Assembly (NCBI RefSeq): GCF_000196175.1 | Contig: NC_005363.1 | Coordinates: 558,001-622,000 of the forward strand | From: Bdellovibrio bacteriovorus HD100 | GTDB lineage: Bacteria > Bdellovibrionota > Bdellovibrionia > Bdellovibrionales > Bdellovibrionaceae | Direction of reading: 5' to 3' | DNA length: 64,000 bases | Part shown: positions 1 to 64,000 of the stretch, piece after piece | Layout of the letters: the number at the start of each line of letters is the position of its first letter | How positions within the stretch are numbered: position 1 is the stretch's first letter | Notes under the pieces: generated by a model | Told to the model about the DNA's origin: nothing | Databases searched by the model: none | Seen by the model: the letters and a program-made list of their open reading frames with translations, nothing else | Position numbers and translations under genes: made by a program

Positions 1-1
1 T

Positions 2-634
2 GCTTACTTGAATCCAAAACTTTTTCCGCATGTGATTGAAACAGTGCCGTTGGGCATCCCCACGGAAACAAATCCTGAAGCCGCCCGCAATGCCCAGCTG
101 TGGGAAAACTGGCTGCGTATGAATCCGGTGATGGCTCCCTTTTGGATTCGTCAGTCCCGCGACCAGGCATACAGCAAACACTGGGGGGCGGTGGTGGATG
201 CGAACCTTGCCAGGGATCCGGACTATTACGGGGCAAATCCGCGCATCGCGGATATCAAGTCGGGATATGTGACGATTGCCCGGGCCGCCGAGGACTTTGA
301 TCTGACGAAGGTGGATTATAAGGCGAACGCTGTGACTCGGGACTTTGTTCTGGCGGGTCAGGAAAATTCAGAACGTCTAAAAAATCAGATTGTGGCTTTG
401 AAGAACTATCTGCGCTCGGGAAAACCCGCGCGTGTGATGGTGGTGGCGAATGCGGGGCATGTGCTGCCGTCGGAGTCTCCGTCAGTGTATGCGGCGGCGA
501 TCGGGGTGCTGGCGCAGCAGCCTGTGTCTGCGGGAGTGTCGTTCATGGTTGTGCGCAAGGCTGCGGATGTGCACAAAGCCCAGTGGCAGGGGGCTTCGGA
601 ATTGGAAGCCTGGATGGATGGGATCGTGAAATAG
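2..634 (+). CDS. C-terminal part of a possible alpha/beta hydrolase (5' truncated by window)
   Basis: The frame is open from position 2, so the gene enters from the left and the TTG at 8 is probably internal. About 210 residues are visible. I do not recognise the family firmly. The stretch ARVMVVANAGHVLPSESP (around residues 143-160) followed by a helix looks like the last beta-strand and catalytic-histidine turn of an alpha/beta hydrolase. That is inference: the nucleophile elbow would lie outside the window. A weak hairpin follows the stop. Codon use is G/C-rich, unlike the next three genes, so this belongs to the ordinary chromosome. Confidence 0.45.
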   Translation, partial: AYLNPKLFPHVIETVPLGIPTETNPEAARNAQLWENWLRMNPVMAPFWIRQSRDQAYSKHWGAVVDANLARDPDYYGANPRIADIKSGYVTIARAAEDFDLTKVDYKANAVTRDFVLAGQENSERLKNQIVALKNYLRSGKPARVMVVANAGHVLPSESPSVYAAAIGVLAQQPVSAGVSFMVVRKAADVHKAQWQGASELEAWMDGIVK

Positions 635-649
635 CGGCTTTAAATGTCG

Positions 650-670
650 CTGTGTCAAAGTGATACACAG
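650..670 (+). terminator. Weak hairpin after the first gene
   Basis: CTGTGT and ACACAG pair across a 9-nt loop and are followed by TTTATT. It sits 16 bp after the stop at 634. The stem is short, so this is only a possible terminator. Confidence 0.35.
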
Positions 671-750
671 TTTATTCTGCTGAAATCGTTTATATTGCAT
701 TTTGACTAGCATCGAAATTGCTGAATGAAGACCTATTAGGTGAGGTCTTT

Positions 751-1683
751 ATGCGTTTTCTTTGGTCGGCTACAATGCTTTCAGTTTCCTTGATGCTGTT
801 TGCGCCGGCTATTTTTGCTACGCAATCGCACAAAGATCAGGCTTATTTGTATCTTCAAAATATTTATTCTCGCGACAATGTAAGCAAATTGCATGTCCTG
901 AGTTTACAGCAAAGGTTAGAGTACTTCTCCCGCATTTTCCTAGGAAAACCTTACCTTGGGGGAGCCCTCGGTGAGGGGGCAAATTCCGCATATGATAATG
1001 ATCCTCTATACAGATTTGATGCGTTTGATTGTACTACTTATGTGGAAACAGTTGCCGCCCTGACCTTGTCTTATGGTGAAGCAGAATTTCAAAAGAATAT
1101 GAATGTGATCCGGTACCAAGATGGAGTGGTGAGTCTTATTACTCGTAATCACTTTACCAGCGTAGATTGGAATCCTAATGTTGAAAAATTGGGAATTCTT
1201 AGAGACGTGACTGCTGAAATTGGTTTGGCTGATGTCTCCACTTTGCAGACCCTGATTGACAAGAAGGAATGGTATAAAAAGCAAGCTTCGGCAATGGTAA
1301 AAGTTAAGGACAATGAGGCAAAAAAGGTTGGTGGCATCATCGCTCGAACTCAGGCAATTCGTCCCCAGATCTCAGCACTTAACTTTCTAAGCAAGGAGAT
1401 TCTAACTGCAAAGCCCGACCTTCTCCTTCGATTTCCCAAGGCTGGGATAGTTAATATTGTCAGAAAAAACTGGAATGTTAGAGATGCTATAGGTACGAAC
1501 TTGGACGTTTCCCACCAAGGTATTATTTTTGAGAGAGATGGAGAAATTATTTTCCGTCACGCTAGTTATAAAAAGAGCTCTCAATATGTTGTTGAAGTTC
1601 CGCTACTCGAATATGTGAAAAAGAACTTTGGTGATCAAACATTCGCAGGGCTGAATGTTCTTTCATTTGTGGGCGGCCTTTGA
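751..1683 (+). CDS. Exported DUF1460-family (N-acetylmuramoyl-L-alanine amidase-like) protein
   Basis: A 310-residue protein. ATG 751 is chosen over the upstream TTG 718 because a GGTGAGG Shine-Dalgarno lies just before it and a clean signal peptide (hydrophobic core, AIFA cleavage region) follows. The motif FDCTTYVET places a candidate catalytic Cys at residue 94; HFTSVDW (His134) and SHQGIIFE (His255) give candidate catalytic histidines. This pattern fits PF07313/DUF1460, an NlpC/P60-like fold implicated in peptidoglycan amide cleavage. It probably acts in the periplasm or on prey wall. Its TGA overlaps the ATG of the next gene, so translation is likely coupled. The gene is visibly A/T-rich compared with its flanks. 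Confidence 0.75.
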   Translation: MRFLWSATMLSVSLMLFAPAIFATQSHKDQAYLYLQNIYSRDNVSKLHVLSLQQRLEYFSRIFLGKPYLGGALGEGANSAYDNDPLYRFDAFDCTTYVETVAALTLSYGEAEFQKNMNVIRYQDGVVSLITRNHFTSVDWNPNVEKLGILRDVTAEIGLADVSTLQTLIDKKEWYKKQASAMVKVKDNEAKKVGGIIARTQAIRPQISALNFLSKEILTAKPDLLLRFPKAGIVNIVRKNWNVRDAIGTNLDVSHQGIIFERDGEIIFRHASYKKSSQYVVEVPLLEYVKKNFGDQTFAGLNVLSFVGGL

Positions 1684-2717
1684 TGGAATTTTCTGCGCGC
1701 TTAATCACTACCACTTTTCTCTCTCTGGCAATATTTGGCTGCGGATTTAAGAAGGATGTTCCTGGCTTAGTTGAGAAAAATGTTAGAGAAACCTCGCTTT
1801 TGAATCAACGTCTCGGGAGTGAAGACGCGTTAAAGCGTGCCGTCGCAGATGGGGATCTGGTCGATATAAGAAGAATTATCGAGCAGAATCCAAGTATTCA
1901 GCTAAACCAAGAGATTAGCGAAGAGACGGTTCTATCAGTAGCTTTACGGCGAGGGGATTTCGAAGTTGTAGCGTTACTTATGAGTTATGGTGCATCTCCT
2001 TTTGTTGTTCTTAAGCGGGGTGAAAAAAGTGCATATGATGGCATTGATCGCTATCCAGCTCGCATCAAATCTATTATTTCTTACCAGGCTCAACTTGCCT
2101 TAAATCACTTCGTAACATTGGCTGAAAGTGGCAATCTAGAGTATGCCCTTGAGTTTTATACCTCAAAATTTATTCCCTGCGCTTTAGGATTTGAGAGGCT
2201 GCGAAGTGCATCTGGAAAGAATGCTGCTGCGGTTAGTAACGCAAGCGTAGCATTGTTGAGTCATTCATCTTGTAAAAAGCTCGATAGCCTCCAATTTGAG
2301 AGAATGCTCGGCAAAGAGCTTTTACGCGTCCTTCGCGCATATGATCGAGATTTAAGTGTATTGTATGCTTTAGGTAAGCAGATACCATATGGCGTTTCGA
2401 CGATTGAAATCGCAAAAGATAATGTGATGGCAAAAATCAATCCAGTATTTTTGATCAACTTTAGATCTGTATGTGATGCTTCTTTTACAAAGCGACCTGA
2501 AGTTGCAGAGTGGCGAGAAAAAATTATTTCAGCTTTTGATAATCTTAGTGGATTGGCCTATGAAATAGAAGTTACCAAGAAGGATAGTATTGGCATAAGT
2601 TCCGGTCGCGCATTGATTTCAGACTTCGTCGGAATGGATGACTCCGATGAGAGGCGCGATACTATTGCCACTTTGACTGAGATTCCTGATTTCTTTATTT
2701 GCCAGGGAGCAGAGTAA
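1683..2717 (+). CDS. Ankyrin-like lipoprotein, candidate inhibitor of the upstream amidase
   Basis: A 344-residue protein whose ATG at 1683 shares bases with the stop of the amidase gene (TGATG). The N-terminus is a lipoprotein signal with lipobox LAIFGC (Cys20). Residues ~50-130 resemble ankyrin units: helix-turn-helix segments such as ALKRAVADGDLVDIRRII and LSVALRRGDFEVVALLMSYG. The rest is helical and unrecognised. Established context: in Bdellovibrio an ankyrin protein (Bd3460) protects the predator by inhibiting its own endopeptidases. Here the coupling to a wall amidase suggests a similar immunity role; this is inference. The ankyrin match is by eye only. Confidence 0.65.
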   Translation: MEFSARLITTTFLSLAIFGCGFKKDVPGLVEKNVRETSLLNQRLGSEDALKRAVADGDLVDIRRIIEQNPSIQLNQEISEETVLSVALRRGDFEVVALLMSYGASPFVVLKRGEKSAYDGIDRYPARIKSIISYQAQLALNHFVTLAESGNLEYALEFYTSKFIPCALGFERLRSASGKNAAAVSNASVALLSHSSCKKLDSLQFERMLGKELLRVLRAYDRDLSVLYALGKQIPYGVSTIEIAKDNVMAKINPVFLINFRSVCDASFTKRPEVAEWREKIISAFDNLSGLAYEIEVTKKDSIGISSGRALISDFVGMDDSDERRDTIATLTEIPDFFICQGAE

Positions 2718-3668
2718 ATGGAACGACTTCTGGTAAGTTTACTTCTGATGTTTTGCGTTGGTTGCAGCTTTGCAAAGGATGATTCCGCAACTTATCATCA
2801 GGAAAATTTGAATACAAATGTTGAGTATCTTTCACTCAAACAACTTGTAAAAGTGGGAACAGTTCTTGATCTTGTCAATTTTCTGAATACAACTCAGTTC
2901 AGAATGAACGAGGAACAAGAGAAAGAGCTTTTTGAGGCTTCTGTAAATCGTGGGAGTGCTGAGATATTTGCGAATCTTATGAGGAGAGGATCTTTCAAGT
3001 CTGTATTTTCTAACGGTTCATTTGTTCTTTCTCAGAAGAAGATGAACCTCGATATCCGGGCGGTTCTTACTTCGCATTTATTTTCAGAGCTTTTGAACAC
3101 TGGAGAAAGAAAATCAATGACTTGTTCTGAGGTACTTACACAAGTCTTTTTTTTAAGATGGGCAAATGTTGGAACCGCATCGCAACTTCAGAAATTAGGT
3201 TTGGAAAAGACTGCTGAATCTGATTGCGCACAGATTGATCCAAAGCTCGTAGGATATTTGTATAGAAATGAACTAGCATTCTTGTATCTTAACTCGCAAT
3301 CCACACCCGAATTATTTGCAAAGCTGGTTCATATCAAAAAAGTAGACCGCAGGAGTTATCTTGTCGGCAACTTTAGTTGGGGACAGCTTTTGATATCTCC
3401 AATAATGGTGCTCAACAGTCTTCCTGGTAGAATAGACGACGAACTACTTAAGTCGCTTTCTAAAGACCTTGAAAGCTCTTTGGAAGAGTCCGCAGATGTT
3501 GCGTATTACGTTTTAGCCAGGTCAGGGGCTTATAGAGTTGGAAGGCTATCAAACAAGCTGGAGCTGGTTTCTTTGGAAGAAAATTTGATTTCAGAGCTAA
3601 TACAGCAGAATGCAGAGTTTGTTTTCGATCGCCATGTGCCAGTAGATCAAGATATAAAGCTTCCGTAG
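2718..3668 (+). CDS. Second ankyrin-like lipoprotein, paralogue of its neighbour
   Basis: A 316-residue protein whose ATG directly abuts the previous stop (TAAATG). Lipobox MFCVGC gives Cys16 as the lipidation site. The segment LKQLVKVGTVLDLVNFL and the later ASVNRGSAEIFANLMRRG line up with the ankyrin-like helices of the preceding protein in the same order, so the two look like diverged duplicates. No catalytic motif is visible. It shares the A/T-rich composition of the cassette. Function unknown; a periplasmic partner or immunity factor for the DUF1460 protein is the most economical guess. Confidence 0.6.
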   Translation: MERLLVSLLLMFCVGCSFAKDDSATYHQENLNTNVEYLSLKQLVKVGTVLDLVNFLNTTQFRMNEEQEKELFEASVNRGSAEIFANLMRRGSFKSVFSNGSFVLSQKKMNLDIRAVLTSHLFSELLNTGERKSMTCSEVLTQVFFLRWANVGTASQLQKLGLEKTAESDCAQIDPKLVGYLYRNELAFLYLNSQSTPELFAKLVHIKKVDRRSYLVGNFSWGQLLISPIMVLNSLPGRIDDELLKSLSKDLESSLEESADVAYYVLARSGAYRVGRLSNKLELVSLEENLISELIQQNAEFVFDRHVPVDQDIKLP

Positions 3669-3814
3669 CTATGTAACATAAGTCTTCGATAAAACATCGT
3701 TTTTTAGCCCTTGGTCTGGCCCGTACTGGACCTTGGTCAAAAATTTTTGAGTCCTTAATTTCCAGTAAAATCAAATACTAGCAAGACCGCCAAAAAAAAT
3801 TCTGGACCTTGGGC

Positions 3815-3842
3815 TAAAGTTTTCTGGACCTAGGTCCGAAGA
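3815..3842 (+). promoter_or_regulatory. Candidate sigma-28 (FliA) promoter for the first flagellin
   Basis: TAAAGTTT (3815-3822) is a perfect sigma-28 -35 element. TCCGAAGA starts 12 bases later and resembles the GCCGATAA -10. The spacer is largely the palindrome GGACCTAGGTCC (3826-3837), so a protein bound there would sit inside the promoter. The predicted start site is ~285 bp from the ATG, which is long. Confidence 0.4.
3826..3837. promoter_or_regulatory. GGACCTAGGTCC palindrome (copy with perfect arms)
   Basis: A perfect 12-bp palindrome with related half-sites at 3726-3738 (CTGGACCTTGGTC) and 3803-3815 (TGGACCTTGGGCT). Similar sites occur upstream of other genes in the window (5919-6007, 12489-12507, 26318-26357, 29201-29209, 41499-41510, 41569-41589). 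Likely an operator, protein unknown. Confidence 0.45.
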
Positions 3843-3917
3843 GTTTGTTGTACACGTTGGGCAAGCTAAAAAGGATCTCCAGATCAAATCAGGATACCTC
3901 CTCTCGAAGCTCAAGCT

Positions 3918-3954
3918 CCTCTCAAGAAACGTCCAATCACCGTTTCTTAAGAGG
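3918..3954. other. Long hairpin in the first flagellin leader
   Basis: CCTCTCAAGAAACG (3918-3931) pairs with CGTTTCTTAAGAGG (3941-3954) with a single mismatch and a 9-nt loop. It lacks a T-run. It lies inside the predicted untranslated leader of the first flagellin and could affect mRNA stability or mark the end of an unannotated transcript. Confidence 0.4.
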
Positions 3955-4129
3955 GGCGGCTCCAACCTTAAATAAATTTTTTAAAAGTTTTAAGAGTTAC
4001 TAAAAACAAAATCAGATCACGGGACGTAGGCGGATTTCGGGTGTTCGAAGGGTAAGTGGTGCTACCTTAGATCATTTTAGATTCCACACAAAGCCAGCGG
4101 CTCGGGTCTCTCATCCCAAGGGGGGTTCT

Positions 4130-4954
4130 ATGGGCTTAAGAATCGCAACAAACACCGCATCTATCGCAGCACAACGCGTGCTATCCAAACAACAGAAACG
4201 CGCAGAGCATGCCGCACAGGCACTGGCTTCTGGTAGCCGTATCGTAAATGCGGCCGACGACGCCGCGGGCTTGGCGATTTCTGAGAACTTCAAAGGACAA
4301 TTGAAAGGTATCGGTCAGGCGCGAAACAACGCCAACAATGCCATCTCATTTGTTCAGGTCAGTGAGGGGGGCTTGAATGAGGTCTCCAACATTCTGGTGC
4401 GTCTGCGAGAGCTGGGCGTACAGGCCGCTTCCGATACTGTGAGTGACACAGAGAGGGAGTTCCTAAATAAAGAAACCCAACAACTTATCCAAGAGGCCGA
4501 TCGTATTGCCAAGACCACGGTCTTCGGTACGAAGAAAATGCTCGATGGTACTGCCGGAGCGATGGAGTTCCAGGTGGGTGCTTACTCGGATGAGAACAAC
4601 GTTATTAAATTTGAATTTGATGCCGACTCGACGGCGGCGGCACTGGGGATCGACTCGATTGCCATGGCGGACAGGGGGGATGCGCGGGCATCTCTGGAGC
4701 AGGTCGACCAGGCAATTGAAAAGGTCTCGGGTATGCGAGCGAACTTCGGTGCGATGCAATCGCGAATGGAGTCCGCAGTGAGCAACCTTGACGTGTCCTA
4801 TGAAAACTTGTCAGCGGCGAACTCTCGTATCCGCGACACCGACGTGGCGAAAGAAACGGCCGAAATGACATCTGCAAGTATTCTGCAAAATACAGCGGTG
4901 TCGGTTCTGGCTCAAGCCAACCAGTTGCCACAAGTGGCAATGAAGTTGGTCTAA
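4130..4954 (+). CDS. fliC: Flagellin (first of two in this window)
   Basis: A 274-residue flagellin, the polymerising subunit of the flagellar filament, exported by the flagellar type III apparatus with help from FliS. The N-terminal D0/D1 region (residues ~1-140) contains the typical [17 protein letters not shown] segment and VSEGGLNEVSNILVRLRELG. The C-terminal D1/D0 region contains [18 protein letters not shown] and ends with the hydrophobic helix VLAQANQLPQVAMKLV. The hypervariable middle is very short, as in other small bacterial flagellins. ATG 4130 follows a strong purine-rich site AAGGGGGG. It is paralogous to the gene at 6214. Two hairpins follow the stop. Confidence 0.97.
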   Translation: MGLRIATNTASIAAQRVLSKQQKRAEHAAQALASGSRIVNAADDAAGLAISENFKGQLKGIGQARNNANNAISFVQVSEGGLNEVSNILVRLRELGVQAASDTVSDTEREFLNKETQQLIQEADRIAKTTVFGTKKMLDGTAGAMEFQVGAYSDENNVIKFEFDADSTAAALGIDSIAMADRGDARASLEQVDQAIEKVSGMRANFGAMQSRMESAVSNLDVSYENLSAANSRIRDTDVAKETAEMTSASILQNTAVSVLAQANQLPQVAMKLV

Positions 4955-5006
4955 TAATATCAGCGTAAAATATTTAAGATTCACATTCGCGATTACGGAA
5001 TGTCGG

Positions 5007-5035
5007 GAGAAGCCTGTTCTGGGATAAGGCTTCTC
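5007..5035 (+). terminator. Hairpin downstream of the first flagellin
   Basis: GAGAAGCC (5007-5014) pairs with GGCTTCTC (5028-5035) across a 13-nt loop, about 50 bp after the stop. There is no T-run, so it may protect the transcript end and act with the next hairpin. Confidence 0.4.
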
Positions 5036-5079
5036 TCGGGAAGAGGGGTCGCCCACATATACTCCTCGTCTTAAGCCCA

Positions 5080-5109
5080 CCCTGGGGGCATCCGCCCCCA
5101 GGGATTTTC
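5080..5109 (+). terminator. Strong GC hairpin, likely flagellin terminator
   Basis: CCCTGGGGGC (5080-5089) and GCCCCCAGGG (5094-5103) form a perfect 10-bp stem with a 4-nt loop, followed by ATTTTC. This is the best terminator candidate for the first flagellin. It lies 10 bp from the REP copy at 5114. Confidence 0.65.
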
Positions 5110-5113
5110 AGAA

Positions 5114-5144
5114 GGTGCCTGGTGATTTTTTACACCTACAGCGC
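5114..5144 (-). repeat. REP-like repeat, copy A (3' side of RAYT gene)
   Basis: Read on the minus strand it is GCGCTGTAGGTGTAAAAA followed by ATCACCAGGCACC, one base different from copy D at 39538. It contains the GTAG tetranucleotide followed by an imperfect GGTG/CACC hairpin, the organisation expected of REP sequences recognised by RAYT proteins. The stop codon of the transposase (TAG) lies inside this GTAG. Confidence 0.75.
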
Positions 5145-5792
5145 GTCAACTTCTAAATGGGATGGACGACTTTTATAGGGGCTGATTTTAAAAACACTTC
5201 TTCTCAGACCTTTCTGAATCTTTTCCCAATCTTCGTGTCCGGTATCCGTATTCAGCCACTCCAGGGTGGCAAACCGTGAGCCCCAGGTTTCCCAGTGAGT
5301 GTCATCACATATGGGAACTTCCATCTTTTCCAATCCAAGAAGACTTCTTAATGTCGAATATCGATAGTCTTCGACTCTTTCGCAAAGCCCTGCCATGACC
5401 GGATTTCTATATAAGTATTTGTAGGCATGTTGATAGTAGAGCTGGTTCGACAGCAGACTTCGGTGAAACCTTGATCCGTAAGTGACATTGATTCGGTTGC
5501 TGAATGTCCGAAGGTCTCTTCCGGATTCCGACATGAAGAAGCGCATTGCTTCACTTAAATTTCCATTGGGTGCTGAGGCTATCAGATGGAAGTGGTTGCT
5601 CATCAATACAAATGCATGAATTCGAATTTCAAACGCCAGATGTATGAAGTGCAGATGCGTGGTCATCACTCTCCAAACATTCTCTGGCTCTACAGAAAAC
5701 CAGTCGCGATTAATACATCTGGCAGTGATGTGATATGGCAGTTCCGTATGACAAATGAATCTGTTTCTTCCCATACATAAGTAGTCATTCAA
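5136..5792 (-). CDS. REP-associated tyrosine transposase (RAYT, IS200/IS605 TnpA-like)
   Basis: A 218-residue Y1-type HUH nuclease. The HUH motif is NHFHLIA (His67 and His69), preceded by the family segment FVLMSN. The nucleophilic tyrosine should be one of those in LYYQHAYKYLYRNPV (residues 119-132), which matches the family YIxxNPV pattern. RAYTs are single-copy domesticated transposases that nick and mobilise dispersed REP hairpins. Here the gene is bracketed by inverted copies of one repeat (5114-5144 and 5853-5889). The start may be TTG 5792 (preceded by AGGAA) or ATG 5774. It sits between two flagellin genes, on the opposite strand. It appears intact. Confidence 0.9.
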   Translation of the reverse strand: MNDYLCMGRNRFICHTELPYHITARCINRDWFSVEPENVWRVMTTHLHFIHLAFEIRIHAFVLMSNHFHLIASAPNGNLSEAMRFFMSESGRDLRTFSNRINVTYGSRFHRSLLSNQLYYQHAYKYLYRNPVMAGLCERVEDYRYSTLRSLLGLEKMEVPICDDTHWETWGSRFATLEWLNTDTGHEDWEKIQKGLRRSVFKISPYKSRPSHLEVDAL

Positions 5793-5852
5793 ATGAAATT
5801 CCTAGATCAAAGCCTTTCAGACCTTCGTTTTGGATCCGGATTCTGACTTTTT

Positions 5853-5889
5853 GATGCGGTGTAGGTGTAAAAAGTCACCAGGCACCTTT
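5853..5889 (+). repeat. REP-like repeat, copy B (5' side of RAYT gene)
   Basis: Contains GTAGGTGTAAAAAGTCACC then AGGCACC, in inverted orientation to copy A. It is identical over its full 37 bp to copy C at 12008. GGTG/CACC pairing around TAAAAAGT gives a short hairpin, and AGGTG/AGGCACCT a longer alternative. Confidence 0.8.
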
Positions 5890-5918
5890 CTTTTGGTCGG
5901 GGTGGACGTTGGGTGGGA

Positions 5919-6007
5919 CTGGACCTTGGTATTGAAAAGTGCAGGGTTTTGGTCTGTTTTTCAGGATCTTGGTCCAGCTTTTACTGGATGATGGTCCAGA
6001 AGTGCTG
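5919..6007. promoter_or_regulatory. Cluster of GGACC/GGTCC half-sites
   Basis: CTGGACCTTGG at 5919, TTTTGGTCTG at 5948, GGATCTTGGTCCAG at 5964, CTGGATGATGGTCCAG at 5984 and CTGGAC at 6005. The cluster lies immediately upstream of the sigma-28-like promoter of the second flagellin and resembles the cluster upstream of the first. Confidence 0.4.
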
Positions 6008-6015
6008 GACGCGAC

Positions 6016-6042
6016 TAAAGCCTTTCAAGACCTCGCCGAAAG
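6016..6042 (+). promoter_or_regulatory. Candidate sigma-28 (FliA) promoter for the second flagellin
   Basis: TAAAGCCT, an exact 11-base spacer, then GCCGAAAG. Compared with TAAAGTTT-N11-GCCGATAA this matches 6/8 and 6/8 positions with the canonical spacing. Leader to the ATG would be ~165 nt. Confidence 0.5.
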
Positions 6043-6213
6043 GTATGTCAGAAGCAACGACGCAAACCAAGTCGAAGCTCTCGAGGAACCCGCAAGGAGT
6101 GATTGCCTTACGAAGATTCGCTTGAGAGAGCCAGACAAAAGTTTGGGTCAACAACGTGTACAAACTGGCTAGCCTAAGTAGGTATAAGGCGGCCGATTTA
6201 ATGGAGGTCCCAA

Positions 6214-7047
6214 ATGGGAATGAGAATTTCTACGAACGTATCCGCTATCAACGCACAGAGAACAATGGTGAACTCTCAGCGTGAAATCGGTAAATCAATG
6301 TCACAACTAGCATCCGGCTCCCGCATTAATAAAGCGGCGGACGATGCGGCAGGGTTGGCGATCAGTGAAAACTTGAAATCACAGATCAGATCCCTGGGCC
6401 AAGCTTCCCGAAATGCGAACGATGGTATCTCCATGGTTCAGACGGCAGAGGGTGGTTTGTCCGAAATTTCCAACATCCTGACTCGTATGAGAGAATTGGG
6501 TGTACAGGCTTCCTCTGACACTATCGGTGATACAGAGCGCGGCTTCCTGGATAAAGAGGTTCAGCAACTTAAATCTGAGGCTCAGCGTATCACTCAGACT
6601 ACTAGATTCGGTACAACAAAACTTCTGGATGGTTCCGGCGACTCGTTCGACTTCCAGGTAGGTATCAACAATGACCCTGAAGCAGATAGAATCTCCTTCA
6701 ACGCCGGTGAAACAAATGCATCCACGTCCTCTTTGGGAATTGACGGTTTCGACTTCTCTTCCAAAACAGGCGCGCAAGACGCTCTTGCAGCGATCGACAC
6801 GGCTCAGTCTCAAGTGAACGGTTACCGCGCAAATCTCGGTGCCCTTCAGAACAGATTGCAGTCCACAGTTGATAACTTGGGTGTGCAACACGAGAACATC
6901 TCCGCAGCTAACTCTCGTATCCGTGATACAGACGTAGCAGCAGCAACTGCAGAGACGACTCGTAACCAGGTACTTTTGCAGGCGAATACATCAGTGTTGT
7001 CTCAAGCCAACGCGATGCCAAACTCTGCACTAAGACTGATTGGTTAA
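6214..7047 (+). CDS. fliC: Flagellin (second of two in this window)
   Basis: A 277-residue flagellin paralogue. The N-terminal D0/D1 region carries [18 protein letters not shown] and [20 protein letters not shown]; the C-terminal part carries [19 protein letters not shown] and ends [17 protein letters not shown]. The middle (~145-190) is short, with the sequence [21 protein letters not shown] 6214 follows ATGGAGG at suitable spacing. Bdellovibrio uses several flagellins in one sheathed polar filament, which explains adjacent, diverged copies. Followed by a strong hairpin at 7114. Confidence 0.97.
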
Positions 7048-7113
7048 TATTAGAATTGTTTTATAAGGATTTGACCTGAGAGGATACCTCCGTTTCCTCT
7101 CGGTACCAACCTA

Positions 7114-7139
7114 CCCAGGAAGACATGGGTCTTCCTGGG
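7114..7139 (+). terminator. Terminator hairpin of the second flagellin
   Basis: CCCAGGAAGAC (7114-7124) pairs perfectly with GTCTTCCTGGG (7129-7139), 4-nt loop. The following bases GTACTTTAC are only moderately T-rich. Confidence 0.6.
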
Positions 7140-7240
7140 GTACTTTACAGGGTTGGGACTCCTCGCAACATAATTAGGATCTTACGGTTGCCTCGGTTCA
7201 CGGGGTTTTTTGCGTTTCTCCTGTGATCGGGTTGCACCGG

Positions 7241-7290
7241 ATGTCGATCGACCTCGATCACCAAAATGTCGATAGACCTCGATCGCCAGT
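7241..7290 (+). repeat. Two-unit 25-bp direct repeat
   Basis: Units 7241-7265 and 7266-7290 match at 21 of 25 positions; each contains ATGTCGAT and GACCTCGATC. The repeat lies directly upstream of the sigma-54-like element and may be a pair of regulator binding sites. Confidence 0.6.
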
Positions 7291-7296
7291 ATAAAG

Positions 7297-7312
7297 TGGA
7301 GCAGTTCTTGCT
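7297..7312 (+). promoter_or_regulatory. Weak sigma-54-like element
   Basis: TGGAGCAGTTCTTGCT keeps the invariant GG and GC with 10 bases between, and the TTGC half, but deviates in the first half-site. It is ~125 bp from the metalloprotease ATG. Tentative. Confidence 0.25.
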
Positions 7313-7437
7313 TTGCTGTAATTCCTGAAAGTTTAGGCCTGTTGAGTTGGATATGGTGTCCGGCTCAGACCCAATTTTGGGTTCGCTGTCTCTTTTTTAG
7401 ACGGCGGCAAGTGGTTTAAATCGATTTGGGAGTACGT

Positions 7438-9585
7438 ATGCTGTCCTGGAGCCGTTCTACATTTGCCATGCTTCTTTGCTCATCCATGCTTGTGGCCTGT
7501 ACGAAAGAGACTGAAAAAGTCATCGTGAAAGAAGCCCTGCCTCCCGCAAAGATCGAAGCTTCGGCTAAGGTCAGTAAGAACCTTGTGACCTTTGAAAAGT
7601 CGTCTTTGGGCAAACTCTTCATGCTGGTTCCCACGGCCATCGATTCCTCCCGGTCCGCCGCTCCCAGTTTCTTTCGCCCCCAGTTGATTTCCTTTGAAAG
7701 ACAAGGCGATCGCATCGCGGTCTTCAATCAGACGGTCAAAGACGTCGTCGAGACGGTCACGGCCGATCAGCTTATTCAGAGTTTTGCGGTCGTTGATGAA
7801 ACCACCGAGCAGATCGTTTTTGACCTGGGTCAGGGATTCCTGTCCATGAATCTTCAGGACGCCATGGATATCGTTTTGCCATACACGTATTCTGATGTGA
7901 TTGAAAAAGGGGAGCGTAAACTGGAATCCCATCTGGATATCAAGGATTCCTATGTTAGTTCTCTTTCCCTGCGTAACAATTCCATTCTGATCAAGCAGGT
8001 GATCCGCATCGTGGAAAAAGCGCGTCCTTCTGGTGGAGGGAACAAAGAGGCCGAAGAAAAGTTGAAACAGATCGGCATGCAAAAGCCTGAGAAGTTCGAG
8101 ACCAGCAAGACTCTGTTCTTTGAAATCAAGCCTTACGTGCAAAACGAATATTTCAAGTCCAAGCCCATGGACGCCCAGAACCGCTTTGGCTTCTTCGTTA
8201 ACAACACCTTCAAAAAAGGTGAAGACAATATGAAAACCCAGATCGCACGCTGGAGCATCGACGAAAAAGACGGCGATATCCGTGTGTTGATTGATGCCAA
8301 CGTTCCTCAGAAAATGGAAGCTGCCGTCAGGGAAGGCGTGACCTATTGGAACCGCGTTCTAGGCCGTGACATTCTGAAAGTTGAGACCGGTTACAAGGAT
8401 TCAGACCCACAAACGGACCGCTCGATCGTGATCCGCTGGATTCACTGGGATCACGGGTTTGGAGCCTATGCCAATGCCCAGATGGATCCTCTGACGGGAG
8501 AAGCCTTCCGTGGTTTTGTCTATATGACATCGTCCTTCACGAAAAAAGACGACATGAAGCCTGATAACGGCGGCGGAGTTTTTTCTTTCAAGCACGGTGA
8601 TCTGTGTGGGATGAGAATGGACATGGACCCGTCAGACCAGGAAGACTCTGTGCGCGCGGTGATAGCTCACGAGATGGGGCACGTTCTGGGGCTTCGTCAC
8701 AACTTTGCCGGCAGTTCCTCGACCGAACATACGGATGCTGAAATCAAAGAGGCAATCAATCAGCGCAAAAATGGAAATCTGGTCGCAGAAAAGTCCGTAG
8801 TGACGACCGTGATGGACTATACTGACGACGTGGCTTCTTTGGTTTCGGGTGCCTTCATCAAGGACAATGTCATGCCCTATGACAAGAAGGCCATTGATTG
8901 GGCTTATAAGGATGTCGATTCCGCAAAGATCAAAGGCATGTACTGCTCAGATGAGCACATTTTGGATGCGGGAGCCGGCGGACGAAATATTATTGGATGT
9001 GAACGTCAGGACCTGTACCGCAATGTCTTCTTTGCAGAGAGAGAAAGAATCCTGGCGACTGCAAAAGACACTTTGAACAGCACGATCACCTCTCTGGAAT
9101 ACATGAAAAAAGCCGGATACAAAATTGAGCACAAAGCCTATGTGCAGATGACTTTCAGTCCGACCCTGGAGATTGCCGAATCCCTGTATAAGAGCGACAA
9201 GAAGAATCCGTTGCTGACAATTGCTGATGTGGTCGAGGACTTCCTGTCTCCATACATGCGTTGGGGCTACAACGCCAAGGACTATGGGAATGGATCCATG
9301 AACGGAGATGCCGAGGTCAATGAACAGCTGAAAGAAATGGGCGGATTGACGGCTTACCTGAGGACGCTGAGCCCGACTTCTGACGATCCGGAGTACTTCC
9401 AGAAGCTGGCCAAAGAAGCTCTGGCCGCTGGAAAGTTTGACAACATAGGTCTGACCCCTGAAGAGCTTCAGGTGGTCAAAGAAGGTCTTCTGGAAAACTC
9501 TGCAAAGCTTGATGCAGAGGCTGCAGACCTTGCTTTGAAAGCCGTGGACGTCAGCAGGCTTCGCGACACCATCACTAGCCGGTAG
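7438..9585 (+). CDS. Zinc-dependent metalloprotease lipoprotein (DUF4953/EcxA-type)
   Basis: A 715-residue lipoprotein. ATG 7438 is preceded by GGGAG; lipobox MLVAC gives Cys21. The metzincin-type zinc site HEMGHVLGLRHN lies at residues 411-422 (His411, Glu412, His415, His421) and is followed by FAGSSS, as in the DUF4953/EcxA-like family; VMDYTDD (~462) supplies the Met-turn region. The mature protein should be a periplasmic or surface-anchored peptidase, likely used on envelope or prey proteins; the substrate is unknown. The last 11 bp overlap the 3' end of the convergent ppc gene, so no separate terminator is visible. Confidence 0.85.
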   Translation: MLSWSRSTFAMLLCSSMLVACTKETEKVIVKEALPPAKIEASAKVSKNLVTFEKSSLGKLFMLVPTAIDSSRSAAPSFFRPQLISFERQGDRIAVFNQTVKDVVETVTADQLIQSFAVVDETTEQIVFDLGQGFLSMNLQDAMDIVLPYTYSDVIEKGERKLESHLDIKDSYVSSLSLRNNSILIKQVIRIVEKARPSGGGNKEAEEKLKQIGMQKPEKFETSKTLFFEIKPYVQNEYFKSKPMDAQNRFGFFVNNTFKKGEDNMKTQIARWSIDEKDGDIRVLIDANVPQKMEAAVREGVTYWNRVLGRDILKVETGYKDSDPQTDRSIVIRWIHWDHGFGAYANAQMDPLTGEAFRGFVYMTSSFTKKDDMKPDNGGGVFSFKHGDLCGMRMDMDPSDQEDSVRAVIAHEMGHVLGLRHNFAGSSSTEHTDAEIKEAINQRKNGNLVAEKSVVTTVMDYTDDVASLVSGAFIKDNVMPYDKKAIDWAYKDVDSAKIKGMYCSDEHILDAGAGGRNIIGCERQDLYRNVFFAERERILATAKDTLNSTITSLEYMKKAGYKIEHKAYVQMTFSPTLEIAESLYKSDKKNPLLTIADVVEDFLSPYMRWGYNAKDYGNGSMNGDAEVNEQLKEMGGLTAYLRTLSPTSDDPEYFQKLAKEALAAGKFDNIGLTPEELQVVKEGLLENSAKLDAEAADLALKAVDVSRLRDTITSR

Positions 9586-11923
9586 TCAGCATCCCGCTGG
9601 CGATCCCCGTGACGGTTTCCCTGAGCAGCTTGATGTCCGTGGTTTCCAGGGCCACCAGCTGCAAGACGTTCAGCGGGTGAATCAGCGGTGAGCGCAAGCC
9701 GATGCTGGTTTCAAGCCAAGGGCGATACCACAGCAGACTTTTTTCCCGGGTGATTTCTCGGATGCATTTAACTGTTTGCGCAAACTCCTGGCGGAAACTG
9801 TTTTCGTATTTGGTGATGGTTTCTTTGTTTAATCGGGAAGAACGCAGATACATAAAGAACACGTCCATCTCGATTTTCTCCAGGGTGAAACCCACGGCCT
9901 TAATATAGCTGCGGAACATCGCAGATTCTTTAAAGGCTTTGCGGTACTGGCTCTTCTCTGAAGCCGTAAGATTTTTCCAATGACTTCCCAAGCCCCACCA
10001 CGTCGGGAACAGGGCGCGGGTTTGGGTCCAGCACAAAACCCAGGGAATGGCGCGCAAGCTCTTTAGTTGTACGGGTCCTTGACGTTTGGAAGGGCGTGAA
10101 CCCATGCGCAGGTCTTTCATGAAGGAATAGGGCGTCGCCTTTTCAATCAACTCCAGAAAATCCGGCTGTTGCAAAATCTGCTGATAGCTTTGCTGAACTG
10201 AGTCCGACAGCTTCTGCAAGGCCTTGCGGTTGATGGCCGAGGTGTGTGTTGCCGGCGCCTGTTTGCGCGCATCGCGGTTTTGAACCAGCAAGTTCAGTTG
10301 TCGCTGCAAAATGGCCGGAGAATTGTAACTGCGATAGATCATTTCCCCTTGAACCGTCATCTTCACATTCTTCAGGGCCGAGAGCGGCCACCACTCGGTC
10401 TGCTCTTGAATCGAACCACCACCGCGTTCGATGCTGCCGCCGGAGCCGTGGAAGAAGATCGGCACCAGGCCCTGCTTTTCAATGGTGGCCTCAAGTCCCT
10501 GCATCGCGGATTGGATCAGGAAGCGAGATGGAAAGGATCCATTTTCTTTGGCCGAGTCGGAATACCCCAACATCACTTCCAGCTGAGCTGACCAGTGCTT
10601 TTTGATCAGGGACTTGTTTTTCTTTACTCCCAGGAATGTGCGGATGATTTCCGTGCTGTTTTTCAACGAGTGCGAGCTTTCAAACAGCGGCACCACCGGC
10701 AGGCGCGGTCCGTTTAAGATCTTTGAACTGAGGCGGATTCCGGCCTCGATGTCCTTGGCGGATTCGCACTGACTTAAGATAAAGCCACGCACATAGTTGC
10801 GCGGGCTGTGGTCGGGACTCAGGCGTGCCAGGGTTTTTAACATGCGGCTGATGTTCATGCGGAATCTTGAATCATCCAAAGCCTCATGCACCAGGCTGCT
10901 GTCTTCGCGAATTTCAAGCGGCACCACCAGGCTCGGGAAGATTTTTAGCAGATAGCGGATGCGGTTCAGGGTGGGGGATTCGGCTCCAAAAAGGCGATGT
11001 TGCTCTGTTGCGAGATCATGCACGGATTTATTTAAGGCGTGAACCCGATTGGCGTCGCCGGTGGAAATGCGGCGGGTTTTTGTCAGGTTTCTTTTGACAG
11101 CGACAGCGTGCCTTTGCAGCTTTCGAATGTCGTTCTTCTGCCGCAGTCCGGATCGGGACAGCGGAGCCAGGTCCGCAAGATAAGCGGCAAACTGTGTTTT
11201 GACCCAGCTGTGCAGGCGGGCCCGGGACATGCTAAGGCTTCCCAGCATGGTTTTTTCATTCACGCCCGGATGTCCGTCCTTGTCGCCGCCCACCCAAGTG
11301 CGGATGTAAAACGGAATCTGGGCATGGCGTTGTTGCAGATAGATTTCGATGATGTCGTCCTGAAGCACCAGTGAATAGATGTACTCGGCCTCATCCATGA
11401 CCGAAGGTTTTCGCTGTTTGGACATGGGAAGCTGCCAGGCCATCCGAAGCAGGGCATGCAGCTCTGCCGTCTGATTATGTCTTTCCGCGGTCAGACGCTG
11501 CAACAGCAGCTGATGAACTTTGCGGAAGTAAAAAATGATGTCGCTGTTGCGGGATTCTGTCGGGTGGGCTGTCAGCACATGAATGATGCGCCCATAGGCG
11601 TGGGTTTCTTCACTGAGTGGCGCGGTTTTTTCCTCCAGCAGGCGGTGAGTGCGATACGCAGATTCGCAGGCATTGATCAGCTCCAGCATCAGAGCAAAGG
11701 AGTGCGCAATTTCAAAGCGCTGTGCGGGCGAAAGAACTTCCATGTCGCCCTTCAGTTTCAGCAAACCCTTAAGCTGTCCGCCATCTTTGGACTTCACAAA
11801 GCGGCGGATGTTTTCAATTCGTTGAAACTGCTTACCACCCAGTTCGGCTTCGATGACGTGTCCGAGTTCCGTCACGGCCCAGTTCACAAGTGAGGTTAAT
11901 TCCTTTGCCAGGGCTTTTTGCAT
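9575..11923 (-). CDS. ppc: Phosphoenolpyruvate carboxylase (divergent)
   Basis: A 782-residue protein that should convert PEP plus bicarbonate to oxaloacetate, refilling the TCA cycle. ATG 11923 is chosen because GGAG precedes it; the longer frame only reads through REP copy C. Family motifs are present: VLTAHPTES (~residue 118) with the catalytic His, GGDKDGHPGVN, EIREDSSLV, QGEMIYRSYN and RAIPWVLCWTQTR. The mobile glycine loop near residue 490 reads FHGSGGSIERGGGS instead of the usual FHGRGGxxGRGGxP, so the first loop Arg is Ser and a Gly is Glu. The protein is also shorter than the E. coli enzyme (883). Activity or regulation may differ. Confidence 0.9.
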   Translation of the reverse strand: MQKALAKELTSLVNWAVTELGHVIEAELGGKQFQRIENIRRFVKSKDGGQLKGLLKLKGDMEVLSPAQRFEIAHSFALMLELINACESAYRTHRLLEEKTAPLSEETHAYGRIIHVLTAHPTESRNSDIIFYFRKVHQLLLQRLTAERHNQTAELHALLRMAWQLPMSKQRKPSVMDEAEYIYSLVLQDDIIEIYLQQRHAQIPFYIRTWVGGDKDGHPGVNEKTMLGSLSMSRARLHSWVKTQFAAYLADLAPLSRSGLRQKNDIRKLQRHAVAVKRNLTKTRRISTGDANRVHALNKSVHDLATEQHRLFGAESPTLNRIRYLLKIFPSLVVPLEIREDSSLVHEALDDSRFRMNISRMLKTLARLSPDHSPRNYVRGFILSQCESAKDIEAGIRLSSKILNGPRLPVVPLFESSHSLKNSTEIIRTFLGVKKNKSLIKKHWSAQLEVMLGYSDSAKENGSFPSRFLIQSAMQGLEATIEKQGLVPIFFHGSGGSIERGGGSIQEQTEWWPLSALKNVKMTVQGEMIYRSYNSPAILQRQLNLLVQNRDARKQAPATHTSAINRKALQKLSDSVQQSYQQILQQPDFLELIEKATPYSFMKDLRMGSRPSKRQGPVQLKSLRAIPWVLCWTQTRALFPTWWGLGSHWKNLTASEKSQYRKAFKESAMFRSYIKAVGFTLEKIEMDVFFMYLRSSRLNKETITKYENSFRQEFAQTVKCIREITREKSLLWYRPWLETSIGLRSPLIHPLNVLQLVALETTDIKLLRETVTGIASGMLTTG

Positions 11924-12007
11924 GGTTGCTCCTATCCGTAGGGTTAGTTTAGGACCCTTTCCTTCGTCGAGGGAAGTCGTATATTGGGACGACTTCTGTC
12001 TGGTTAT

Positions 12008-12045
12008 GATGCGGTGTAGGTGTAAAAAGTCACCAGGCACCTTTT
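12008..12045 (+). repeat. REP-like repeat, copy C
   Basis: Identical to copy B over GATGCGGTGTAGGTG, TAAAAAGTCACC and AGGCACCTTT. It lies in the intergenic region between the divergent ppc and flaG-like genes. It is solitary here, without an inverted partner. Confidence 0.8.
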
Positions 12046-12067
12046 GGGGAGGGGGGAATGTGCCGAT

Positions 12068-12451
12068 ATGTTAGGCATGAATATTAAGGGACTGATTTCC
12101 AACATTTTACCGAACAACGAAGTTCGTCATGTTGATTCGATCGGAAAGACGATTCAGTCCGACTCTACACACGATCGTGATGCCAACGGGCAAGAGCAAT
12201 ACCAAAACCCGCAGCAACAGCGCGAGCCGATGACGGAAGAGCAGCTTGAAAAAGCCATGGAGCATCTTCGAAATTTGCCTGCGATGAAAGAACACAAGTG
12301 GACTGTGGAGCTTGAAGACGAAGGCGACGGCCGCTTTGTTGTTGTGAAAGACAACCTGGGATCGATCATCCGCCGGATTCCAGAGTTGGAACTTTGGACT
12401 TTGCCATCTGATAACTCTCCTCGAGGACAGTTACTGAAGCGTTCGGCTTAA
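12068..12451 (+). CDS. flaG: FlaG-family flagellar protein
   Basis: A 127-residue protein. Starts at ATG 12068 behind the purine run AGGGGGG; ATG 12077 is an alternative. After a Gln/Asn/Asp-rich N-terminal half, residues ~75-120 form the FlaG-like domain: WTVELEDEGDGRFVVVKDN then GSIIRRIPELE, matching the family pattern of a short beta-sheet ending in the VIRQIP motif. FlaG proteins are small cytoplasmic proteins encoded next to fliD and affect filament length. The position just before fliD and fliS supports the call. REP copy C lies immediately upstream. Confidence 0.75.
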   Translation: MLGMNIKGLISNILPNNEVRHVDSIGKTIQSDSTHDRDANGQEQYQNPQQQREPMTEEQLEKAMEHLRNLPAMKEHKWTVELEDEGDGRFVVVKDNLGSIIRRIPELELWTLPSDNSPRGQLLKRSA

Positions 12452-12488
12452 GTTTTAATTTCAAAAGAGCATAAGATTCCCGGCAGGA

Positions 12489-12507
12489 GGTCCAGCAAAT
12501 CAGGACC
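12489..12507. promoter_or_regulatory. GGTCC-N9-GGACC inverted repeat upstream of fliD
   Basis: GGTCC (12489-12493) and GGACC (12503-12507) form an inverted repeat in the flaG-fliD intergenic region, using the same half-sites as the palindromes near both flagellins but with a wider spacer. Confidence 0.3.
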
Positions 12508-12623
12508 CTGTCAAAATCCCTGTGGGTTTATTTTCATTAGAGCCCTGAAAGCCTCTCCACTGGCCTTTCCTAGAGACATTTAATTGACTCACGGTCACTG
12601 AATCATTTTGACACAATGGATTC

Positions 12624-13991
12624 ATGGCAGGATTCCGAATTACAGGCATGGCCTCTGGGCTACCACCAAATATCGTTGAGCAGCTGATGGAAGCTGAACG
12701 TATTCCTGTGAAACAGATGGAAGTCGGCCGCGCCAAGCAGGAGGACAAACTCAAGCTGGTGCAGGATTTGGAAACCAAGGTGAATGACATCACCAAGAAT
12801 CTGGGTGAGCTGACTTCCACCAGTGGTTTTGTCGACAAAAAGTTCCTGAGTGGCGATCCCAATATTGTGGATGGTCAGGTCGACCCCGGAAGTGCCATTC
12901 CCGGAGACTATGCCATTGAAGTGGTGCAGCTGGCGCAAAAGCCGGCGGCCATGTCCAACGGTTTCCCGGACAAGGATCAGACTCAGATCGGTGTTGGTTA
13001 TATCAAGTTCGAAACACCGGAAGGAACAAAAGAGGTTTACATCAACGGATCCAATTCGACTTTGGATGGCGTGATGAAACAGATCAACGCCGCCAACGTG
13101 GGTTTGAAGGCCCAGGTGGTGGAGGATCGCAAGGATCAGGAAAACCCGTTCAAGCTTCTTGTGTCGGGTCTTTCCACCGGTAACGACAGTCAGGTGACCT
13201 TCCCGAAGATTTATCTTCTGGACGGGGATCAGGACATGTACTTCGAAGAGTCGCGCAAGGCGCAGAACGCGAAGGTCAAGGTCGACGGCTTTGAGATCGA
13301 ACTTCCCGACAACAAATCCACGGATTTGGTGCCGGGTGTGACATTGGATTTTAAATCAGCGGCGCCGGGGCGCGAGATTCGCCTTTCTGTGAAAGAGAAT
13401 CTTGAGGTCATCAGCGGCAAGATTAAAAGCTTTGTGGATTCATACAATGCGGCTTTGGAGTTCATCCAGAAGCAGAACAAGCTGCAGGCCGGTAACGGCA
13501 AGAACCCGGCACTGGGTCCTCTGGGCGGTGACGGCATGCTGCGCTCGATTGAGAACAGTCTGCGCCGTGTGATTCTGAATCCACAGATGGGTGTGGAGTC
13601 ACCCATCCGCCGAGTGGGCGAGCTGGGGATTGAGTTCAACAGAAACGGTACCTTGAACTTCTCGCAAGACAAGTTCAACAAAGTGCTGCAGGCCAACCCA
13701 AAGGCGGTGGCGGCGTTCCTGCGCGGTGACGGTTTTAACACAGGCTTTGTGTCCACCGTGAAGCGTGAGATCGGAAATCTGGTGAACGGGCAGTTCGGTA
13801 CCATCTCCAACCGTAAGCGCGGTCTGGAGGATCGTATCAAGCAGGTGAACAACCGTATTGAAACGAAAGAACGCCAGTTGGAAAGAAAAGAAGACAGCCT
13901 GCGACGTAAGTTTGCAGATCTGGAACAGAAGATGTCTGCGTTGAACGCTCAGCAGGCTAAGTTTGCGGCGATGTCGCAGCCACAGGGTTAA
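12624..13991 (+). CDS. fliD: Flagellar filament cap protein FliD (HAP2)
   Basis: A 455-residue cap protein that promotes flagellin polymerisation at the filament tip. The N-terminal FliD domain begins GFRITGMASGLPPNIVEQLM, matching the family signature around GLASGLD. The C-terminal FliD domain includes IKSFVDSYNAALEFIQKQ, LRSIENSLRRVIL and LGIEFNRNGTLNF, and ends in a coiled coil (IKQVNNRIETKERQLERKED) that forms the stalk. No good Shine-Dalgarno is seen before ATG 12624. fliS follows 37 bp after the stop, so the two are probably co-transcribed. Confidence 0.95.
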   Translation: MAGFRITGMASGLPPNIVEQLMEAERIPVKQMEVGRAKQEDKLKLVQDLETKVNDITKNLGELTSTSGFVDKKFLSGDPNIVDGQVDPGSAIPGDYAIEVVQLAQKPAAMSNGFPDKDQTQIGVGYIKFETPEGTKEVYINGSNSTLDGVMKQINAANVGLKAQVVEDRKDQENPFKLLVSGLSTGNDSQVTFPKIYLLDGDQDMYFEESRKAQNAKVKVDGFEIELPDNKSTDLVPGVTLDFKSAAPGREIRLSVKENLEVISGKIKSFVDSYNAALEFIQKQNKLQAGNGKNPALGPLGGDGMLRSIENSLRRVILNPQMGVESPIRRVGELGIEFNRNGTLNFSQDKFNKVLQANPKAVAAFLRGDGFNTGFVSTVKREIGNLVNGQFGTISNRKRGLEDRIKQVNNRIETKERQLERKEDSLRRKFADLEQKMSALNAQQAKFAAMSQPQG

Positions 13992-14028
13992 GAACGTTGA
14001 AAATGGATAAGGGAAGAAGTGAGGGGTC

Positions 14029-14439
14029 ATGAATAAAAATGCATATCAGAAGTACAAAACGACTTCGGTACAAAGCGCCAGCCGCGAAAAAATTCTGCTG
14101 ATGCTTTACGAGGGTGCCATTAAATTCACGAAGCTGGCTATCAAGGCCGCTGAGGAAAAGAAGATCGCGGATCGCGGTATGAATATCGGGCGCGCCTTCG
14201 ATATCATTATGGAACTCAACAACACTCTGGACCACAAAGTCGGCGGCGACGTCGCGAACCAGCTTGAACAGCTTTATATGTTCATGATGGAGCAATACAC
14301 CAAAGCCAATATCACAGGCAGTCCTGAGCCATTGAAGGAAAACTTGAAACTTCTGAACACGCTGTATGACGGCTGGGTTCAGGCAGTGGAAAAGTTGAAG
14401 CAGGAAACCAACAATTCACCAGATAAAAAAGCAGGCTAA
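14029..14439 (+). CDS. fliS: Flagellin export chaperone FliS
   Basis: A 136-residue all-helical cytosolic chaperone that binds the C-terminus of flagellin and prevents premature polymerisation. The N-terminus NAYQKYKTTSVQSASREKIL and LMLYEGAIKFTKLA match the FliS family core, and length is typical. The ribosome site GAGGGG precedes the ATG. It lies between fliD and a FliT/FlgN-like gene, the usual flagellar late-gene order. The neighbouring two flagellins are its expected clients. Confidence 0.95.
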   Translation: MNKNAYQKYKTTSVQSASREKILLMLYEGAIKFTKLAIKAAEEKKIADRGMNIGRAFDIIMELNNTLDHKVGGDVANQLEQLYMFMMEQYTKANITGSPEPLKENLKLLNTLYDGWVQAVEKLKQETNNSPDKKAG

Positions 14440-14462
14440 GAATGAGTCACTGTGGAGGGGAC

Positions 14463-14888
14463 ATGACCAGAATTATCACCTTGTTGAACGAAAAGAATCA
14501 TTACCTGGAAAAGTTCTATGCACTGAATGAAGTGGAGCTTGCAAACTTCGCCCAAGGGCAGTTTGACAATCTGGAGCACTTCTATCAGACCCGTGACCGC
14601 ATTCTGGATGTGCTTAAGTATGTGGACGCCCAGATTGAAAAGGCGCACTCCGAGATCGGTGCCGAAAGCGTCATCGCTGAAAACGAACGCCGCGAGGTGA
14701 AATCTGCTTTGTCCATCAAGGATGAATATGTTGCCCGCATTATCGAGCAGGATATTCAAGTGTTGGCATGCATTGAAATGGCCAAGAACTCGATTATCCG
14801 TGAACTGCAGGAGGTTCGCCGCAACCGCAAGGCTGTGGGTGGTTACAAGACCAAGACCTTCAATCAGCGTCTGGATGAAGAGGTCTAG
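14463..14888 (+). CDS. FliT/FlgN-like flagellar chaperone (putative)
   Basis: A 141-residue helical protein. ATG 14463 is preferred because GGAGGGG ends two bases before it, whereas ATG 14442 has no site. The sequence is a long charged helical hairpin (ITLLNEKNHYLEKFYALNE, then a second helix around EVKSALSIKDEYVARIIEQD), the general form of FlgN/FliT chaperones that escort FliD or hook-junction proteins. The assignment rests mainly on location directly after fliS and on length and helicity. A conserved-residue match to either family cannot be claimed by eye. Confidence 0.6.
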   Translation: MTRIITLLNEKNHYLEKFYALNEVELANFAQGQFDNLEHFYQTRDRILDVLKYVDAQIEKAHSEIGAESVIAENERREVKSALSIKDEYVARIIEQDIQVLACIEMAKNSIIRELQEVRRNRKAVGGYKTKTFNQRLDEEV

Positions 14889-14987
14889 GAAAAAATTTCC
14901 TGACAAAAACATGACGGCGAGTTTGGCCAAAGAGTCAAACAACTGGCTGAACTTGCCTCAGATTCAATTAAATCACAAACGACCCAT

Positions 14988-15003
14988 TGGCATCTGTGTT
15001 GCT
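14988..15003 (+). promoter_or_regulatory. Sigma-54 promoter candidate of the long 15-25 kb operon
   Basis: TGGCATCTGTGTTGCT matches TGGCACG-N4-TTGCW with the invariant GG and GC separated by exactly 10 bases. The predicted start near 15014 falls just before the ribosome site GAGGAGA (15019-15025) of the first gene. Good sequence and geometry. Confidence 0.65.
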
Positions 15004-15034
15004 CCATCAAGTCTTCGCGAGGAGAGCACAACAG

Positions 15035-16081
15035 ATGTTGGAAAATCAGATCGTTCAAAAGTCCAGTGAAATTTCCGGTGACCATTCAGGTCCTGAGTTT
15101 GTTCAGGAATCCACTAAAATTTATTTTGATCCGCAACAGGCCATTGCCGATTTCGATGCGGAACTGCCGGAAGTCAAAGAAGAAAGAATCACGGACCCTC
15201 GTGTTGCCAACTTCATTCGTCACGCTCAAGTATTGATGAAACATCGCGAATACCCTCTGGCGATGAATCTGTTGCGTGAAGCCAGCAACAAAGATTCCAA
15301 AAATCCTGCGACCTTGAACATGCTGGCAAACTGCCTGGACAAGATGTCCCGCAATTCCGAAGCTTTGATCGTCAGAAAGACCCTGGCACAAGTGGATTAT
15401 GGCTTTGAAAGCCTGCATGGCTACGCCACGTCCCTTTATAAATCCGGTCGTGATCAGGAAGCTTTGGACAAATACTTTGAAGCTTTGGCGGTTCTGACTG
15501 ATGAAACTGACACGCTTTTTGAGACCTATAAAAACATGGGCAATATTTTCGTGCGTCAGGGCGACTTTGACGGTGCGGAAGAATACTATAATAAAGCCTA
15601 CACAATGAACCCGCAGTCCGATGTGCTGCTGGTGAATTTCGGCACTTTGGAAGTTCAGCGTGGCGACTATGACAAGTCCCTGTACTGCTTCCGTAAAGCC
15701 GTTGAAATCAATCCGGAAAATGACAAAGCCTGGGTTGGCCTTGCCATGGTACACAGCCAATTCGGTGATATGGAACTGGCTTGGGCCAATATTGAAACGG
15801 CCATTGATATCAATCCACAAAACCGTACAGCCGTTCATCTGGCTGCGAACTGGGGCCTTCGTGATGGTAAGTTACAAAAAGCCATCGAAGCTCTTCAGGG
15901 TTATCTTGCAAGTGTGGAAGAAGATGAAGACATGTCTCTGGTTCTGATCAATCTGCTGTGCAGCGCGGGTCAAGTGGACCAGGCGATGCTCGAGATCGAG
16001 CGTGTCCTTCTTTGGAATCCAGATCACAAAGAAGTCAGAAATCTGAAAAAGAAAATCATCGCATCACAGAAGGTTACTTAA
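15035..16081 (+). CDS. TPR-repeat protein heading the modification operon
   Basis: A 348-residue cytosolic protein; ATG 15035 follows GAGGAGA and the sigma-54-like promoter. After ~65 low-complexity acidic residues it is a run of tetratricopeptide repeats: PLAMNLLREASNKDSKNPAT, DQEALDKYFEALAVLTDETD, DFDGAEEYYNKAYTMNPQSD, DYDKSLYCFRKAVEINPEND and MELAWANIETAIDINPQNRT. TPRs of this type scaffold protein complexes and occur in O-GlcNAc-transferase-like enzymes, but no catalytic domain is present. It is followed 1 bp later by the next gene, so they should be made together. Likely a scaffold or substrate-recognition protein for glycosyltransferases; inference. Confidence 0.8.
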   Translation: MLENQIVQKSSEISGDHSGPEFVQESTKIYFDPQQAIADFDAELPEVKEERITDPRVANFIRHAQVLMKHREYPLAMNLLREASNKDSKNPATLNMLANCLDKMSRNSEALIVRKTLAQVDYGFESLHGYATSLYKSGRDQEALDKYFEALAVLTDETDTLFETYKNMGNIFVRQGDFDGAEEYYNKAYTMNPQSDVLLVNFGTLEVQRGDYDKSLYCFRKAVEINPENDKAWVGLAMVHSQFGDMELAWANIETAIDINPQNRTAVHLAANWGLRDGKLQKAIEALQGYLASVEEDEDMSLVLINLLCSAGQVDQAMLEIERVLLWNPDHKEVRNLKKKIIASQKVT

Positions 16082-16082
16082 A

Positions 16083-16694
16083 ATGCCTATGATCACATTC
16101 TCTGAAAATCACGAATCATCCTTGGTTGCTTTTGAAGAGGGTCAAGCCCTGGCTTCCCTGCGCGATCCGCGCGGTGAAGGTTTGAAGTGGGCTTATTCTT
16201 TGGGGGTTTTACCGGCAGAACATGTTGTGGTTGTGGGCCTTGGTGCCGGCTTCCATGTGGCGGCTTTGGCGGACGTGGATCCAGATGTGCGTATCACGGT
16301 GATTGAATCCCGCGAATCCCTGATTCCGGTGTTCCGTTCCCAGTTCCCGGATCTTGAAGACCGTGTAGAAATTCGTGTGGTGCAAACCGCTCAGGATCTT
16401 TTCAAGTCTGAACTTTTCCAGGAAGTGCTGAATCACCGCTCTTTTGTTCTTTCCTTCCAGGAATGTTGGGGGGCGCAGGCTCAGTTCTTTACTGAGTGTT
16501 TTGCGCACCTGACCGGTCGTTCAGTGGAATCCGTTCGCTACCATTTCGAAGAATTCGGTATCAATATGAAGGCCCTTTACCTGCAGCCAAATCAGTTGTT
16601 GTCCATCAACGATGTGATTCCGGTGATAGAGGCTTCTGCGATGCCTGAAACTAATAAACAGATTTTCCGCGTGCTCGGTGAATTGGTGAAATAA
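16083..16694 (+). CDS. Rossmann-like protein resembling the Maf/DUF115 glycosyltransferase N-region
   Basis: A 203-residue protein. The segment VVVVGLGAGFHVAALADVD followed by ITVIESRESLIPVF is a nucleotide-binding Rossmann start (GxGxGxH then an acidic residue ending strand 2). It resembles the region preceding the DUF115/6-HMP kinase-like core of motility-associated factor (Maf) proteins that modify flagellin. It lacks the remainder of a Maf protein, so it may be a reduced version. It sits in an operon with a TPR protein upstream and GT9 enzymes downstream (stop and start abut at TAAATG), which favours a role in flagellin or surface glycosylation. Function not proven. Confidence 0.55.
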   Translation: MPMITFSENHESSLVAFEEGQALASLRDPRGEGLKWAYSLGVLPAEHVVVVGLGAGFHVAALADVDPDVRITVIESRESLIPVFRSQFPDLEDRVEIRVVQTAQDLFKSELFQEVLNHRSFVLSFQECWGAQAQFFTECFAHLTGRSVESVRYHFEEFGINMKALYLQPNQLLSINDVIPVIEASAMPETNKQIFRVLGELVK

Positions 16695-18203
16695 ATGAAG
16701 ATTCTGGTTGTCTCTCTTCTGAGGCTTGGTGACATCATCCAGCAGGAACCTCTGCTGCGCGGACTGCGGGAAAAACATCCCACTGCCGAGATTCATCTGC
16801 TGATGAACCGTCAATTTGCAAATGTCGAACGCATCCTTCACGGCGTGGTGGATAAGTACATCCATTTTGACCGGGAAACTTTGCAACGGGGCTTGGGCGA
16901 GAGCGGCTTTAATATTCTGTATTCCTATTCTGTGCTGGAAGAACTTGTGCAATCGTTGAATGGCGAGAAGTACGATCTGGCTTATAATTTTACGCACAAT
17001 AGGCTGAGTGCCTATTTGCTGGGGGCTTTGGAAATCCCGGAAAAGCGCGGTCTTCATCAAGAAGACGGCCGCTTCCGTGGTATGGACAACCGCTGGCTTA
17101 AGTACTTTAACGACCGTTTTTCAGGAAGCCAAAAGTCTCTGTTCCATTATGTGGAGCTTTTGGGCAATTCCTTCAACCTTCCGGTTCGCCCTCAGGCGGC
17201 CGGGGTTCGCAAGAAAAGCAAATCCATTTTGTTCCAGTGTCTGACCAGTCAGACTGCGAAAAACTGGGGCCTGGATAATTTCGTTCAGCTGAAAAGAACC
17301 ATTGAAATGGCCCTCGTGGATTACAAGGTTCAGATTCTTGGGGCACCGTTTGAACGGGAGACTTTGTTAACTGCATTTTCTGAAAAAGATCTTTTGATCT
17401 GCGATCTATCTGAAGCCCGCAAACATCTGCAAGACTGTGCTTTGCTGGTCACCGGCGACACCAGTATCAAACATCTGGCGGCGCAAATGGGCGTTCCTTT
17501 GGTGGAACTGGTTCTGGGCACCAGCGATGCCGTGAAGACCGGTGCATTTTCTGAAAACGCAAGAATCCTGACTGAAGACATCACCGTCGAGCGCGTGTTT
17601 GGTGAAGTCTGGGATGAACTCAGTGGTGAATCCAAAAACATTGAAAACACCGCAGGCTCTTTGGAGCGAGTGACTTGGAAGCTCTATTTGGATAAAGGCT
17701 CCCGAGATGCAGAGCCGGCGTATGTCGCGGCTTTGCAACAGCTCTTGGATTCTCATCCGGAAAAGAACCTGTTGCAGGCTTTGTCCGGCTATCAGGAAAA
17801 GACGCAAGTTTATCTTTCCTGGCAAAAACGCATCATCGCGGCGCTACCGTCGCGGGAAGTGCTGGCCAGCCGCAAGGCGGTTTCGGCAAACGATGTGGCT
17901 GAACTGATTTTGGTGGCTCAGGATATAATTAAAAGTAAAAAAGATGACGCGGGTTATTTCCAGGGGTTCGTAGAGTCCCTGTTGGCCCGGTATTCACAGG
18001 CGACCCAGATTCTGGATCGCGTGCAGGCGGACCTGGAAGATCAAGCCGAGCTTCTGGCAATTCGTGAAACATTGACTCGTCATTTGCAATCTCTCTCCAT
18101 GGAAGGAGCGTACTATGCAAAAGGAATTGGACAACTATCTATCAGTGGCTTTGAAGAGACTGGAAAAAGCCTACAGCGAGATCTTGAAGACGCAAAGTTA
18201 TAG
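16695..18203 (+). CDS. GT9 (heptosyltransferase-like) glycosyltransferase with C-terminal extension, 1
   Basis: A 502-residue protein. The N-terminus MKILVVSLLRLGDIIQQEP and the later LLVTGDTSIKHLAAQMGVP are the hallmark segments of glycosyltransferase family 9 (acceptor loop with GD, and the donor-binding site before a Gly-rich strand). The GT-B fold occupies residues ~1-330. About 160 further residues (from ~340) are helical and not part of usual GT9 enzymes. The ATG abuts the previous stop. Its paralogue lies 57 bp downstream at 18260 with the same architecture. A donor sugar cannot be told from sequence. An LPS-core role is the textbook GT9 function; the flagellar context suggests protein or sheath modification instead. 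Confidence 0.85.
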   Translation: MKILVVSLLRLGDIIQQEPLLRGLREKHPTAEIHLLMNRQFANVERILHGVVDKYIHFDRETLQRGLGESGFNILYSYSVLEELVQSLNGEKYDLAYNFTHNRLSAYLLGALEIPEKRGLHQEDGRFRGMDNRWLKYFNDRFSGSQKSLFHYVELLGNSFNLPVRPQAAGVRKKSKSILFQCLTSQTAKNWGLDNFVQLKRTIEMALVDYKVQILGAPFERETLLTAFSEKDLLICDLSEARKHLQDCALLVTGDTSIKHLAAQMGVPLVELVLGTSDAVKTGAFSENARILTEDITVERVFGEVWDELSGESKNIENTAGSLERVTWKLYLDKGSRDAEPAYVAALQQLLDSHPEKNLLQALSGYQEKTQVYLSWQKRIIAALPSREVLASRKAVSANDVAELILVAQDIIKSKKDDAGYFQGFVESLLARYSQATQILDRVQADLEDQAELLAIRETLTRHLQSLSMEGAYYAKGIGQLSISGFEETGKSLQRDLEDAKL

Positions 18204-18288
18204 TAAGGAAGCTGAAAAAGTTCAGTTGTTGAAAGAACTCGTCAAGGAACAGATTAAAAATGAAAATACTCATCCTGCAACTCGCTAG
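18115..18288 (+). CDS. Small overlapping gene (57 residues, helical)
   Basis: The ATG at 18115 is preceded by AAGGAG with 6-nt spacing, one of the best ribosome sites in the operon. The frame encodes 57 residues (MQKELDNYLSVALKRLEKAY at the start) and ends TAG 18286-18288. It overlaps the 3' end of the upstream GT9 gene by 89 bp and the 5' end of the downstream GT9 gene by 29 bp, in a third frame. It is amphipathic, charged and helical. It fills what would otherwise be the only real gap in the operon. Either a true small partner protein or a coupling leader for the second GT9 gene. Confidence 0.6.
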   Translation: MQKELDNYLSVALKRLEKAYSEILKTQSYSKEAEKVQLLKELVKEQIKNENTHPATR

Positions 18289-19714
18289 GCTCGGGGATAT
18301 CTATATGACCTGGCCTGTTTTGCAGGGCCTGCGTCGTACTTATCCCACGGCAGAGATTCATATTCTGACTCGTCCGCGCTTTGAAAGCGCCCTTGAAGGG
18401 TTGCAGGCGGTGGATCGTCATTGGTCACTGCCTTCAAGTCATATTCTGACGCCGCTGATTCAGGCCGAGCCTGATCTGGAAGCGTCTTTGAGTCATATGG
18501 ATGAATTCGTGACGACTTTGAAGTCCGAACAATTCGACCGCATTATTAATTTCACATTCTCTCCCTTCTCAAGCTATCTGACTCACGCGTTGTCTGGCGC
18601 GAACACCGTGGTGAACGGGTACACCCGCAACGCCGACGGCAGTTTGTGTTTTGCTGATGACGTCAGTGCTTATTTCTATGCCCAGGTGGGGCTAGATAAG
18701 CCCAACCGCGTTCACGTCGCTGACATTCTGGCGTCGATGGTGGATGTGCAGTACACGGAAGAAGACTGGGGCATTTCCACTTATCAGGAAGCTTCAGTGA
18801 CTTTGCCAGAACGCTACATGGTTTTGCATGTCGGTGCCAGTGATCCACAGAAAGCTTTAAGCCCCGATGCGTGGGTGCGCGCCTTGAAGGTGACTTCGCA
18901 AAGATACGCGCATCTGCCGGTGGTGCTGATTGGTTCCGCCGCGGAAGCCCCATTGGCGCTGCAGATTGAATCCCAGGTGCCGGATATGACGTTTGTGAAT
19001 CTGGCGGGCCGCACGCAAGTGTCCGAACTGCCAGCAATCATCAAAAAAGCCGAAGTGCTGGTGGGGTGCGACAGTGCGCCAATTCATATCGCCTCTTTGA
19101 CGGACACACCGACTTTGAACGTCAGTGTGGGGCCGGTGAATTTCTGGGAGACCGGCCCGAAAGCAAGTCTGTCCTTTATCTATCGCCGTGAAAGTGAAGC
19201 CGAAGTGGTGGCCGAGGATCTGGGCGCCGTGCTGGGGGATCTTTTGGATGGTCAGGTCCGCGAAGGACTGATCGTCAGAACGGGCGGCCTTGTGAGCTAT
19301 GCTCGCGAAGAGGCGCCTGCTGAAAGCTTCCAGTGGCAACTGGTGGAGGCTCTTTATATGGGCGGCAGTTTCCCGATCGCCGACCGCATGGAGATCCTGC
19401 AGGGGGCGATGAAGCTGAATGATATCAATACTTTTGCTATGGAGCAGCTGGCGTTGATTCCCGAGCTGGGGGTGGCCAAGGTCGCTCCTTTCCTGGACAG
19501 CGCCGAAGAAGTTATCAACAACATTAGCCGAATGGTTCCGGAATTGAGTCCTCTAGTAAGCTGGTATCACGCGGAAAGAATCCGCATTGCTCCCGGCTCG
19601 CTCGAGGAAATCCGTACCGCAACATTGAATGTGCATGAGCGATTCAAACGCTACCTTCATGTATACATTCCGCATGAGGCACTCAAGGAAGAGGCAGGCA
19701 ATGGAGCGGTTTAA
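18260..19714 (+). CDS. GT9 (heptosyltransferase-like) glycosyltransferase with C-terminal extension, 2
   Basis: A 484-residue paralogue of the preceding glycosyltransferase. It begins MKILILQLARLGDIYMTWPV and contains LVGCDSAPIHIASLTDTPT, the GT9 donor-site segment, with the GT-B fold over residues ~1-330 and a ~150-residue helical tail. Tandem duplication with retention of the unusual tail suggests the tail binds a shared partner, possibly the TPR protein. The ATG lies inside the 57-codon small gene, and its own 3' end overlaps the next gene by 14 bp. Confidence 0.85.
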   Translation: MKILILQLARLGDIYMTWPVLQGLRRTYPTAEIHILTRPRFESALEGLQAVDRHWSLPSSHILTPLIQAEPDLEASLSHMDEFVTTLKSEQFDRIINFTFSPFSSYLTHALSGANTVVNGYTRNADGSLCFADDVSAYFYAQVGLDKPNRVHVADILASMVDVQYTEEDWGISTYQEASVTLPERYMVLHVGASDPQKALSPDAWVRALKVTSQRYAHLPVVLIGSAAEAPLALQIESQVPDMTFVNLAGRTQVSELPAIIKKAEVLVGCDSAPIHIASLTDTPTLNVSVGPVNFWETGPKASLSFIYRRESEAEVVAEDLGAVLGDLLDGQVREGLIVRTGGLVSYAREEAPAESFQWQLVEALYMGGSFPIADRMEILQGAMKLNDINTFAMEQLALIPELGVAKVAPFLDSAEEVINNISRMVPELSPLVSWYHAERIRIAPGSLEEIRTATLNVHERFKRYLHVYIPHEALKEEAGNGAV

Positions 19715-20384
19715 AGTCAGCGGAGACGATCTTCGCAATTTCTATAATGAAAATATTCCCTTAGCGCGTGTGTTCAGTGATATCGAATCAGACCTGCGCC
19801 ATACCAATCAGGTTGTTTGCCGTTACATCGTCAACGGCCTGGAAGTGGCTGAAGCCGATGAGGCGCGTTTTTCAACAGTGACTTTGGAGCAGATTGAAAC
19901 TCTGGAGTACCTGACTGAAAACAGCCGCGATCTGACGGGCATTGTTTTGCGCGGCTGGATTGAGGCGATGCCGGAACTGATTCAACAGACCGAAAACCTG
20001 GCCAAGCGCATGCGTGCTCAGGGCCTGAGCGGTCTTTTAAAATCCATTCACGATCTGGTTCACAATTGTGAGTTCCTGATCGACAGTGCCATGACGATCA
20101 AAGAAACCATGGGGGATCAGTTCTTTGGCGCCACGCCTCTGGACTGGGGCAAAACCGAAGCTGAGAGCAAAAGAACAGTTCTTGAGGCTTTGCGCGCTCT
20201 GGAAAATAAGGATTTTGTTCTTTTAGCGGATGTCCTGGAGTATGATTTAAACAATGTTCTTCAGATGTGGCTGGACCACCTGAAGGTGTTGGAGAAATCA
20301 CTTAATGGCGAATACACAGGAAATCAGTTCGATTCCGAACAAGCTCGATCCCATTCTATGGGTCGGAAACGTATCGCCAATTAG
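19701..20384 (+). CDS. Conserved-looking helical protein of unknown function
   Basis: A 227-residue protein; ATG 19701 follows AAGGAAGAGG and overlaps the end of the second GT9 gene by 14 bp. It is largely helical and acidic (for example LARVFSDIESDLRHTNQVV and ALENKDFVLLADVLEYDLNN) with no signal peptide or membrane segment. I do not recognise a family. Its last 80 bp overlap the start of the histidine kinase gene. The tight overlap on both sides argues for a real gene whose product works with its neighbours. Confidence 0.7.
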   Translation: MERFKVSGDDLRNFYNENIPLARVFSDIESDLRHTNQVVCRYIVNGLEVAEADEARFSTVTLEQIETLEYLTENSRDLTGIVLRGWIEAMPELIQQTENLAKRMRAQGLSGLLKSIHDLVHNCEFLIDSAMTIKETMGDQFFGATPLDWGKTEAESKRTVLEALRALENKDFVLLADVLEYDLNNVLQMWLDHLKVLEKSLNGEYTGNQFDSEQARSHSMGRKRIAN

Positions 20385-22341
20385 ACTTCCGCACTTTTTC
20401 CCGTTTCAAAAGCGGGAAGTGGAGATCATTTTCAGGGCCTCTATTACTGAGGCCCTTTTGCTTTTGCAGAATCAGCGCTTTTCCTCGATCTTAGTCCAGG
20501 AAGTCGGCAACTCCGATGCGTTGGAGTTCCTGTACCAAGCCCGCCTGTTGCAGCCGATGGCTCCGCGTATTTTGATCGCAGAAGAGCTTAACGAACAGGA
20601 AGTCCGTGAGGGCATCAACAAAGCCCAGGTGTATCGTTTCATGCGCTGGCCTTTGACGGAGCATGAGATCTGGGAACAGCTTGAAAACGCTTTGCAAAAG
20701 CACGCGATGTTTCTGTCGCGCTCTTTGCTGCTGAAAGAATCCTCGCACCAGAACAAACAGCTGGAAGCTCTGACCCATTCCCTGGAGGGCATGGTTGAAG
20801 AGCGCACCCAGTACATTGAAATGTCCCACCACGAGGAAAGCGAAAAGCTGACCCGGGAGCGCCAGCTGATTCGTTTCATCAAGGATCTGGCGACGCAGAC
20901 GTCGTTTGAAGACATCCTGGCGATCCTGCGTAAGGAGCTTCGCAAGTTCCACAAGATGGGGGATCCGATCTTGGCCTTCCGCTTGGGTGGATCTAAAACC
21001 TTCTTCTTAAGTTTTCAGTCCGGGCATTTTACGCAAACGGAATCTTCGAGTTATTTTGAATTCCCCAAGACCGCTCAGGTGCCCAGCGCCGAGCTGATTC
21101 GCTCGTTTGCCAATCACTTTGGCCGTCCGTTTGTTAAAGCCTATGTCGTGCCTTTTGAATTGCGTATGACCAGTCACCTGACCAGCGGTGAAGGTGAAGC
21201 GATCCTGTGTATTGAAAATTCTTTGAACGACAAAGAAATGGGTCCCTTCATGGATTTCATGAATGACCGGGTTCGTCCGCTAAGTATGGCTTTGGATCGT
21301 GTTCTTTTGGAAAACCAGCTTTCCAGTTTCTCGTATCGTTGGGAAAAGACCTTCGATGGCATGCGCGACCCTATCGCGATTGTGGACATCGATTACAACG
21401 TGGTTCGTGCCAATCGCAAATTCAGTGATCGTTTCATGCATCACAAATGTTATGAAAGCTTTGCTCACCGCAAGGCCGCTTGTGAAGGCTGCCCGGTGCC
21501 TCAGGCTTTGAAAGAAGGCGCGCCGGCCGCAGGCCAGATCCAGGTGGATGGGCGCATCTATCAGGTGCACAGTTATCCGGTGCTTTTGGATCAGGGCAGT
21601 CGTCCCACGAATATTGTGAACCAGTATGTGGATATCACCCAGTCCCGCGAACTTTACCTGCGCATGCTGCAAAGTGAAAAAATGGGAGCCATTGGTTTGC
21701 TGGCTGGAAACATCGCCCATGAGCTGAACAATCCTTTAACGGGTCTTCGCTCGTTGTCGCAGGTGCTGCTGCAGGAAGCCGAAGAGGGCAGCAATCTGCA
21801 TTCTGATCTGGTCGAGATTGAAAAAGCCACCGCACGATCCCAGCGCATTATTAAAAACCTGCTCGATTTCTCGAAAGGGGAAGACCAGCCGTCTGAATAT
21901 ATCAGTGTGGACGAGGTTGTCGAGCGCACTTTGCCGATGTTGAAGTCAGCGTTGCGCACCCACCGCCTGGAGGTGGATTTACAAACTTTGGGCTCCACGG
22001 TTTATGTGGAGCCGCATTTGCTGCAACAGGTGGTGTTTAATCTGATTAACAATGCCTGTCAGGCCATGAAAGATCCGGGCCGCTTGAGCTTGCGCACCAG
22101 TTTGGTCAATGGCTCGGTGGTGCTGGAGATTGAAGACACCGGGCCGGGCATTCCGGAAGACATCCGCCGCCGCATCTTTGAACCCTTCTTTACGACAAAA
22201 AAAGAGGGACTTGGTACCGGTCTTGGGTTAAGTATGTCTAAGTCAGTCATTGAAAAATTCGGAGGCACCATCGAGTTCCGAAACGTGGATCCCCACGGGA
22301 CCTGTTTCACGATCGTGCTTCCGCAAAGGAATGCGCCTTGA
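20305..22341 (+). CDS. Hybrid sensor histidine kinase (receiver-like N-terminus, PAS, HisKA, HATPase)
   Basis: A 678-residue cytosolic kinase without membrane segments. Residues ~15-130 look like a pseudo-receiver fold lacking the acidic phosphorylation pocket. A coiled coil follows (~140-175), then a GAF-like region and a PAS-like region (~350-450) containing the cysteine-bearing segment CYESFAHRKAACEGCP. The phospho-accepting His is in NIAHELNNPL (His472). ATP-binding boxes are NLINNACQAM (~580), DTGPGIPE (~611) and GTGLGLSMS (~638). It overlaps the previous gene by 80 bp, yet needs this start to complete the receiver-like domain. The TTG start of its partner receiver overlaps its stop. Confidence 0.92.
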   Translation: MANTQEISSIPNKLDPILWVGNVSPIRLPHFFPFQKREVEIIFRASITEALLLLQNQRFSSILVQEVGNSDALEFLYQARLLQPMAPRILIAEELNEQEVREGINKAQVYRFMRWPLTEHEIWEQLENALQKHAMFLSRSLLLKESSHQNKQLEALTHSLEGMVEERTQYIEMSHHEESEKLTRERQLIRFIKDLATQTSFEDILAILRKELRKFHKMGDPILAFRLGGSKTFFLSFQSGHFTQTESSSYFEFPKTAQVPSAELIRSFANHFGRPFVKAYVVPFELRMTSHLTSGEGEAILCIENSLNDKEMGPFMDFMNDRVRPLSMALDRVLLENQLSSFSYRWEKTFDGMRDPIAIVDIDYNVVRANRKFSDRFMHHKCYESFAHRKAACEGCPVPQALKEGAPAAGQIQVDGRIYQVHSYPVLLDQGSRPTNIVNQYVDITQSRELYLRMLQSEKMGAIGLLAGNIAHELNNPLTGLRSLSQVLLQEAEEGSNLHSDLVEIEKATARSQRIIKNLLDFSKGEDQPSEYISVDEVVERTLPMLKSALRTHRLEVDLQTLGSTVYVEPHLLQQVVFNLINNACQAMKDPGRLSLRTSLVNGSVVLEIEDTGPGIPEDIRRRIFEPFFTTKKEGLGTGLGLSMSKSVIEKFGGTIEFRNVDPHGTCFTIVLPQRNAP

Positions 22342-22685
22342 AGATTTTAATTGTTGATGATGAAGCTCTGGTCCGCCGCTCTTTGAGCCGTGCCTTGAAA
22401 GGCAAGGGTCATGAAGTGCTGGAGGCCGGTGATGGCAATGAAGGCCTGCAACTGTGGCAGACTTCAAATCCGGATCTGGTGTTTTTGGACGTGCTGATGC
22501 CGGGTCGTACCGGTCCTGAAGTTTTGAAGGAAATGCGCGATCAATCCAAGGCCAAGGTGATTCTGATGTCGGCTTTCGCCGGTGAACACAACATGGAAAC
22601 CGCTCAGCAGATGGGCGCGAATCTTTTTGTGCCGAAGCCTTTTGAAGATATTTTTGCCGTTGTGAAAATGGCAGAGGATTTGTAG
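22338..22685 (+). CDS. Single-domain response regulator (CheY-like)
   Basis: A 115-residue receiver. Start is TTG 22338, overlapping the kinase stop (TTGA) and preceded by AAGGA. The acidic pocket is Asp7/Asp8, the phospho-acceptor is Asp51 in LVFLDVLMPG, the switch residue is Ser78 and the conserved Lys is Lys100 in FVPKPF. There is no output domain, so it signals by protein contact, most likely downstream of the coupled kinase. Given the flagellar operon, a motor or modification target is possible. Confidence 0.93.
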   Translation: MKILIVDDEALVRRSLSRALKGKGHEVLEAGDGNEGLQLWQTSNPDLVFLDVLMPGRTGPEVLKEMRDQSKAKVILMSAFAGEHNMETAQQMGANLFVPKPFEDIFAVVKMAEDL

Positions 22686-22687
22686 TC

Positions 22688-23287
22688 ATGAGAATTATTG
22701 CGGGGAAATATCGTGGACATCAGCTGGTGGCATTTGATGCCGACCACATCCGCCCCACAACGGACCGGGTGAAAGAAACCCTGTTCAATAAATTGCAATT
22801 TGATATCGACGGCGCCCGTGTGGTGGACCTGTTCTGCGGCACCGGCAATCTGGGCATTGAAGCTTTGTCCCGCGGGGCGGAGTTCTGCACCTTCGTTGAA
22901 AAGAACCCCAAGTCTTTGGTCATCACGCGCAAGAATTTTGAAAAGCTGCGTGTGCCGGCTTCGGATTACAAGATCGTCAATATGGACGTGATCGCTTATT
23001 TGAAATCCTACGAGGGCGAACCGTTTAATATTATCTTTGCCGATCCTCCGTTTACTGAAAAGATGGCCCACTTCGTAATGGAAGCCGCCAGTACCAGTGC
23101 AGCGTTTGGGAAAACGACCCTGCTGGCGATTGAGTCCCAGGCCAAAGAACGCATGGAAGACCGTTACGGCTCTGTGGTTCGTTACAGCAAAAAAGAATAT
23201 GGCGATAAAATCCTAAGTCTGTTCTGCCACGAAAGTGCCTTGGAGCAGGATGAAGAACCGGCAGCCGAAGAGGAACATCATGAGTAA
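22688..23287 (+). CDS. rsmD: 16S rRNA (guanine966-N2)-methyltransferase
   Basis: A 199-residue SAM-dependent methyltransferase modifying G966 of 16S rRNA. Signature features: MRIIAGKYRG at the N-terminus, RPTTDRVKETLFNKL, the SAM loop VVDLFCGTGNLGIEAL and the catalytic DPPF in IIFADPPF. The family commonly sits before coaD, as here, where the coaD ATG overlaps the last 8 bp. The C-terminal tail is Glu-rich (DEEPAAEEEHHE). The start lies 2 bp after the response regulator stop. Confidence 0.93.
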   Translation: MRIIAGKYRGHQLVAFDADHIRPTTDRVKETLFNKLQFDIDGARVVDLFCGTGNLGIEALSRGAEFCTFVEKNPKSLVITRKNFEKLRVPASDYKIVNMDVIAYLKSYEGEPFNIIFADPPFTEKMAHFVMEAASTSAAFGKTTLLAIESQAKERMEDRYGSVVRYSKKEYGDKILSLFCHESALEQDEEPAAEEEHHE

Positions 23288-23762
23288 AATTGCCGTTTAC
23301 CCAGGAAGCTTTGACCCCATCACAATGGGGCATGTGGATATCATCAACCGTATTTCCCCTTTGTATGACGAAGTCATCGTGTTGGTTGCACAATCTTCAC
23401 AGAAGCAAAGCATGTTTTCTGTTGAAGAACGAAAGACTTTGATCGAAAAAGCCTTGTCCCATCTGAAAAACGTCAAAGTCGATATCTTTGGCGGCCTGAC
23501 GGTGGAGTACATGAAAAAAGCCAAAGCCCAGGTGATCGTACGGGGCTTGCGTGCGGTTTCGGATTTCGAGTACGAGATGACCATGGCGAACATGAATCGC
23601 AAGTTGGCGCCGGACTTTGAAACCCTTTTGGTCTTTGCCAGCCCCGAGTTCTATTATATTTCTTCGCGCGGGGTGAAAGAGGTCGCCATCAACGGTGGCG
23701 CCTTGAAAGGCCTGGTGCCGGACGTGGTGGTCGAAGCCATGGAGAATAAAATCAGAAAGTAA
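23280..23762 (+). CDS. coaD: Phosphopantetheine adenylyltransferase
   Basis: A 160-residue enzyme that makes dephospho-CoA from 4'-phosphopantetheine and ATP. Motifs: AVYPGSFDPITMGHVDI with the nucleotidyltransferase T-x-GH site, RGLRAVSDFEYE, and YYISSRGVKEVA for the phosphate loop. ATG 23280 overlaps the end of rsmD and follows GAGG; the longer upstream frame is rsmD coding sequence. Length is typical. The stop overlaps the ribosome site of the next gene. Confidence 0.96.
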   Translation: MSKIAVYPGSFDPITMGHVDIINRISPLYDEVIVLVAQSSQKQSMFSVEERKTLIEKALSHLKNVKVDIFGGLTVEYMKKAKAQVIVRGLRAVSDFEYEMTMANMNRKLAPDFETLLVFASPEFYYISSRGVKEVAINGGALKGLVPDVVVEAMENKIRK

Positions 23763-23772
23763 GGAGCGAATT

Positions 23773-24975
23773 TTGATTCAGCTTTCCAAACGAGCGCAAA
23801 ATCTGAAGCCTTCTCCAACTCTGTTTCTGGTGGCAAAGGCCAAAGAGCTGGCTGCCCAGGGGCACGATGTGATTTCCCTGACTGTTGGAGAGCCCGATTG
23901 GCCCACTTTCAAGGGGGCTTCCGACGCAGGCATTGAAGCCATCCAAAAAGGCATCACCAAGTACACCCCGGCCAACGGCACGGTGGAGCTTAGAAAATCC
24001 ATTTCTGAAAAATTGAAATCTGAACTGGGGTTTGAATATTCCCCGAAAGAAATCACGGTGGCTTCGGGTGCGAAGTACATTATCTTTTCGGCGCTGCAGA
24101 TGATCTGCTCGCCAGGGGATGAGGTGGTGATTGCGACGCCTTACTGGGTCAGTTATCCCGCGATGGTGGAGCTGGCGGATGGTGTGCCTCACATCGTGGA
24201 ATGCGGTGAAATGGAAAACTTCAAGATCACGCCTGAAAAACTGGAAGCGGCGATCAACGCCAAAACCAAAGGCTTCTTGTTCTGTTCTCCAAGCAACCCG
24301 ACGGGTTTGCAGTATTCGGCGGACGAACTAAAAGCCTTGGCTGAAGTTCTGCGCAAGCACCCACAAGTGGTGATTATTTCTGACGACATCTACAACCGCC
24401 TGGTCTTTGACGGTACCAAGGTGGCTCCACACATTTTGACGGTGGCACCGGATCTGAAGGATCGCACGGTGTTGGTCAATGGGGGCTCTAAGGCCTATTC
24501 CATGACCGGCTGGCGCATTGGCTGGGCTTCGGGTCCTGAGCGCCTGATCACGGCGATGGCGGACTATCAAAGCCAAAGCACGGGTTCGCCTTCCAGTATT
24601 TCCCAGCATGCTTTGCTGGCGGCGATTAAGACTTCGGAAGCGGACATCAAAGGTGTCGTGGATAAACTGGTGGCCCGCAAGAATTCAGGTTTGAAAGAGC
24701 TTGAAACAGTGCCGGGCTTTAAAACCGCAGAACCGCAAGGGGCTTTCTATTTCTGGGTCGACATCCGCGCGCACCTGGGTAAGTCCTATCAAGACCGCGT
24801 GATCCGAACTTCAAAAGACTTCTGTGATGTGCTGCTGGAAAAATTTTTTGTGGCGACCGTACCCGGGGCAGAATGTGGAACCGAAGGGTTCATGCGTTTA
24901 AGCTTTGCGGTTTCAGAAGAGACCATGAAGCGGGGAGTGGCCCGCATGAAAGATCTGGTCAGCCAGCTTGTTTAA
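23773..24975 (+). CDS. Class I pyridoxal-phosphate aminotransferase (aspartate aminotransferase type)
   Basis: A 400-residue enzyme. Start is TTG 23773 behind AAGGAG, which overlaps the coaD stop. Fold-type I landmarks: NGTVELRKSISEKL, FCSPSNPTG, the PLP phosphate and Asp segment IISDDIYNRLVF, and the Schiff-base Lys in NGGSKAYSMTGWRIGWA. The C-terminal Arg region is GTEGFMRLSFA. This set matches the Ib aspartate/prephenate aminotransferase subgroup. It is the last gene before a strong terminator and therefore closes the long 15-25 kb gene string. Confidence 0.93.
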   Translation: MIQLSKRAQNLKPSPTLFLVAKAKELAAQGHDVISLTVGEPDWPTFKGASDAGIEAIQKGITKYTPANGTVELRKSISEKLKSELGFEYSPKEITVASGAKYIIFSALQMICSPGDEVVIATPYWVSYPAMVELADGVPHIVECGEMENFKITPEKLEAAINAKTKGFLFCSPSNPTGLQYSADELKALAEVLRKHPQVVIISDDIYNRLVFDGTKVAPHILTVAPDLKDRTVLVNGGSKAYSMTGWRIGWASGPERLITAMADYQSQSTGSPSSISQHALLAAIKTSEADIKGVVDKLVARKNSGLKELETVPGFKTAEPQGAFYFWVDIRAHLGKSYQDRVIRTSKDFCDVLLEKFFVATVPGAECGTEGFMRLSFAVSEETMKRGVARMKDLVSQLV

Positions 24976-24986
24976 GACCAAAAAGA

Positions 24987-25015
24987 AAAGGCCTTGATCA
25001 CTCAAGGCCTTTTTT
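24987..25015. terminator. Strong bidirectional terminator
   Basis: AAGGCCTTGA and TCAAGGCCTT form a 10-bp stem with a 4-nt loop, flanked by AAAAGAAA on the left and TTTTTATTTT on the right. It serves both the aminotransferase operon and the convergent VWA gene. Confidence 0.9.
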
Positions 25016-25036
25016 ATTTTCATTTATTATCGCGGA

Positions 25037-26257
25037 TTAGAACAAGTTACGGAAGAAGCTCAGCATTCGGCTTAAGAAGCCTTCTTCTTTCAGCGGGGTC
25101 ACTTTGCCGCCTACAGAGCTTGGGCTGCGGCTGTCATCGGCACACTTATAAGTGATGTCGATGGTGCGGCCTGCAGGAACCGCCGTGCTAAAGACGATGC
25201 TTTGACCTTCCACGCGGGATTCAACAGTCCCGATACTTGGTGTGATGGTCACATTCACAGTACCCACCGGAGTGCACTCCAAAGGCACAGAGCTTAAAGA
25301 GTCTTTGATCTTATCAATGAACAGATTCAAGTTCGTGGAATAGTCACTGTCACAGATACTGCCGATCCCACCACCAGTCAGCTGGGACAGTTCCGCGTAC
25401 TTAAAGCCGTAATGGCTTTTCGCGCCGCCAGCGTCCTGGGACGCCTTACAGGAAGAATCACCCGGCTTTACGATGATGGAATTCACCGTGAAACGCTGAG
25501 TAGCCCCGAAAGTGGAGCGAACATAGTCGACAAACACTTGTGGCTTGTCTTCATTTTCAAGAGCTTTCAATTCACCCGCGTAAACCTGCTGGGAAGCATC
25601 GCCACCGATACTGCGCTCGTCTTCGTCAGAGATAATGATATAAGCGATACCGGCATCCGCACGATAGCAGCCGTTGTTTGGATTGTAGTGATAGTCACCG
25701 TTATAAACATGGTGATAAGCGGCTTTGATCGCGCGCTCATCGTCAGAGTTCTTATAACCGGCACCAATGTATTCAATAGTGTGGGCGAATACGGTGTTCA
25801 AATCCACGTTGCTGGATTTTTTAAGCACCATGCCCAGGGAAGTGGAAGCAGTGGCGTTTTTCTGCCAGTAAATGGAAGCACCCCACGCATTTGTCGTGTC
25901 AGTCACCGGAAGAGCACGGGTGACAGTGGCACACATCTGCCAATCGATATTGGAGTTTTGCAGTTTGGTGATAAAAGCGGAAAGATTCGCCGCCAGTTTG
26001 CGGTTGTCCGGAAGCATGGAGTTGGAATCGTCGATCACCAGAATGATATCCAGCTTATTGTCAGAGGCTTGAACCGTGCTGTTATAGTGAACGTCACGAA
26101 GAGTGGCGCCCGGAGTTGGAACCGGATCGGGAGTTTTTCCATCTGTACCGACATCATCTTTGGAAGGGGCAGAAAATTTTACAGGTCCACAGGCACTCAA
26201 AGCCAACACCAGCAACACAGAGGCCCAACGCACCCCTTGCCATTTTTTCAACGACAT
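25037..26257 (-). CDS. VWA-domain lipoprotein
   Basis: A 406-residue lipoprotein; ATG 26257 is preceded by GGGGAG, and the longer frame has no ribosome site. Lipobox LALSAC gives Cys23, followed by a Pro/Thr/Asp linker. The von Willebrand factor A domain has an intact MIDAS start in DIILVIDDSNSM (DxSxS), expected to bind a divalent cation and a protein partner. C-terminal region contains paired cysteines. Probably in the periplasm or on the outer membrane surface, possibly for adhesion. GGACC-type palindromes lie upstream. Confidence 0.85.
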   Translation of the reverse strand: MSLKKWQGVRWASVLLVLALSACGPVKFSAPSKDDVGTDGKTPDPVPTPGATLRDVHYNSTVQASDNKLDIILVIDDSNSMLPDNRKLAANLSAFITKLQNSNIDWQMCATVTRALPVTDTTNAWGASIYWQKNATASTSLGMVLKKSSNVDLNTVFAHTIEYIGAGYKNSDDERAIKAAYHHVYNGDYHYNPNNGCYRADAGIAYIIISDEDERSIGGDASQQVYAGELKALENEDKPQVFVDYVRSTFGATQRFTVNSIIVKPGDSSCKASQDAGGAKSHYGFKYAELSQLTGGGIGSICDSDYSTNLNLFIDKIKDSLSSVPLECTPVGTVNVTITPSIGTVESRVEGQSIVFSTAVPAGRTIDITYKCADDSRSPSSVGGKVTPLKEEGFLSRMLSFFRNLF

Positions 26258-26317
26258 AATCCACACTCCCCTTTGTTGCATAATAACACACGGGTTTTTG
26301 TGTCCCAAAGCGAGTTA

Positions 26318-26367
26318 GGGTCTAGGTCCTGCTTTGATACATTTAGGACCTTGGTCTCATTGTGAGA
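26318..26367. promoter_or_regulatory. GGACC/GGTCC palindromes between divergent genes
   Basis: GGGTCTAGGTCCT (26318-26330) and AGGACCTTGGTCT (26345-26357), 27 bp apart, followed by TCTCATTGTGAGA (26355-26367). They lie in the divergent region of the VWA lipoprotein and DUF2802 genes and could control both. Confidence 0.45.
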
Positions 26368-26418
26368 CGGACCTTCGCCAGTCTAAAATAAATAACAGAA
26401 TAGCCGGGGAGGCCATGG

Positions 26419-27327
26419 GTGAGCTTTTGGGTCTTGCTTCAAGTACTTGTGAATTTGATTTTGTTGGCGGGCGTTGTGGGTATGTGGGTGCGCTTGAACC
26501 GACCTCCTAAAGACGATCCAAGACTGAGCAAAGGTTTGCAGTTGCTGCAATCCAAGATCGCCGTTTTGGAAGACCTTTCCGATCGCACCGAAACTCAGGT
26601 CAACCAGCTGACCGCGCTGCTTGAACAAAAAGTAAAAGACATCCAGGCCAAGATTCAGGCTGCCGACAAACAAATCGGCAAGATCGACCAGAACATGCAA
26701 AAGAGCATGGAAGTAGCCAAGATCTTCCAGGATCGTATTCCCCACACGGAAATCATTGAACGCCAGAATACCGTAAAATATGTGAAGGCTGCGCGCATGG
26801 CCCATCAGGGTTCCAGCGTGGATGAGATCGCCCGTGAAGTGGATCTGTCCCGCGGTGAAATTGAATTCATCGCCAAAGTGAATCGCGATCAGCTGATGTT
26901 CTGCGAAGACAGCCTGCCAGAATGGGCGAACGAAGAAATGGAAGAATCCGCTCAATCCGACTTGAGCGACGTGGACAACATCAGCTTCATGACCCCGCTG
27001 CAAAGAGAAATCCCGATTGAAATCAGCACCGCTTTTGAGGTTCCAAAAACTGATCAGGAAGCTTTGAAAAAATTGGGTGATGCCTTTAAAGCTGCCTGCA
27101 ATGAAGTGAAAGCTGAAGAAGCCGCCGCTCAGCAGACCGCGAACAACGTTTCGGCTTTGTTCAACGTGACCCAGAATATCGCGCAAACTTTCCTGAGCGA
27201 AAAGCCAACTCCGGCAGCGCCGACCGCAGCCCCGGTTGAAAAGAAAAGACCGGTCCTGCACATCGGTGAACCAGAGATCCGTCCGGTTCAGTTCCGTCGT
27301 ATTGATCTGGCGAAGGACTTGGACTAA
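26419..27327 (+). CDS. DUF2802-domain membrane-anchored coiled-coil protein
   Basis: A 302-residue protein. GTG 26419 is used because GGGGAGG ends 6 nt before it; the nearby ATG is out of frame. One N-terminal transmembrane helix (VLLQVLVNLILLAGVVGMWV) anchors it, followed by a coiled coil (~35-105). The DUF2802 domain follows: YVKAARMAHQGSSVDEIARE and LSRGEIEFIAKV (~125-160), a helix-turn-helix-like fold often encoded near flagellar or chemotaxis genes. The tail is Ala/Pro-rich. Probable polar or motility-related adaptor; not proven. It abuts the next small gene. Confidence 0.8.
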   Translation: MSFWVLLQVLVNLILLAGVVGMWVRLNRPPKDDPRLSKGLQLLQSKIAVLEDLSDRTETQVNQLTALLEQKVKDIQAKIQAADKQIGKIDQNMQKSMEVAKIFQDRIPHTEIIERQNTVKYVKAARMAHQGSSVDEIAREVDLSRGEIEFIAKVNRDQLMFCEDSLPEWANEEMEESAQSDLSDVDNISFMTPLQREIPIEISTAFEVPKTDQEALKKLGDAFKAACNEVKAEEAAAQQTANNVSALFNVTQNIAQTFLSEKPTPAAPTAAPVEKKRPVLHIGEPEIRPVQFRRIDLAKDLD

Positions 27328-27570
27328 ATGGCATCCCGGGCCTTTCTTAAATCTTTGGAGAAAGGCCAGATCCTGCGCGCCCAGGTGGAAGAGGTCACAT
27401 CACCCACCGAAGTTCTGTGTAACTTTCAAGGGGAGCTGCTTCTTATCTTTAATCACACGGTCAGCAAATTTAAAAAGAACGACCCTATTTCCTTGCAGGT
27501 CCTCAGTATCAATCCCTTGAGATTTCAGGTGTTTTCCCCCTCCAGCCCCAAGTTTCAGCGGGTTGTGTAA
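27328..27570 (+). CDS. Small protein of unknown function (80 residues)
   Basis: The ATG follows the previous stop with no gap (TAAATG), so the gene is almost certainly co-translated with the DUF2802 gene. The sequence has no signal peptide; alternating hydrophobic residues (EVLCNFQGELLLIFNHTV, ISLQVLSINPLRFQVF) suggest a small beta-barrel. I do not recognise a family. Confidence 0.65.
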   Translation: MASRAFLKSLEKGQILRAQVEEVTSPTEVLCNFQGELLLIFNHTVSKFKKNDPISLQVLSINPLRFQVFSPSSPKFQRVV

Positions 27571-27652
27571 TTAGGTAAATCGGCCCTTTCAGACAAAAAA
27601 CCCACAAAAGTGTCAACCAATACGCTGGAGTATCCAGGCCCTGTGTAATAAA

Positions 27653-27674
27653 CCTCCGCCCATACAAACGGAGG
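27653..27674 (+). promoter_or_regulatory. Hairpin that masks the ribosome site of the trypsin-like gene
   Basis: CCTCCG (27653-27658) pairs perfectly with CGGAGG (27669-27674), which is the Shine-Dalgarno of the gene at 27679. The loop is 10 nt. In the mRNA this would hide the ribosome site and could give temperature- or factor-dependent translation. Confidence 0.5.
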
Positions 27675-27678
27675 CTTT

Positions 27679-28476
27679 ATGAACAAAGCATTACTATTGG
27701 TTTCTTCCCTTTTCCTGATGGCTGCTTGTGCGCCACAGAACTCCCCGAATCTGACCGTAGCTGATAACGCAGCTATCGTAGGTGGTGACAAGGTTGAAGC
27801 TGCCAGCAACATCGGTCGCAGCACCGTGGGCATCTATGAATCCAAAATCGGTTACATCTGTTCTGGAACTTTGATTGCAAAAAATCTGGTTCTGACCGCG
27901 GCTCACTGTGTGGATCCCAACGCGAAAGACCTGGCGATCTACTTTACTGCTGAAATGAAGAAAGCCAGCAAAGAACAAATCCGCCGCGTGACTGGTCAGG
28001 TTGTGCATGATGGTTACACGGGTGCGGTTCAAACCAAAGACACCAACGACATCGCGGTTCTGCGCTTTGAAGGCGAAGCTCCAGCGGGTTACACTGTGGC
28101 GCCAATCTTGTTTGAACAAGGTCACCTGAACAACGACGTAAAAACGATCGTTGCCGGTTATGGCTTGAACTGGACAATTGTGATGAGCAAGGGTGCGGGC
28201 ACTCTGCGCACGACAAGACTTTCCATCGACGATATCAATTTTTCCAGAACCGAAGTGATGCTGGGTCAGTCCCTGCGTAAAGGGATCTGCAGCGGTGACT
28301 CCGGTGGTCCGGCGTACCTTGAAATCAACGGCCGTCTGCATGTGTGGGGTGTGGCAAGTCGCGGAGACTCTTTGCCGGGTCTATTGACTCCGAAGTGCAT
28401 GCTGTTCTCGGTATTCACTCGTGTGGATGCTCATCAGACATTCATTCAAGATGCTGTAGCGGAACTGTCCCGCTAG
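27679..28476 (+). CDS. Trypsin-like (S1A) serine protease lipoprotein
   Basis: A 265-residue lipoprotein, lipobox LMAAC (Cys17). The protease domain begins at IVGG (Ile33), the form normally exposed after zymogen cleavage. The catalytic triad is complete: His76 in LTAAHC, Asp124 in NDIAVLRF and Ser208 in GDSGGP. Cysteines near the His and Ser loops could make the usual disulfides. It should act in the periplasm or on the outer membrane surface. Such eukaryote-like chymotrypsin-fold proteases are common in predatory bacteria. Its ribosome site lies in a hairpin stem. Confidence 0.94.
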   Translation: MNKALLLVSSLFLMAACAPQNSPNLTVADNAAIVGGDKVEAASNIGRSTVGIYESKIGYICSGTLIAKNLVLTAAHCVDPNAKDLAIYFTAEMKKASKEQIRRVTGQVVHDGYTGAVQTKDTNDIAVLRFEGEAPAGYTVAPILFEQGHLNNDVKTIVAGYGLNWTIVMSKGAGTLRTTRLSIDDINFSRTEVMLGQSLRKGICSGDSGGPAYLEINGRLHVWGVASRGDSLPGLLTPKCMLFSVFTRVDAHQTFIQDAVAELSR

Positions 28477-28497
28477 AGAATACAAAGAAGATCGACG

Positions 28498-28526
28498 AAG
28501 GCTAAAGATGAATTGTCTTTAGCCTT
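28498..28526. terminator. Perfect 11-bp hairpin between convergent genes
   Basis: AAGGCTAAAGA (28498-28508) pairs with TCTTTAGCCTT (28516-28526). It overlaps the stop codon of the minus-strand DUF502 gene. The T-run is poor on both sides, so termination may be weak. Confidence 0.55.
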
Positions 28527-29118
28527 TGAGTATCCAGGCGCTCAAGTTCGCCTGCATTGCCTTCTCGAAGGACATGTTTAAATTTTGAACTTTGTCTTTA
28601 TGTACAAATACTGTGAATCCCCCGCCGACCATGTAGGCCAGAGGGATATAAACGGCCACCAGTTCGTCCATCGAGTCCGCCGTCGGCAGGGTGTTCAGAT
28701 CTGTTCTTGTCAGGAATCCCGCAATTCTAAATTCCGGATTTTCAAACCTCACAATGACCGCTTGTCCGTGGGGACTGCCTTCGGCTTTTCGAAAGAAGTC
28801 CGTTAGGTCGCTGATAGAAACAAAGATGGATCCCAACACGGGGATTCTCTTGATTGTTCGTGTAAGCCATTCCTTGATAAATTTGGCGACAAAAAGATCC
28901 GAGGTTCTTCCCAGCACATAGATCAAAATGAGTCCCCCGACAATGCCAGAACCGAAAGGCAGGGTGATTCCAAGTGGGACAAGTATTCCGGAAAAAACTT
29001 TGTCAAAAAAATCTGCCATCCAGTAAAGAAAATAGAAGCTCAGGATAAACGGAAGAAGGACAATAGCCCCTTTGAGCATATTGTCAGAAAGGTTTTGTCT
29101 GAGTCCGTTGGTTTTCAT
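28519..29118 (-). CDS. DUF502-family integral membrane protein
   Basis: A 199-residue membrane protein; ATG 29118 with AGGAA upstream. Two transmembrane helices lie at ~13-40 (GAIVLLPFILSFYFLYWMAD) and ~55-75 (GSGIVGGLILIYVLG), followed by a soluble beta-rich domain with the DUF502 pattern RIPVLGSIFVSISDLTDFF and VYIPLAYMVGGGFTVFV. DUF502 function is unknown. A TAGGACCTTG element occurs ~85 bp upstream. Confidence 0.85.
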   Translation of the reverse strand: MKTNGLRQNLSDNMLKGAIVLLPFILSFYFLYWMADFFDKVFSGILVPLGITLPFGSGIVGGLILIYVLGRTSDLFVAKFIKEWLTRTIKRIPVLGSIFVSISDLTDFFRKAEGSPHGQAVIVRFENPEFRIAGFLTRTDLNTLPTADSMDELVAVYIPLAYMVGGGFTVFVHKDKVQNLNMSFEKAMQANLSAWILKG

Positions 29119-29200
29119 AGGCTGCCATTCCTTTCCTGCTTCGACAAAGTTCGCTTGATCGCACACAACAGTCCTACCCTTGCCGGGACGACAAAGGAAC

Positions 29201-29209
29201 TAGGACCTT
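29201..29209. promoter_or_regulatory. TAGGACCTT half-site upstream of the DUF502 gene
   Basis: A single AGGACCTT match to the GGACC motif in the region upstream of the minus-strand gene starting at 29118. No paired arm, so weak. Confidence 0.2.
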
Positions 29210-29286
29210 GATTACATTTTTATTAGTCGCGGCTCAGGAGATAATTGCGTTCGCTCTTCCTTTGATTGGATGGCTCTGCAAAAATG

Positions 29287-29310
29287 AAAAAGGCCCCTTC
29301 CGGGGCCTTT
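29287..29310 (-). terminator. Terminator of the gene at 29312-29821
   Basis: On the minus strand AAAGGCCCC and GGGGCCTTT form a 9-bp stem with a 4-nt loop, followed by TTCATTTTT. It lies directly after the stop. Confidence 0.85.
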
Positions 29311-29311
29311 C

Positions 29312-29821
29312 TTATTTGGAGCTCTCTTTGATGAAGAGAGTCAGATAATGGCGAACCATGTATTCCAGCTTTGCCGGCTGGTTCTGGTATGTCCAGATGA
29401 CTTCGCCGAAGGCACCCCATTTGGCTTCGATGATGTGTTCGTCCATCACGTTGGTCGCCGCCTGAGCCGCTTCCGCGCCCGGAGTAGGGATGTAGTTGGT
29501 TCCGATAAAGTTAAAACGAATGCTGATCTGGCCCGGAGCTTTCAAAGAGAAGATCATCTTGAAGCCGTTACGGAAAAGCATGAAGTCAGCGTGGGTCTTC
29601 GCGATACCGTAGATTTTGATGCGACCCAGAGCCGAAGGTTTTAGTTCGTTGAAGGATGTGGATGCATCCACGAACTCAGTTTTCATAGCTAGAAGGAACT
29701 GAATCGTCTCGTTGATCAGAATCTTTTCGGCATCAAAGCCGAAACTCATGTCCACAAGACCGGACTCTTCCATCTGTTGTTCAGCCTTCACAAGTTCTTT
29801 AATCCAGCTGATTTTTTCCAT
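29312..29821 (-). CDS. Cytosolic protein of unknown function (169 residues)
   Basis: ATG 29821 has the ribosome site GGGGGG at 4-nt spacing. No signal peptide or membrane segment. The sequence starts with a charged helix (EKISWIKELVKAEQQMEESG) and continues as mixed alpha/beta with the segment FKMIFSLKAPGQISIRFNF. I do not recognise a family. It is monocistronic, with its own terminator. Confidence 0.7.
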   Translation of the reverse strand: MEKISWIKELVKAEQQMEESGLVDMSFGFDAEKILINETIQFLLAMKTEFVDASTSFNELKPSALGRIKIYGIAKTHADFMLFRNGFKMIFSLKAPGQISIRFNFIGTNYIPTPGAEAAQAATNVMDEHIIEAKWGAFGEVIWTYQNQPAKLEYMVRHYLTLFIKESSK

Positions 29822-29939
29822 GAATCCCCCCAAAATGACAGCGCAGCATCCTCGCCGCTAGTTGTCGATATTCTCAATAATTTCGAGGGGCTGTGTCTTT
29901 GTCAAGATGGAGCGGTTTGGCTCACCGCAATAACAGGGT

Positions 29940-32894
29940 CTAGAACCCCGTTATTTGCAATGCCGTCGCCAGAACACCCTCGGGTCCCTTCGGAGCTTGG
30001 AAGGCGACATAGTAACCAAGGACCACATTCACTGGGATCACGTAACCCAAAGTGGTTTCCAGTTTGGCTTCGACTCCGGCGCTGTAATACGGCTTGTTCA
30101 TGCTGGTGACTTCATAAACCAGATCCACGTCGTTCACGAAGCGGCCCTCGGCAGCAGCGGCATCACCCACCACGGCGGCAGATAGGCGGCGCAAGAACAG
30201 GGCATCCGTGCCCGAGCCGCGGTAAAGATCCTTCAGTGGCAGGCGGTACTCGGCATTGACGGTTACCAGATTTCGGCCAAACAACTGCCCGCGTTTGTAG
30301 CCACGCAAAATATACTGAGGCAGGGGACTGTTCGGGATAAAGACCATGGATTCAGTGGAAACCCCGTAAATCGGCGACACCTTTTCCGGAGTGTACACGC
30401 CGTTCAGTCTTAGCATGATCGCATGATGCTTCGGCAAGAAGCGGGAAAGATAGATTTCCCCACCCGCCAAAAACTGCGAGTGGTTCAGATAACCTTCCTG
30501 CGCGATATAGTTGTAGGCCCCCAAGTACGCTCCGCCTCCGGATTCAGGAGAAATTTGCGCGCCGGACTGGGAATAGTTCGCGTAACTTAAATAAGCAAAA
30601 GGCCCCGTGCGTTTCACCTCGGTCGTCAGGGTGGATCTTTCCAGATACTGCCAGCCCACTTGCAGGTTGGAATAAATCGACGCCCAGTGGGTGTCAGGAA
30701 GCACGGACAGTTGTGCGCCGAAGTCTTCAATCTCGTTCGACACCGTTCCCAGATAATAGCTGCGTTTATAACTTAAAACCGCAAACGGCCACGGGGTTGT
30801 CTGGTTGATGTAGCTTCCTAGGATGCTTCCTTTGTTGATACCCGTGTCCCAAGAGGCGGCAATTTCATACATGTGCTTTTTGAGCGGATCAAAGCCCGAG
30901 GTTTGCGCTTCCAGCACCAATCCGGTTTCGCTGGAAGAACCCGAGATGAACGGCATCCAATACCGTGGCAGCAGATAGCCATAAGGAGAATAGTCATCAA
31001 GCTCGGAAGCTTTCACGGCATTCTTGGCTTCTTCTTCGGCCTGTGGGTTGCGTTCAGCTTTGCTGTAGCGATCCCCCATCAAAGAGCTGACCTGAGGCAG
31101 AGTGTTCGGTGTTTTCTGCCATTCATCGGGTTTGATTGCCGAAACACGCAAGCCTTGGGAGGTCATCTCGGTGACAAAGATCTCTTTGTTCAAAGGATCC
31201 ATGTCGGCGGTGAAAAGGGCGGTCAGGGTGTGGGAAATCGGGCGGACGTTTTTAAATTCTAAATCTGACAAATAAAGATTCGGCACGCCGTTTTTGGCCG
31301 AGGCAAAGATCACACCATCGGCCGTCTTTCGTGCAAAGCGGGCGTTGGGGTAATCCGTCAGCACCGCTTCGGAAGTTTTGGTTGAAATGGAATAACGGTG
31401 CAGATTTTCACGGCCATCTTCGGTGCGCAGGGAAAACACGATCGTGTCTTCGTCCAGGAACGTCGGATAGGATACACGCTGCTGCATCGGCGGGGAGAAA
31501 AGCAATTCTGATGACGGATTCTTTTCGCCAGTCAGGCGAAGCAACCCCAAGTGAGTGCGATTGCCATCCAGTTTAACGAACACCACCTGGTTGCCTGACG
31601 GGGACACGGCAGGTTCACGTCCACGAAGTCCCTTGGTCAGGGCCTTGGCTTTTCTTTCCCCCAGCTCATACACGAACAGGTCGGAATATCTTTGGATGCG
31701 GTTGGTGTAGTCGATCTTGTCGTAAATCAAACGCTTGGAATCCGGGAACCAGCTGATGCGCTGAATGCTTCCCGTTGGTGGGCCGTCTTTTTGGGTGGCC
31801 GGGATGAAGCTTTCACTAAACCGTTCAATGGTGTCGGTCATGCGCGAATCCAGGAAGCTTTGACCTTCCTTTTCTTTGGTCAGGATTTTCACCGCGCGGG
31901 AATTGCCGTCATCTTCGGTGATCAGGGCCAGATGTTTTCCGTCAGGTGAAATCGCCGGTGCACTGACCGATTGGAAGTTGTTTTGCGGGGTGATCGTGGC
32001 AGTCGGTGAAACTTCGCGCAGGGTTTTTAGCTGCTCCAGGGCGCGCAGTTCGGTTTCTTTCATCATGCTGTCGTATTCAGAGCTGTAGCTGGCCCCCAAA
32101 TAGTCCCGAGCCGGGGTTTCAATAAAGTACGGAACCCGGCCGCCCTGGCGTTCGTGCAGTTCGCCGACAACTTTGGTGCCTTTGTCTGCGATCATCTGAC
32201 TCCACATCAAAGAGCCAAACAGATAAGGCCGTGCCCCTTGGGGCCAGGTGTAGATGTTTTCGTTGGCTTCGGCGATATCAAATTCATGCAGGGTTTTGGC
32301 GTCGACCATCGCCCGCAAGGTGGCATCCTGATAGTGCGAACGCAGACGGCCGTGATCAGACAGGCGGGTTTCCATTTCTACGGCCACACCCTCTTTCCAC
32401 CACTGGGGCATCAGGATGTTCGGCGCGATGATGGTTCCAAAAACCGCACGCAGGGGTTTCATGATCCCGTTGGCGGGTTCGAACGTCAGGATGTGGGTGT
32501 ATTCATGGGCCAGAAGCTCAAACGCCCAGTCGCCTGTATCAGAAAGACTTTCTTCGGGGCCGGGCAGAACCGGATAGACCATGATGTGTGGATAGGGGAT
32601 TCGGGTGGCGTATCCATTTGTGACATCGGTTTTGTCGTTGATAATGACGATTGTTTTGTCAGGGCGGGAATGAAAGTAAGAGCGAAGTTCTGAATAGGCT
32701 TTCTCTAATTTTTCCGCATACAGGTACCCGAGGTCCTGCTGCTCGGCATTAAAGATCACCTCGAAGTGAGGAGTTCTGAGGGTTTTCCATTTTAACTGCG
32801 GAGGCACTTCAAGTTGTGCCTTGGCTTGGGACATTGAAAGTAGAATTGTCAGAAATAGAGACGCCAAGCTGTAAACTGCGGAGTATTTTTGCAT
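29940..32894 (-). CDS. Large exported gluzincin/beta-propeller/beta-barrel protein
   Basis: A 984-residue protein with a signal peptide ending at about SQAKAQ. Residues ~35-175 form a peptidase-MA-like gluzincin domain: HEYTH (His130, Glu131, His134) and WWKEGVAVEME with Glu168 as likely third zinc ligand. Residues ~300-650 contain TolB/PD40-like propeller blades (SAPAISPDGKHLALITEDD, REPAVSPSGNQVVFVKLDG). From ~680 the sequence alternates amphipathic strands and ends in Phe, like an Omp85/surface-antigen barrel. This suggests a protease whose barrel anchors it in the outer membrane. ATG 32894 has only a weak AGAG site. Confidence 0.8.
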   Translation of the reverse strand: MQKYSAVYSLASLFLTILLSMSQAKAQLEVPPQLKWKTLRTPHFEVIFNAEQQDLGYLYAEKLEKAYSELRSYFHSRPDKTIVIINDKTDVTNGYATRIPYPHIMVYPVLPGPEESLSDTGDWAFELLAHEYTHILTFEPANGIMKPLRAVFGTIIAPNILMPQWWKEGVAVEMETRLSDHGRLRSHYQDATLRAMVDAKTLHEFDIAEANENIYTWPQGARPYLFGSLMWSQMIADKGTKVVGELHERQGGRVPYFIETPARDYLGASYSSEYDSMMKETELRALEQLKTLREVSPTATITPQNNFQSVSAPAISPDGKHLALITEDDGNSRAVKILTKEKEGQSFLDSRMTDTIERFSESFIPATQKDGPPTGSIQRISWFPDSKRLIYDKIDYTNRIQRYSDLFVYELGERKAKALTKGLRGREPAVSPSGNQVVFVKLDGNRTHLGLLRLTGEKNPSSELLFSPPMQQRVSYPTFLDEDTIVFSLRTEDGRENLHRYSISTKTSEAVLTDYPNARFARKTADGVIFASAKNGVPNLYLSDLEFKNVRPISHTLTALFTADMDPLNKEIFVTEMTSQGLRVSAIKPDEWQKTPNTLPQVSSLMGDRYSKAERNPQAEEEAKNAVKASELDDYSPYGYLLPRYWMPFISGSSSETGLVLEAQTSGFDPLKKHMYEIAASWDTGINKGSILGSYINQTTPWPFAVLSYKRSYYLGTVSNEIEDFGAQLSVLPDTHWASIYSNLQVGWQYLERSTLTTEVKRTGPFAYLSYANYSQSGAQISPESGGGAYLGAYNYIAQEGYLNHSQFLAGGEIYLSRFLPKHHAIMLRLNGVYTPEKVSPIYGVSTESMVFIPNSPLPQYILRGYKRGQLFGRNLVTVNAEYRLPLKDLYRGSGTDALFLRRLSAAVVGDAAAAEGRFVNDVDLVYEVTSMNKPYYSAGVEAKLETTLGYVIPVNVVLGYYVAFQAPKGPEGVLATALQITGF

Positions 32895-33025
32895 AAATCT
32901 CTGTTCGTGGTCCGGCTGTACAGCAACGCAACATCAATTTTGGAAATCTAAGGTTTGACAATGAGCTGCTATAAATTAAAGTTTTTAATGTTATAATAAC
33001 GACTCTAAGTTCATAGGAGGACATC

Positions 33026-33532
33026 ATGGTTCGTAAATTGGCTCTTGGTCTTGTTGCCATCGCATTTGTAGCAGGTTGTAAAGGAAAACAAACTCAGTCT
33101 GATCAGTCTATCGAGACTTTGCCTACGGGCGGTCAGTCCACAGCGATTGACTCCACTCCGCTGAATTTTGATCCAATGGGTTCTGATTCCGGCAAGATTT
33201 CTGGTTTGGTAACTGTTCACTTCGGTTACGACAAATCCAGCCTGGATGCTTCTTCCAAAAAAGATATCGCGACTAACGTCGAGTGGATGAAGGCAAATCC
33301 TTCTGTTCGCGTTCAAATCGAAGGTCACTGCGATTCTCGTGGTACTATCGAATACAACGTGGCTTTGGGTGAAAGACGTGCCAACGCGGTGAAAGCTTAC
33401 ATGGTATCTTTGGGTATCGCGGCTGACCGTTTGAGCACTATCAGCTACGGTAAAGAAAAACCACTTGAGACTGGTGACACTGAAGCTGCATGGGCGAAAA
33501 ACCGCCGTGCGAACTTCGTACCTGCTCAGTAA
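33026..33532 (+). CDS. pal: Peptidoglycan-associated lipoprotein Pal (OmpA-like)
   Basis: A 168-residue lipoprotein with lipobox FVAGC (Cys18). After a ~40-residue linker the OmpA-like peptidoglycan-binding domain starts at VTVHFGYDKSSLDASSKK and includes VQIEGHCDSRGTIEYN and the helix LGERRANAVKAYM, the segment that binds diaminopimelate. It tethers the outer membrane to the wall as part of Tol-Pal. AGGAGG precedes the ATG, and a TATAAT lies at 32992-32997. It is followed by a DUF4398-like lipoprotein and a CpoB homologue; tolB, tolQ, tolR and tolA are not in the window. Confidence 0.95.
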   Translation: MVRKLALGLVAIAFVAGCKGKQTQSDQSIETLPTGGQSTAIDSTPLNFDPMGSDSGKISGLVTVHFGYDKSSLDASSKKDIATNVEWMKANPSVRVQIEGHCDSRGTIEYNVALGERRANAVKAYMVSLGIAADRLSTISYGKEKPLETGDTEAAWAKNRRANFVPAQ

Positions 33533-33554
33533 CATCTAAGCAGAAAGGCGCAGA

Positions 33555-33866
33555 GTGAACCTACAGAGACTTTTCATCGGAGTTTTGCTTTTCACGGTGA
33601 TCGTCAGCTGTCAAACTGCGCCTGTTCCCCTGGATGACTATTCCTTAGCTCGAGCCGCACTGGATGCGGCTCGTTCTGTTCAAGCGGCCCGCCATTCCCC
33701 CGGATACTGGCATCAGGCGGAAGAAGCCTATCGTAAAGGCCGCATCTATTTCGAAGACCGTGATTACGGCAAAGCCAAAGAACAATTCATCCGTGCCCGC
33801 ATGGCAGCTGAAAAAGCTGAGAATTCGGCTCGTTTGATTCGTCAAAAAACTGGAGATGTCTTATGA
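33555..33866 (+). CDS. Small DUF4398-like lipoprotein
   Basis: A 103-residue lipoprotein starting at GTG 33555 behind AAAGG; lipobox VIVSC (Cys19). The mature part is one helical hairpin of TPR-like form: LARAALDAARSVQAARHSP, then AEEAYRKGRIYFEDRDYGKA, as in the DUF4398 family. Its TGA overlaps the ATG of the cpoB-like gene. Together with pal it forms a cell-envelope operon. Confidence 0.75.
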   Translation: MNLQRLFIGVLLFTVIVSCQTAPVPLDDYSLARAALDAARSVQAARHSPGYWHQAEEAYRKGRIYFEDRDYGKAKEQFIRARMAAEKAENSARLIRQKTGDVL

Positions 33867-34534
33867 AGTTGATCATTCTTGTTGTCGCCGCCGCGACTTT
33901 GCTGACGGGCTGTTTGAAAACCCGCACCGATGTTCGTGAAAATGAGCAACGTCAGGTGATGCAGCAACAGGTTGTGACATTGCAAAAGACCAATGCGGAT
34001 GCTTCCGGCCGTGTGGCCGACCTTGAAGAGCAAATGCGTGAGCTGAACGGCCGTGTGGATGTGGTTGAAAACAAGCTGGGTTCCAGCCATTCAGGTGTGG
34101 AAAACGCCCTGAGAAACTCTCAGCAGCAGAATCAGGATCTGAACGGCAAAGTGGCCATAATGCAAGAAGCCCTCACAACCATGGAAAAACAAATCTATGC
34201 GTTGAATGCCGAAGTAAATGCCCTGCGCGCTGAAAAAGCCGCGGTTCAGGCTGAAAAGTCCGCGAAACAGGCTAAAAGGGACGCTTTTGAAGCGGCTCAG
34301 GAGTTCTTTGGTAAAAAAGACTGGAAACAGTCCATCCTGAACTTCCAAAAGTACCGTGATGAAAACCCGAAAGGTCCTAAGTTTGCCGATGCGACCTATA
34401 AAATCGGGGTGTCCTTCCAGGAATTGGGTATGAAAGACGAGGCAAAAACCTTCTATGACGAGGTGGTCAGCAAGTTTCCGAAGTCAGAAGAGGCTCGTCG
34501 TGCTAAGATCCGTTTGAAGGGTTTAAAAAAGTAA
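33863..34534 (+). CDS. cpoB: CpoB/YbgF-type TPR lipoprotein of the Tol-Pal operon
   Basis: A 223-residue lipoprotein (lipobox LLTGC, Cys17). Residues ~25-135 form a long coiled coil; the C-terminal part holds two TPR units, FEAAQEFFGKKDWKQSILNF and FADATYKIGVSFQELGMKDE. This is the architecture of CpoB/YbgF, which couples Tol-Pal to septal peptidoglycan synthesis. In the usual protein it is soluble; here it is lipidated. ATG overlaps the stop of the previous gene (ATGA). Confidence 0.85.
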   Translation: MKLIILVVAAATLLTGCLKTRTDVRENEQRQVMQQQVVTLQKTNADASGRVADLEEQMRELNGRVDVVENKLGSSHSGVENALRNSQQQNQDLNGKVAIMQEALTTMEKQIYALNAEVNALRAEKAAVQAEKSAKQAKRDAFEAAQEFFGKKDWKQSILNFQKYRDENPKGPKFADATYKIGVSFQELGMKDEAKTFYDEVVSKFPKSEEARRAKIRLKGLKK

Positions 34535-34538
34535 TACT

Positions 34539-35576
34539 GTGATTGAAAGAGTTCTCGCCATTGAAACCAGCTGTGATGACACCTCTGTCGCGATCGTTGA
34601 TCGTACCGGCTGGGTTCACTCTGTGGTGGCGGCCTCTCAGGATCTGGATCACGAAATCTATGGCGGCATCGTCCCTGAAATTGCCGCCCGCAACCATTCC
34701 ATCGCTTTAATTCCATTAATCGAAGAAGCCTTTAAGAAAGCCAACATGAATTGGTCTGACGTGCAGGGTATTGCCGTCACCAATCGTCCGGGTTTGATCG
34801 GCGCTTTGATTGTGGGGCTGGTGACTGCGAAGTCCTTGTCTCAGGCAAAACATTTGCCTTTCTTGGGTGTGAACCACCTGGAAGGGCATTTGCTGGCGCC
34901 GTTTTTGCGCGATGATAAATATGCTCCACCGGAAGATTTTGGTTACCCATATGTGGGTTTGGCGATCAGCGGGGGGCACACAAGTTTGTATCAAATTAAA
35001 GGACTGGGCGATTATCGTATCTTGGGTGCTACCAAGGATGATGCGGCCGGGGAGTGTTTCGATAAATTTGCAAAGATGGCAGGCCTGGGGTTCCCGGGTG
35101 GAGTGCGCGTCGATCAAATGGCCAAGGCGGGGAATCCGCAGGCTTTCGAATTCCCCCGCAGCATGATCCATGATGACACTTTCGACATGAGCTTCTCGGG
35201 ATTAAAATCTTCCGGCCAGCGCATGCTTGAACAACTGGGACCAGAACTTGTGCAGGAGCGTCTGCCGGATCTGTGCGCCTCGTTCCAGGAAGCCATCGTG
35301 GATGTCCTGATCGCGAAGCTGGATCGGGCGGCGAAAGTCTTCCGCTCCAAGCGTGTGATTCTGACCGGCGGGGTCAGCGCGAATTCGCGTCTTCGTCAGC
35401 GGGCTCAGGAATGGGCCGACAAAAAAGGTTATACTTTGGTGATCCCACCTCTGCGTTACTGTACTGATAACGCCGCGATGATCGGTTACGTCGGTGCTTT
35501 GCGCATGGCTCGCGGTGAAGTGTCGGCTTTGGATCTGGGACCGTCCCCTCAAGCTCTTGCATCGGATTTTAAATGA
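34539..35576 (+). CDS. tsaD: tRNA N6-threonylcarbamoyladenosine transferase TsaD
   Basis: A 345-residue enzyme (formerly Gcp) that completes t6A37 modification of ANN-decoding tRNAs. Motifs: LAIETSCDDTSVAIVD for ATP binding, the metal motif HLEGHLLAPFL, ISGGHTSLYQI, and VILTGGVSANSRLRQRAQEW. Start is GTG 34539 with no good ribosome site, 4 bp after the cpoB stop, so translation may depend on coupling. Its TGA overlaps the ATG of rsmA. Confidence 0.97.
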   Translation: MIERVLAIETSCDDTSVAIVDRTGWVHSVVAASQDLDHEIYGGIVPEIAARNHSIALIPLIEEAFKKANMNWSDVQGIAVTNRPGLIGALIVGLVTAKSLSQAKHLPFLGVNHLEGHLLAPFLRDDKYAPPEDFGYPYVGLAISGGHTSLYQIKGLGDYRILGATKDDAAGECFDKFAKMAGLGFPGGVRVDQMAKAGNPQAFEFPRSMIHDDTFDMSFSGLKSSGQRMLEQLGPELVQERLPDLCASFQEAIVDVLIAKLDRAAKVFRSKRVILTGGVSANSRLRQRAQEWADKKGYTLVIPPLRYCTDNAAMIGYVGALRMARGEVSALDLGPSPQALASDFK

Positions 35577-36397
35577 GTTATTCACGCGAACGTCTGCAGC
35601 GCGCGCAAGAAGCCATGGGCATTGCCGCGAAAAAATCTTTGGGCCAGAACTTTCTGGTCAGCGACACGGTCATCAATCGTATCATCGATCAGGTGAAGGC
35701 CTTTGCGCCGGAAGAACTGGTCGAAGTGGGCCCCGGCCCGGGGGCATTGACGGATCTGTTGTTAGAGCTGAATCTGCCGCTGCAGCTGATTGAGCTGGAC
35801 TCTGCCATTGCGGCTTACTGGCGCGAAAAAGGTTTGACAGTGATTGAGCAAGACGCCCTTCGCTTGGACTGGAAGCAGTTCTATACCGGCAAGCGTGTGG
35901 TCTTTGTCAGCAATCTGCCGTATCAGATTTCATCCAGCATCGTGATTGAGCGTTCGTTGGAAAATGAAGGTGTGGCAGCGATGGTGCTGATGTTCCAAAA
36001 GGAAGTCGCCCAGAAAATCCGCGGCACTGTGGACAGTGATCTGTACGGTCTTTTAAGTGTCTATGCACAAGCTTTCTGGAAGATTGAAACCGTGACGGAT
36101 GCCGGTCCAAGGGATTTCCAGCCGCCTCCAAAGGTGGCCAGCCGGGTGCTTTCTTTCGAACGTATTGAGTCTGAGGTCAAAAACCGCAAGGCTTTCCTGA
36201 CATTTGTAAAGTGCGCCTTCGCGCAAAGACGCAAGCTTTTGAAGAAAAATTTGTCTGGTCTTTTAAGTCAAAAGAAGCTAACTGAAGAGCAAATGGTCGG
36301 CTGGTTGGCCGAGCTGGGCTTTAAAGAAACGGCCCGTGCTGAGGAGCTTTCTCCGAAGCAGTTTGTGGCCCTGTATAAGCATTTTGGATTTGAGTAA
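35573..36397 (+). CDS. rsmA: 16S rRNA (adenine1518/1519-N6)-dimethyltransferase RsmA
   Basis: A 274-residue KsgA/RsmA enzyme that dimethylates two adjacent adenines in helix 45 of 16S rRNA. Motifs: KKSLGQNFLVSDTVINRI, the SAM loop EVGPGPGALTDLLL and the catalytic NLPYQISSSIV. The C-terminal helical domain contains KCAFAQRRKLLKKNLSGLL. ATG overlaps the tsaD stop, and smpB begins directly after its own stop. Confidence 0.97.
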   Translation: MSYSRERLQRAQEAMGIAAKKSLGQNFLVSDTVINRIIDQVKAFAPEELVEVGPGPGALTDLLLELNLPLQLIELDSAIAAYWREKGLTVIEQDALRLDWKQFYTGKRVVFVSNLPYQISSSIVIERSLENEGVAAMVLMFQKEVAQKIRGTVDSDLYGLLSVYAQAFWKIETVTDAGPRDFQPPPKVASRVLSFERIESEVKNRKAFLTFVKCAFAQRRKLLKKNLSGLLSQKKLTEEQMVGWLAELGFKETARAEELSPKQFVALYKHFGFE

Positions 36398-36856
36398 ATG
36401 AGCGAAAACATCCTGATTGTTCATGAGAACAAAAAAGCACGCTTTGACTACACGATCGTGGAAACCTACGAGGCGGGTCTGCAGCTTATGGGCAGCGAGG
36501 TGAAATCCCTGCGCAATAAGGATGTTCAGTTGAAGGATTCCTACATCTCTTTCAAAGGGGATGAGGCGTACCTGCAAAACGCGCACATCGCGGAATACAA
36601 AGCTTCCAGTTACAACAATCACGTTCCGGAAAGACATCGCAAGCTTCTGATGCACAGAAATGAGCTGGACGAAATCTTCGAGGCTTTGCGTGAAAAAGGC
36701 TATTCCTGCGTGCCGCTGAAGATCTACTTCAAAAACGGCCGCGCCAAACTTCAGATTGCATTGGTTAAGGGTAAAAAGACCCACGACAAGCGCGAGGCGA
36801 TCAAGAAACGCGACGTTTCTGATCAAATTCGTTCATCTCTGCGACGTTCAAGATAG
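36398..36856 (+). CDS. smpB: SsrA-binding protein SmpB
   Basis: A 152-residue trans-translation factor that delivers tmRNA to stalled ribosomes. Family segments: NKKARFDYTIVETYEAGLQL, GSEVKSLRNKDVQLKDSYI and the basic tail KTHDKREAIKKRDVSDQIRS. The last 45 coding bases (36805-36849) are repeated almost exactly at 37990-38034, and both copies encode the same C-terminus and a stop. The final codons TCA AGA TAG differ synonymously from TCT CGT TAA in the other copy, as when an integrated element restores the end of its target gene. ssrA is not adjacent. Confidence 0.97.
   Translation: MSENILIVHENKKARFDYTIVETYEAGLQLMGSEVKSLRNKDVQLKDSYISFKGDEAYLQNAHIAEYKASSYNNHVPERHRKLLMHRNELDEIFEALREKGYSCVPLKIYFKNGRAKLQIALVKGKKTHDKREAIKKRDVSDQIRSSLRRSR
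36805..36849 (+). repeat. Direct repeat, left copy (attL-like, inside smpB 3' end)
   Basis: 45 bp, from GAAACGCGACGTTTC to GCGACGTTC, matching 37990-38034 at 44 of 45 positions (G at 36841, A at 38026). Flanks a 1.1-kb insert that separates smpB from its former convergent neighbour. Confidence 0.85.
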
Positions 36857-36866
36857 CGTCCGGAAT

Positions 36867-36889
36867 GTCCGAAATCCAATAAATCGGAC
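36867..36889. other. Hairpin just inside the island's left end
   Basis: GTCCGA and TCGGAC are paired across an 11-nt loop, 11 bp after the smpB stop. It could be a recombinase site or terminator-like structure; there is no T-run. Confidence 0.35.
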
Positions 36890-37002
36890 TGTAAAAAACT
36901 CAAAAAATGGATTTATCGCCCTCATTCCCTGTTTAAATGGATTTGAGGCCTGCTTTTCCTAGCACCGTCTCTGCATTAGTACCGATGCAAAGGAGACTGT
37001 TT

Positions 37003-37689
37003 ATGAAAAGCCATTGCCTAAAAATTGTGTTCGCCATTTTTACACTTCCTGTATTCGCTAAAGCAGACGTAGTTGCGAATCCTGAGGTGTACAGCGCGAT
37101 CGAAAGCCTCTCGAAGTACGTTCAGCAAAAGGACGACTCTTTCAATGCTGGTGTTATGTATAGAAAGATTCTGGAAAATACAGAAGAAAAGGGTGTCGTC
37201 GAAGGCTTGGCTATTCCAATTGGGAAGTTCTATTTGATGGAGAAAGACCCCGCTGCCCGTCGGAATTTGAAGGCCGTTTTGTCGGGAATTAATATTGAGG
37301 TCGAAGAAGACTCCACCGCAGAAGATCAATCAAATAGACATCACCGCAACAATCAAAATCTTGTTATTGATAGAGACAAATGTGTCGCCACCTGTATTGA
37401 TGACGTTATCGATGGGGCCCGCGATGGTGCTGCTATTGGAACTGCAATTGGCATCGGAGGAGGGCCTCAAGTTGGGGCTGCAGGAGCGGCGGGTGGGGCC
37501 GTGATTGGCGGGGCGCTGGGGGGAGTGAAGTGCTCTAGGAAGCCTGAGTGCAATGACGACAAATCGAAAGATGTTGTTTCTCCAAATGCCCAAGATCGCG
37601 CTCGTGTTTACTTTACGGTGGAGGGCAATATGCAAACGAAGATGAGAATTGTTGTGAACAATGGTCATCGAATTCCAGGAGGATTCTAG
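37003..37689 (+). CDS. Exported glycine-zipper protein (island gene 1)
   Basis: A 228-residue protein; ATG 37003 follows AAAGGAGA. Signal peptide MKSHCLKIVFAIFTLPVFAK is followed by a helical region, then a Gly/Ala-rich stretch from ~residue 144 to 180 (for example GAAIGTAIGIGGG and GAAGAAGGAVIGGALGG) bordered by CVATC and KCSRKPEC. Glycine zippers of this type form tightly packed membrane helices, sometimes pore-like. I recognise no named family. It sits inside the smpB-flanked insertion and is somewhat A/T-richer than smpB. Confidence 0.75.
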   Translation: MKSHCLKIVFAIFTLPVFAKADVVANPEVYSAIESLSKYVQQKDDSFNAGVMYRKILENTEEKGVVEGLAIPIGKFYLMEKDPAARRNLKAVLSGINIEVEEDSTAEDQSNRHHRNNQNLVIDRDKCVATCIDDVIDGARDGAAIGTAIGIGGGPQVGAAGAAGGAVIGGALGGVKCSRKPECNDDKSKDVVSPNAQDRARVYFTVEGNMQTKMRIVVNNGHRIPGGF

Positions 37690-37690
37690 T

Positions 37691-37954
37691 ATGAATTCCA
37701 ATGTTCGAGCTTGGTTGCTTCAAAACGTTCAGGTTCCGATTTGGGTTGTACTAGTTGGTGTGCTAATGGGAGTGGTTCTGCCTTCGTATGCCAGCAGGTA
37801 TGGGCATTCGTTGATCTTCCTTGTAATCACTTGCCAGTTTTTGCGAACGGAAGGTGTCAGTCCATCACTTGCTAAAGTGAATTGGGCGCTGCGGTTGATT
37901 CTGGGTGGCCTATGGGCATTCGGACTTGCCTGGAGTCTTTACATCGGAAAGTAA
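37691..37954 (+). CDS. Small integral membrane protein (island gene 2)
   Basis: An 87-residue protein; ATG 37691 follows AGGAGG, which lies in the 3' end of the previous gene, so the two are coupled. It has two or three hydrophobic helices: VPIWVVLVGVLMGVVLPSYA, HSLIFLVITCQFL and LRLILGGLWAFGLAWSLYIG. The small membrane partner of a glycine-zipper protein could suggest a toxin-immunity or pore pair, but nothing shows this directly. Confidence 0.7.
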   Translation: MNSNVRAWLLQNVQVPIWVVLVGVLMGVVLPSYASRYGHSLIFLVITCQFLRTEGVSPSLAKVNWALRLILGGLWAFGLAWSLYIGK

Positions 37955-37962
37955 AATGAAAA

Positions 37963-37987
37963 AGCCCTCTCCGGAGGGCTTTTTTTT
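37963..37987 (+). terminator. Rho-independent terminator of the island operon
   Basis: AGCCCTC and GAGGGCT with loop TCCG, preceded by AAAAA and followed by eight T. It ends two bases before the right direct repeat. Confidence 0.92.
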
Positions 37988-38645
37988 ATGAAACGCGACG
38001 TTTCTGATCAAATTCGTTCATCTCTACGACGTTCTCGTTAAGGATAAACTCTTCTTTGATGCCCAAGCGGGCCCGTTTTTCAGACAAAAGGTGTTTCCAG
38101 GCGGCATAGGCCTCGCGGTTTTGTGGATCGATGCTGAGCTTTTCCAGTAGCTTCAGTTCGGTCTCGGTGTTGGCTTTCAAAGCACGATAGAAATAGTCAT
38201 AAGTCATGGACAGGTCGCGGAAGTCGTCTTCTTCCGGCAGGTGATAATCCGGAATATGCCACTGCCCCAGCATCAGCTGGTGCATGTGCTTTTCCATCGC
38301 CACCAGCGGGGACAGCAGGTTTTTCGTCATGCGGATCACCAGGAACAATGTGACCCCGGTCAGGAGTACAAAGCTTGCCGCCAGGAAGATCTGCAGCCAA
38401 GTGATCTCGCGCTCCAGATGCTGAACCAGCGTGGGGTGCGTGTCGTAAGCAAGACTTTTGAACAGTTCGTAGTTCTGATTGATGAAGTAATAAGCCGGAA
38501 GCAGGAACAAAATAGCGCCCCCCGCAACGGCCGTGATCATGTACCAGCAATACTTGTACTGGAAGGCTTTGTTCAATATGAAGCGGCGGGGACCCTGTCC
38601 CTGAGGCACGCGTTGAGGTTCGATCACTCTTCTTCCATACAACAT
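37986..38645 (-). CDS. Membrane protein with two helices and a HAMP-like region
   Basis: A 219-residue protein from ATG 38645 (GTG 38654 is possible; both lack a strong site). Two transmembrane helices at ~37-60 (MITAVAGGAILFLLPAYYFI) and ~92-115 (IFLAASFVLLTGVTLFLVI) enclose a ~30-residue periplasmic loop. A HAMP-like linker RMTKNLLSPLVAMEKHMHQL and helical cytoplasmic part follow. No kinase or output domain is present. Its C-terminal 15 codons are read antisense from the smpB-derived repeat, so it once overlapped smpB directly. Confidence 0.75.
   Translation of the reverse strand: MLYGRRVIEPQRVPQGQGPRRFILNKAFQYKYCWYMITAVAGGAILFLLPAYYFINQNYELFKSLAYDTHPTLVQHLEREITWLQIFLAASFVLLTGVTLFLVIRMTKNLLSPLVAMEKHMHQLMLGQWHIPDYHLPEEDDFRDLSMTYDYFYRALKANTETELKLLEKLSIDPQNREAYAAWKHLLSEKRARLGIKEEFILNENVVEMNEFDQKRRVS
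37990..38034 (+). repeat. Direct repeat, right copy (attR-like)
   Basis: Duplicate of the smpB 3' end at 36805-36849. In the smpB frame it reads KRDVSDQIRSSLRRSR then TAA, identical in protein to the true SmpB terminus. It probably represents the original chromosomal end of smpB. Confidence 0.85.
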
Positions 38646-38723
38646 ATGTCCCACTTATCGGCGGGTTGTGTTTTGTGTAGAGTCCAATTATTCTCAAAAA
38701 GAAGCAAATTCACGGAGGACAGC

Positions 38724-39536
38724 ATGAGTTTATCACCGGCTTTCGCAACTGCGGGGTCCAAGCCGCAAGATACATTGAGACTAAGGTCTCATGAAAATCA
38801 GAGACTAAGGTCTTTGATTTACGTTCTTTTTCTTACCTTGGTCGTCCTGCTGTCAGCGATTGAGTCCCGCGCTCAGAACGAAGGTCCTGAATCGACCACT
38901 CTGGTCGATGAAAGTTACTCTTTGAAAGCCGACCGCGAGGCTTTTGAAGAGCTTCGTAAAAACATCCCGGTCAATGTAAAAAAAGACAACGATGAAAAGG
39001 CCTTCATGGATGGTCTGGTTTCGGATTTGTCCCGCACACCTTCCGAGGTGCGCGGCAAGTTCAGCTCTATCGTGAACAAGAAGCGTGATCTGTTTAATAA
39101 GGACATGACCAAGGCGCGCGAACAGTTCGGCAAGATTCAGAAAAAAGAGCGTGATGAATTCACCAAGGACTTGGCGGAAAAACGCAAGGCCTTCGCCAAA
39201 ACCAAGTCGACATCCGATGAGCGCAAAGAGTTCTATGACGAACACGAATCCAAGCGCAAAGACTTTTACGAAAGCCAGAAAGAAAAGCGCGACCAGTTTG
39301 AAGCCGACATGCGCGACAAACGCAAGAATTTCGACGACTACATCCGCTCAAAGACCGACGAATTCAATCAGCTTCACCGCGATTACACCAAGCGCTTTGA
39401 AGAAAATAAAAAAGCCCTGGCTGATCAGAAAAAACAAGCCGAGTTAAAAAAGAAACAACAGCAGCAGGATCTGGAAAAAGAATACGAAGCGATCCGCAAA
39501 CAGGATCCGACGATTCTCGGACCCACCGGCGAATAA
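38724..39536 (+). CDS. Exported helical protein with short charged repeats
   Basis: A 270-residue protein if ATG 38724 (after GGAGG) is used. A hydrophobic segment LIYVLFLTLVVLLSAIESRA lies at ~31-50; TTG 38814 would make this a classical signal peptide but has a poor site. The mature part (~100-250) is almost entirely helical with an ~11-12-residue repeat of the type KR(K/D)-x-F: KRKDFYESQKEKRDQFEADM then RDKRKNFDDYIRS. It would form a long rigid alpha-helix in the periplasm. No family recognised. REP copy D follows its stop. Confidence 0.7.
   Translation: MSLSPAFATAGSKPQDTLRLRSHENQRLRSLIYVLFLTLVVLLSAIESRAQNEGPESTTLVDESYSLKADREAFEELRKNIPVNVKKDNDEKAFMDGLVSDLSRTPSEVRGKFSSIVNKKRDLFNKDMTKAREQFGKIQKKERDEFTKDLAEKRKAFAKTKSTSDERKEFYDEHESKRKDFYESQKEKRDQFEADMRDKRKNFDDYIRSKTDEFNQLHRDYTKRFEENKKALADQKKQAELKKKQQQQDLEKEYEAIRKQDPTILGPTGE
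38777..38813. repeat. Paired GAGACTAAGGTCT palindromes
   Basis: GAGACTAAGGTCTC at 38777-38790 and GAGACTAAGGTCT at 38801-38813, exactly 24 bp apart. They lie between the two possible starts of the helical-repeat gene; if the later start is real they are promoter elements. They resemble the GGACC/GGTCC palindromes elsewhere. Confidence 0.45.
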
Positions 39537-39537
39537 C

Positions 39538-39572
39538 GCGCTGTAGGTGTAAAAAGTCACCAGGCACCTTTT
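39538..39572 (+). repeat. REP-like repeat, copy D
   Basis: GCGCTGTAGGTG, TAAAAAGTCACC, AGGCACCTT in plus orientation. It lies between two convergent genes, directly after the stop at 39536, and supplies the stop codon region of the minus-strand PilZ gene. One mismatch to copy A. Confidence 0.8.
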
Positions 39573-40248
39573 AGCGGCGGAAGACTTCTTTGTGGATTTC
39601 TAGGGTGATGGCGAAGAGTTTGTTTTCCAGGATTGTTGGCAGGGGGGTGAACTCGATGCCGAAGGTTTGGATGACCTTGTTGCCGTCGTCGACTTTGATG
39701 TGGCGGACTTCGCCTTGAACTTCGATCGGGCTTCTTTTGCCGATCAGGAGGTGACCTGTGACTTTGTCGCCGGTTTTCATCAGCGGAGCATCCAAACGGT
39801 AAACCACACGGCAGCCCTGACTGCTCAGATCGGCCAACTGGCCGGTGATTTTCTGGGGTTTATCATTCACCAGAATAATGTTGTAGAAAGCCTGATATCC
39901 ATCCGGGATGCGCACGCGATAGTTTTGGCGGCGTTGCAGATGATACAGCTCCTGTGGAACTGGAATCAGAACCTTGCCGTTGACAACTTGGGCTTTGGAT
40001 TGGAAGTAATATTTTTCACCACCTAAGAAAAAGTGACCCAGGTATTCTTCCTGATCCTTCATTTGGGTTGGCGATTCAAAAGTGCACTCCAAAGCCTGGT
40101 GTTTGGAATTGAACAACACCACACGCAACTTACAGATAGAGTCTTCCGTGCCCTTGCACAGAAACTCGCCGCGGGCTTTGGCCATATCATCCCAAAGTTT
40201 CGCTCTTTCGTCAGCGCGCGCTATGAGCTTGAAGGTGCTTTGATCCAT
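39571..40248 (-). CDS. YcgR-like PilZ-domain protein
   Basis: A 225-residue cytosolic protein with a likely YcgR-N-like beta domain (~30-100) followed by a PilZ domain. The c-di-GMP motifs are RRQNYR (106-111) and DLSSQG (140-145), both intact. Such proteins respond to c-di-GMP and often act on flagellar motors or gliding. Bdellovibrio uses c-di-GMP to choose between lifestyles, so a role there is plausible. Its ATG overlaps the 3' end of the upstream methyltransferase gene by 28 bp. The stop lies at the edge of REP copy D. Confidence 0.88.
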   Translation of the reverse strand: MDQSTFKLIARADERAKLWDDMAKARGEFLCKGTEDSICKLRVVLFNSKHQALECTFESPTQMKDQEEYLGHFFLGGEKYYFQSKAQVVNGKVLIPVPQELYHLQRRQNYRVRIPDGYQAFYNIILVNDKPQKITGQLADLSSQGCRVVYRLDAPLMKTGDKVTGHLLIGKRSPIEVQGEVRHIKVDDGNKVIQTFGIEFTPLPTILENKLFAITLEIHKEVFRR

Positions 40249-41123
40249 ACCGTGACCTCGTGCTTATTGTGGTGCAAGTGCTGTATACGTACATTCTCGA
40301 GCGCCAGAAACTTTTTCAAAGTCTCGTAGTCGGTCTTACCTTGGAATTTTATCGTGCAAACGAAGTTTGAGCAAAGTCCTGAAGCTTGCCAATTTTGAAC
40401 CAACTCGAGCAATTTCTCGGGATAGCAGATGATGTCCGAGAAGAACCAATCAATGGCCCCAATGTCCTCGGGCTTCACGTTAAAGGCATTGGTCTTCATG
40501 AACTTCACGCCAGGCAAAGCGGCGATGTGCGGCTCCAGCGGGGCGCGGTCGATACTGACGACCTCACAACCCACGGTTTGCAGCACCCATGTCCAGCCCC
40601 CCGGGCAGCTGCCAAAGTCCACAACCCTCTGGCCTTTTTTGGGTTTGATACCATAAACGGTGAAAAGTTCCCACAGTTTCAGGTACGCCCGAGATGGAGG
40701 ATTCTTTTTGTCTTCATTGAACTGAACGTCCCCTAATGGAAACGGCGAGTTCGTGGTTGGCGATGCCAAAAGCGTGTTTTTATCCAGCAGCATCCAGGCA
40801 CCCAGATTGTTGTCCGGAAGTGGATCCAGAAAGTTGATCACGCGCGGGCGCAGTTTCGGGAGCTGGTCCTGAATCAGTTGGGCACGACGGTGATTTTCAA
40901 TGGTGTAGGGGGCCCACAGTTTGCCTAGGGCCTTTAATGCCTTGGCGGCCTGGGTGATGGATTCAAAAGGAATGATTTGGGCATCAAGCCAAATATTTTG
41001 GGCCCATACAGGATTCTGCAGGGGCCCATCAGTAAGTACCAGATTTCCGTGAACTGATTTTACGTATTTAAGTTCTTCCAGAAGATCAGGCAGAAATTTT
41101 TCCGGGGCAAGATATGCGATCAT
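40221..41123 (-). CDS. FtsJ/RlmM-like SAM-dependent 2'-O-methyltransferase
   Basis: A 300-residue protein. The C-terminal half is a Rossmann methyltransferase: the SAM loop VVDFGSCPGGWTWVL, an acidic residue at the end of strand 2 (VVSIDRAPLE), and the FtsJ-type catalytic residues in DWFFSDIICYPEKLL, CTIKFQGK and HEVTVWIKA. The N-terminal half resembles RlmM, which methylates 23S rRNA C2498, in general arrangement. The substrate is not certain. It overlaps both neighbours (ATGA with the upstream gene, 28 bp with pilZ). Confidence 0.82.
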   Translation of the reverse strand: MIAYLAPEKFLPDLLEELKYVKSVHGNLVLTDGPLQNPVWAQNIWLDAQIIPFESITQAAKALKALGKLWAPYTIENHRRAQLIQDQLPKLRPRVINFLDPLPDNNLGAWMLLDKNTLLASPTTNSPFPLGDVQFNEDKKNPPSRAYLKLWELFTVYGIKPKKGQRVVDFGSCPGGWTWVLQTVGCEVVSIDRAPLEPHIAALPGVKFMKTNAFNVKPEDIGAIDWFFSDIICYPEKLLELVQNWQASGLCSNFVCTIKFQGKTDYETLKKFLALENVRIQHLHHNKHEVTVWIKAPSSS

Positions 41124-41422
41124 GCCGCCTTAGTTGCCACAGCCGGAGTCAGAAGTCCACGGTTATCCCAAACAACCATGCAGTCTGCCCAGAACTTCTC
41201 TTTTAGTTTTACATCCGCAGGACCCATTTTCACTTTGGGGAAATCCTGTTTTTCAAAGTGTTCAGTGAACTGGGATTCGTTGCACGCGCGAACCACTTTC
41301 ATCATCAGATTAAAGTGCGCTTCAGTGAACGGCTTGTTGTCCACGAGCATTTTTCTGAGACCGCCCTCTGGAGTGTGCAGAAGGAAATTAAAGAGGTTCG
41401 GTACATCATATTTTTGACTCAT
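41120..41422 (-). CDS. Small cytosolic protein of unknown function (100 residues)
   Basis: ATG 41422 has GGGAG upstream; the longer frame is promoter DNA. The protein is helical and charged, with the segments YDVPNLFNFLLHTPEGGLRK and FTEAHFNLMMKVVRACNES. No family recognised. It is translationally coupled to the methyltransferase (ATGA overlap), which suggests a related role. GGACC palindromes lie in the region between it and the divergent gene at 41630. Confidence 0.7.
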   Translation of the reverse strand: MSQKYDVPNLFNFLLHTPEGGLRKMLVDNKPFTEAHFNLMMKVVRACNESQFTEHFEKQDFPKVKMGPADVKLKEKFWADCMVVWDNRGLLTPAVATKAA

Positions 41423-41498
41423 ATTGAGACTCCCTTTTTGTTGTTTACCTACCCCTTTATTATCGGTGGTCCATTGACAGTTCTTAAACCCAAAGTAC

Positions 41499-41589
41499 GG
41501 TCCTAGGTCCAGAGCGTGTCTGTTAATTAATTTTTCAGTTTTTCCAGACTTTACCAAGATCCTGAAAACTGGACCTAAAAATGGTCCAG
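41499..41589. promoter_or_regulatory. Two GGACC/GGTCC palindromes in a divergent promoter region
   Basis: GGTCCTAGGTCC (41499-41510) and the perfect inverted repeat CTGGACC-N7-GGTCCAG (41569-41589). They lie between the 41422 (minus) and 41630 (plus) starts. The second is the most symmetrical example in the window. Confidence 0.5.
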
Positions 41590-41629
41590 AACGCCTTTAG
41601 TCGCGCGACCTATCTCCGATCTAGGAGGT

Positions 41630-42871
41630 ATGAAAACACAAAAAAGCACAACCAACATCCTGATGGCTCTTCTAGTAACTACAACTGTTTCCTCCACGAC
41701 CTTCGCCATGGCGAAGAAGCCGGTGAACTCCGGCGGTGGCAGCAACGCAGGCACAACTCCTCCAGCAACGACGCCTCCGACAACAACTCCACCGAGCACG
41801 ACTCCGCCAACGACGACCCCGCCGGTTCGTGAACCAGCAGCGGTGACAGATTCCATCACTCCGGAAGGTTTCAATGTCTTTTCGGAAGTTGCTTATCCGG
41901 TGGGTGGTGTGGTGGACACAAGATACAGCAACTACAGAGAGCTGCTGCCGGTGCGTAATGCCCAGGAGGCTCATGCCACAGATAAATGTGACACGAACCT
42001 GGACACTAATGATCGCTTCGCTGATCGTATTGCCTACGCGGTTGAGCTGAAGATGCAGCCGAGCAAAGCGCAACTGGGTTATGTGGCTTCTTATTTCAAT
42101 CTGAATAAAGACGTAAATACGTATCTGCCAAACAGTTTGATTTCACATCCTCTGTGCAACGTGACGTCTTCCACTTTGAACACGACCTTTGCGGGTAAAA
42201 ACATTCCAAGTGCGGCAACGATCAAAAAAATCAATGACTTCACAAACCTGATGAATGGTTATCGTCGAGAAGCTTTGTCCGGCAACCGCGAAGGTTACGT
42301 GAAGGCTTCCAAATTGTGGTCGAAGTTCATGATGTGTTTGTCTTATATGGAATCTTTGACGACGGCCGACACGGCAAAAGCCCAAAGGGTCGCTGACAAG
42401 TACGGTCCTTCCGGTTATCGCCGTCCGGCAGGTGTGAACTTCTATGAAGATCCAAACCAGCCAGCGGAATCCCGCTTGAACATTGGTCTGTTCCAGTTCA
42501 CTCCGGACGCAGGCGGTAACATCCAGGCTTGTATCCGTGAATGGAATCAACTGTATCCTAAGTGCGGTATCAAAACGAATGCCTCCCAGTCAGAGTTGAT
42601 CCGTGTGTTGGGAAGTTCTTTGCAGACCTTCAATGCCTTCTGTGCGGCAGCGAAAGTCACGGGCAGCTTCGCGGTTCAGGTGAATGCGACAAGTTCCAAG
42701 AACACACACCCGTACAACGTGAAATCCAACGGCTCTTTGAAAGCACCGGCAGAGCGTTGCGTGAGCCCGCACATGTCCGTGGGCAGATCCTACAACCACT
42801 TCGGTCCGTTCCAGAACACGTCGGGTTTCACTCTGGACAATATCATCAGCTGTACAATGGCTGGCGAGTAG
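41630..42871 (+). CDS. Secreted lytic-transglycosylase/lysozyme-like protein with TTPP linker
   Basis: A 413-residue exported protein; ATG after TAGGAGG, signal peptide ending near TTFAMA. A Gly/Ser then Thr/Pro-rich linker (TTPPATTPPTTTPP type, ~residues 40-66) precedes a ~340-residue domain. MCLSYMESLT places a Glu at 241, followed ~50 residues later by LNIGLFQFTPDAGGNIQ. This spacing and the ES...GLFQ pattern resemble the catalytic Glu and GLMQI motif of SLT/lysozyme-fold enzymes. Several cysteines suggest disulfides. Likely a wall-cleaving enzyme; the match is by eye. Confidence 0.7.
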   Translation: MKTQKSTTNILMALLVTTTVSSTTFAMAKKPVNSGGGSNAGTTPPATTPPTTTPPSTTPPTTTPPVREPAAVTDSITPEGFNVFSEVAYPVGGVVDTRYSNYRELLPVRNAQEAHATDKCDTNLDTNDRFADRIAYAVELKMQPSKAQLGYVASYFNLNKDVNTYLPNSLISHPLCNVTSSTLNTTFAGKNIPSAATIKKINDFTNLMNGYRREALSGNREGYVKASKLWSKFMMCLSYMESLTTADTAKAQRVADKYGPSGYRRPAGVNFYEDPNQPAESRLNIGLFQFTPDAGGNIQACIREWNQLYPKCGIKTNASQSELIRVLGSSLQTFNAFCAAAKVTGSFAVQVNATSSKNTHPYNVKSNGSLKAPAERCVSPHMSVGRSYNHFGPFQNTSGFTLDNIISCTMAGE

Positions 42872-42912
42872 TCACTGGAAATTAGATATTGGAAATTGGA
42901 ATTGTGAAAACG

Positions 42913-42942
42913 AAAAAGCCCGCTGTTTTAAGCGGGCTTTTT
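42913..42942. terminator. Strong terminator between convergent genes
   Basis: GCCCGCT and AGCGGGC with a 6-nt loop, flanked by AAAAA and TTTTTT, so functional in both directions. Confidence 0.9.
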
Positions 42943-42946
42943 TGTT

Positions 42947-43474
42947 TTATTCGGCGGTGGGTTTTTGGCCGATTTCTTTCATTTGTTTGATCAGTCTTTC
43001 GAAATAGCCGTTGATCTGGGTTTTTTCTTCTGAAGGGAATTCGCTCCAGAATTTATTGATGCGGGTTTGGTATTCTGGAAGAATCTCGCCGGTCATCTTT
43101 TTGCCTTTTTCAGTCAGCTTGATCACGTAAGAGCGGCCGTCTTTTTCGTGCGTGGTTCTTTGCACAACTTCAACTTTTTCCAGGCTATTGATCAGTCCTG
43201 AAATTGTGGCCTGTGTGACACCAACCATTTGCGCGAGTTCAGAAGGCATCAGGCCATCCACATATTTGTTCAGCAGAATCATCAATGTGAAACGGCCGGA
43301 AGACAAATTGTACTGGGAAAAGAATTTATCCAGATTGATTTCAAACTCCGTGGTGACCTTACGCAACAGTATGTGTGAATACCAAGACTCGGGATTCACC
43401 TGCGGAAACATAGTGCGTGCCTCTTCTTGGATGGTTTCGCGGGGAGGAATTTCAGTAAGGAACAACTTTGCCAT
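42947..43474 (-). CDS. MarR-family transcriptional regulator
   Basis: A 175-residue regulator; ATG 43474 follows AGGAGA. The winged helix-turn-helix contains FTLMILLNKYVDGLMPSELA, QMVGVTQATISGLINSLEK (recognition helix) and the wing EVVQRTTHEKDGRSYVIKLT. MarR dimers bind palindromes and usually release DNA on binding small phenolics or on oxidation. The gene is alone, with no obvious adjacent target; targets could be at a distance. Confidence 0.92.
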   Translation of the reverse strand: MAKLFLTEIPPRETIQEEARTMFPQVNPESWYSHILLRKVTTEFEINLDKFFSQYNLSSGRFTLMILLNKYVDGLMPSELAQMVGVTQATISGLINSLEKVEVVQRTTHEKDGRSYVIKLTEKGKKMTGEILPEYQTRINKFWSEFPSEEKTQINGYFERLIKQMKEIGQKPTAE

Positions 43475-43539
43475 GGGATCTCCTAGAACTGTCAGCAAGC
43501 ATACTAAAGCTTCCTTATCATTTTAATTAGGGGGCTAAG

Positions 43540-43647
43540 ATGAGGCAAGCAAAAGGACGCAAAAAAAGCAAAAGGTCTCTCGCCTTTTCCGGTGAGATCG
43601 CACTCAGTCGAGTTGAACAAGAGCAAAAAAAAAGGAAGAAGTGTTGA
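43540..43647 (+). CDS. Candidate 35-residue basic peptide
   Basis: ATG 43540 is preceded by GGGGG at 6-nt spacing. The frame encodes 35 residues rich in Lys and Arg (RQAKGRKKSKR near the N-terminus, KKRKKC at the end). Its 3' end overlaps the terminator of the minus-strand gene at 43690. It starts 65 bp from the divergent marR gene. Either a small nucleic-acid-binding peptide or chance. Confidence 0.35.
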   Translation: MRQAKGRKKSKRSLAFSGEIALSRVEQEQKKRKKC

Positions 43648-43660
43648 ATCACTTCTTCCT
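43624..43660 (-). terminator. Terminator of the gene at 43690-44085
   Basis: On the minus strand AGGAAGAAGTG and CACTTCTTCCT pair around a short loop, followed by nine T. Strong rho-independent form. Confidence 0.88.
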
Positions 43661-43689
43661 GCAAACGAAATGAGAATCGTGTTGAGCCT

Positions 43690-44085
43690 CTACTCCAAAG
43701 TGTAGACGATCACTTTGATGAAGTCTTTGTGGCTCAGAGATCTTTCCAGACACGCACGGGAAGTTTCAAAAGAAGACGGGGATTTGGTGCCAGCGAAAGT
43801 GATCAGCACAGCTCCGTTCATCGCCTCACCCACAACCTGGCAACGGTCGTCCATCAGTTTCAGTACGCGACCTTTGGTCACTGGCAGTTCACCATCAGTG
43901 GTGAATTTGAATGCGCAAGAAAAGAAGCTCTGAGGTTTGTCCGTCGCGCCGGATACGTTTTTCAAGCAGGTGTTGTACAGGTCAGAGATTTCTCTTTCAA
44001 CAGCGATGATATTTCCGACTTTACGGTCAGAAGCTTGAGCAGAGAAAGCCACTAGCAAAGAAGCGATAGCAAAAAACAGTTTCAT
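43690..44085 (-). CDS. Small secreted protein (131 residues)
   Basis: ATG 44085 follows GGAGGA. Signal peptide MKLFFAIASLLVAFSAQAS, then a ~110-residue mature domain with four cysteines (TCLKNVSG, FFSCAFKF, DDRCQVVGE, SRACLERSL), which could make two disulfides. No family recognised. Monocistronic, with its own terminator. Confidence 0.75.
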   Translation of the reverse strand: MKLFFAIASLLVAFSAQASDRKVGNIIAVEREISDLYNTCLKNVSGATDKPQSFFSCAFKFTTDGELPVTKGRVLKLMDDRCQVVGEAMNGAVLITFAGTKSPSSFETSRACLERSLSHKDFIKVIVYTLE

Positions 44086-44177
44086 ACAGTCCTCCGATTA
44101 TTTTGGAACGTCATCAGCCTTTCACCTTTTTCCCCCGGCTCAAAGCCTTTCGGCAGTGTGTCGCGGAATCTTGTGTT

Positions 44178-44681
44178 TCAATTTCCTAGTCGATCCTTGA
44201 TTTTGTCGATTCCAGCTTGAGCGCACTGGTCGTCCAAAGGACCGCCTGGAGCACCACCCACGCCAATAGCACCAATGACGATACTGCCAGCTCGAATGGG
44301 AAGGCCCCCGCCGAGCAATAGGAATCCGTCAATGGCGCCAAGATTCTGGGCGGCAGGATTGCTTTGAGATGTTGCAAGCATTGCAGAGGTTCCGTTCTTT
44401 GCAGAAGCGGAAGTGTAGGCTTTTCGACGGCTGGCATCGACGGTATGAGGGCCCGCGCCATCGGCGCGAAACATCGCTTTAACGTCGCCTGCCTTATCGA
44501 CGACGGTAGCGGCCACTTGATAGCCCTTGGTTGCGCAGTTGGCGACAGCTTCTTTGGCGGCCTCTTCAGCCAAAGTCAGAGTGATGTTGGATTCTATTTT
44601 GAATCCTGCGGAAGGGGATGCGGCTTGTGCGATGGGGGTGGCCATCAAAGCCACGGTCAGAGCGGCGATGCGTTTGTTCAT
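44178..44681 (-). CDS. Exported GlcG/HbpS-family (DUF336) protein
   Basis: A 167-residue protein with signal peptide ending IAQA; ATG follows AGGAG. The domain contains LAEEAAKEAVANCATKGYQV, VVDKAGDVKAMFRADGAGP and GGGLPIRAGSIVIGAIGVGG, the pattern of PF03928. In HbpS the fold binds haem and senses redox stress; in others it binds small ligands. The function here is not determined. Confidence 0.9.
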   Translation of the reverse strand: MNKRIAALTVALMATPIAQAASPSAGFKIESNITLTLAEEAAKEAVANCATKGYQVAATVVDKAGDVKAMFRADGAGPHTVDASRRKAYTSASAKNGTSAMLATSQSNPAAQNLGAIDGFLLLGGGLPIRAGSIVIGAIGVGGAPGGPLDDQCAQAGIDKIKDRLGN

Positions 44682-44753
44682 AAGGTCTCCTAAGGGTGAG
44701 GAGAAAATCTTAGAACTTTTAAAAGGCTCTCTGCAAAGAAAGCCCTCGTGTAT

Positions 44754-45512
44754 TTAAACAGAATCAGGAATGGTCACGATCAGGGCGCGGTCCTTTAGAA
44801 CCACCATCGTGTGTTCAAACTGGGCGGTGCGATGTTCTTTGCCGGCCACCAGTGTCCAGTTGTCGGGTTCTTCATCGACGAATCTTGCGCCGGTGGAGAC
44901 AAATGGCTCGATGGTGATGACATGGCCGTCTTTCAGTTTGCGTTTGTCCGTCTTGTCGTAATAACCCGCGATGAATTTTGGTTCTTCGTGCAGGCCGCGG
45001 CCCACACCATGACTGCCCAGGTTTTCAATAACGGTGTAACCGTGGGACTTTGCGACTTTTTCGATGTTGTAGCCGATCACATTGATCAGCTCGCCGGCTT
45101 TCACAGCCTTGATCGCTGTGTCGAGCGCCAGACGGGTGACCTTCAAAAGTTCTTCGTCCGATTTCTTTCCCGGAGGCACGATGAAAGAGCCGCCGTTGTC
45201 AGCGAAGTAGCCTCCAAATTCGGCCGATACGTCGATGTTGATCAGGTCACCGGCTTTGATGATCTTCTTGTCAGAGGGCACGCCGTGGGCGACTTCGTGA
45301 TTCAGGCTGATGCAGTTGTAGCCAGGGAAGTTGTACGTTGCCATGGGGCCGGATTTGGCTCCATGCAATTCCAAATAAGTGCCGCCCAGCTGATCCAGCT
45401 CTTTGGTGCTCATTCCGGGTTCCATTTTGCGGGCCATGTACTGCAGGCAGTTGGCGACGATTTTCCCGATTTTTTTAAGACCTTCCAGGTCGGCTTCTGT
45501 CTTTACGATCAT
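44754..45512 (-). CDS. map: Methionine aminopeptidase type I
   Basis: A 252-residue metallo-aminopeptidase that removes initiator Met. The five metal ligands are in INIDVSAEFG (Asp), YFADNGGS (Asp), LGSHGVGRGLHEEP (His), ITIEPF (Glu) and AQFEHT (Glu). LNHEVAHGVPSD carries the substrate His. Compared with E. coli MAP it lacks the KHMC-type surface Cys. It is divergent from nnrD with only 25 bp between start codons. Confidence 0.95.
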   Translation of the reverse strand: MIVKTEADLEGLKKIGKIVANCLQYMARKMEPGMSTKELDQLGGTYLELHGAKSGPMATYNFPGYNCISLNHEVAHGVPSDKKIIKAGDLINIDVSAEFGGYFADNGGSFIVPPGKKSDEELLKVTRLALDTAIKAVKAGELINVIGYNIEKVAKSHGYTVIENLGSHGVGRGLHEEPKFIAGYYDKTDKRKLKDGHVITIEPFVSTGARFVDEEPDNWTLVAGKEHRTAQFEHTMVVLKDRALIVTIPDSV

Positions 45513-45537
45513 GGATTTGGTTTATACACTAAGGTTT

Positions 45538-46386
45538 ATGGAAAAAGCCAATGATCCCGTTCGCATCCTGAAGAAATCAACCGCGCGGAAACTTTTACCT
45601 GCCGTCAGCGCCCATGATAATAAAGCCACAAGGGGCCGCAGTCTTTTGCTGGCGGGAAGTGCCCAGTACCCCGGGGCCGGGATTTTGGCCGCCCGTGGGG
45701 CTTTGCGCATGGGCAGTGGCTATGTGATGCTGGCCCCGCAAGGGGTGACGGTTTCATCTTTGGAAAATCCGGATTTTTTGGTTTTGGATCTTAAGAAAGA
45801 CTCTTGGCAGCAGCAAAAATTCGATGCGCTTTTGTGTGGTCCGGGTTTTGGAGTCACTCCGTTCACTGCTGAGGTGATTCGCGAATTGAAGGCCCGCAAG
45901 GTCGAACGGGTGGTGCTGGATGCCGATGCTCTGACGGTCTGTGCGGAACAGGATCTGTTTCCGCTGCCCGCAACCTGGATTGTCACGCCCCACACCGGGG
46001 AACTGGCGCGCTGCCTGGGGGTGGAGGCCGAAGAAATCGCCGCCAACCGCTACGGATTTGTGCGTGTTGCGCAGGAGATGATGGGCTGTGTGGTTTTGCT
46101 CAAAGGCCCGCAGACTTTGGTGGCCGGCCCCAACCGGGTTTATGGGATCTCCACCGGAAACGCCGCTTTGGCGAAATCCGGAACCGGGGATGTGCTGGCG
46201 GGGATTATAACGGCTTTGAGGGCACAAAAGGTGCCTGCTTTAAGGGCAGCGCTGTTGGGGGCCTATGTCCATGGAGCCACCGCGAACCTGTGGAAGTCGC
46301 GTAAAAGGGATCTGTTAAGCATGACGGCGTCCGATGTGGTCGAATCTCTGCCCCAGGTGCTCTATAACTTACGTGAGGGATTTTAG
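45538..46386 (+). CDS. nnrD: ADP-dependent (S)-NAD(P)H-hydrate dehydratase
   Basis: A 282-residue enzyme that repairs damaged NAD(P)H hydrates. ATG 45538 (AAGG upstream) is preferred to the longer frame, which would run through the divergent map gene. Ribokinase-like motifs: GRSLLLAGSAQYPGAGILAA, the phosphate segment PHTGELARCL, LLKGPQTLV and the catalytic loop KSGTGDVLAGII with the Asp base. The usual N-terminal epimerase domain (NnrE) is absent, so the epimerase must be encoded elsewhere. Confidence 0.93.
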   Translation: MEKANDPVRILKKSTARKLLPAVSAHDNKATRGRSLLLAGSAQYPGAGILAARGALRMGSGYVMLAPQGVTVSSLENPDFLVLDLKKDSWQQQKFDALLCGPGFGVTPFTAEVIRELKARKVERVVLDADALTVCAEQDLFPLPATWIVTPHTGELARCLGVEAEEIAANRYGFVRVAQEMMGCVVLLKGPQTLVAGPNRVYGISTGNAALAKSGTGDVLAGIITALRAQKVPALRAALLGAYVHGATANLWKSRKRDLLSMTASDVVESLPQVLYNLREGF

Positions 46387-46441
46387 AAAAAACTACCCGC
46401 CCCGTTCCATAACAAAAGCATGACTTTCCTTTTCCCCCTTG

Positions 46442-46458
46442 GGCAGGTACAACCTGCC
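46442..46458 (+). promoter_or_regulatory. 5'-leader hairpin of the outer-membrane protein gene
   Basis: GGCAGGT and ACCTGCC with a 3-nt loop, 18 bp before the ATG at 46477 and before its GGGGGA ribosome site. Stable leader hairpins like this protect highly expressed OMP mRNAs. Confidence 0.4.
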
Positions 46459-46476
46459 GAAACTTTGGGGGATTTA

Positions 46477-47415
46477 ATGACTAAAGGGCTTTTGTTCGCA
46501 GCTGTGCTGGGTCTTTCGTTGGCAGCCAACGCTCAGACTTCTTCTACCACTCTTTCCACTCCATCTGTGGAATCCGGAACTCAGAAAACAACCACTTCTG
46601 TGGGTGATGTTCTGAAAAACAAAAAATTCGAAGACGACAAAGACATCACTGATTCCAAGTTGAAAGCGGAATCCGGTTCCTTGTCCCGTTATTCTTTGAA
46701 ATTCTCTTTGTCTTACTTCGGTCCTCCAATTGGCGACCTTGACAGCAAACTTCAGCCAAATCCAGATGGTTCCATCGGTGTGAATCAGGTTTCCCTGAGC
46801 GGTTCCATCAGCGGTCGTTACCGTTTGGATTCCAAAGCAGCGATCAGCGCGGGGACGGGCATCAACGTTCTGACTCCATTCCAGGGTGCTGAGCGCACGG
46901 ATGTTAAAACTCCATTCATCAGCTATGACCGCAACGCGCGTTTGGGTGATGTTCAGGTTCGTAACTCTTACGGTGCTTCCCTGACCACGGTTCCAAACTT
47001 CCGTGAAGTGGGTCAGTACTCTTCTCTTTCTTACGACAACTCTCTGGTTTACAACATCGGGTCTTCCGGTGTGGCCGTGGGTCTGGATACGGGCCTGAGT
47101 GTGTTCCTGTATGAGCGCGGTTATGAGCCCAAAGACGGCAAAGCTTCCCGTTACCACCTGGGTTTCTACCCACAGGTGAAATACAACTTCTCTGACAAGC
47201 TGAACGTTTACACTTCTGTGGCGATGAACTTCTGGAATCCACGTTACCGTGACGGCGAGATGGATTTGCTGAACAAAACCCTGAGCGGCCGTGTGGGCAT
47301 GGGTTATGCGTTCTCTCGTGACATCTACTTTGCACCTTACCTGAATTACTACCCTAAGGATGCTCGTACAGAGTCCACGACTCTGAGCTTCTCCACGATC
47401 TTCTCGATCCTGTAG
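46477..47415 (+). CDS. Outer-membrane beta-barrel protein
   Basis: A 312-residue protein; ATG 46477 follows GGGGGA and starts a clear signal peptide (MTKGLLFAAVLGLSLAANAQ). After a Ser/Thr-rich N-terminal part, strands alternate in the barrel pattern (SLKFSLSYFGPPIGD, VAVGLDTGLSVFLYE, YHLGFYPQVKYNFSD, VGMGYAFSRDIYFAPYLNYY). Aromatic girdle residues are common. Codon use is strongly biased, suggesting high expression. A porin-like role is likely; I cannot name the family. A strong terminator follows. Confidence 0.8.
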   Translation: MTKGLLFAAVLGLSLAANAQTSSTTLSTPSVESGTQKTTTSVGDVLKNKKFEDDKDITDSKLKAESGSLSRYSLKFSLSYFGPPIGDLDSKLQPNPDGSIGVNQVSLSGSISGRYRLDSKAAISAGTGINVLTPFQGAERTDVKTPFISYDRNARLGDVQVRNSYGASLTTVPNFREVGQYSSLSYDNSLVYNIGSSGVAVGLDTGLSVFLYERGYEPKDGKASRYHLGFYPQVKYNFSDKLNVYTSVAMNFWNPRYRDGEMDLLNKTLSGRVGMGYAFSRDIYFAPYLNYYPKDARTESTTLSFSTIFSIL

Positions 47416-47441
47416 TTTCAGACGGCATTTAAAAAACAAAA

Positions 47442-47475
47442 AAACCAGGGCGCCTTATTCGCTCTGGTTTTTTTA
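47442..47475 (+). terminator. Terminator of the outer-membrane protein gene
   Basis: AAACCAGGGCG and CGCTCTGGTTT with one G-T pair and a 7-nt loop, then seven T. Confidence 0.9.
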
Positions 47476-47508
47476 TTTAATCACCAATCAAAAATCTGAT
47501 CTTGTCAC

Positions 47509-47598
47509 TTAAGGTGGACCCGTCTCTGTCAGGAGAGCCAATTCACGAATCTCCCGGTTCCAGATATATTCCTTACGTACGACATGCTTTTTAGCCAT
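47509..47598 (-). CDS. Candidate 29-residue small protein
   Basis: On the minus strand ATG (47598) is preceded by AAGGAG with ideal spacing. The frame encodes 29 residues, beginning MAKKHVVRKEYIWNREIRE and ending TGPP before TAA. Charged and helical at first. It stands alone between two terminators, in a region with no other gene, so the ribosome site has no other explanation. No family recognised. Confidence 0.55.
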   Translation of the reverse strand: MAKKHVVRKEYIWNREIRELALLTETGPP

Positions 47599-47793
47599 TC
47601 AAGGCTCCTTTCGCAGAACCTAACCCGAGGTTCATAAAACTTATCGGCCAGACCTTTGGATAGTTGAGCGACTTTTTTTAAATTCTGGAAAAAAATGAAC
47701 GTCGTCCAATCGTGAGACGTGAAAAGCGCCGCTGTGCGAGCGAAAAAAGGGGTGTCGTTCTTTTTGACGATCAGTGGTGAGACAATTTGATGG
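47599..47793. other. Remaining intergenic stretch beside the small gene
   Basis: No further gene seen. The stretch is A/T-rich near 47660-47700 and contains CGTCGTCC-N-GTGAGACG-type short repeats; it probably holds the promoter of the 29-residue gene. Confidence 0.4.
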
Positions 47794-48390
47794 TTATTTG
47801 TTCGCGGCTGCCAGAACTTCGAGCAGATTCAGGGTCATCATGTACGACAATCCCCACAGTGGCGGCTCACGATCCAGATACACGGCAGGAAGTTCAAGGC
47901 CGATATTTTCCCGCTGCAGGCGATAGGTGGTCACTCTTTGCGGATTTTGAATTTCTTTGAGCGGAACCCAGAAAAAGTCCGCCACTTCGGTTTTATCCAG
48001 CACAATATTAAAATTTCGTTCGGTGAAAAACACAAACGGGCGGATGTAAAAATCCAGCATGGTTCCGGCTTTGCGGGCCTGAATATCATTCAGGCGACCC
48101 AGCAGCTCCGGGTTGGTCAGATCAATGCCGACTTCTTCCAGCGTTTCACGAAGGGCCGCATCCAGATCCGTTTTGTCGCTGTCTTCACGCTTGCCCCCGG
48201 GAAAAGCCAGTTGACCTGACCAGCGGTCGGAATCACTGAAAGCCCGCTGGATATAACCCAGTTCCAGATTTTCCAAAGAATTCCCGCGCAGGATCAGAGC
48301 CACGCAGGCATGGCGGCCCAGTTGCGTGGAAAGATCCAGGGGCATGGTCACATTGATGGCGGAATAAAGAGATTCTTTGAGGGAGCTCAT
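47794..48390 (-). CDS. NUDIX hydrolase, CoA pyrophosphatase type
   Basis: A 198-residue protein; ATG 48390 follows GAGGGAG. The CoA-diphosphatase signature YIQRAFSDSDRWSGQLAFPGG precedes the Nudix box AALRETLEEVGI, which has the two-residue insertion typical of NUDT7/8 and NudL. It probably cleaves CoA and acyl-CoA derivatives to phosphopantetheine and adenosine 3',5'-bisphosphate. No neighbouring CoA genes, though coaD is 24 kb away. Confidence 0.88.
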   Translation of the reverse strand: MSSLKESLYSAINVTMPLDLSTQLGRHACVALILRGNSLENLELGYIQRAFSDSDRWSGQLAFPGGKREDSDKTDLDAALRETLEEVGIDLTNPELLGRLNDIQARKAGTMLDFYIRPFVFFTERNFNIVLDKTEVADFFWVPLKEIQNPQRVTTYRLQRENIGLELPAVYLDREPPLWGLSYMMTLNLLEVLAAANK

Positions 48391-48419
48391 GACTCCCTCA
48401 AGATAACCGGAAAAAAGAA

Positions 48420-48839
48420 CTAGCGGCAAGATCTGCGCGACACGGTCTCGTTCTTTTCATTGCAGGACGTGATGCGGCAGTTGCTGTAGCGGTAGTGGCA
48501 GCGGTCAATGGCCTCGCGTTCAGCAGCGTACTGAGTGTTGCCACGGCTTTCGATCGTCATGCGATAACCGCGATAGTCGACACCTTCGGCAGTACAGGCA
48601 TAATATTTGGCAGAACAAGTTTCGATACAGTTGCCGTGTTTTTTCAAACACTCCCGACAATCACGGTGTCCGCTCCAATGTTCCTCCCAGCCATCATCGC
48701 TGGCCGAACAACTGACTTGCGGGCGTCCATAGCCAGGGCGGTCTCCTGGACGGTCGGGCTTCACCCAGTCAAAGATACTGGCGGCAAACACGTTCATCGA
48801 GAACAGACAGATCATTGCGAAAGTCATTAGTGGTTTCAT
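48420..48839 (-). CDS. Cysteine-rich secreted protein
   Basis: A 139-residue protein; ATG follows GGAGG. Signal peptide ending NVFA, then a Pro/Arg/Asp-rich segment (DRPGDRPGYGRP). The mature part contains many cysteines in CxxC-like pairs (DCRECLKKHGNC, ETCSAKYYACTAEG, RCHYRYSNCRITSC), suggesting a disulfide-rich fold. No known family recognised. Located next to a NUDIX gene with a 29-bp gap, so possibly co-transcribed. Confidence 0.75.
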   Translation of the reverse strand: MKPLMTFAMICLFSMNVFAASIFDWVKPDRPGDRPGYGRPQVSCSASDDGWEEHWSGHRDCRECLKKHGNCIETCSAKYYACTAEGVDYRGYRMTIESRGNTQYAAEREAIDRCHYRYSNCRITSCNEKNETVSRRSCR

Positions 48840-48913
48840 TTTTCCTCCGTTATTGGTTCACGCAGGAAAATATTTCAAAGACAGTGCCAGCCCGTTCAGG
48901 GTCAATGTGACAC

Positions 48914-49561
48914 TTAAATCAGATAGAAGAGAATGCAGAAGTACTGACACGCACTTCCACCCAGAACGAACAGATGCCAAATACCATGGAAGTGTTTGAC
49001 CTTTTCATCATACAAAAAGAATCCGATGCCGCCAGTGTACAGCAGTCCACCCAACGCCAACCAGAAAATCCCGGCTGATGGCAATGCCGCCGTCAGTGGT
49101 TTCATCGCGACCACGACCAGCCATCCCATCAGAACATAAATAATCATCGAAGGCACACGCGTGCGATGTGACAACGTCAGTTCGTAGGTGATTCCCACAA
49201 GTGCCAGCGTCCAGTTGATACCAAACAGCCACCAACCCCACGGACCACGCAAAGTGATCAGAGTGAAGGGAGTGTAAGTGCCGGCGATCAAAAGATAGAT
49301 GGCGATGTGATCCAGTTTTTGAAAGATCTGTTTCGAGCGTCCCTGAAAGCTGTGATACAGGGTCGAGATGGTGTAGAGCAAAACCAGCATGCCGCCATAA
49401 ACGCTGGTGGCGACGATCTTCCAGATGTCTCCGGTGACCGTGGCCAGGGTGATCAGCACGGAAGTGCCAGCCACCGAAAGCGCGGCGCCAACCAAGTGAG
49501 TGATGCTGTTAAAGCGTTCGCCGTGGTAGATATCGACCTCCCGATTTACTGAGCATAGCAT
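48914..49561 (-). CDS. Hemolysin III/PAQR-family membrane protein
   Basis: A 215-residue protein with seven predicted helices. ATG 49561 has no clear ribosome site; GTG 49570 is an alternative. PAQR motifs are present: FNSITHLVGAALS, YHSFQGRSKQIFQKLDHIAI with His and Asp, and HFHGIWHLFVL. The conserved His/Asp residues coordinate zinc in related ceramidase-like receptors. In bacteria the family is named after hemolysin III but its function is poorly known. Confidence 0.92.
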   Translation of the reverse strand: MLCSVNREVDIYHGERFNSITHLVGAALSVAGTSVLITLATVTGDIWKIVATSVYGGMLVLLYTISTLYHSFQGRSKQIFQKLDHIAIYLLIAGTYTPFTLITLRGPWGWWLFGINWTLALVGITYELTLSHRTRVPSMIIYVLMGWLVVVAMKPLTAALPSAGIFWLALGGLLYTGGIGFFLYDEKVKHFHGIWHLFVLGGSACQYFCILFYLI

Positions 49562-49627
49562 GGATGCCACAGAAACGAGAGGTTAAGATTTGATGAAAGC
49601 GGATCGAGAAAGTTAGCAAATCTCTGG

Positions 49628-50827
49628 TTAGGCTTTGCGGCGGTACATGATGGCCCATGATACAAAGCAAATCAGCGCACCGAAGTAATACGGTGCCCCC
49701 GGGAGGTAGAGAGTTCCCGGATTACCTGAAGAGAAATGTGCGAACAGTTTGGTTGTTACCAGCGGTGTGATGATTGCGGCCAGGCTGGACAGACTGACCA
49801 ACGAACCCTGCAGTTCGCCTTGCTCCTGCGGCGGCGTTTTGTGACTGATCAGTGATTGCAGCGCCGGAGGTGAAGTCCAGAACACCGCTGACAGAATCAG
49901 AATCGCATACATCATCCAGCCTTCGGTGGCCATACCGTAGAAGATAAAGGAAACGGCATAACCAAAGGCCCCGATCACCACGGTGCGATGTTCACCAAAT
50001 TTTGGAATCACCAGTCGAGTCAGCCAGCCCTGGGCTAGGGCCGACAGCAGTCCGACCACCGCCAAAGACAAACCAACCTGCGCTGTGGTCCATCCGTAGC
50101 GTGTTTCCGTGTAAAGTGTCCAGATGGATGGGTGCGTTTGACCTGCCAGCTGGAAGAAGAAGTAAACCAGCAAAAGAGCCAGCAGATGTTTAGAACGCAA
50201 AACCCCCAGCAGGGAATAAAGCGGGTTCGTGCGGCGCAAGTCGATTTTACGTCGCAGGTTTTTCGGCAGCGATTCCGGCAGAATGAACAATCCAAAGAAG
50301 AAATTAAGCAGGTTCAGGGCTGCTGCCACCAGGAACGGATATTCTGGTCCCAAGTGCCCCAGCAGTCCCCCGATAGCCGGTCCAATGATAAAGCCCAGGC
50401 CGAAGGCGGCACCGACCATGCCGAAGTTGGCAGAGCGGTTTTCATCGTTGCTGACGTCGGCAATATAGGCCATCGCCACGGTGATGTTGGCTCCGGTCAA
50501 ACCGGCGATGATTCGTCCGGCAAAAAGAATTTCAAGAGTGGGGGCATAGGCCATCAGGATATAGTCAAAGCCCGCCACCAATAGTGAAATCAAAAGGACC
50601 GAACGGCGACCAAAGCGGTCTGACAGGGCCCCCAAAAGCGGTGACGCCAAAAATTGCATCAGCGCATAGATTGAAATGAAATAGCCGAAGTATTCAGTGA
50701 CCGAGGTTTCACTGGAAACAAAACGACGCATGATATCCGGAAGCGACGGGATCACCAAGCCCAGTCCGATCATGTCCAAAGTCACGGTGATAAAAATAAA
50801 CCAAATGCCTGCAGTTTTCTTTGTCAT
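49628..50827 (-). CDS. MFS efflux transporter (TetA-like)
   Basis: A 399-residue transporter with 12 hydrophobic segments; ATG 50827 follows GAGG. Motif A is GALSDRFGRRSVLL between helices 2 and 3; DMIGLGLVIPSLPDI in helix 1 and GPAIGGLLGHLG in helix 5 match the TetA/drug:H+ antiporter group. Length and motifs fit the TetA-like subfamily. Substrate unknown. Divergent from the KefB-type gene with an 80-bp shared region. Confidence 0.93.
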   Translation of the reverse strand: MTKKTAGIWFIFITVTLDMIGLGLVIPSLPDIMRRFVSSETSVTEYFGYFISIYALMQFLASPLLGALSDRFGRRSVLLISLLVAGFDYILMAYAPTLEILFAGRIIAGLTGANITVAMAYIADVSNDENRSANFGMVGAAFGLGFIIGPAIGGLLGHLGPEYPFLVAAALNLLNFFFGLFILPESLPKNLRRKIDLRRTNPLYSLLGVLRSKHLLALLLVYFFFQLAGQTHPSIWTLYTETRYGWTTAQVGLSLAVVGLLSALAQGWLTRLVIPKFGEHRTVVIGAFGYAVSFIFYGMATEGWMMYAILILSAVFWTSPPALQSLISHKTPPQEQGELQGSLVSLSSLAAIITPLVTTKLFAHFSSGNPGTLYLPGAPYYFGALICFVSWAIMYRRKA

Positions 50828-50906
50828 AGGCCTCAGACTAAAAGATCGTTCCCGGCTTGTCACAGGATTCTTGCCGGGATCAAAACCGCTTGGTACCTTC
50901 GTTAGC

Positions 50907-52724
50907 ATGATTTTACATGAGCAACTGTTGCAGATTCTCGCGTTCCTGGGTTTTTCCGTCGTTCTGGTTTCATTGTTTCAAAAGCTGGGCTTGGGAACTA
51001 TTCTGGGTTACCTGGCTGCCGGTATTTTGATTGGGCCTCTGGGCTGGGGATTGATTTCAGACTTTCATTTTGTGCAAACCATTGCCGAATTTGGCGTGGT
51101 CTTTCTGCTCTTTATTATTGGTCTTGAGCTGCAACCCAAAAAGCTGTGGGGCTTGCGAAAAACTCTGTTGGGTTTTGGCGGCTTGCAGATCCTGGTTTGT
51201 ACCGTGGTTTTCACTTTAGCGGGACATCAGCTGGGAATTTCCTGGGCCAGTGCTGCGGTGGTGGGGTTTGCTCTTTCACTGTCTTCAACCGCGTTTGCTC
51301 TGCAAAGTCTGTCTGAAAGAAAAGTTCTGAACACGGAATTTGGCCGGGCCTCTTTTGCGATCCTTTTAATGCAGGACGTGGTGGCCATCCCGGCGTTGGC
51401 GGTGATTCCAAGTCTGGGGCTGGTGACAGCCAGCACCCGCGAAGTGAACTGGGGCGGGGCTTTGGCGATCTTTATCGGACTGGCTTTGGGCAGCCGTCTG
51501 CTGATGGGAAGATTTCTGCAGGTGGTGGCTGAGACCCGCAGCCGTGAGCTTTTCACGGGTGTCACTTTACTGACCGTGATCGGGGTGGCTTTCCTGATGG
51601 AAAGTGTGGGCTTGTCTATGGCGCTTGGGGCGTTCCTGGCTGGGGTGCTGCTTTCAGAATCAGAATACCGTCATGAGCTGGAAGCCGACCTTGAACCTTT
51701 CAAGGGTTTACTGATGGGTCTGTTCTTTGTCTCCGTCGGTATGTCCGTCAAGCTGTCTTTACTGGTTGAAAATCCCGGCCTGATTCTGGGGATCACCGTG
51801 GGTTACATGGTTCTGAAAGGGTTCCTGATTTACGGCGTCGGCCGTGTGATGAAGCTGCACCGTCCGGCCTCCAATAATCTGGCTGTGTATCTGGTGCAGG
51901 GCGGGGAGTTCGCTTTCGTGATCTTTGGCGTGGGGCAAAGTGCGCAAGTGCTTTCACCGGAATGGACTCAAAGATTCACTTTGGTGGTGACGCTTTCCAT
52001 GATCGCAAGCCCCATCATCATCGTCCTAAATGAAAAGATTCAGGCCATGATCGCCTGCAAACGTCCTGGCGCAGGACCGCAGTATGATCAGATCGACGAA
52101 GCTGACAACGGGAACGCGGTGATCATTGCCGGCTTCGGCCGGGTCGGTCAGATCTTTGGCCGTATTCTGCGCACCCAAGATGTAAAATTCACCGCGATTG
52201 AACATGACACTGAACAGATCGACCTGCTTCGTCGTTTTGGCAATAAGGTCTATTATGGCGATGCCTCACGACCGGAAATTCTTGAGGCGGCGGGCATCAA
52301 AAATGCCAAGTACTTTGTGCTGGCCGTGGATGATGTCGAGACCTCCAACAATATCGCCCGGATTCTGCACGAAGATTATCCGCATGTGAAGGTCTTTGCC
52401 CGTTCCCGAAACCGTCAGCACACGTTTGACCTGATGGCGGCCGGGGTCACCCAGGTCCGCCGTGAAACGATAGATTCCAGTATTGCCCTTTCCGAGCAGC
52501 TGCTGGTAGAGATGGGCACACCGGCCAAACGCGCCCATGAGATCATTGAACGCTTCCGTCTGCATGATGAACTGATGCTGCAGGAGCAGTTCAAAGTCCG
52601 TCACGATCAAAAGACCTTTATCGACGTTTCCCGCCAGGCCGCCCAGCAGCTGGCACAGGTCCTTAAAGAGGACGCCGAAAAGACTTATATTGATCCCCAG
52701 CACCCGCCAGAGGCTTCTAAATAA
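50907..52724 (+). CDS. KefB/KefC-type monovalent cation:proton antiporter (CPA2)
   Basis: A 605-residue protein. Residues ~1-385 form the Na+/H+ exchanger domain with the paired segments LGTILGYLAAGILIGPLGW and EFGVVFLLFIIGLELQPKKL typical of CPA2. A cytosolic RCK/TrkA-N domain begins at NAVIIAGFGRVGQIFGRIL with a GxGxxG NAD-binding loop, and GNKVYYGDASRPEILE gives the acidic end of strand 2. E. coli KefB is 601 residues. Family members extrude K+ in exchange for protons, gated by glutathione adducts. ATG 50907 lacks a clear ribosome site. Confidence 0.93.
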   Translation: MILHEQLLQILAFLGFSVVLVSLFQKLGLGTILGYLAAGILIGPLGWGLISDFHFVQTIAEFGVVFLLFIIGLELQPKKLWGLRKTLLGFGGLQILVCTVVFTLAGHQLGISWASAAVVGFALSLSSTAFALQSLSERKVLNTEFGRASFAILLMQDVVAIPALAVIPSLGLVTASTREVNWGGALAIFIGLALGSRLLMGRFLQVVAETRSRELFTGVTLLTVIGVAFLMESVGLSMALGAFLAGVLLSESEYRHELEADLEPFKGLLMGLFFVSVGMSVKLSLLVENPGLILGITVGYMVLKGFLIYGVGRVMKLHRPASNNLAVYLVQGGEFAFVIFGVGQSAQVLSPEWTQRFTLVVTLSMIASPIIIVLNEKIQAMIACKRPGAGPQYDQIDEADNGNAVIIAGFGRVGQIFGRILRTQDVKFTAIEHDTEQIDLLRRFGNKVYYGDASRPEILEAAGIKNAKYFVLAVDDVETSNNIARILHEDYPHVKVFARSRNRQHTFDLMAAGVTQVRRETIDSSIALSEQLLVEMGTPAKRAHEIIERFRLHDELMLQEQFKVRHDQKTFIDVSRQAAQQLAQVLKEDAEKTYIDPQHPPEASK

Positions 52725-52781
52725 TAATTTAACCGACCGAAGCCCTGCTTGTTTCCTATAAATAGGAACAGGAGGGCACGG

Positions 52782-53024
52782 ATGCGCTTCTTAATAATTT
52801 CACTGATTTTAATGTCTGCTTCGTTATCCCAAGCCGAGGTTCAGGGATTCAACGAAATGATCAAGGAAGCCTCGATCAGCGAAAAGATTCTGCGCAAAAG
52901 GCTGCTCAGAATTCTGAACAGCTCAGAAGTGGCGATTGCCGCCAACGACAAGGCCCAGGAACAACTTCAAAACAGCCCCTCCCAGGAAAACTTTGAAGTC
53001 CGGTTGGTAAGAGTAAATCAATAG
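52782..53024 (+). CDS. Small secreted protein (80 residues)
   Basis: ATG 52782 follows GGAGG at 7-nt spacing. Signal peptide MRFLIISLILMSASLSQA, then 60 charged, helical residues. No cysteines and no family recognised. A strong terminator follows. Confidence 0.7.
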   Translation: MRFLIISLILMSASLSQAEVQGFNEMIKEASISEKILRKRLLRILNSSEVAIAANDKAQEQLQNSPSQENFEVRLVRVNQ

Positions 53025-53036
53025 TTTCATCCCCCG

Positions 53037-53069
53037 AAAGACCGCCTTCCCCCGGCGGTCTTTCTTTTT
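53037..53069. terminator. Bidirectional terminator
   Basis: AAAGACCGCC and GGCGGTCTTT with a 7-nt loop, then CTTTTTT on the plus strand; separates the small secreted protein gene from the convergent DUF2914 gene. Confidence 0.85.
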
Positions 53070-54163
53070 TAGTAGATGTCTTTGTAAAAGACCCGTTCCG
53101 GGTTGTTTGATTCAAGCTTAATTACTTTGAAATAGATGCGTCCGATTTCGCGGCCGTCGGTGGTTTCCACGCTGATTCGCCAGTCTCCGGCAGAATAGTT
53201 TTGCTTTGAGGCGAAACCGCGATAGCCGTTCTTGCGGCCTCCGGTGATGCTCATCGGGATCTTGTCGGTGGTTTGCCAGCCCCGGACCGGGTCCTTGAAG
53301 TACCAGTGCAGAATCACGGAATCACTGAATCTTGCCGGGGAAAAGATCTCGGCAAAGAAATAAACAGTGTCGCCGGGTTCCGCATAGAACTCCTGATCCC
53401 CGCGGCGCCAGAATTGCCACGAAGCCTGTTCGTGGGACAAGATGTATTTGCCCTCGGATTTTTCCACGCTGTGATAGATACCCATGTTTTGGATCGACAG
53501 GGGCACCGGCGGAATCCAGCCAACAAGATAGAATGCCAGAAACAGAACCAGGATCGTGGCTCCGGGAAGCAGCAGGGACTTTTGCAGGGTGCGCTGATCC
53601 TGAATTTTTCTTTTCAGCAGCAGGAAGGCCCCATAGATCGCCACACCGGTAAAGGCAATCGACAGCAGGAACGGGAACAGGCCGACAAAGCCCAGGATCA
53701 CCGGAATGGTCATGGAAAAGAACGAAAATACGCAGATCACATACAGGCCGATTTTGATGTTGATCTCGCTGCGCTGAACCCTTTTCAATTCGTTAGCCAC
53801 CATCAAGCCCATCAGAAGGGCGACAAAGATCACCGAAGAAAACAGCGACGCACTTTTTAGGAAGAACAGCGAATACACGCTGAGCAGGCTTCCCAGCAGG
53901 AAGTGCACGATCAGCTGCCGGTAATTCCAGATTTTTTCCAGGCGACGGGACGGCTGGAAAAGGCCGTGAGTGAACAGAAAGTCATAATATAGCACCGAGC
54001 CCAAAATCAGCAGATAGATGATCTGTTGGGAAATACCCCAGAGGTCATCAATGGCCGAAAGGGTCAGAATATCAAAGAAGAAGCCGCCCAGAAAAAAGGC
54101 GATATCGACTTTGATTTCGTTTTCTTCATAGTATTTTAGCAAACGCTCTTTAAGTTGGGTCAT
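53069..54163 (-). CDS. Multi-helix membrane protein with C-terminal DUF2914 domain
   Basis: A 364-residue protein. The N-terminal ~240 residues contain seven or so transmembrane helices (for example IAFFLGGFFFDILTL, LIVHFLLGSLLSVYSLFFL, FLLSIAFTGVAIYGAFLLL, ATILVLFLAFYLVGW). The C-terminal ~110 residues form a DUF2914-like beta domain: VILHWYFKDPVRGWQ, GRKNGYRGFASKQNY and GDWRISVETTDGREIGRIYF. The domain should face the periplasm. Function unknown. Unlinked to its neighbours. Confidence 0.82.
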   Translation of the reverse strand: MTQLKERLLKYYEENEIKVDIAFFLGGFFFDILTLSAIDDLWGISQQIIYLLILGSVLYYDFLFTHGLFQPSRRLEKIWNYRQLIVHFLLGSLLSVYSLFFLKSASLFSSVIFVALLMGLMVANELKRVQRSEINIKIGLYVICVFSFFSMTIPVILGFVGLFPFLLSIAFTGVAIYGAFLLLKRKIQDQRTLQKSLLLPGATILVLFLAFYLVGWIPPVPLSIQNMGIYHSVEKSEGKYILSHEQASWQFWRRGDQEFYAEPGDTVYFFAEIFSPARFSDSVILHWYFKDPVRGWQTTDKIPMSITGGRKNGYRGFASKQNYSAGDWRISVETTDGREIGRIYFKVIKLESNNPERVFYKDIY

Positions 54164-54266
54164 GAAGCGAAGCTACCACATGACAGTCCGTTAATGAAGG
54201 CATGTTAATTTGTCTCAAGAAAAGTTCTGCACTATCCCTTGTGTCTCACAACAAGGAGTTCTTTTA

Positions 54267-54830
54267 ATGAAAGCATGGATTGCACTGTCCATTTTGGGTT
54301 CTTTTGTCTTTTCTTCCGCCGTTTTTGCCGCAGAAAGCCGCCAGTTTACAAAAGTAGATACGGAAAGGGCTGTGGTCAAAATCGTCACCGATGAAGGGCA
54401 AGGAGTTCAGGCCGCCATGTTTGTCGATGGGGAAGAAAACGAAAAGTTCATGAAAATGCTTTTAGAGGACCCAAATACACGTTTGGCAAGTCTGCGAGAT
54501 GAACTTGAAAAAGAAAACTGTGATCCCTCCGCCCAACGCTATGACAGCTGGATTGAGGATTGTGGCTCTGTGGAGTTCACGGATCCTGTACAAACCTCGT
54601 TTGCACGTGGCGGCTGGATGAGCGCCGGGGCTCAGTACACTTACTTTGTGGGCTTCCGTCACGCGGGGACAGGTCATATCTTTGAAGCGACTTATATGGT
54701 TGTGATTCAAGAGGAAGTGAACGCTGAAATGAATCAGCAAAACGGCACCCCGAGTGTGCTGAAAAAGGACCTGTCTTTGGTGCGCATCGTGCGTATGCCG
54801 GGCCAGATCCGCATTCTTCCCATCCGCTAG
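54267..54830 (+). CDS. Secreted protein of unknown function (187 residues)
   Basis: ATG 54267 follows AAGGAG; signal peptide MKAWIALSILGSFVFSSAVF then AAES. The mature protein is beta-rich with two cysteines (EKENCDPSAQ and WIEDCGSVEF) 20 residues apart. No family recognised. Stands alone between a divergent membrane gene and a chemoreceptor. Confidence 0.75.
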   Translation: MKAWIALSILGSFVFSSAVFAAESRQFTKVDTERAVVKIVTDEGQGVQAAMFVDGEENEKFMKMLLEDPNTRLASLRDELEKENCDPSAQRYDSWIEDCGSVEFTDPVQTSFARGGWMSAGAQYTYFVGFRHAGTGHIFEATYMVVIQEEVNAEMNQQNGTPSVLKKDLSLVRIVRMPGQIRILPIR

Positions 54831-55033
54831 AATTCGCATGGGATCCAACTTTCGTTCGCTGTCATTTGTCTATGCTCTGGGGAACGGTTCAACTTGAGAT
54901 GAACCAGATGTGAGTTAATTCAGAGAACTGTCCCAACTTTACAATTTCGTCCAAGTCCTTCAGGTGGTCCTGTTTTCCTCCGAAAGAAGAGAGAATCTTA
55001 TAAATCAACTCTTTCAGAGGTTTCAAAAAAATT

Positions 55034-56683
55034 ATGGCAATCAGTTCTTGGTTCAAAGGAATTAAAGGCAAGCTCTTTGTGTGCGCTCTGATCCCGATGG
55101 CGGGCTTTGCAGCTCTTGGTTGGGTGGCCTATAAAGATATTAATATCATGGGTTCGATGTTGAACGACGCCTATGTCAATATCATTCCGAACATGAAAGC
55201 GATGGGCGAGGTTGAAGGCAGCCGTGCGCGCATTGGTCAGTATCTGTGGGGTGCTTTGGCCAATAAAGATGTGCCGAAGCATCGCGAAAGTTATGTCAGC
55301 AAAGCCAAAACGGCCATCAAGGAATATAAAGACGCCATTGCAGTCTATGAGGCGGCCTCCTTCCAGCCAGGTGAAGCCGAAATGTATGAGCCGGCAAGAA
55401 AGTTGAATGCCGACTATGCGCAGGAAGTGGAGCGCCTGATCTCGGCACTGGAAAAGCCGGACGCGGACTTTGATAAGTTGCGCGAACAGATGACCGAAGG
55501 CACTTATCTGAAGCATTCCACTGTGATCAAAAAAGTCGCGGGCGAGGTTGTGGCAATGTATGAGAAGCTTGCCGGAACCAACAATATTCTGCAAAAAGCC
55601 GAGACTCAAAAGGGCTTGATCATGCTGGCGGTCATTGGTGGCGTGTCAGCGTTTTTGGTGTTTGGTCTTTTGATGTTTATCGGTATGGCTTTGAGCCGCA
55701 CGGTGAGCAACACGGTTTCCCGTTTGTCCGGTGCCGGTCATCAGGTGAATGAAGCCATCACACAATTGACATTGGCGGGCCAGGGGTTGTCCCAGTCCTC
55801 CACGTCTGCAGCGGCTTCCTTGGAAGAAACAGTGGCTTCGTTGGAAGAAATGACTTCCATGGTGAAGATGAACTCTGACAACGCCAAACAAGCGGCGTCA
55901 CTTTCCCAATCCTCCCGCGCGGCGGCCGAGGACGGTGAGCGCGAGATCAAAAATCTTGTGGAGTCCATGCACGATATTTCCCAGTCCTCCAAAAAGATCG
56001 AAGAGATCATCAACGTCATTGACGATATCGCCTTCCAGACGAACTTGCTGGCGCTGAATGCGGCCGTCGAGGCGGCACGTGCTGGCGAGCAGGGGAAAGG
56101 CTTTGCGGTTGTCGCGGAGGCGGTTCGTTCATTGGCACAAAGATCCGCGTCGGCGGCCAAGGATATCACTTCCTTGATCAAGGACTCGGTGGAAAAAATC
56201 GAAAATGGAACCCATATTGCCGACAAGTCCGGCGATGTTTTAAATAACATCGTGAACTCGATCAAAAAGGTGGCGGATCTGAATAACGAGATTTCCGCAG
56301 CCAGCGCCGAGCAGACAACGGGCATTCAGCAGATCAATAAGGCCATGAACCAGCTGGATCAAAGTTCTCAGTCCAATGCGGCTTCTTCTGAAGAGATCGC
56401 GGCGACGTCTGAAGAGATTTCCTCTCAGTCCGAGCAAATGCAGATCATGGTTCGTGAATTGAGCAACTTTGTGACCGGATCAACAGAGGTTGAGGCGAAG
56501 GCCGAAGCACCGGCGCGTATGCCATCTGCCAAGCCTGCAAAAAAACCTGAGGTAAAATCGGCGAAGGTGATGAAGTTCACACCGCCGCCGAAGAAGGCAG
56601 CGCCCGCACCGGCCGCAGCAGTCATTCCATTTGACACAGATGAAGATCCGCGCGCCAAAGTGGGCACCACCGACGGCTTCTAA
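55034..56683 (+). CDS. Methyl-accepting chemotaxis protein
   Basis: A 549-residue chemoreceptor. Helix 1 (LFVCALIPMAGFAALGWVAY) and helix 2 (LIMLAVIGGVSAFLVFGLLM) bracket a ~165-residue four-helix-bundle sensor domain. The signalling tip is IIDDIAFQTNLLALNAAVEA-like (INVIDDIAFQTNLLALNAA, AGEQGKGFAVVAEAVR). A clear HAMP domain is not evident; the second helix runs almost directly into the methylation helices. The tail is Ala/Pro/Lys-rich and lacks a CheR pentapeptide. Sensing ligand unknown. Confidence 0.95.
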   Translation: MAISSWFKGIKGKLFVCALIPMAGFAALGWVAYKDINIMGSMLNDAYVNIIPNMKAMGEVEGSRARIGQYLWGALANKDVPKHRESYVSKAKTAIKEYKDAIAVYEAASFQPGEAEMYEPARKLNADYAQEVERLISALEKPDADFDKLREQMTEGTYLKHSTVIKKVAGEVVAMYEKLAGTNNILQKAETQKGLIMLAVIGGVSAFLVFGLLMFIGMALSRTVSNTVSRLSGAGHQVNEAITQLTLAGQGLSQSSTSAAASLEETVASLEEMTSMVKMNSDNAKQAASLSQSSRAAAEDGEREIKNLVESMHDISQSSKKIEEIINVIDDIAFQTNLLALNAAVEAARAGEQGKGFAVVAEAVRSLAQRSASAAKDITSLIKDSVEKIENGTHIADKSGDVLNNIVNSIKKVADLNNEISAASAEQTTGIQQINKAMNQLDQSSQSNAASSEEIAATSEEISSQSEQMQIMVRELSNFVTGSTEVEAKAEAPARMPSAKPAKKPEVKSAKVMKFTPPPKKAAPAPAAAVIPFDTDEDPRAKVGTTDGF

Positions 56684-56734
56684 GCGGTTGAAACACAAAT
56701 GGACCCAGTATAGTCGCCCTTATATTGTGAAGGG

Positions 56735-57751
56735 ATGGGAAAAAAGACTCTGCTGGTCCTGGTTGTCCTGGTTGCTGTGCTGGCTGGAGCCAGCTGGATC
56801 ACCATGCAAATAACACCATGGCCGAAGGCCATGGTGATTCGCTGGCTCTTTGATGAAGGCGCCGAAGAGGCCTCTGCGGTGCTGGCCAAGCATCTTCCCA
56901 CCAATATAAGTCAAAGACTTGATGTCTCTTATGATCCCTTCGACAAAGACGCCTTTGTGGATTTCTATTTTCCGACTGAAGCAGAAGCCCAGGGATCATT
57001 GCTGCCTTTGATCGTCTGGGTTCATGGGGGCGCCTGGATTTCGGGGGACAAGGCGGATGTTGGCAACTATGCCCGGATCCTGGCCTCGCGCGGATTTGTG
57101 GTGGCCTCTGTCGGATATTCAATAGCACCCGAGTTTCAATATCCCACACCTCTTCGCCAGATTCTACTGGCGCTTTCTTTTATTGACGAAAATGCCTCTG
57201 ACTATCATGCCGACTCCACCCGGGTCTTTTTGGCCGGAGATTCTGCCGGCGCCCAATTGGTCGCACAAACGGCCAACATTCTGACATCTCCGACGTACGC
57301 CGAGCAAATGGAAATGCTGCCGACTTTGGCAAAAGAAAAACTGAAAGGTCTGCTGCTGTACTGTGGTGCCTATGATCCCACGCTGGTCAACTTTGAAGGT
57401 TCCTTTGGTGGATTTTTGAATACTGTGTTTTGGTCCTACTTCGGGACCAAGGACTTTCTCAAGGATGAACGGATGAAAGAGTTCTCGGTCCTGCAGAATA
57501 TGACCCGGGATTTTCCGGCGATGTTTGTCTCTGCCGGAAATGCAGACCCGCTGCTGGGGCAATCCAGAGCCCTGGCTGAAACCGCCACCCGTTTGGGAGT
57601 TCCGGTGCAGACACTGTTCTTTGCGCAGGATCATGCCCCGGGTTTAGGTCATGAATATCAGTTCAATCTGGATACGGCGGCCGGTCAGGAAGCCTTGCAA
57701 CGATCTGTTGAATTTATGCAAAACCAATTAAAAAAGGAGACGTCTTTATGA
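56735..57751 (+). CDS. Membrane-anchored alpha/beta hydrolase (esterase/lipase family)
   Basis: A 338-residue protein with one N-terminal helix (LLVLVVLVAVLAGASWI), so either anchored or exported. The hydrolase fold has the oxyanion motif VWVHGGAWISGDKAD, the nucleophile elbow GDSAGA (Ser170), the Asp region VSAGNADPLL and the His in GLGHEYQF, typical of HSL/carboxylesterase-like enzymes. The purine-rich site is directly against the ATG, so the mRNA may be near-leaderless. The stop overlaps the ATG of the next gene. Confidence 0.88.
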   Translation: MGKKTLLVLVVLVAVLAGASWITMQITPWPKAMVIRWLFDEGAEEASAVLAKHLPTNISQRLDVSYDPFDKDAFVDFYFPTEAEAQGSLLPLIVWVHGGAWISGDKADVGNYARILASRGFVVASVGYSIAPEFQYPTPLRQILLALSFIDENASDYHADSTRVFLAGDSAGAQLVAQTANILTSPTYAEQMEMLPTLAKEKLKGLLLYCGAYDPTLVNFEGSFGGFLNTVFWSYFGTKDFLKDERMKEFSVLQNMTRDFPAMFVSAGNADPLLGQSRALAETATRLGVPVQTLFFAQDHAPGLGHEYQFNLDTAAGQEALQRSVEFMQNQLKKETSL

Positions 57752-58809
57752 AGGTGTTATCCGTTTTTTTAAGTCTGCTCTTGGCAGTTCCCGCCTATCC
57801 GTGCACCCGCATTTTGTGGGACGGGAAAAACCAGGATGTTATTGTGGGTCGTAATATGGATTGGTCCGAGGACACTGGCTCGAACATGTGGTTGTTCCCG
57901 CGGGGGATGGAGCGTGATGGGATGGCCTCCAAGAATTCTGCTAAGTGGACGTCCAAGTATGGCAGTGTGATTCTGTCGATGTACGATGTGGGGACTGCGG
58001 ATGGGGTGAATGAAAAGGGACTGACGGCAAATTTGTTGTATCTGTCGGAAAGCCATTTCGGGACGCGGGATGAAAAGGTGCCGGGGATGTCAGTCAGTAT
58101 GTGGGCGCAGTATTTTCTGGATAACTTTGCCACAGTGTCTGAAGCGGTTTCTTCAATGGAAAAGTCTCCCATCCAGGTTTTGATGGCCAGCGTGCCCACG
58201 GCCCACGGAGTGCGGCAGGGGACCGTGCATCTGGCCTTGTCAGACAAAACCGGGGACTCGGTCGTGATGGAGTATATCGATGGCAAAGCCAAATTCTATC
58301 ACGGCAAAGAGTATCGTTTTATGACGAACTCGCCTCCCTTCGACCAGCAGCTGAAATCCATGAAGCAGTATCAGGGATTTGGCGGCAGTAAAAAACTTCC
58401 AGGGACCACCGAGGCGGCCGACCGATTTGTGCGTGCGGCTTACTACACCCAGCACCTGCCGGACCCCAAGGACTATCGGGAGGCGGTGGCGGGCGTCCTG
58501 AGTGTGTTGCGAAATGTATCGCAGCCTTTTGGCACACCCGATCCGGCTCGCCCTTATATTTCGACCACCCGCTGGCGGACCGTGGCGGATCTGACCCGGG
58601 GACTTTATTTTTATGAAAGTACTTTGAGTCCCTATCTTGTCTGGGTTGAGCTGCCAAAGCTTGACTTCAAAAAGGGCACAGCGGTGAAGAAGATCAATCT
58701 GGTCAAAAACTATGAGCTGATTGGCGACGTCACGGGCAAGTTCAAAACCACACCGGTTTTCCAATTCCTGAAGCCTGACGATCAGGGATTGTTGAAGGCG
58801 CAGAATTAA
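57748..58809 (+). CDS. Exported Ntn-hydrolase, choloylglycine/penicillin V acylase family
   Basis: A 353-residue protein. The signal peptide ends AYP and the mature enzyme would begin with Cys19 (CTRILWDGKN), the N-terminal nucleophile of PF02275 linear amide hydrolases. VGRNMDWSED and the later NEKGLTANLLYL match the family. It follows AAAAGGAGA and overlaps the preceding hydrolase gene by 4 bp, so the two probably act in one pathway. Substrates in the family include bile salts, penicillin V and N-acyl homoserine lactones. Confidence 0.9.
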   Translation: MKVLSVFLSLLLAVPAYPCTRILWDGKNQDVIVGRNMDWSEDTGSNMWLFPRGMERDGMASKNSAKWTSKYGSVILSMYDVGTADGVNEKGLTANLLYLSESHFGTRDEKVPGMSVSMWAQYFLDNFATVSEAVSSMEKSPIQVLMASVPTAHGVRQGTVHLALSDKTGDSVVMEYIDGKAKFYHGKEYRFMTNSPPFDQQLKSMKQYQGFGGSKKLPGTTEAADRFVRAAYYTQHLPDPKDYREAVAGVLSVLRNVSQPFGTPDPARPYISTTRWRTVADLTRGLYFYESTLSPYLVWVELPKLDFKKGTAVKKINLVKNYELIGDVTGKFKTTPVFQFLKPDDQGLLKAQN

Positions 58810-58816
58810 GTCCGTT

Positions 58817-58846
58817 TTGACTTTGCACGGCCCCACTTGCTAGGCT
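58817..58846 (+). promoter_or_regulatory. Possible sigma-70 promoter
   Basis: TTGACT and TAGGCT separated by 18 bp, about 30 bp before the thioesterase ATG. The -10 is poor. Confidence 0.25.
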
Positions 58847-58874
58847 CTAGGCAGCCTGTGGGGCTGAGGTTTCA

Positions 58875-59408
58875 ATGAATCTATTGTTTCGACTTTTGCA
58901 TGTCCTGCTTTTTTCCCGCTTCCGTTCCCGAGTTGGAATCATGGATGAATGTGCGACGCCTTTTCGTGTATGGCCGACGGATCTGGATGTACTTCGTCAC
59001 ATGAACAATGGAATTTACCTTTCCCTGCAGGATCTGGCGCGTACAGACTATATGATCCGGGCCCAGGCCGCTGGGGCGATTGCCTCGGAAGGCTGGTATC
59101 CGGTGGTCGCTTCAGAAACCATCCGCTTTCGCAGATCACTGAAGGTCTTTCAGAAGTTCCATCTGCACACACGGCTGATCACCTGGGATGACAAATACCT
59201 TTACCTTGAGCACAAGTTCACCAGTCGCGGGGATTTGATTGCCATCGGCATGATTCGCGCGCGGTTTCTAAGCAAAAAAGGCGGAACGGTGACTCCGGCG
59301 GAGCTGATGAAGGCGGTGGGGGAAAACCTGACGGCGCCCGCTATGCCGGAATATCTGCAGTCCTGGATCAATGCGGATCAGGGACAATCCAAGGCCGCGG
59401 GAGTTTAG
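58875..59408 (+). CDS. Hotdog-fold acyl-CoA thioesterase (4HBT type)
   Basis: A 177-residue protein. The hotdog signature is VWPTDLDVLRHMNNGIYLSL, with Asp and the MNNG turn of the 4-hydroxybenzoyl-CoA thioesterase family, followed by ETIRFRRSLKVFQKFHLHTR. The N-terminal ~20 residues are hydrophobic and could associate with membrane. It probably cleaves long-chain acyl-CoA. It is convergent with the Tsx-like gene, 5 bp apart. Confidence 0.85.
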   Translation: MNLLFRLLHVLLFSRFRSRVGIMDECATPFRVWPTDLDVLRHMNNGIYLSLQDLARTDYMIRAQAAGAIASEGWYPVVASETIRFRRSLKVFQKFHLHTRLITWDDKYLYLEHKFTSRGDLIAIGMIRARFLSKKGGTVTPAELMKAVGENLTAPAMPEYLQSWINADQGQSKAAGV

Positions 59409-59413
59409 CTCTT

Positions 59414-60223
59414 TCAGAATTTGTATCCCAGAACGACGTAGTGCCCGAAGCCGGTGGTTTCTCCGGCGATGCCACCGTCAGCAAACTGGGCATAGTCCTT
59501 GTAGTACTTCAAACCGTAGCCCAATGAATAGTCCGGCTGATGCCAGTAAAAGCCGTTGTACCAGGCCACGGAGCTGTCGGTGCGACCTGGTTCCTGACCG
59601 ATTTCATCAGCCGCAAAAACGAAATCCAGATAACCTTGATAAGACAGGAAGCTGTCATTGGCGAAGTGATAGAACGGGGCCAGCCAGTTCACCGCCAAAA
59701 AATAGCCATCCCAAGAGTGTTCGTTGACCGCCCCATAATTTTCCCGGACATAGCGGGCCATCAGATTTGCACCGAGTTTTCCGGTCCATGGGGTTTTGAA
59801 ATCCACCCCGAGGCCGATGCATTGCTCGAACAAGGCGCGGTCCCCCACAATCAGCAGGGTCGCAAGATACCACTCCTGAACCGGACCCCAGGAAAGATCT
59901 TTTTGGGTGATGTGATTCAGGGAAAAGCGCGGGAAGGTTTTTAAAAACAGATTGTCGCCGTTGTGAAAGTCGCTGTCTTGCGAGTCAAAAATATCAAACA
60001 CATCAAAGAATCCGTAAAAGTCCAAAAAACCCGAGCGTCCCCCGAACTCCATTTCAATGTACGTGTCGTCCTGCTGATCAAAAGGATTTTTATTTTCAAA
60101 GCCCTTGTATAGATTGAATTGCAGCCACTGAAAGTTCCGGGATTTTGCTTCACCCTGGGCATCGGCAGGAATTGGCAGCAGCAGCGCCGCTACCAGCATC
60201 AGTGGCATGAAAGCCTTGATCAT
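59414..60223 (-). CDS. Tsx/OmpK-like outer-membrane channel
   Basis: A 269-residue outer-membrane protein; ATG follows AGGAGG. Signal peptide ending IPADA, then an N-terminal stretch NFQWLQFNLYKGFE and DDTYIEMEFGGRSGFLDFYG, matching the Tsx channel family (PF03502), and a C-terminal VVLGYKF ending in Phe, as needed for outer-membrane insertion. Tsx takes up nucleosides, which Bdellovibrio draws from prey. Specificity here is not established. Confidence 0.82.
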   Translation of the reverse strand: MIKAFMPLMLVAALLLPIPADAQGEAKSRNFQWLQFNLYKGFENKNPFDQQDDTYIEMEFGGRSGFLDFYGFFDVFDIFDSQDSDFHNGDNLFLKTFPRFSLNHITQKDLSWGPVQEWYLATLLIVGDRALFEQCIGLGVDFKTPWTGKLGANLMARYVRENYGAVNEHSWDGYFLAVNWLAPFYHFANDSFLSYQGYLDFVFAADEIGQEPGRTDSSVAWYNGFYWHQPDYSLGYGLKYYKDYAQFADGGIAGETTGFGHYVVLGYKF

Positions 60224-60234
60224 AAGTCCTCCTG

Positions 60235-61689
60235 TCAGTGTCGATAAGAAGGGGCAAATATTTTTTGCATGCGGCCTGTTTTCACCAGATCCTGAATCGC
60301 AAGGTTGATCTCTTCAATTTTCAGGGTGGACTTCTTTGAAACGGCGCACTTCACATCCACCGGGTCAATTTCCAGCGGGGCTTTCTGCAGTCGGGAATCC
60401 TTGCTTTTGTAATAGCTGTATTCCAGGCTGTTTAAAAGAATCAGTGGCACACGTTTCACGCTCAGCTTTTCCACGTTGGCGGCGCCCGAGCCGGCGTCTT
60501 CGCGCTCCAGACTCTTATCCTCGAAATAAGGTGTCAGGGCCGGATAGACAAAATTCAAGACCGCCCCGATGCGTTTTCCCTTCAAATCCTCGAGCGTGCG
60601 GATCTTGGCGACTTTGGGATCCGCCTGATGTCCCACGATGAAATCGCTTTGTCGGAAAATCGGGGTACTCCAGTGGTATTGCTGGGCGTATTGCCCAGCC
60701 CAGGCCTCGGTGTCATAGCAGACCAGCTCTATCTGCCCGGACGCCAGACGCGCATCCAGGCGTCCCCGCGGAAGCAGCACGAAGTTGATGGGGCGCTGAA
60801 TTCTTTTTCCGATCTCCAGGGCGATGTCAAAAAAGACTCCGCCGCGCACGGTCCCATCGACCTCGGAGGTTTTGTCAAAATGAATGAATGGCGGAGAGTC
60901 GTTGCTGTTCAGGCCGTAAGAAACCGGTTTGGGAGTGGTCTCCGGATCAGAGTAACGCTTGACGATTTTGCTGAAAACCTGCTTTTCATGCAGGCGATCG
61001 ATTGCGCGATTCAGACGACTTAAAGTCAGGCGGGACTTTTTTGAAAGAGAACACTGGATGTCAGTTTTATCCAGCGCGAAGGTGCTTCTTTGCAGGCTGG
61101 GATAGAGGCTTTTGAAATAGGTGTATTCAATGTCACTCAGAAGGATGTAGGGCACCCTTCCGGTCAGCAGTTTTTTTATGCTGACTTCGATCGTGGGGCT
61201 GTCACTTCTTTGCAGCTCCTTGGATTTAAAGCGGTCTTCGAGGTCCGCGTACACATAATTTTCCACGGTGCCGATGGTGCCCTTTATTTGATCGGGTGAG
61301 ACGAAGGGAACAGTTGTCAGGCCCACCAGGACATTGGTGTGCGTGAACAGGGGTTTGCTCCACAAGGCACCGTCAGCAAAGGGATGGCGCCAGCGCACAC
61401 TGTTGTGGCAGATCAGATCGATCTTGTTGTTGATGATGTTCGTGGCGATGCGCTTGCGGGGGATGCGGACGATGGAATAGTCGCCCCCCAGTTCTTCGCC
61501 AATGGCGACGGAGACTTCGTAAATCAAGCCGCCGGTGGGAATAGGTGTGTTCTGATTTTCAAACTGAAAAAGTAATGGCGGAGCATTGCTCGAGTTGAAG
61601 CCAAACTTAATGCCGCCCGCGGCCTCAGTGGAGTGACCCTGACAAACAACAAGAAATACAAGAATCAGGAAGAAGCGGCGAGAATCCAT
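60235..61689 (-). CDS. Tandem SBP3-type periplasmic solute-binding protein
   Basis: A 484-residue exported protein made of two copies of a family 3 solute-binding fold, residues ~25-260 and ~265-484. Each begins with a matching segment (IKFGFNSSNAPPLLFQF versus VSYGLNSNDSPPFIHFD) and repeats later landmarks (IDLICHNSVRW versus IELVCYDTEAW; DIQCSLSKKSRLTLSRLNRA versus DVKCAVSKKSTLKIEEINLA). No membrane or enzymatic domain is present. The start ATG 61689 lies in a perfect palindrome. An amino-acid or opine sensor or transporter partner is likely, but no permease is near. Confidence 0.88.
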   Translation of the reverse strand: MDSRRFFLILVFLVVCQGHSTEAAGGIKFGFNSSNAPPLLFQFENQNTPIPTGGLIYEVSVAIGEELGGDYSIVRIPRKRIATNIINNKIDLICHNSVRWRHPFADGALWSKPLFTHTNVLVGLTTVPFVSPDQIKGTIGTVENYVYADLEDRFKSKELQRSDSPTIEVSIKKLLTGRVPYILLSDIEYTYFKSLYPSLQRSTFALDKTDIQCSLSKKSRLTLSRLNRAIDRLHEKQVFSKIVKRYSDPETTPKPVSYGLNSNDSPPFIHFDKTSEVDGTVRGGVFFDIALEIGKRIQRPINFVLLPRGRLDARLASGQIELVCYDTEAWAGQYAQQYHWSTPIFRQSDFIVGHQADPKVAKIRTLEDLKGKRIGAVLNFVYPALTPYFEDKSLEREDAGSGAANVEKLSVKRVPLILLNSLEYSYYKSKDSRLQKAPLEIDPVDVKCAVSKKSTLKIEEINLAIQDLVKTGRMQKIFAPSYRH

Positions 61690-61709
61690 ACTCACTAGAT
61701 AGTGAGTAT
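61688..61709. promoter_or_regulatory. Perfect palindrome over the SBP gene start
   Basis: Arms ATACTCACTA and TAGTGAGTAT, 10 bp each, separated by GA. It covers the start codon and ribosome site of the minus-strand gene at 61689. This looks like a dimeric repressor operator (TetR/GntR-like size), or an RNA hairpin blocking translation. Confidence 0.6.
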
Positions 61710-61759
61710 GGAAGGGTGTTGTCAAAATTTTTTCATGGACTCTGTCACTCGTTGACGAT

Positions 61760-62098
61760 CTATTTGCAGATCAAAGTGCCCTTGTCGATATTGAAGCCGG
61801 GAACATGGCTTTCTTGTGCAATGTGGGCTTTACCCAGACCCAATGCGAACTGCACAACGTACTTGTTGCCGCCAGGAATGATTTCCACACACTCATAAAC
61901 CGGGATGTCAGCGGCATAACCCTGGCAGCTCAGGTCGATGACAAACTCACGATAGTCAAAAGCCAAAGTGGCGTTGCCAGCGGCCGGCATTTCAAATTCG
62001 GCATAAGTGCCGGAATTCAGAGTGCCTTCACATTTGAGAGTGTCAGCGAATGCCGGGCCAGAGATCAAAAGAGCGAAAAGGGTGATCAGGTGTTTCAT
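61760..62098 (-). CDS. Small secreted protein (112 residues)
   Basis: ATG follows AGAGGA. Signal peptide MKHLITLFALLISGPAFA, then a beta-rich domain with four cysteines (LKCEGTLN, LSCQGYA, YECVEII, LICK). Its pattern of short strands is like small periplasmic binding or inhibitor proteins. No family recognised. Confidence 0.75.
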   Translation of the reverse strand: MKHLITLFALLISGPAFADTLKCEGTLNSGTYAEFEMPAAGNATLAFDYREFVIDLSCQGYAADIPVYECVEIIPGGNKYVVQFALGLGKAHIAQESHVPGFNIDKGTLICK

Positions 62099-62238
62099 AA
62101 AAAATCCTCTTTGGGTTAAAGTGTGTTTTGCACAGATCTTGTAACCTGAAAGAGGACATTTGAGTGTTTGGATCCCGTTAAGACCCCCGGTTTTGTTCCA
62201 GGATCTTACGCTTAAAAAAACTTTTATTGACAGGCTTC

Positions 62239-62739
62239 TTATTCTTCAAAGTCTTCGATGGCGTTTTCGTCACGCAGGTGGAATTTGAAGTCCGGACTGA
62301 CATAGATCCCGCTGGAGATATAGCCGGCAACGCAGTTTTCTTTCATGTATTCCTGAATTGTGGCGTCGTCCTCTTCATAAGGAATGTCGCAGCTGCCGGT
62401 GTCGTAAGCTTCGTGCTGAATCTGACCTTTGTAGGCCACGAATTCACCTGCTGCAGAATAGATTTTAGTCAAAGAGCCGAACTCAACACTCGCGCCGTCT
62501 TTTAGCTGATAGTCACCCTCAAGAATCGTGTCATACCAGATGTTGGATTCATATTCGGCGGCCTTTAAAAGAGCGGCCTGATCCGGAGCGCTCAGGCTGT
62601 CGAAGTCGATTTCCTGAGTCACTTCGCTGCCAGCTTCAATCACAGAGTAAAGTTTTTTAAGGAAGGTTTGTTCCGCCTTGGAGGAAGCAAAAGCATTTAC
62701 AGAGAAAACAGAAAGCATCAGTGCCAGTAGGATTTTCAT
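62239..62739 (-). CDS. Secreted acidic protein (166 residues)
   Basis: ATG follows GGAGT. Signal peptide MKILLALMLSVFSVNAFA. The mature protein is acidic with two cysteines (TGSCDIPYEE, KENCVAGYI) and ends EDFEE. No family recognised. No visible operon partner. Confidence 0.72.
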   Translation of the reverse strand: MKILLALMLSVFSVNAFASSKAEQTFLKKLYSVIEAGSEVTQEIDFDSLSAPDQAALLKAAEYESNIWYDTILEGDYQLKDGASVEFGSLTKIYSAAGEFVAYKGQIQHEAYDTGSCDIPYEEDDATIQEYMKENCVAGYISSGIYVSPDFKFHLRDENAIEDFEE

Positions 62740-63063
62740 GGGGACTCCAGTTCGTTTGATGCGGTTGTTTTAGTGCCGCCACATGCAGAAGTAAATTGCA
62801 TAGACTGAAAGAATATATGCTTTGAAAGAATAATAAGGCTCCAGACGGGTCTGGGGAGGCTGTTTTTGTGCTGCAAATTGAAACGGACATTTGCCCAAAT
62901 GTATCCAGAGAAACTTGGTAATGCCTTGAAATTAGCCGCTTTTTCTTAAGTTCCAGCAAGCAAAGGACGAAGAAGTGTCGAAGCTGCAAACAAGCGGCGC
63001 TTTGAGGACTTATGAACGTCAATTGTCAGCCAAAAAGCCACGGTTACAAAGTAAACTTATCTT
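62740..63063. other. Intergenic region without a supported gene
   Basis: 324 bp between two divergent genes. A/T-rich around 62810-62830 (AAAGAATAATAAGG), otherwise nothing structured seen. It should hold the promoters of both neighbours. Confidence 0.5.
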
Positions 63064-64000
63064 ATGGATAAAAAGACAGCTTCCAGGCTTTGTGCCTTCT
63101 TTGTTGTTACTTTGCCATTGATGCTGGGGTTTCAGAACTGCAGCGCCCTTTATATGGGCGAGCCGCAAGGGCGCTCGGAATCTGTTCCCCTCACTGAAGA
63201 TCTGCAACTGGGACAGAAACTGTACACTCAAAACTGCGCCAACTGTCATGGCTCGGTGAAGTCCTCGGCGAAACGTTCGCGAACGGCAGAGCAGATATCC
63301 ATCGCCATCAAAACTGAATCGCAAATGAGAATGATCAGTTTGACGCAGAAAGAACTTGATCTGATTGCGCAGGCTTTGTCGCCGGAGGCCTACAATCCGC
63401 CACCAGTGGTGAATGAAGACAACCGGCAGGTGTTTGCGTGCACGCCCGGGCAGATGCAGAAAACCCCGATGGTCCGGTTGACGAATCGCGAATACAGAGG
63501 TGCTCTGTTTGGCCTGCTGGATGACTTTGCCACCACTTTGAAAACTGATGCCACACTGCTGGAAAAGATTGAAGCCATACCTACGGACATCGCCACCGAA
63601 AATCGCGACACGCTGAAAGAACAGTCCCTGTTGATGACGGCGCCGATTTCCAATGCCTTGTTTGAATCCGCGTTCCGTGCCTCAGAGCTTGTGGCGGGGG
63701 CCACGACGGGTTTAAGGAATTATCCCAACACCGGTCAGTGTCTGAACGCCGCGACAATCACGCAATCCTGCCATCAACAGTTTGTGCGTGAACTGGGCAG
63801 TCGGGCCTTTCGTCGCCCTTTGAGCGTGACGGAAGCCAACGAGGTTGCGGCCCGTTTTTGGGATGCTGGTCTGGCCAAGTCAGATCTTTTGAAGGTCACC
63901 TTCACAGGACTGGTGACGATGCCGGATTCTCTTTACAAGGTTTATGATCGCGGCAGTGCGGTTGTGGGAAGTTCCACAGTGCTCAGTCTTTCGGCCCATG
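63064..64000 (+). CDS. Cytochrome-c lipoprotein of the DUF1587/DUF1595 (Planctomycete-type) group, 3' truncated
   Basis: Open from ATG 63064 to the right edge, 312 codons visible. A lipobox-like FQNC follows a hydrophobic leader. A single haem-binding CANCH lies near residue 60, followed by the cytochrome-c helix and AQALSPEAYN. LTNREYRGALFGLLDDFATT matches DUF1587, and RELGSRAFRRPLSVTEANEV matches DUF1595. The family goes on with DUF1592 and DUF1588, which should lie outside the window. These are large periplasmic multidomain proteins of unclear function, common in Planctomycetes and Deltaproteobacteria. Confidence 0.88.
   Translation, partial: MDKKTASRLCAFFVVTLPLMLGFQNCSALYMGEPQGRSESVPLTEDLQLGQKLYTQNCANCHGSVKSSAKRSRTAEQISIAIKTESQMRMISLTQKELDLIAQALSPEAYNPPPVVNEDNRQVFACTPGQMQKTPMVRLTNREYRGALFGLLDDFATTLKTDATLLEKIEAIPTDIATENRDTLKEQSLLMTAPISNALFESAFRASELVAGATTGLRNYPNTGQCLNAATITQSCHQQFVRELGSRAFRRPLSVTEANEVAARFWDAGLAKSDLLKVTFTGLVTMPDSLYKVYDRGSAVVGSSTVLSLSAH

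Follow-up and report, generated by a model that had tools for sequence, protein, structure and literature searches.

A Y1 transposase between two flagellin genes of Bdellovibrio and the switching of its repeat family at orthologous sites

In Bdellovibrio bacteriovorus HD100, a gene for an HUH transposase stands between two flagellin genes and is bracketed by inverted copies of a repeat. The locus raises the question of whether the enzyme and the repeat belong together, and of what becomes of the repeats elsewhere in the genome when the enzyme changes. The locus was analysed in a stretch of 64,000 nucleotides (the window), in the complete genome of 3,782,950 bp that contains it (G000 in the comparisons) and in related genomes.

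The transposase gene and its inverted-repeat arms

The features of the window, in window coordinates, are as follows.

4130..4954, plus strand: flagellin fliC1
5080..5108, plus strand: terminator-like hairpin of fliC1, CCCTGGGGGC ATCC GCCCCCAGGG ATTTT, directly outside arm A
5112..5149, minus strand: inverted-repeat arm A of the F1 family, running from GTAG to tail on the minus strand and overlapping the gene at its 3' end, stop codon included
5136..5139, minus strand: GTAG of arm A, containing the stop codon TAG (5138-5136)
5136..5774, minus strand: Y1/HUH transposase (RAYT/TIRYT-like), 212 aa, ATG at 5774 and stop at 5136
5851..5888, plus strand: inverted-repeat arm B of the F1 family, running from GTAG to tail on the plus strand
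5861..5864, plus strand: GTAG of arm B
6214..7047, plus strand: flagellin fliC2
12016..12041 (genome 570016-570041), plus strand: dispersed F1 copy; G008 has an F3-type repeat at the identical base position
39543..39568 (genome 597543-597568), plus strand: dispersed F1 copy, adjoining the stop codon of the upstream gene

The layout given in the preliminary description was confirmed in most respects. An HUH transposase gene is present, with a Pfam Y1_Tnp match and the HUH and Y---NP motifs, although its start is better read as 5774 than as 5792. The two inverted flanking copies are 38 nt each and 92% complementary, the interval of 5114-5889 is accurate to 2 nt, the TAG at 5138-5136 lies within the GTAG at 5139-5136, and a flagellin gene is found on either side. 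Each arm reads 5'-TGAYGCG..GTAG-GTGT-AAAAA-RTCACC-AGGCACCTTTT-3', and its elements are the outer AAGGTGCC, the GTAG and an A-tract.

The Pfam match was obtained with the open reading frame at 5136-5792 on the minus strand (E 6.1e-6, over the cut-off), and the motifs are NHFH (HUH) and YLYRNP (Y---NP). As relatives begin at the methionine of residue 7, the likely start is the ATG at 5774, relative to which the longer frame has six extra residues from a TTG. In the alignment, H61, H63 and Y120 are invariant across 46 sequences. The AF2 model (pLDDT 90) has as its top PDB match the TnpAREP structure 4er8 (E 1.8e-8), and the structure of IS608 is also matched (E 2.2e-4). With an HUH motif, a single catalytic tyrosine and the Y1 fold, the protein belongs to the Y1/HUH superfamily, and single-strand HUH chemistry is plausible from this fold. 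No C-terminal helix-turn-helix was detected in the transposase, the Pfam search returning Y1_Tnp only; C-terminal helices are seen in the AF2 model. There are four Y1 matches in the genome, and with the window protein as query only one other was found, 48% identical. The gene, which we take to be Bd0605, shows purifying selection (dN/dS about 0.05-0.1 for the copies in G000, G005 and G009).

In 16 Bdellovibrio species and in one further genus, the slot between these two flagellins is occupied by a gene of this kind; in two of the 16 species it lies on contigs cut near one flagellin, and in five the gene has the opposite orientation. In HD100, fliC1 and fliC2 are Bd0604 and Bd0606 (PMC2791853). 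The terminator-like hairpin of fliC1 is kept across species, and the divergence between transposase alleles starts immediately beyond it.

Recognition format and relation to known families

The repeat had been described as GTAG followed by an imperfect hairpin, the recognition format known for RAYT proteins. The GTAG is there in both arms, but the hairpin is not better than expected: folded as single-stranded DNA, F1 reaches -2.7 kcal/mol, with a z of -0.6 against shuffled sequence. None of the F1, F2, F3 and GTAGACCC arms folds better than its shuffles (z -0.8 to +0.6), and strong palindromes are seen in some distant relatives (z -2.6 and -4.3). A short GTAG-hairpin (GGTG...CACC) was considered as a conserved structure; it is weak, and it is absent from F2, F3 and the GTAGACCC family. 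The lack of hairpin conservation that the preliminary description had named as counting against it was found for this short hairpin.

The protein points the same way. TnpAREP contacts GTAG through W94, Q95, E100, H101 and R104 (PMC6006769); in the alignment these residues of 4er8 are Y, G, R, S and S in our protein, so that 0/5 are kept. Some relatives that have cognate repeats carry other letters where GTAG would be, for example AGCAG in G007. The known RAYT format is therefore not supported for this repeat. The NCBIfam equivalog REP_Tyr_transpos scores 68.2 bits, below its cut-off of 80, leaving the protein outside canonical RAYT/TnpAREP.

Flanking inverted repeats beat all 207 null scores at 66 of 69 related loci. 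GGTRCS is found near the outer end of both arms at 49 of the 69 loci, and GTAG in both arms at 13. The common format is therefore a long terminal inverted repeat of ~38 nt with a constant outer end, AAGGTRCC, and with GTAG in a subset. At six related loci (L095, L096, L111, L124, L127 and L135) the outer arms are doubled, with two successive units on each side, which suggests that the ends may have grown in steps.

An ordinary canonical RAYT/REPtron, which recognises GTAG and a hairpin as in E. coli and does nothing more, would account for the GTAG of both arms and for the fold match to 4er8. It is a very unlikely explanation given the hairpin score, the loss of every contact residue and the small share of loci with GTAG in both arms. 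The gene appears closer to the 'TIRYT' variant than to a RAYT of the GTAG-hairpin kind. Under the name TIRYT/TIRtron, RAYT-like genes have been described whose inverted repeats are long (Di Nocera et al. 2013, PMC3733652); most of them fall in TnpAY1 subclass 2.1 (Quentin et al. 2018, PMC6006769). The likenesses are a Y1 gene within long terminal inverted repeats, some of them self-complementary, moderate dispersed families occurring as singles and dimers, and the Y---NP and NH[YF]H motifs; long flanking inverted repeats are present here (38-nt arms) and in the 66 relatives. Unlike the TIRYT/subclass 2.1 proteins, ours has no detected HTH tail and has YG in the W-motif instead of W[EQ]/FQ. The GGGGWSAS that is reported for most, not all, TIRYTs is absent from F1, and one relative (L104) has GGGGTCAG. 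The outer end AAGGTRCC is also unlike TIRYT.

With RAYT/TnpAREP of E. coli, Pseudomonas and Stenotrophomonas the system shares one enzyme per repeat family, a low-copy gene under purifying selection, intergenic inverted doublets and, in F1, GTAG. It differs in having copies in tens and not hundreds, a short hairpin that is weak or absent, no GTAG-contact residues, and a GTAG that is embedded in a longer arm and is not shared by the whole family. With IS200/IS605 elements (IS608, ISDra2) it shares the HUH/Y1 fold and, by inference from the model, single-strand chemistry. Unlike them, it keeps its gene at a single locus from species to species, and several near-identical gene copies per genome, as expected of IS200/IS605, were not found.

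Dispersed repeats and the resident transposase

The 22-mer tail of F1 has 19 copies genome-wide at no more than 2 mismatches, and the reversed pattern has 0; the exact 19-mer occurs 8 times. Only 2 of the 19 copies lie in ORFs of at least 150 aa, as compared with 80% of random positions. Some copies form inverted pairs with GTAG facing inward and a variable core. A genome-wide scan had been proposed, and it showed REPIN-like inverted pairing and intergenic bias; with 19 copies, the family is more than the handful that would have spoken against it. Chance origin of the arms is ruled out by the zero-count controls and the null scores of the related loci.

F2 (CAAAAGTAAGCAGGTACCTTTT) is a second family; it numbers about 29 copies, among them five pairs with a constant 53-bp offset, and flanks a second Y1 gene at 1,866 kb. 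Two inverted repeats forming one dispersed unit, the REPIN arrangement, are thus found in F2 pairs and in F1 pairs. A third family, F3 (AAAAAACAACCAGGCACCTTTT), has 7 copies at no more than 1 mismatch in G000, and no F3-associated gene was found in that genome.

Several side observations concern these repeats. Another Y1 gene (L010, C1:962004) is flanked by inverted GGGACCCTCGCCC-type repeats, which are a different and possibly more classical family. A weak fourth Y1-like match (L012, C1:437925) is below the Pfam cut-off and has an F2 pair directly downstream. At L030, L035 and L036, in G000 and G008, several repeats have their start precisely at the TAA that terminates the preceding gene (TAAAAGGTGCC); the stop codon is thus either provided by the repeat end or followed by it. 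A hybrid inverted pair at C1:1785282-1785342 (L037) consists of one F2 arm and one F1 arm and is kept in G005; the same site has a single F3 arm in G008 and an F1 pair in G009.

Across species, F1 is found in 19 copies in G000, 19 in G005, 16 in G009 and 4 in G008 and is scarce elsewhere in the genus; among the F1-rich genomes, the transposase is 98-100% or 88% identical to the window gene. F3, in turn, has 23 copies in G008, whose own allele has F3 arms, versus 3-7 in G000, G005 and G009. Of the variant arm belonging to the G011 allele, 7 copies were counted in G011 itself and 0-2 in the other genomes. From species to species, the abundance of a repeat goes with the transposase that is resident, in support of the cognate enzyme-repeat pair that had been proposed: for F1, F3 and the G011 arm, the repeat type co-varies with the resident gene. 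A cognate dispersed extragenic family, often in inverted doublets, is the general feature of RAYT/TnpAREP systems and is found here.

Each of the 19 F1 copies in G000 is matched by one in G005, so the family has been static over the distance between these genomes. G008 still has 23 copies of F2 and G009 has 27, and an F2-flanked transposase gene was found in neither. Abundant F2 in the absence of its transposase means that repeats outlive the enzyme, which counts against the explanation favoured below.

Replacement in the flagellin slot and at dispersed sites

The flagellins and the gene between them have different histories. In G004 and G007, fliC2 is 98.4% identical and the transposase 72%; in G019 and G020 the values are 98.3% and 62%, with the gene in opposite orientation; in G000 and G008 they are 94% and 56%, and the more distant G009 keeps 88%. 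For the transposase tree, AU tests rejected the flagellin clades (G019,G020), with p 6e-7, (G011,G007,G004), with p 6e-5, and (G000,G005,G008,G009), with p 0.024. In both the G004/G007 and the G000/G008 pair, the similarity is high outside, up to the end of the element, and is lost within it. Fast divergence of one vertical gene, down to 56% between G000 and G008, is unlikely as the outgroup G009 retains 88%. At the level of sequence, these comparisons show that the transposase allele has been replaced in the flagellin slot.

The dispersed repeats have switched as well. The repeat types and site pairs of this comparison were recognised in the data and were not named beforehand. At five of the dispersed sites, as well as at the gene locus, F1 (or the F2/F1 hybrid) in G000 corresponds to F3 in G008. 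In G000 coordinates, the five are the following.

570024; 1785282; 2381827/84; 2674886/956; 2481969: dispersed F1 to F3 sites

Here and at the gene locus, at least one side of the unit shows a base offset of zero. By its flagellin, G009 is the outgroup (fliC1 dS of 0.64 versus 0.13), and where it is readable, at the gene locus and three of the dispersed switched sites, it has F1. Near but inexact switches are found in G008 at 25177, 597551 and 744598, and F1 is retained there at 1269132, 2989380, 25297 and 1545457, which counts against replacement. G009 also has an empty site with clean flanks, so insertion or loss also occurs.

The second lineage is that of G004 and G007. At five dispersed loci (nine arms) and at the gene locus the outer ~19-20 nt agree and the palindromic core differs, being GTAGACCC in G004 and AGTGC in G007, in each case matching the arms of the genome's own transposase; the reverse pairing of core and transposase type was not seen among the compared G004/G007 loci. 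At one locus the outer arms share private mutations (TCTAG|AGGTGCC...GGCACTCC) and the cores differ. A core that changes while the copy-specific mutations of the outer arms are kept means that repeats are replaced in place and not merely added. One of these sites is of the AGTAC type in the outgroup G011, therefore it was G004 that changed. Together, the alignments show dispersed units or cores replaced in place, toward the type of the resident gene, in two independent lineages. Import of whole regions with foreign repeats is not favoured, since the flanks adjoining switched sites mostly match the similarity seen elsewhere, with mostly 80-100% in the first 50 bp, a few values being spoiled by small indels. 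In mixed clusters of the G004/G007 comparison (L255 and L284 versus L266 and L274), AAAAGTCCCCTGGCACC repeats of G011 type are also seen, and some sites therefore hold three or more families.

We consider it probable that an enzyme of the RAYT/TIRYT kind exchanges the cores of its own ~38-nt arm family, and that new alleles thereby overwrite old repeats. The substrate of the HUH (Y1) transposase would be the family of ~38-nt arms around the gene. A REPIN-like unit would consist of two such arms in inverted orientation around a short palindromic core, and the gene locus would be such a unit with the gene as its core. The enzyme may nick arms of its cognate type in single-stranded form close to the guide/A-tract, the core could be exchanged via a single-strand intermediate, and repeats of earlier type could gradually be overwritten by the type of a new allele in the flagellin slot. 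It is the catalysis that we infer. Repeats and gene would persist under purifying selection as a system that is slow and for the most part vertically inherited, and not as a rapidly jumping insertion sequence. More tentatively, and with somewhat greater doubt than belief, the resident transposase might recognise the conserved outer arms whatever their core and replace the core, which in the flagellin slot is the whole gene. If overwriting is true, competing transposase alleles would take over the repeat set of a genome site by site.

Recombination of the RecA type could instead have swapped the allele through the flagellin flanks, with ectopic gene conversion homogenising the dispersed repeats. 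Gene conversion has been raised in several REP papers, including PMC3116915. The flanks are long and 88-99% identical, and homologous recombination between them could explain the gene swap without any enzyme. However, the arms share only about 13-20 nt, which is short for RecA-dependent exchange, and divergence at the gene begins at the element ends in the closely examined pairs. Every exactly switched site follows the resident transposase, and an inverted gene in five species is not expected from flank recombination alone; we regard this explanation as unlikely.

The remaining alternative starts from the 'orthoswitch', in which the repeats around syntenic RAYTs belong to different classes in related strains (Nunvar et al. 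2013, PMC3686654). In that model the flanking repeats mutate, new copies spread and old ones decay, by a mechanism that was called speculative (PMC3686654). Applied to our sites, new repeats would transpose elsewhere while the old decay, and shared positions would reflect target preference, for example just beyond stop codons or terminators, or adjacent insertion followed by deletion. The copies that start at TAA stop codons are in agreement with this, as are the extra partial outer end AAAAGGTGCC beside the full copy at 1269132 in G000, the F3 that lies 82 bp from F1 at 1545457 in G008, and the empty site in G009. On the other hand, the zero base offset at most switched sites and the private outer-arm mutations kept with a changed core would both need re-insertion into the old ends, which amounts to replacement. 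Such a succession of insertion and decay seems improbable as the main process, and core exchange by the resident enzyme is preferred.

The present locus is like the orthoswitch in having different repeat classes around a syntenic gene. It is unlike it in that the gene allele itself is replaced and the old dispersed copies are rewritten at unchanged positions. No account of rewriting at orthologous sites was found in the openly accessible literature, and the accessible parts of the TIRYT/subclass 2.1 papers hold no description of in-place repeat turnover. The spread of REP-type repeats and the joint change of RAYT and repeat are an open question (PMC8266576, PMC3686654), and these sites add site-level evidence on the orthoswitch, the mechanism of which was left open in 2013. 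They offer orthologous before and after states in a culturable predator, the same site and flanks carrying another repeat type that matches another enzyme, and with such states enzyme-directed replacement, RecA conversion and fresh insertion are separable by experiment. A search of the openly accessible literature for RAYT, REP or Bd0605 in Bdellovibrio returned nothing relevant, and the gene-repeat system described here fills that gap in the REP/RAYT literature.

A further observation concerns the enzyme of G008. Its F3-type transposase (G008:C1:588184-588816, L223) is without about 50 N-terminal residues, in a genome where F3 repeats are abundant, a point that speaks against core exchange by the resident enzyme. 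Judged from the truncated reading frame, this allele may be dead, perhaps recently disabled.
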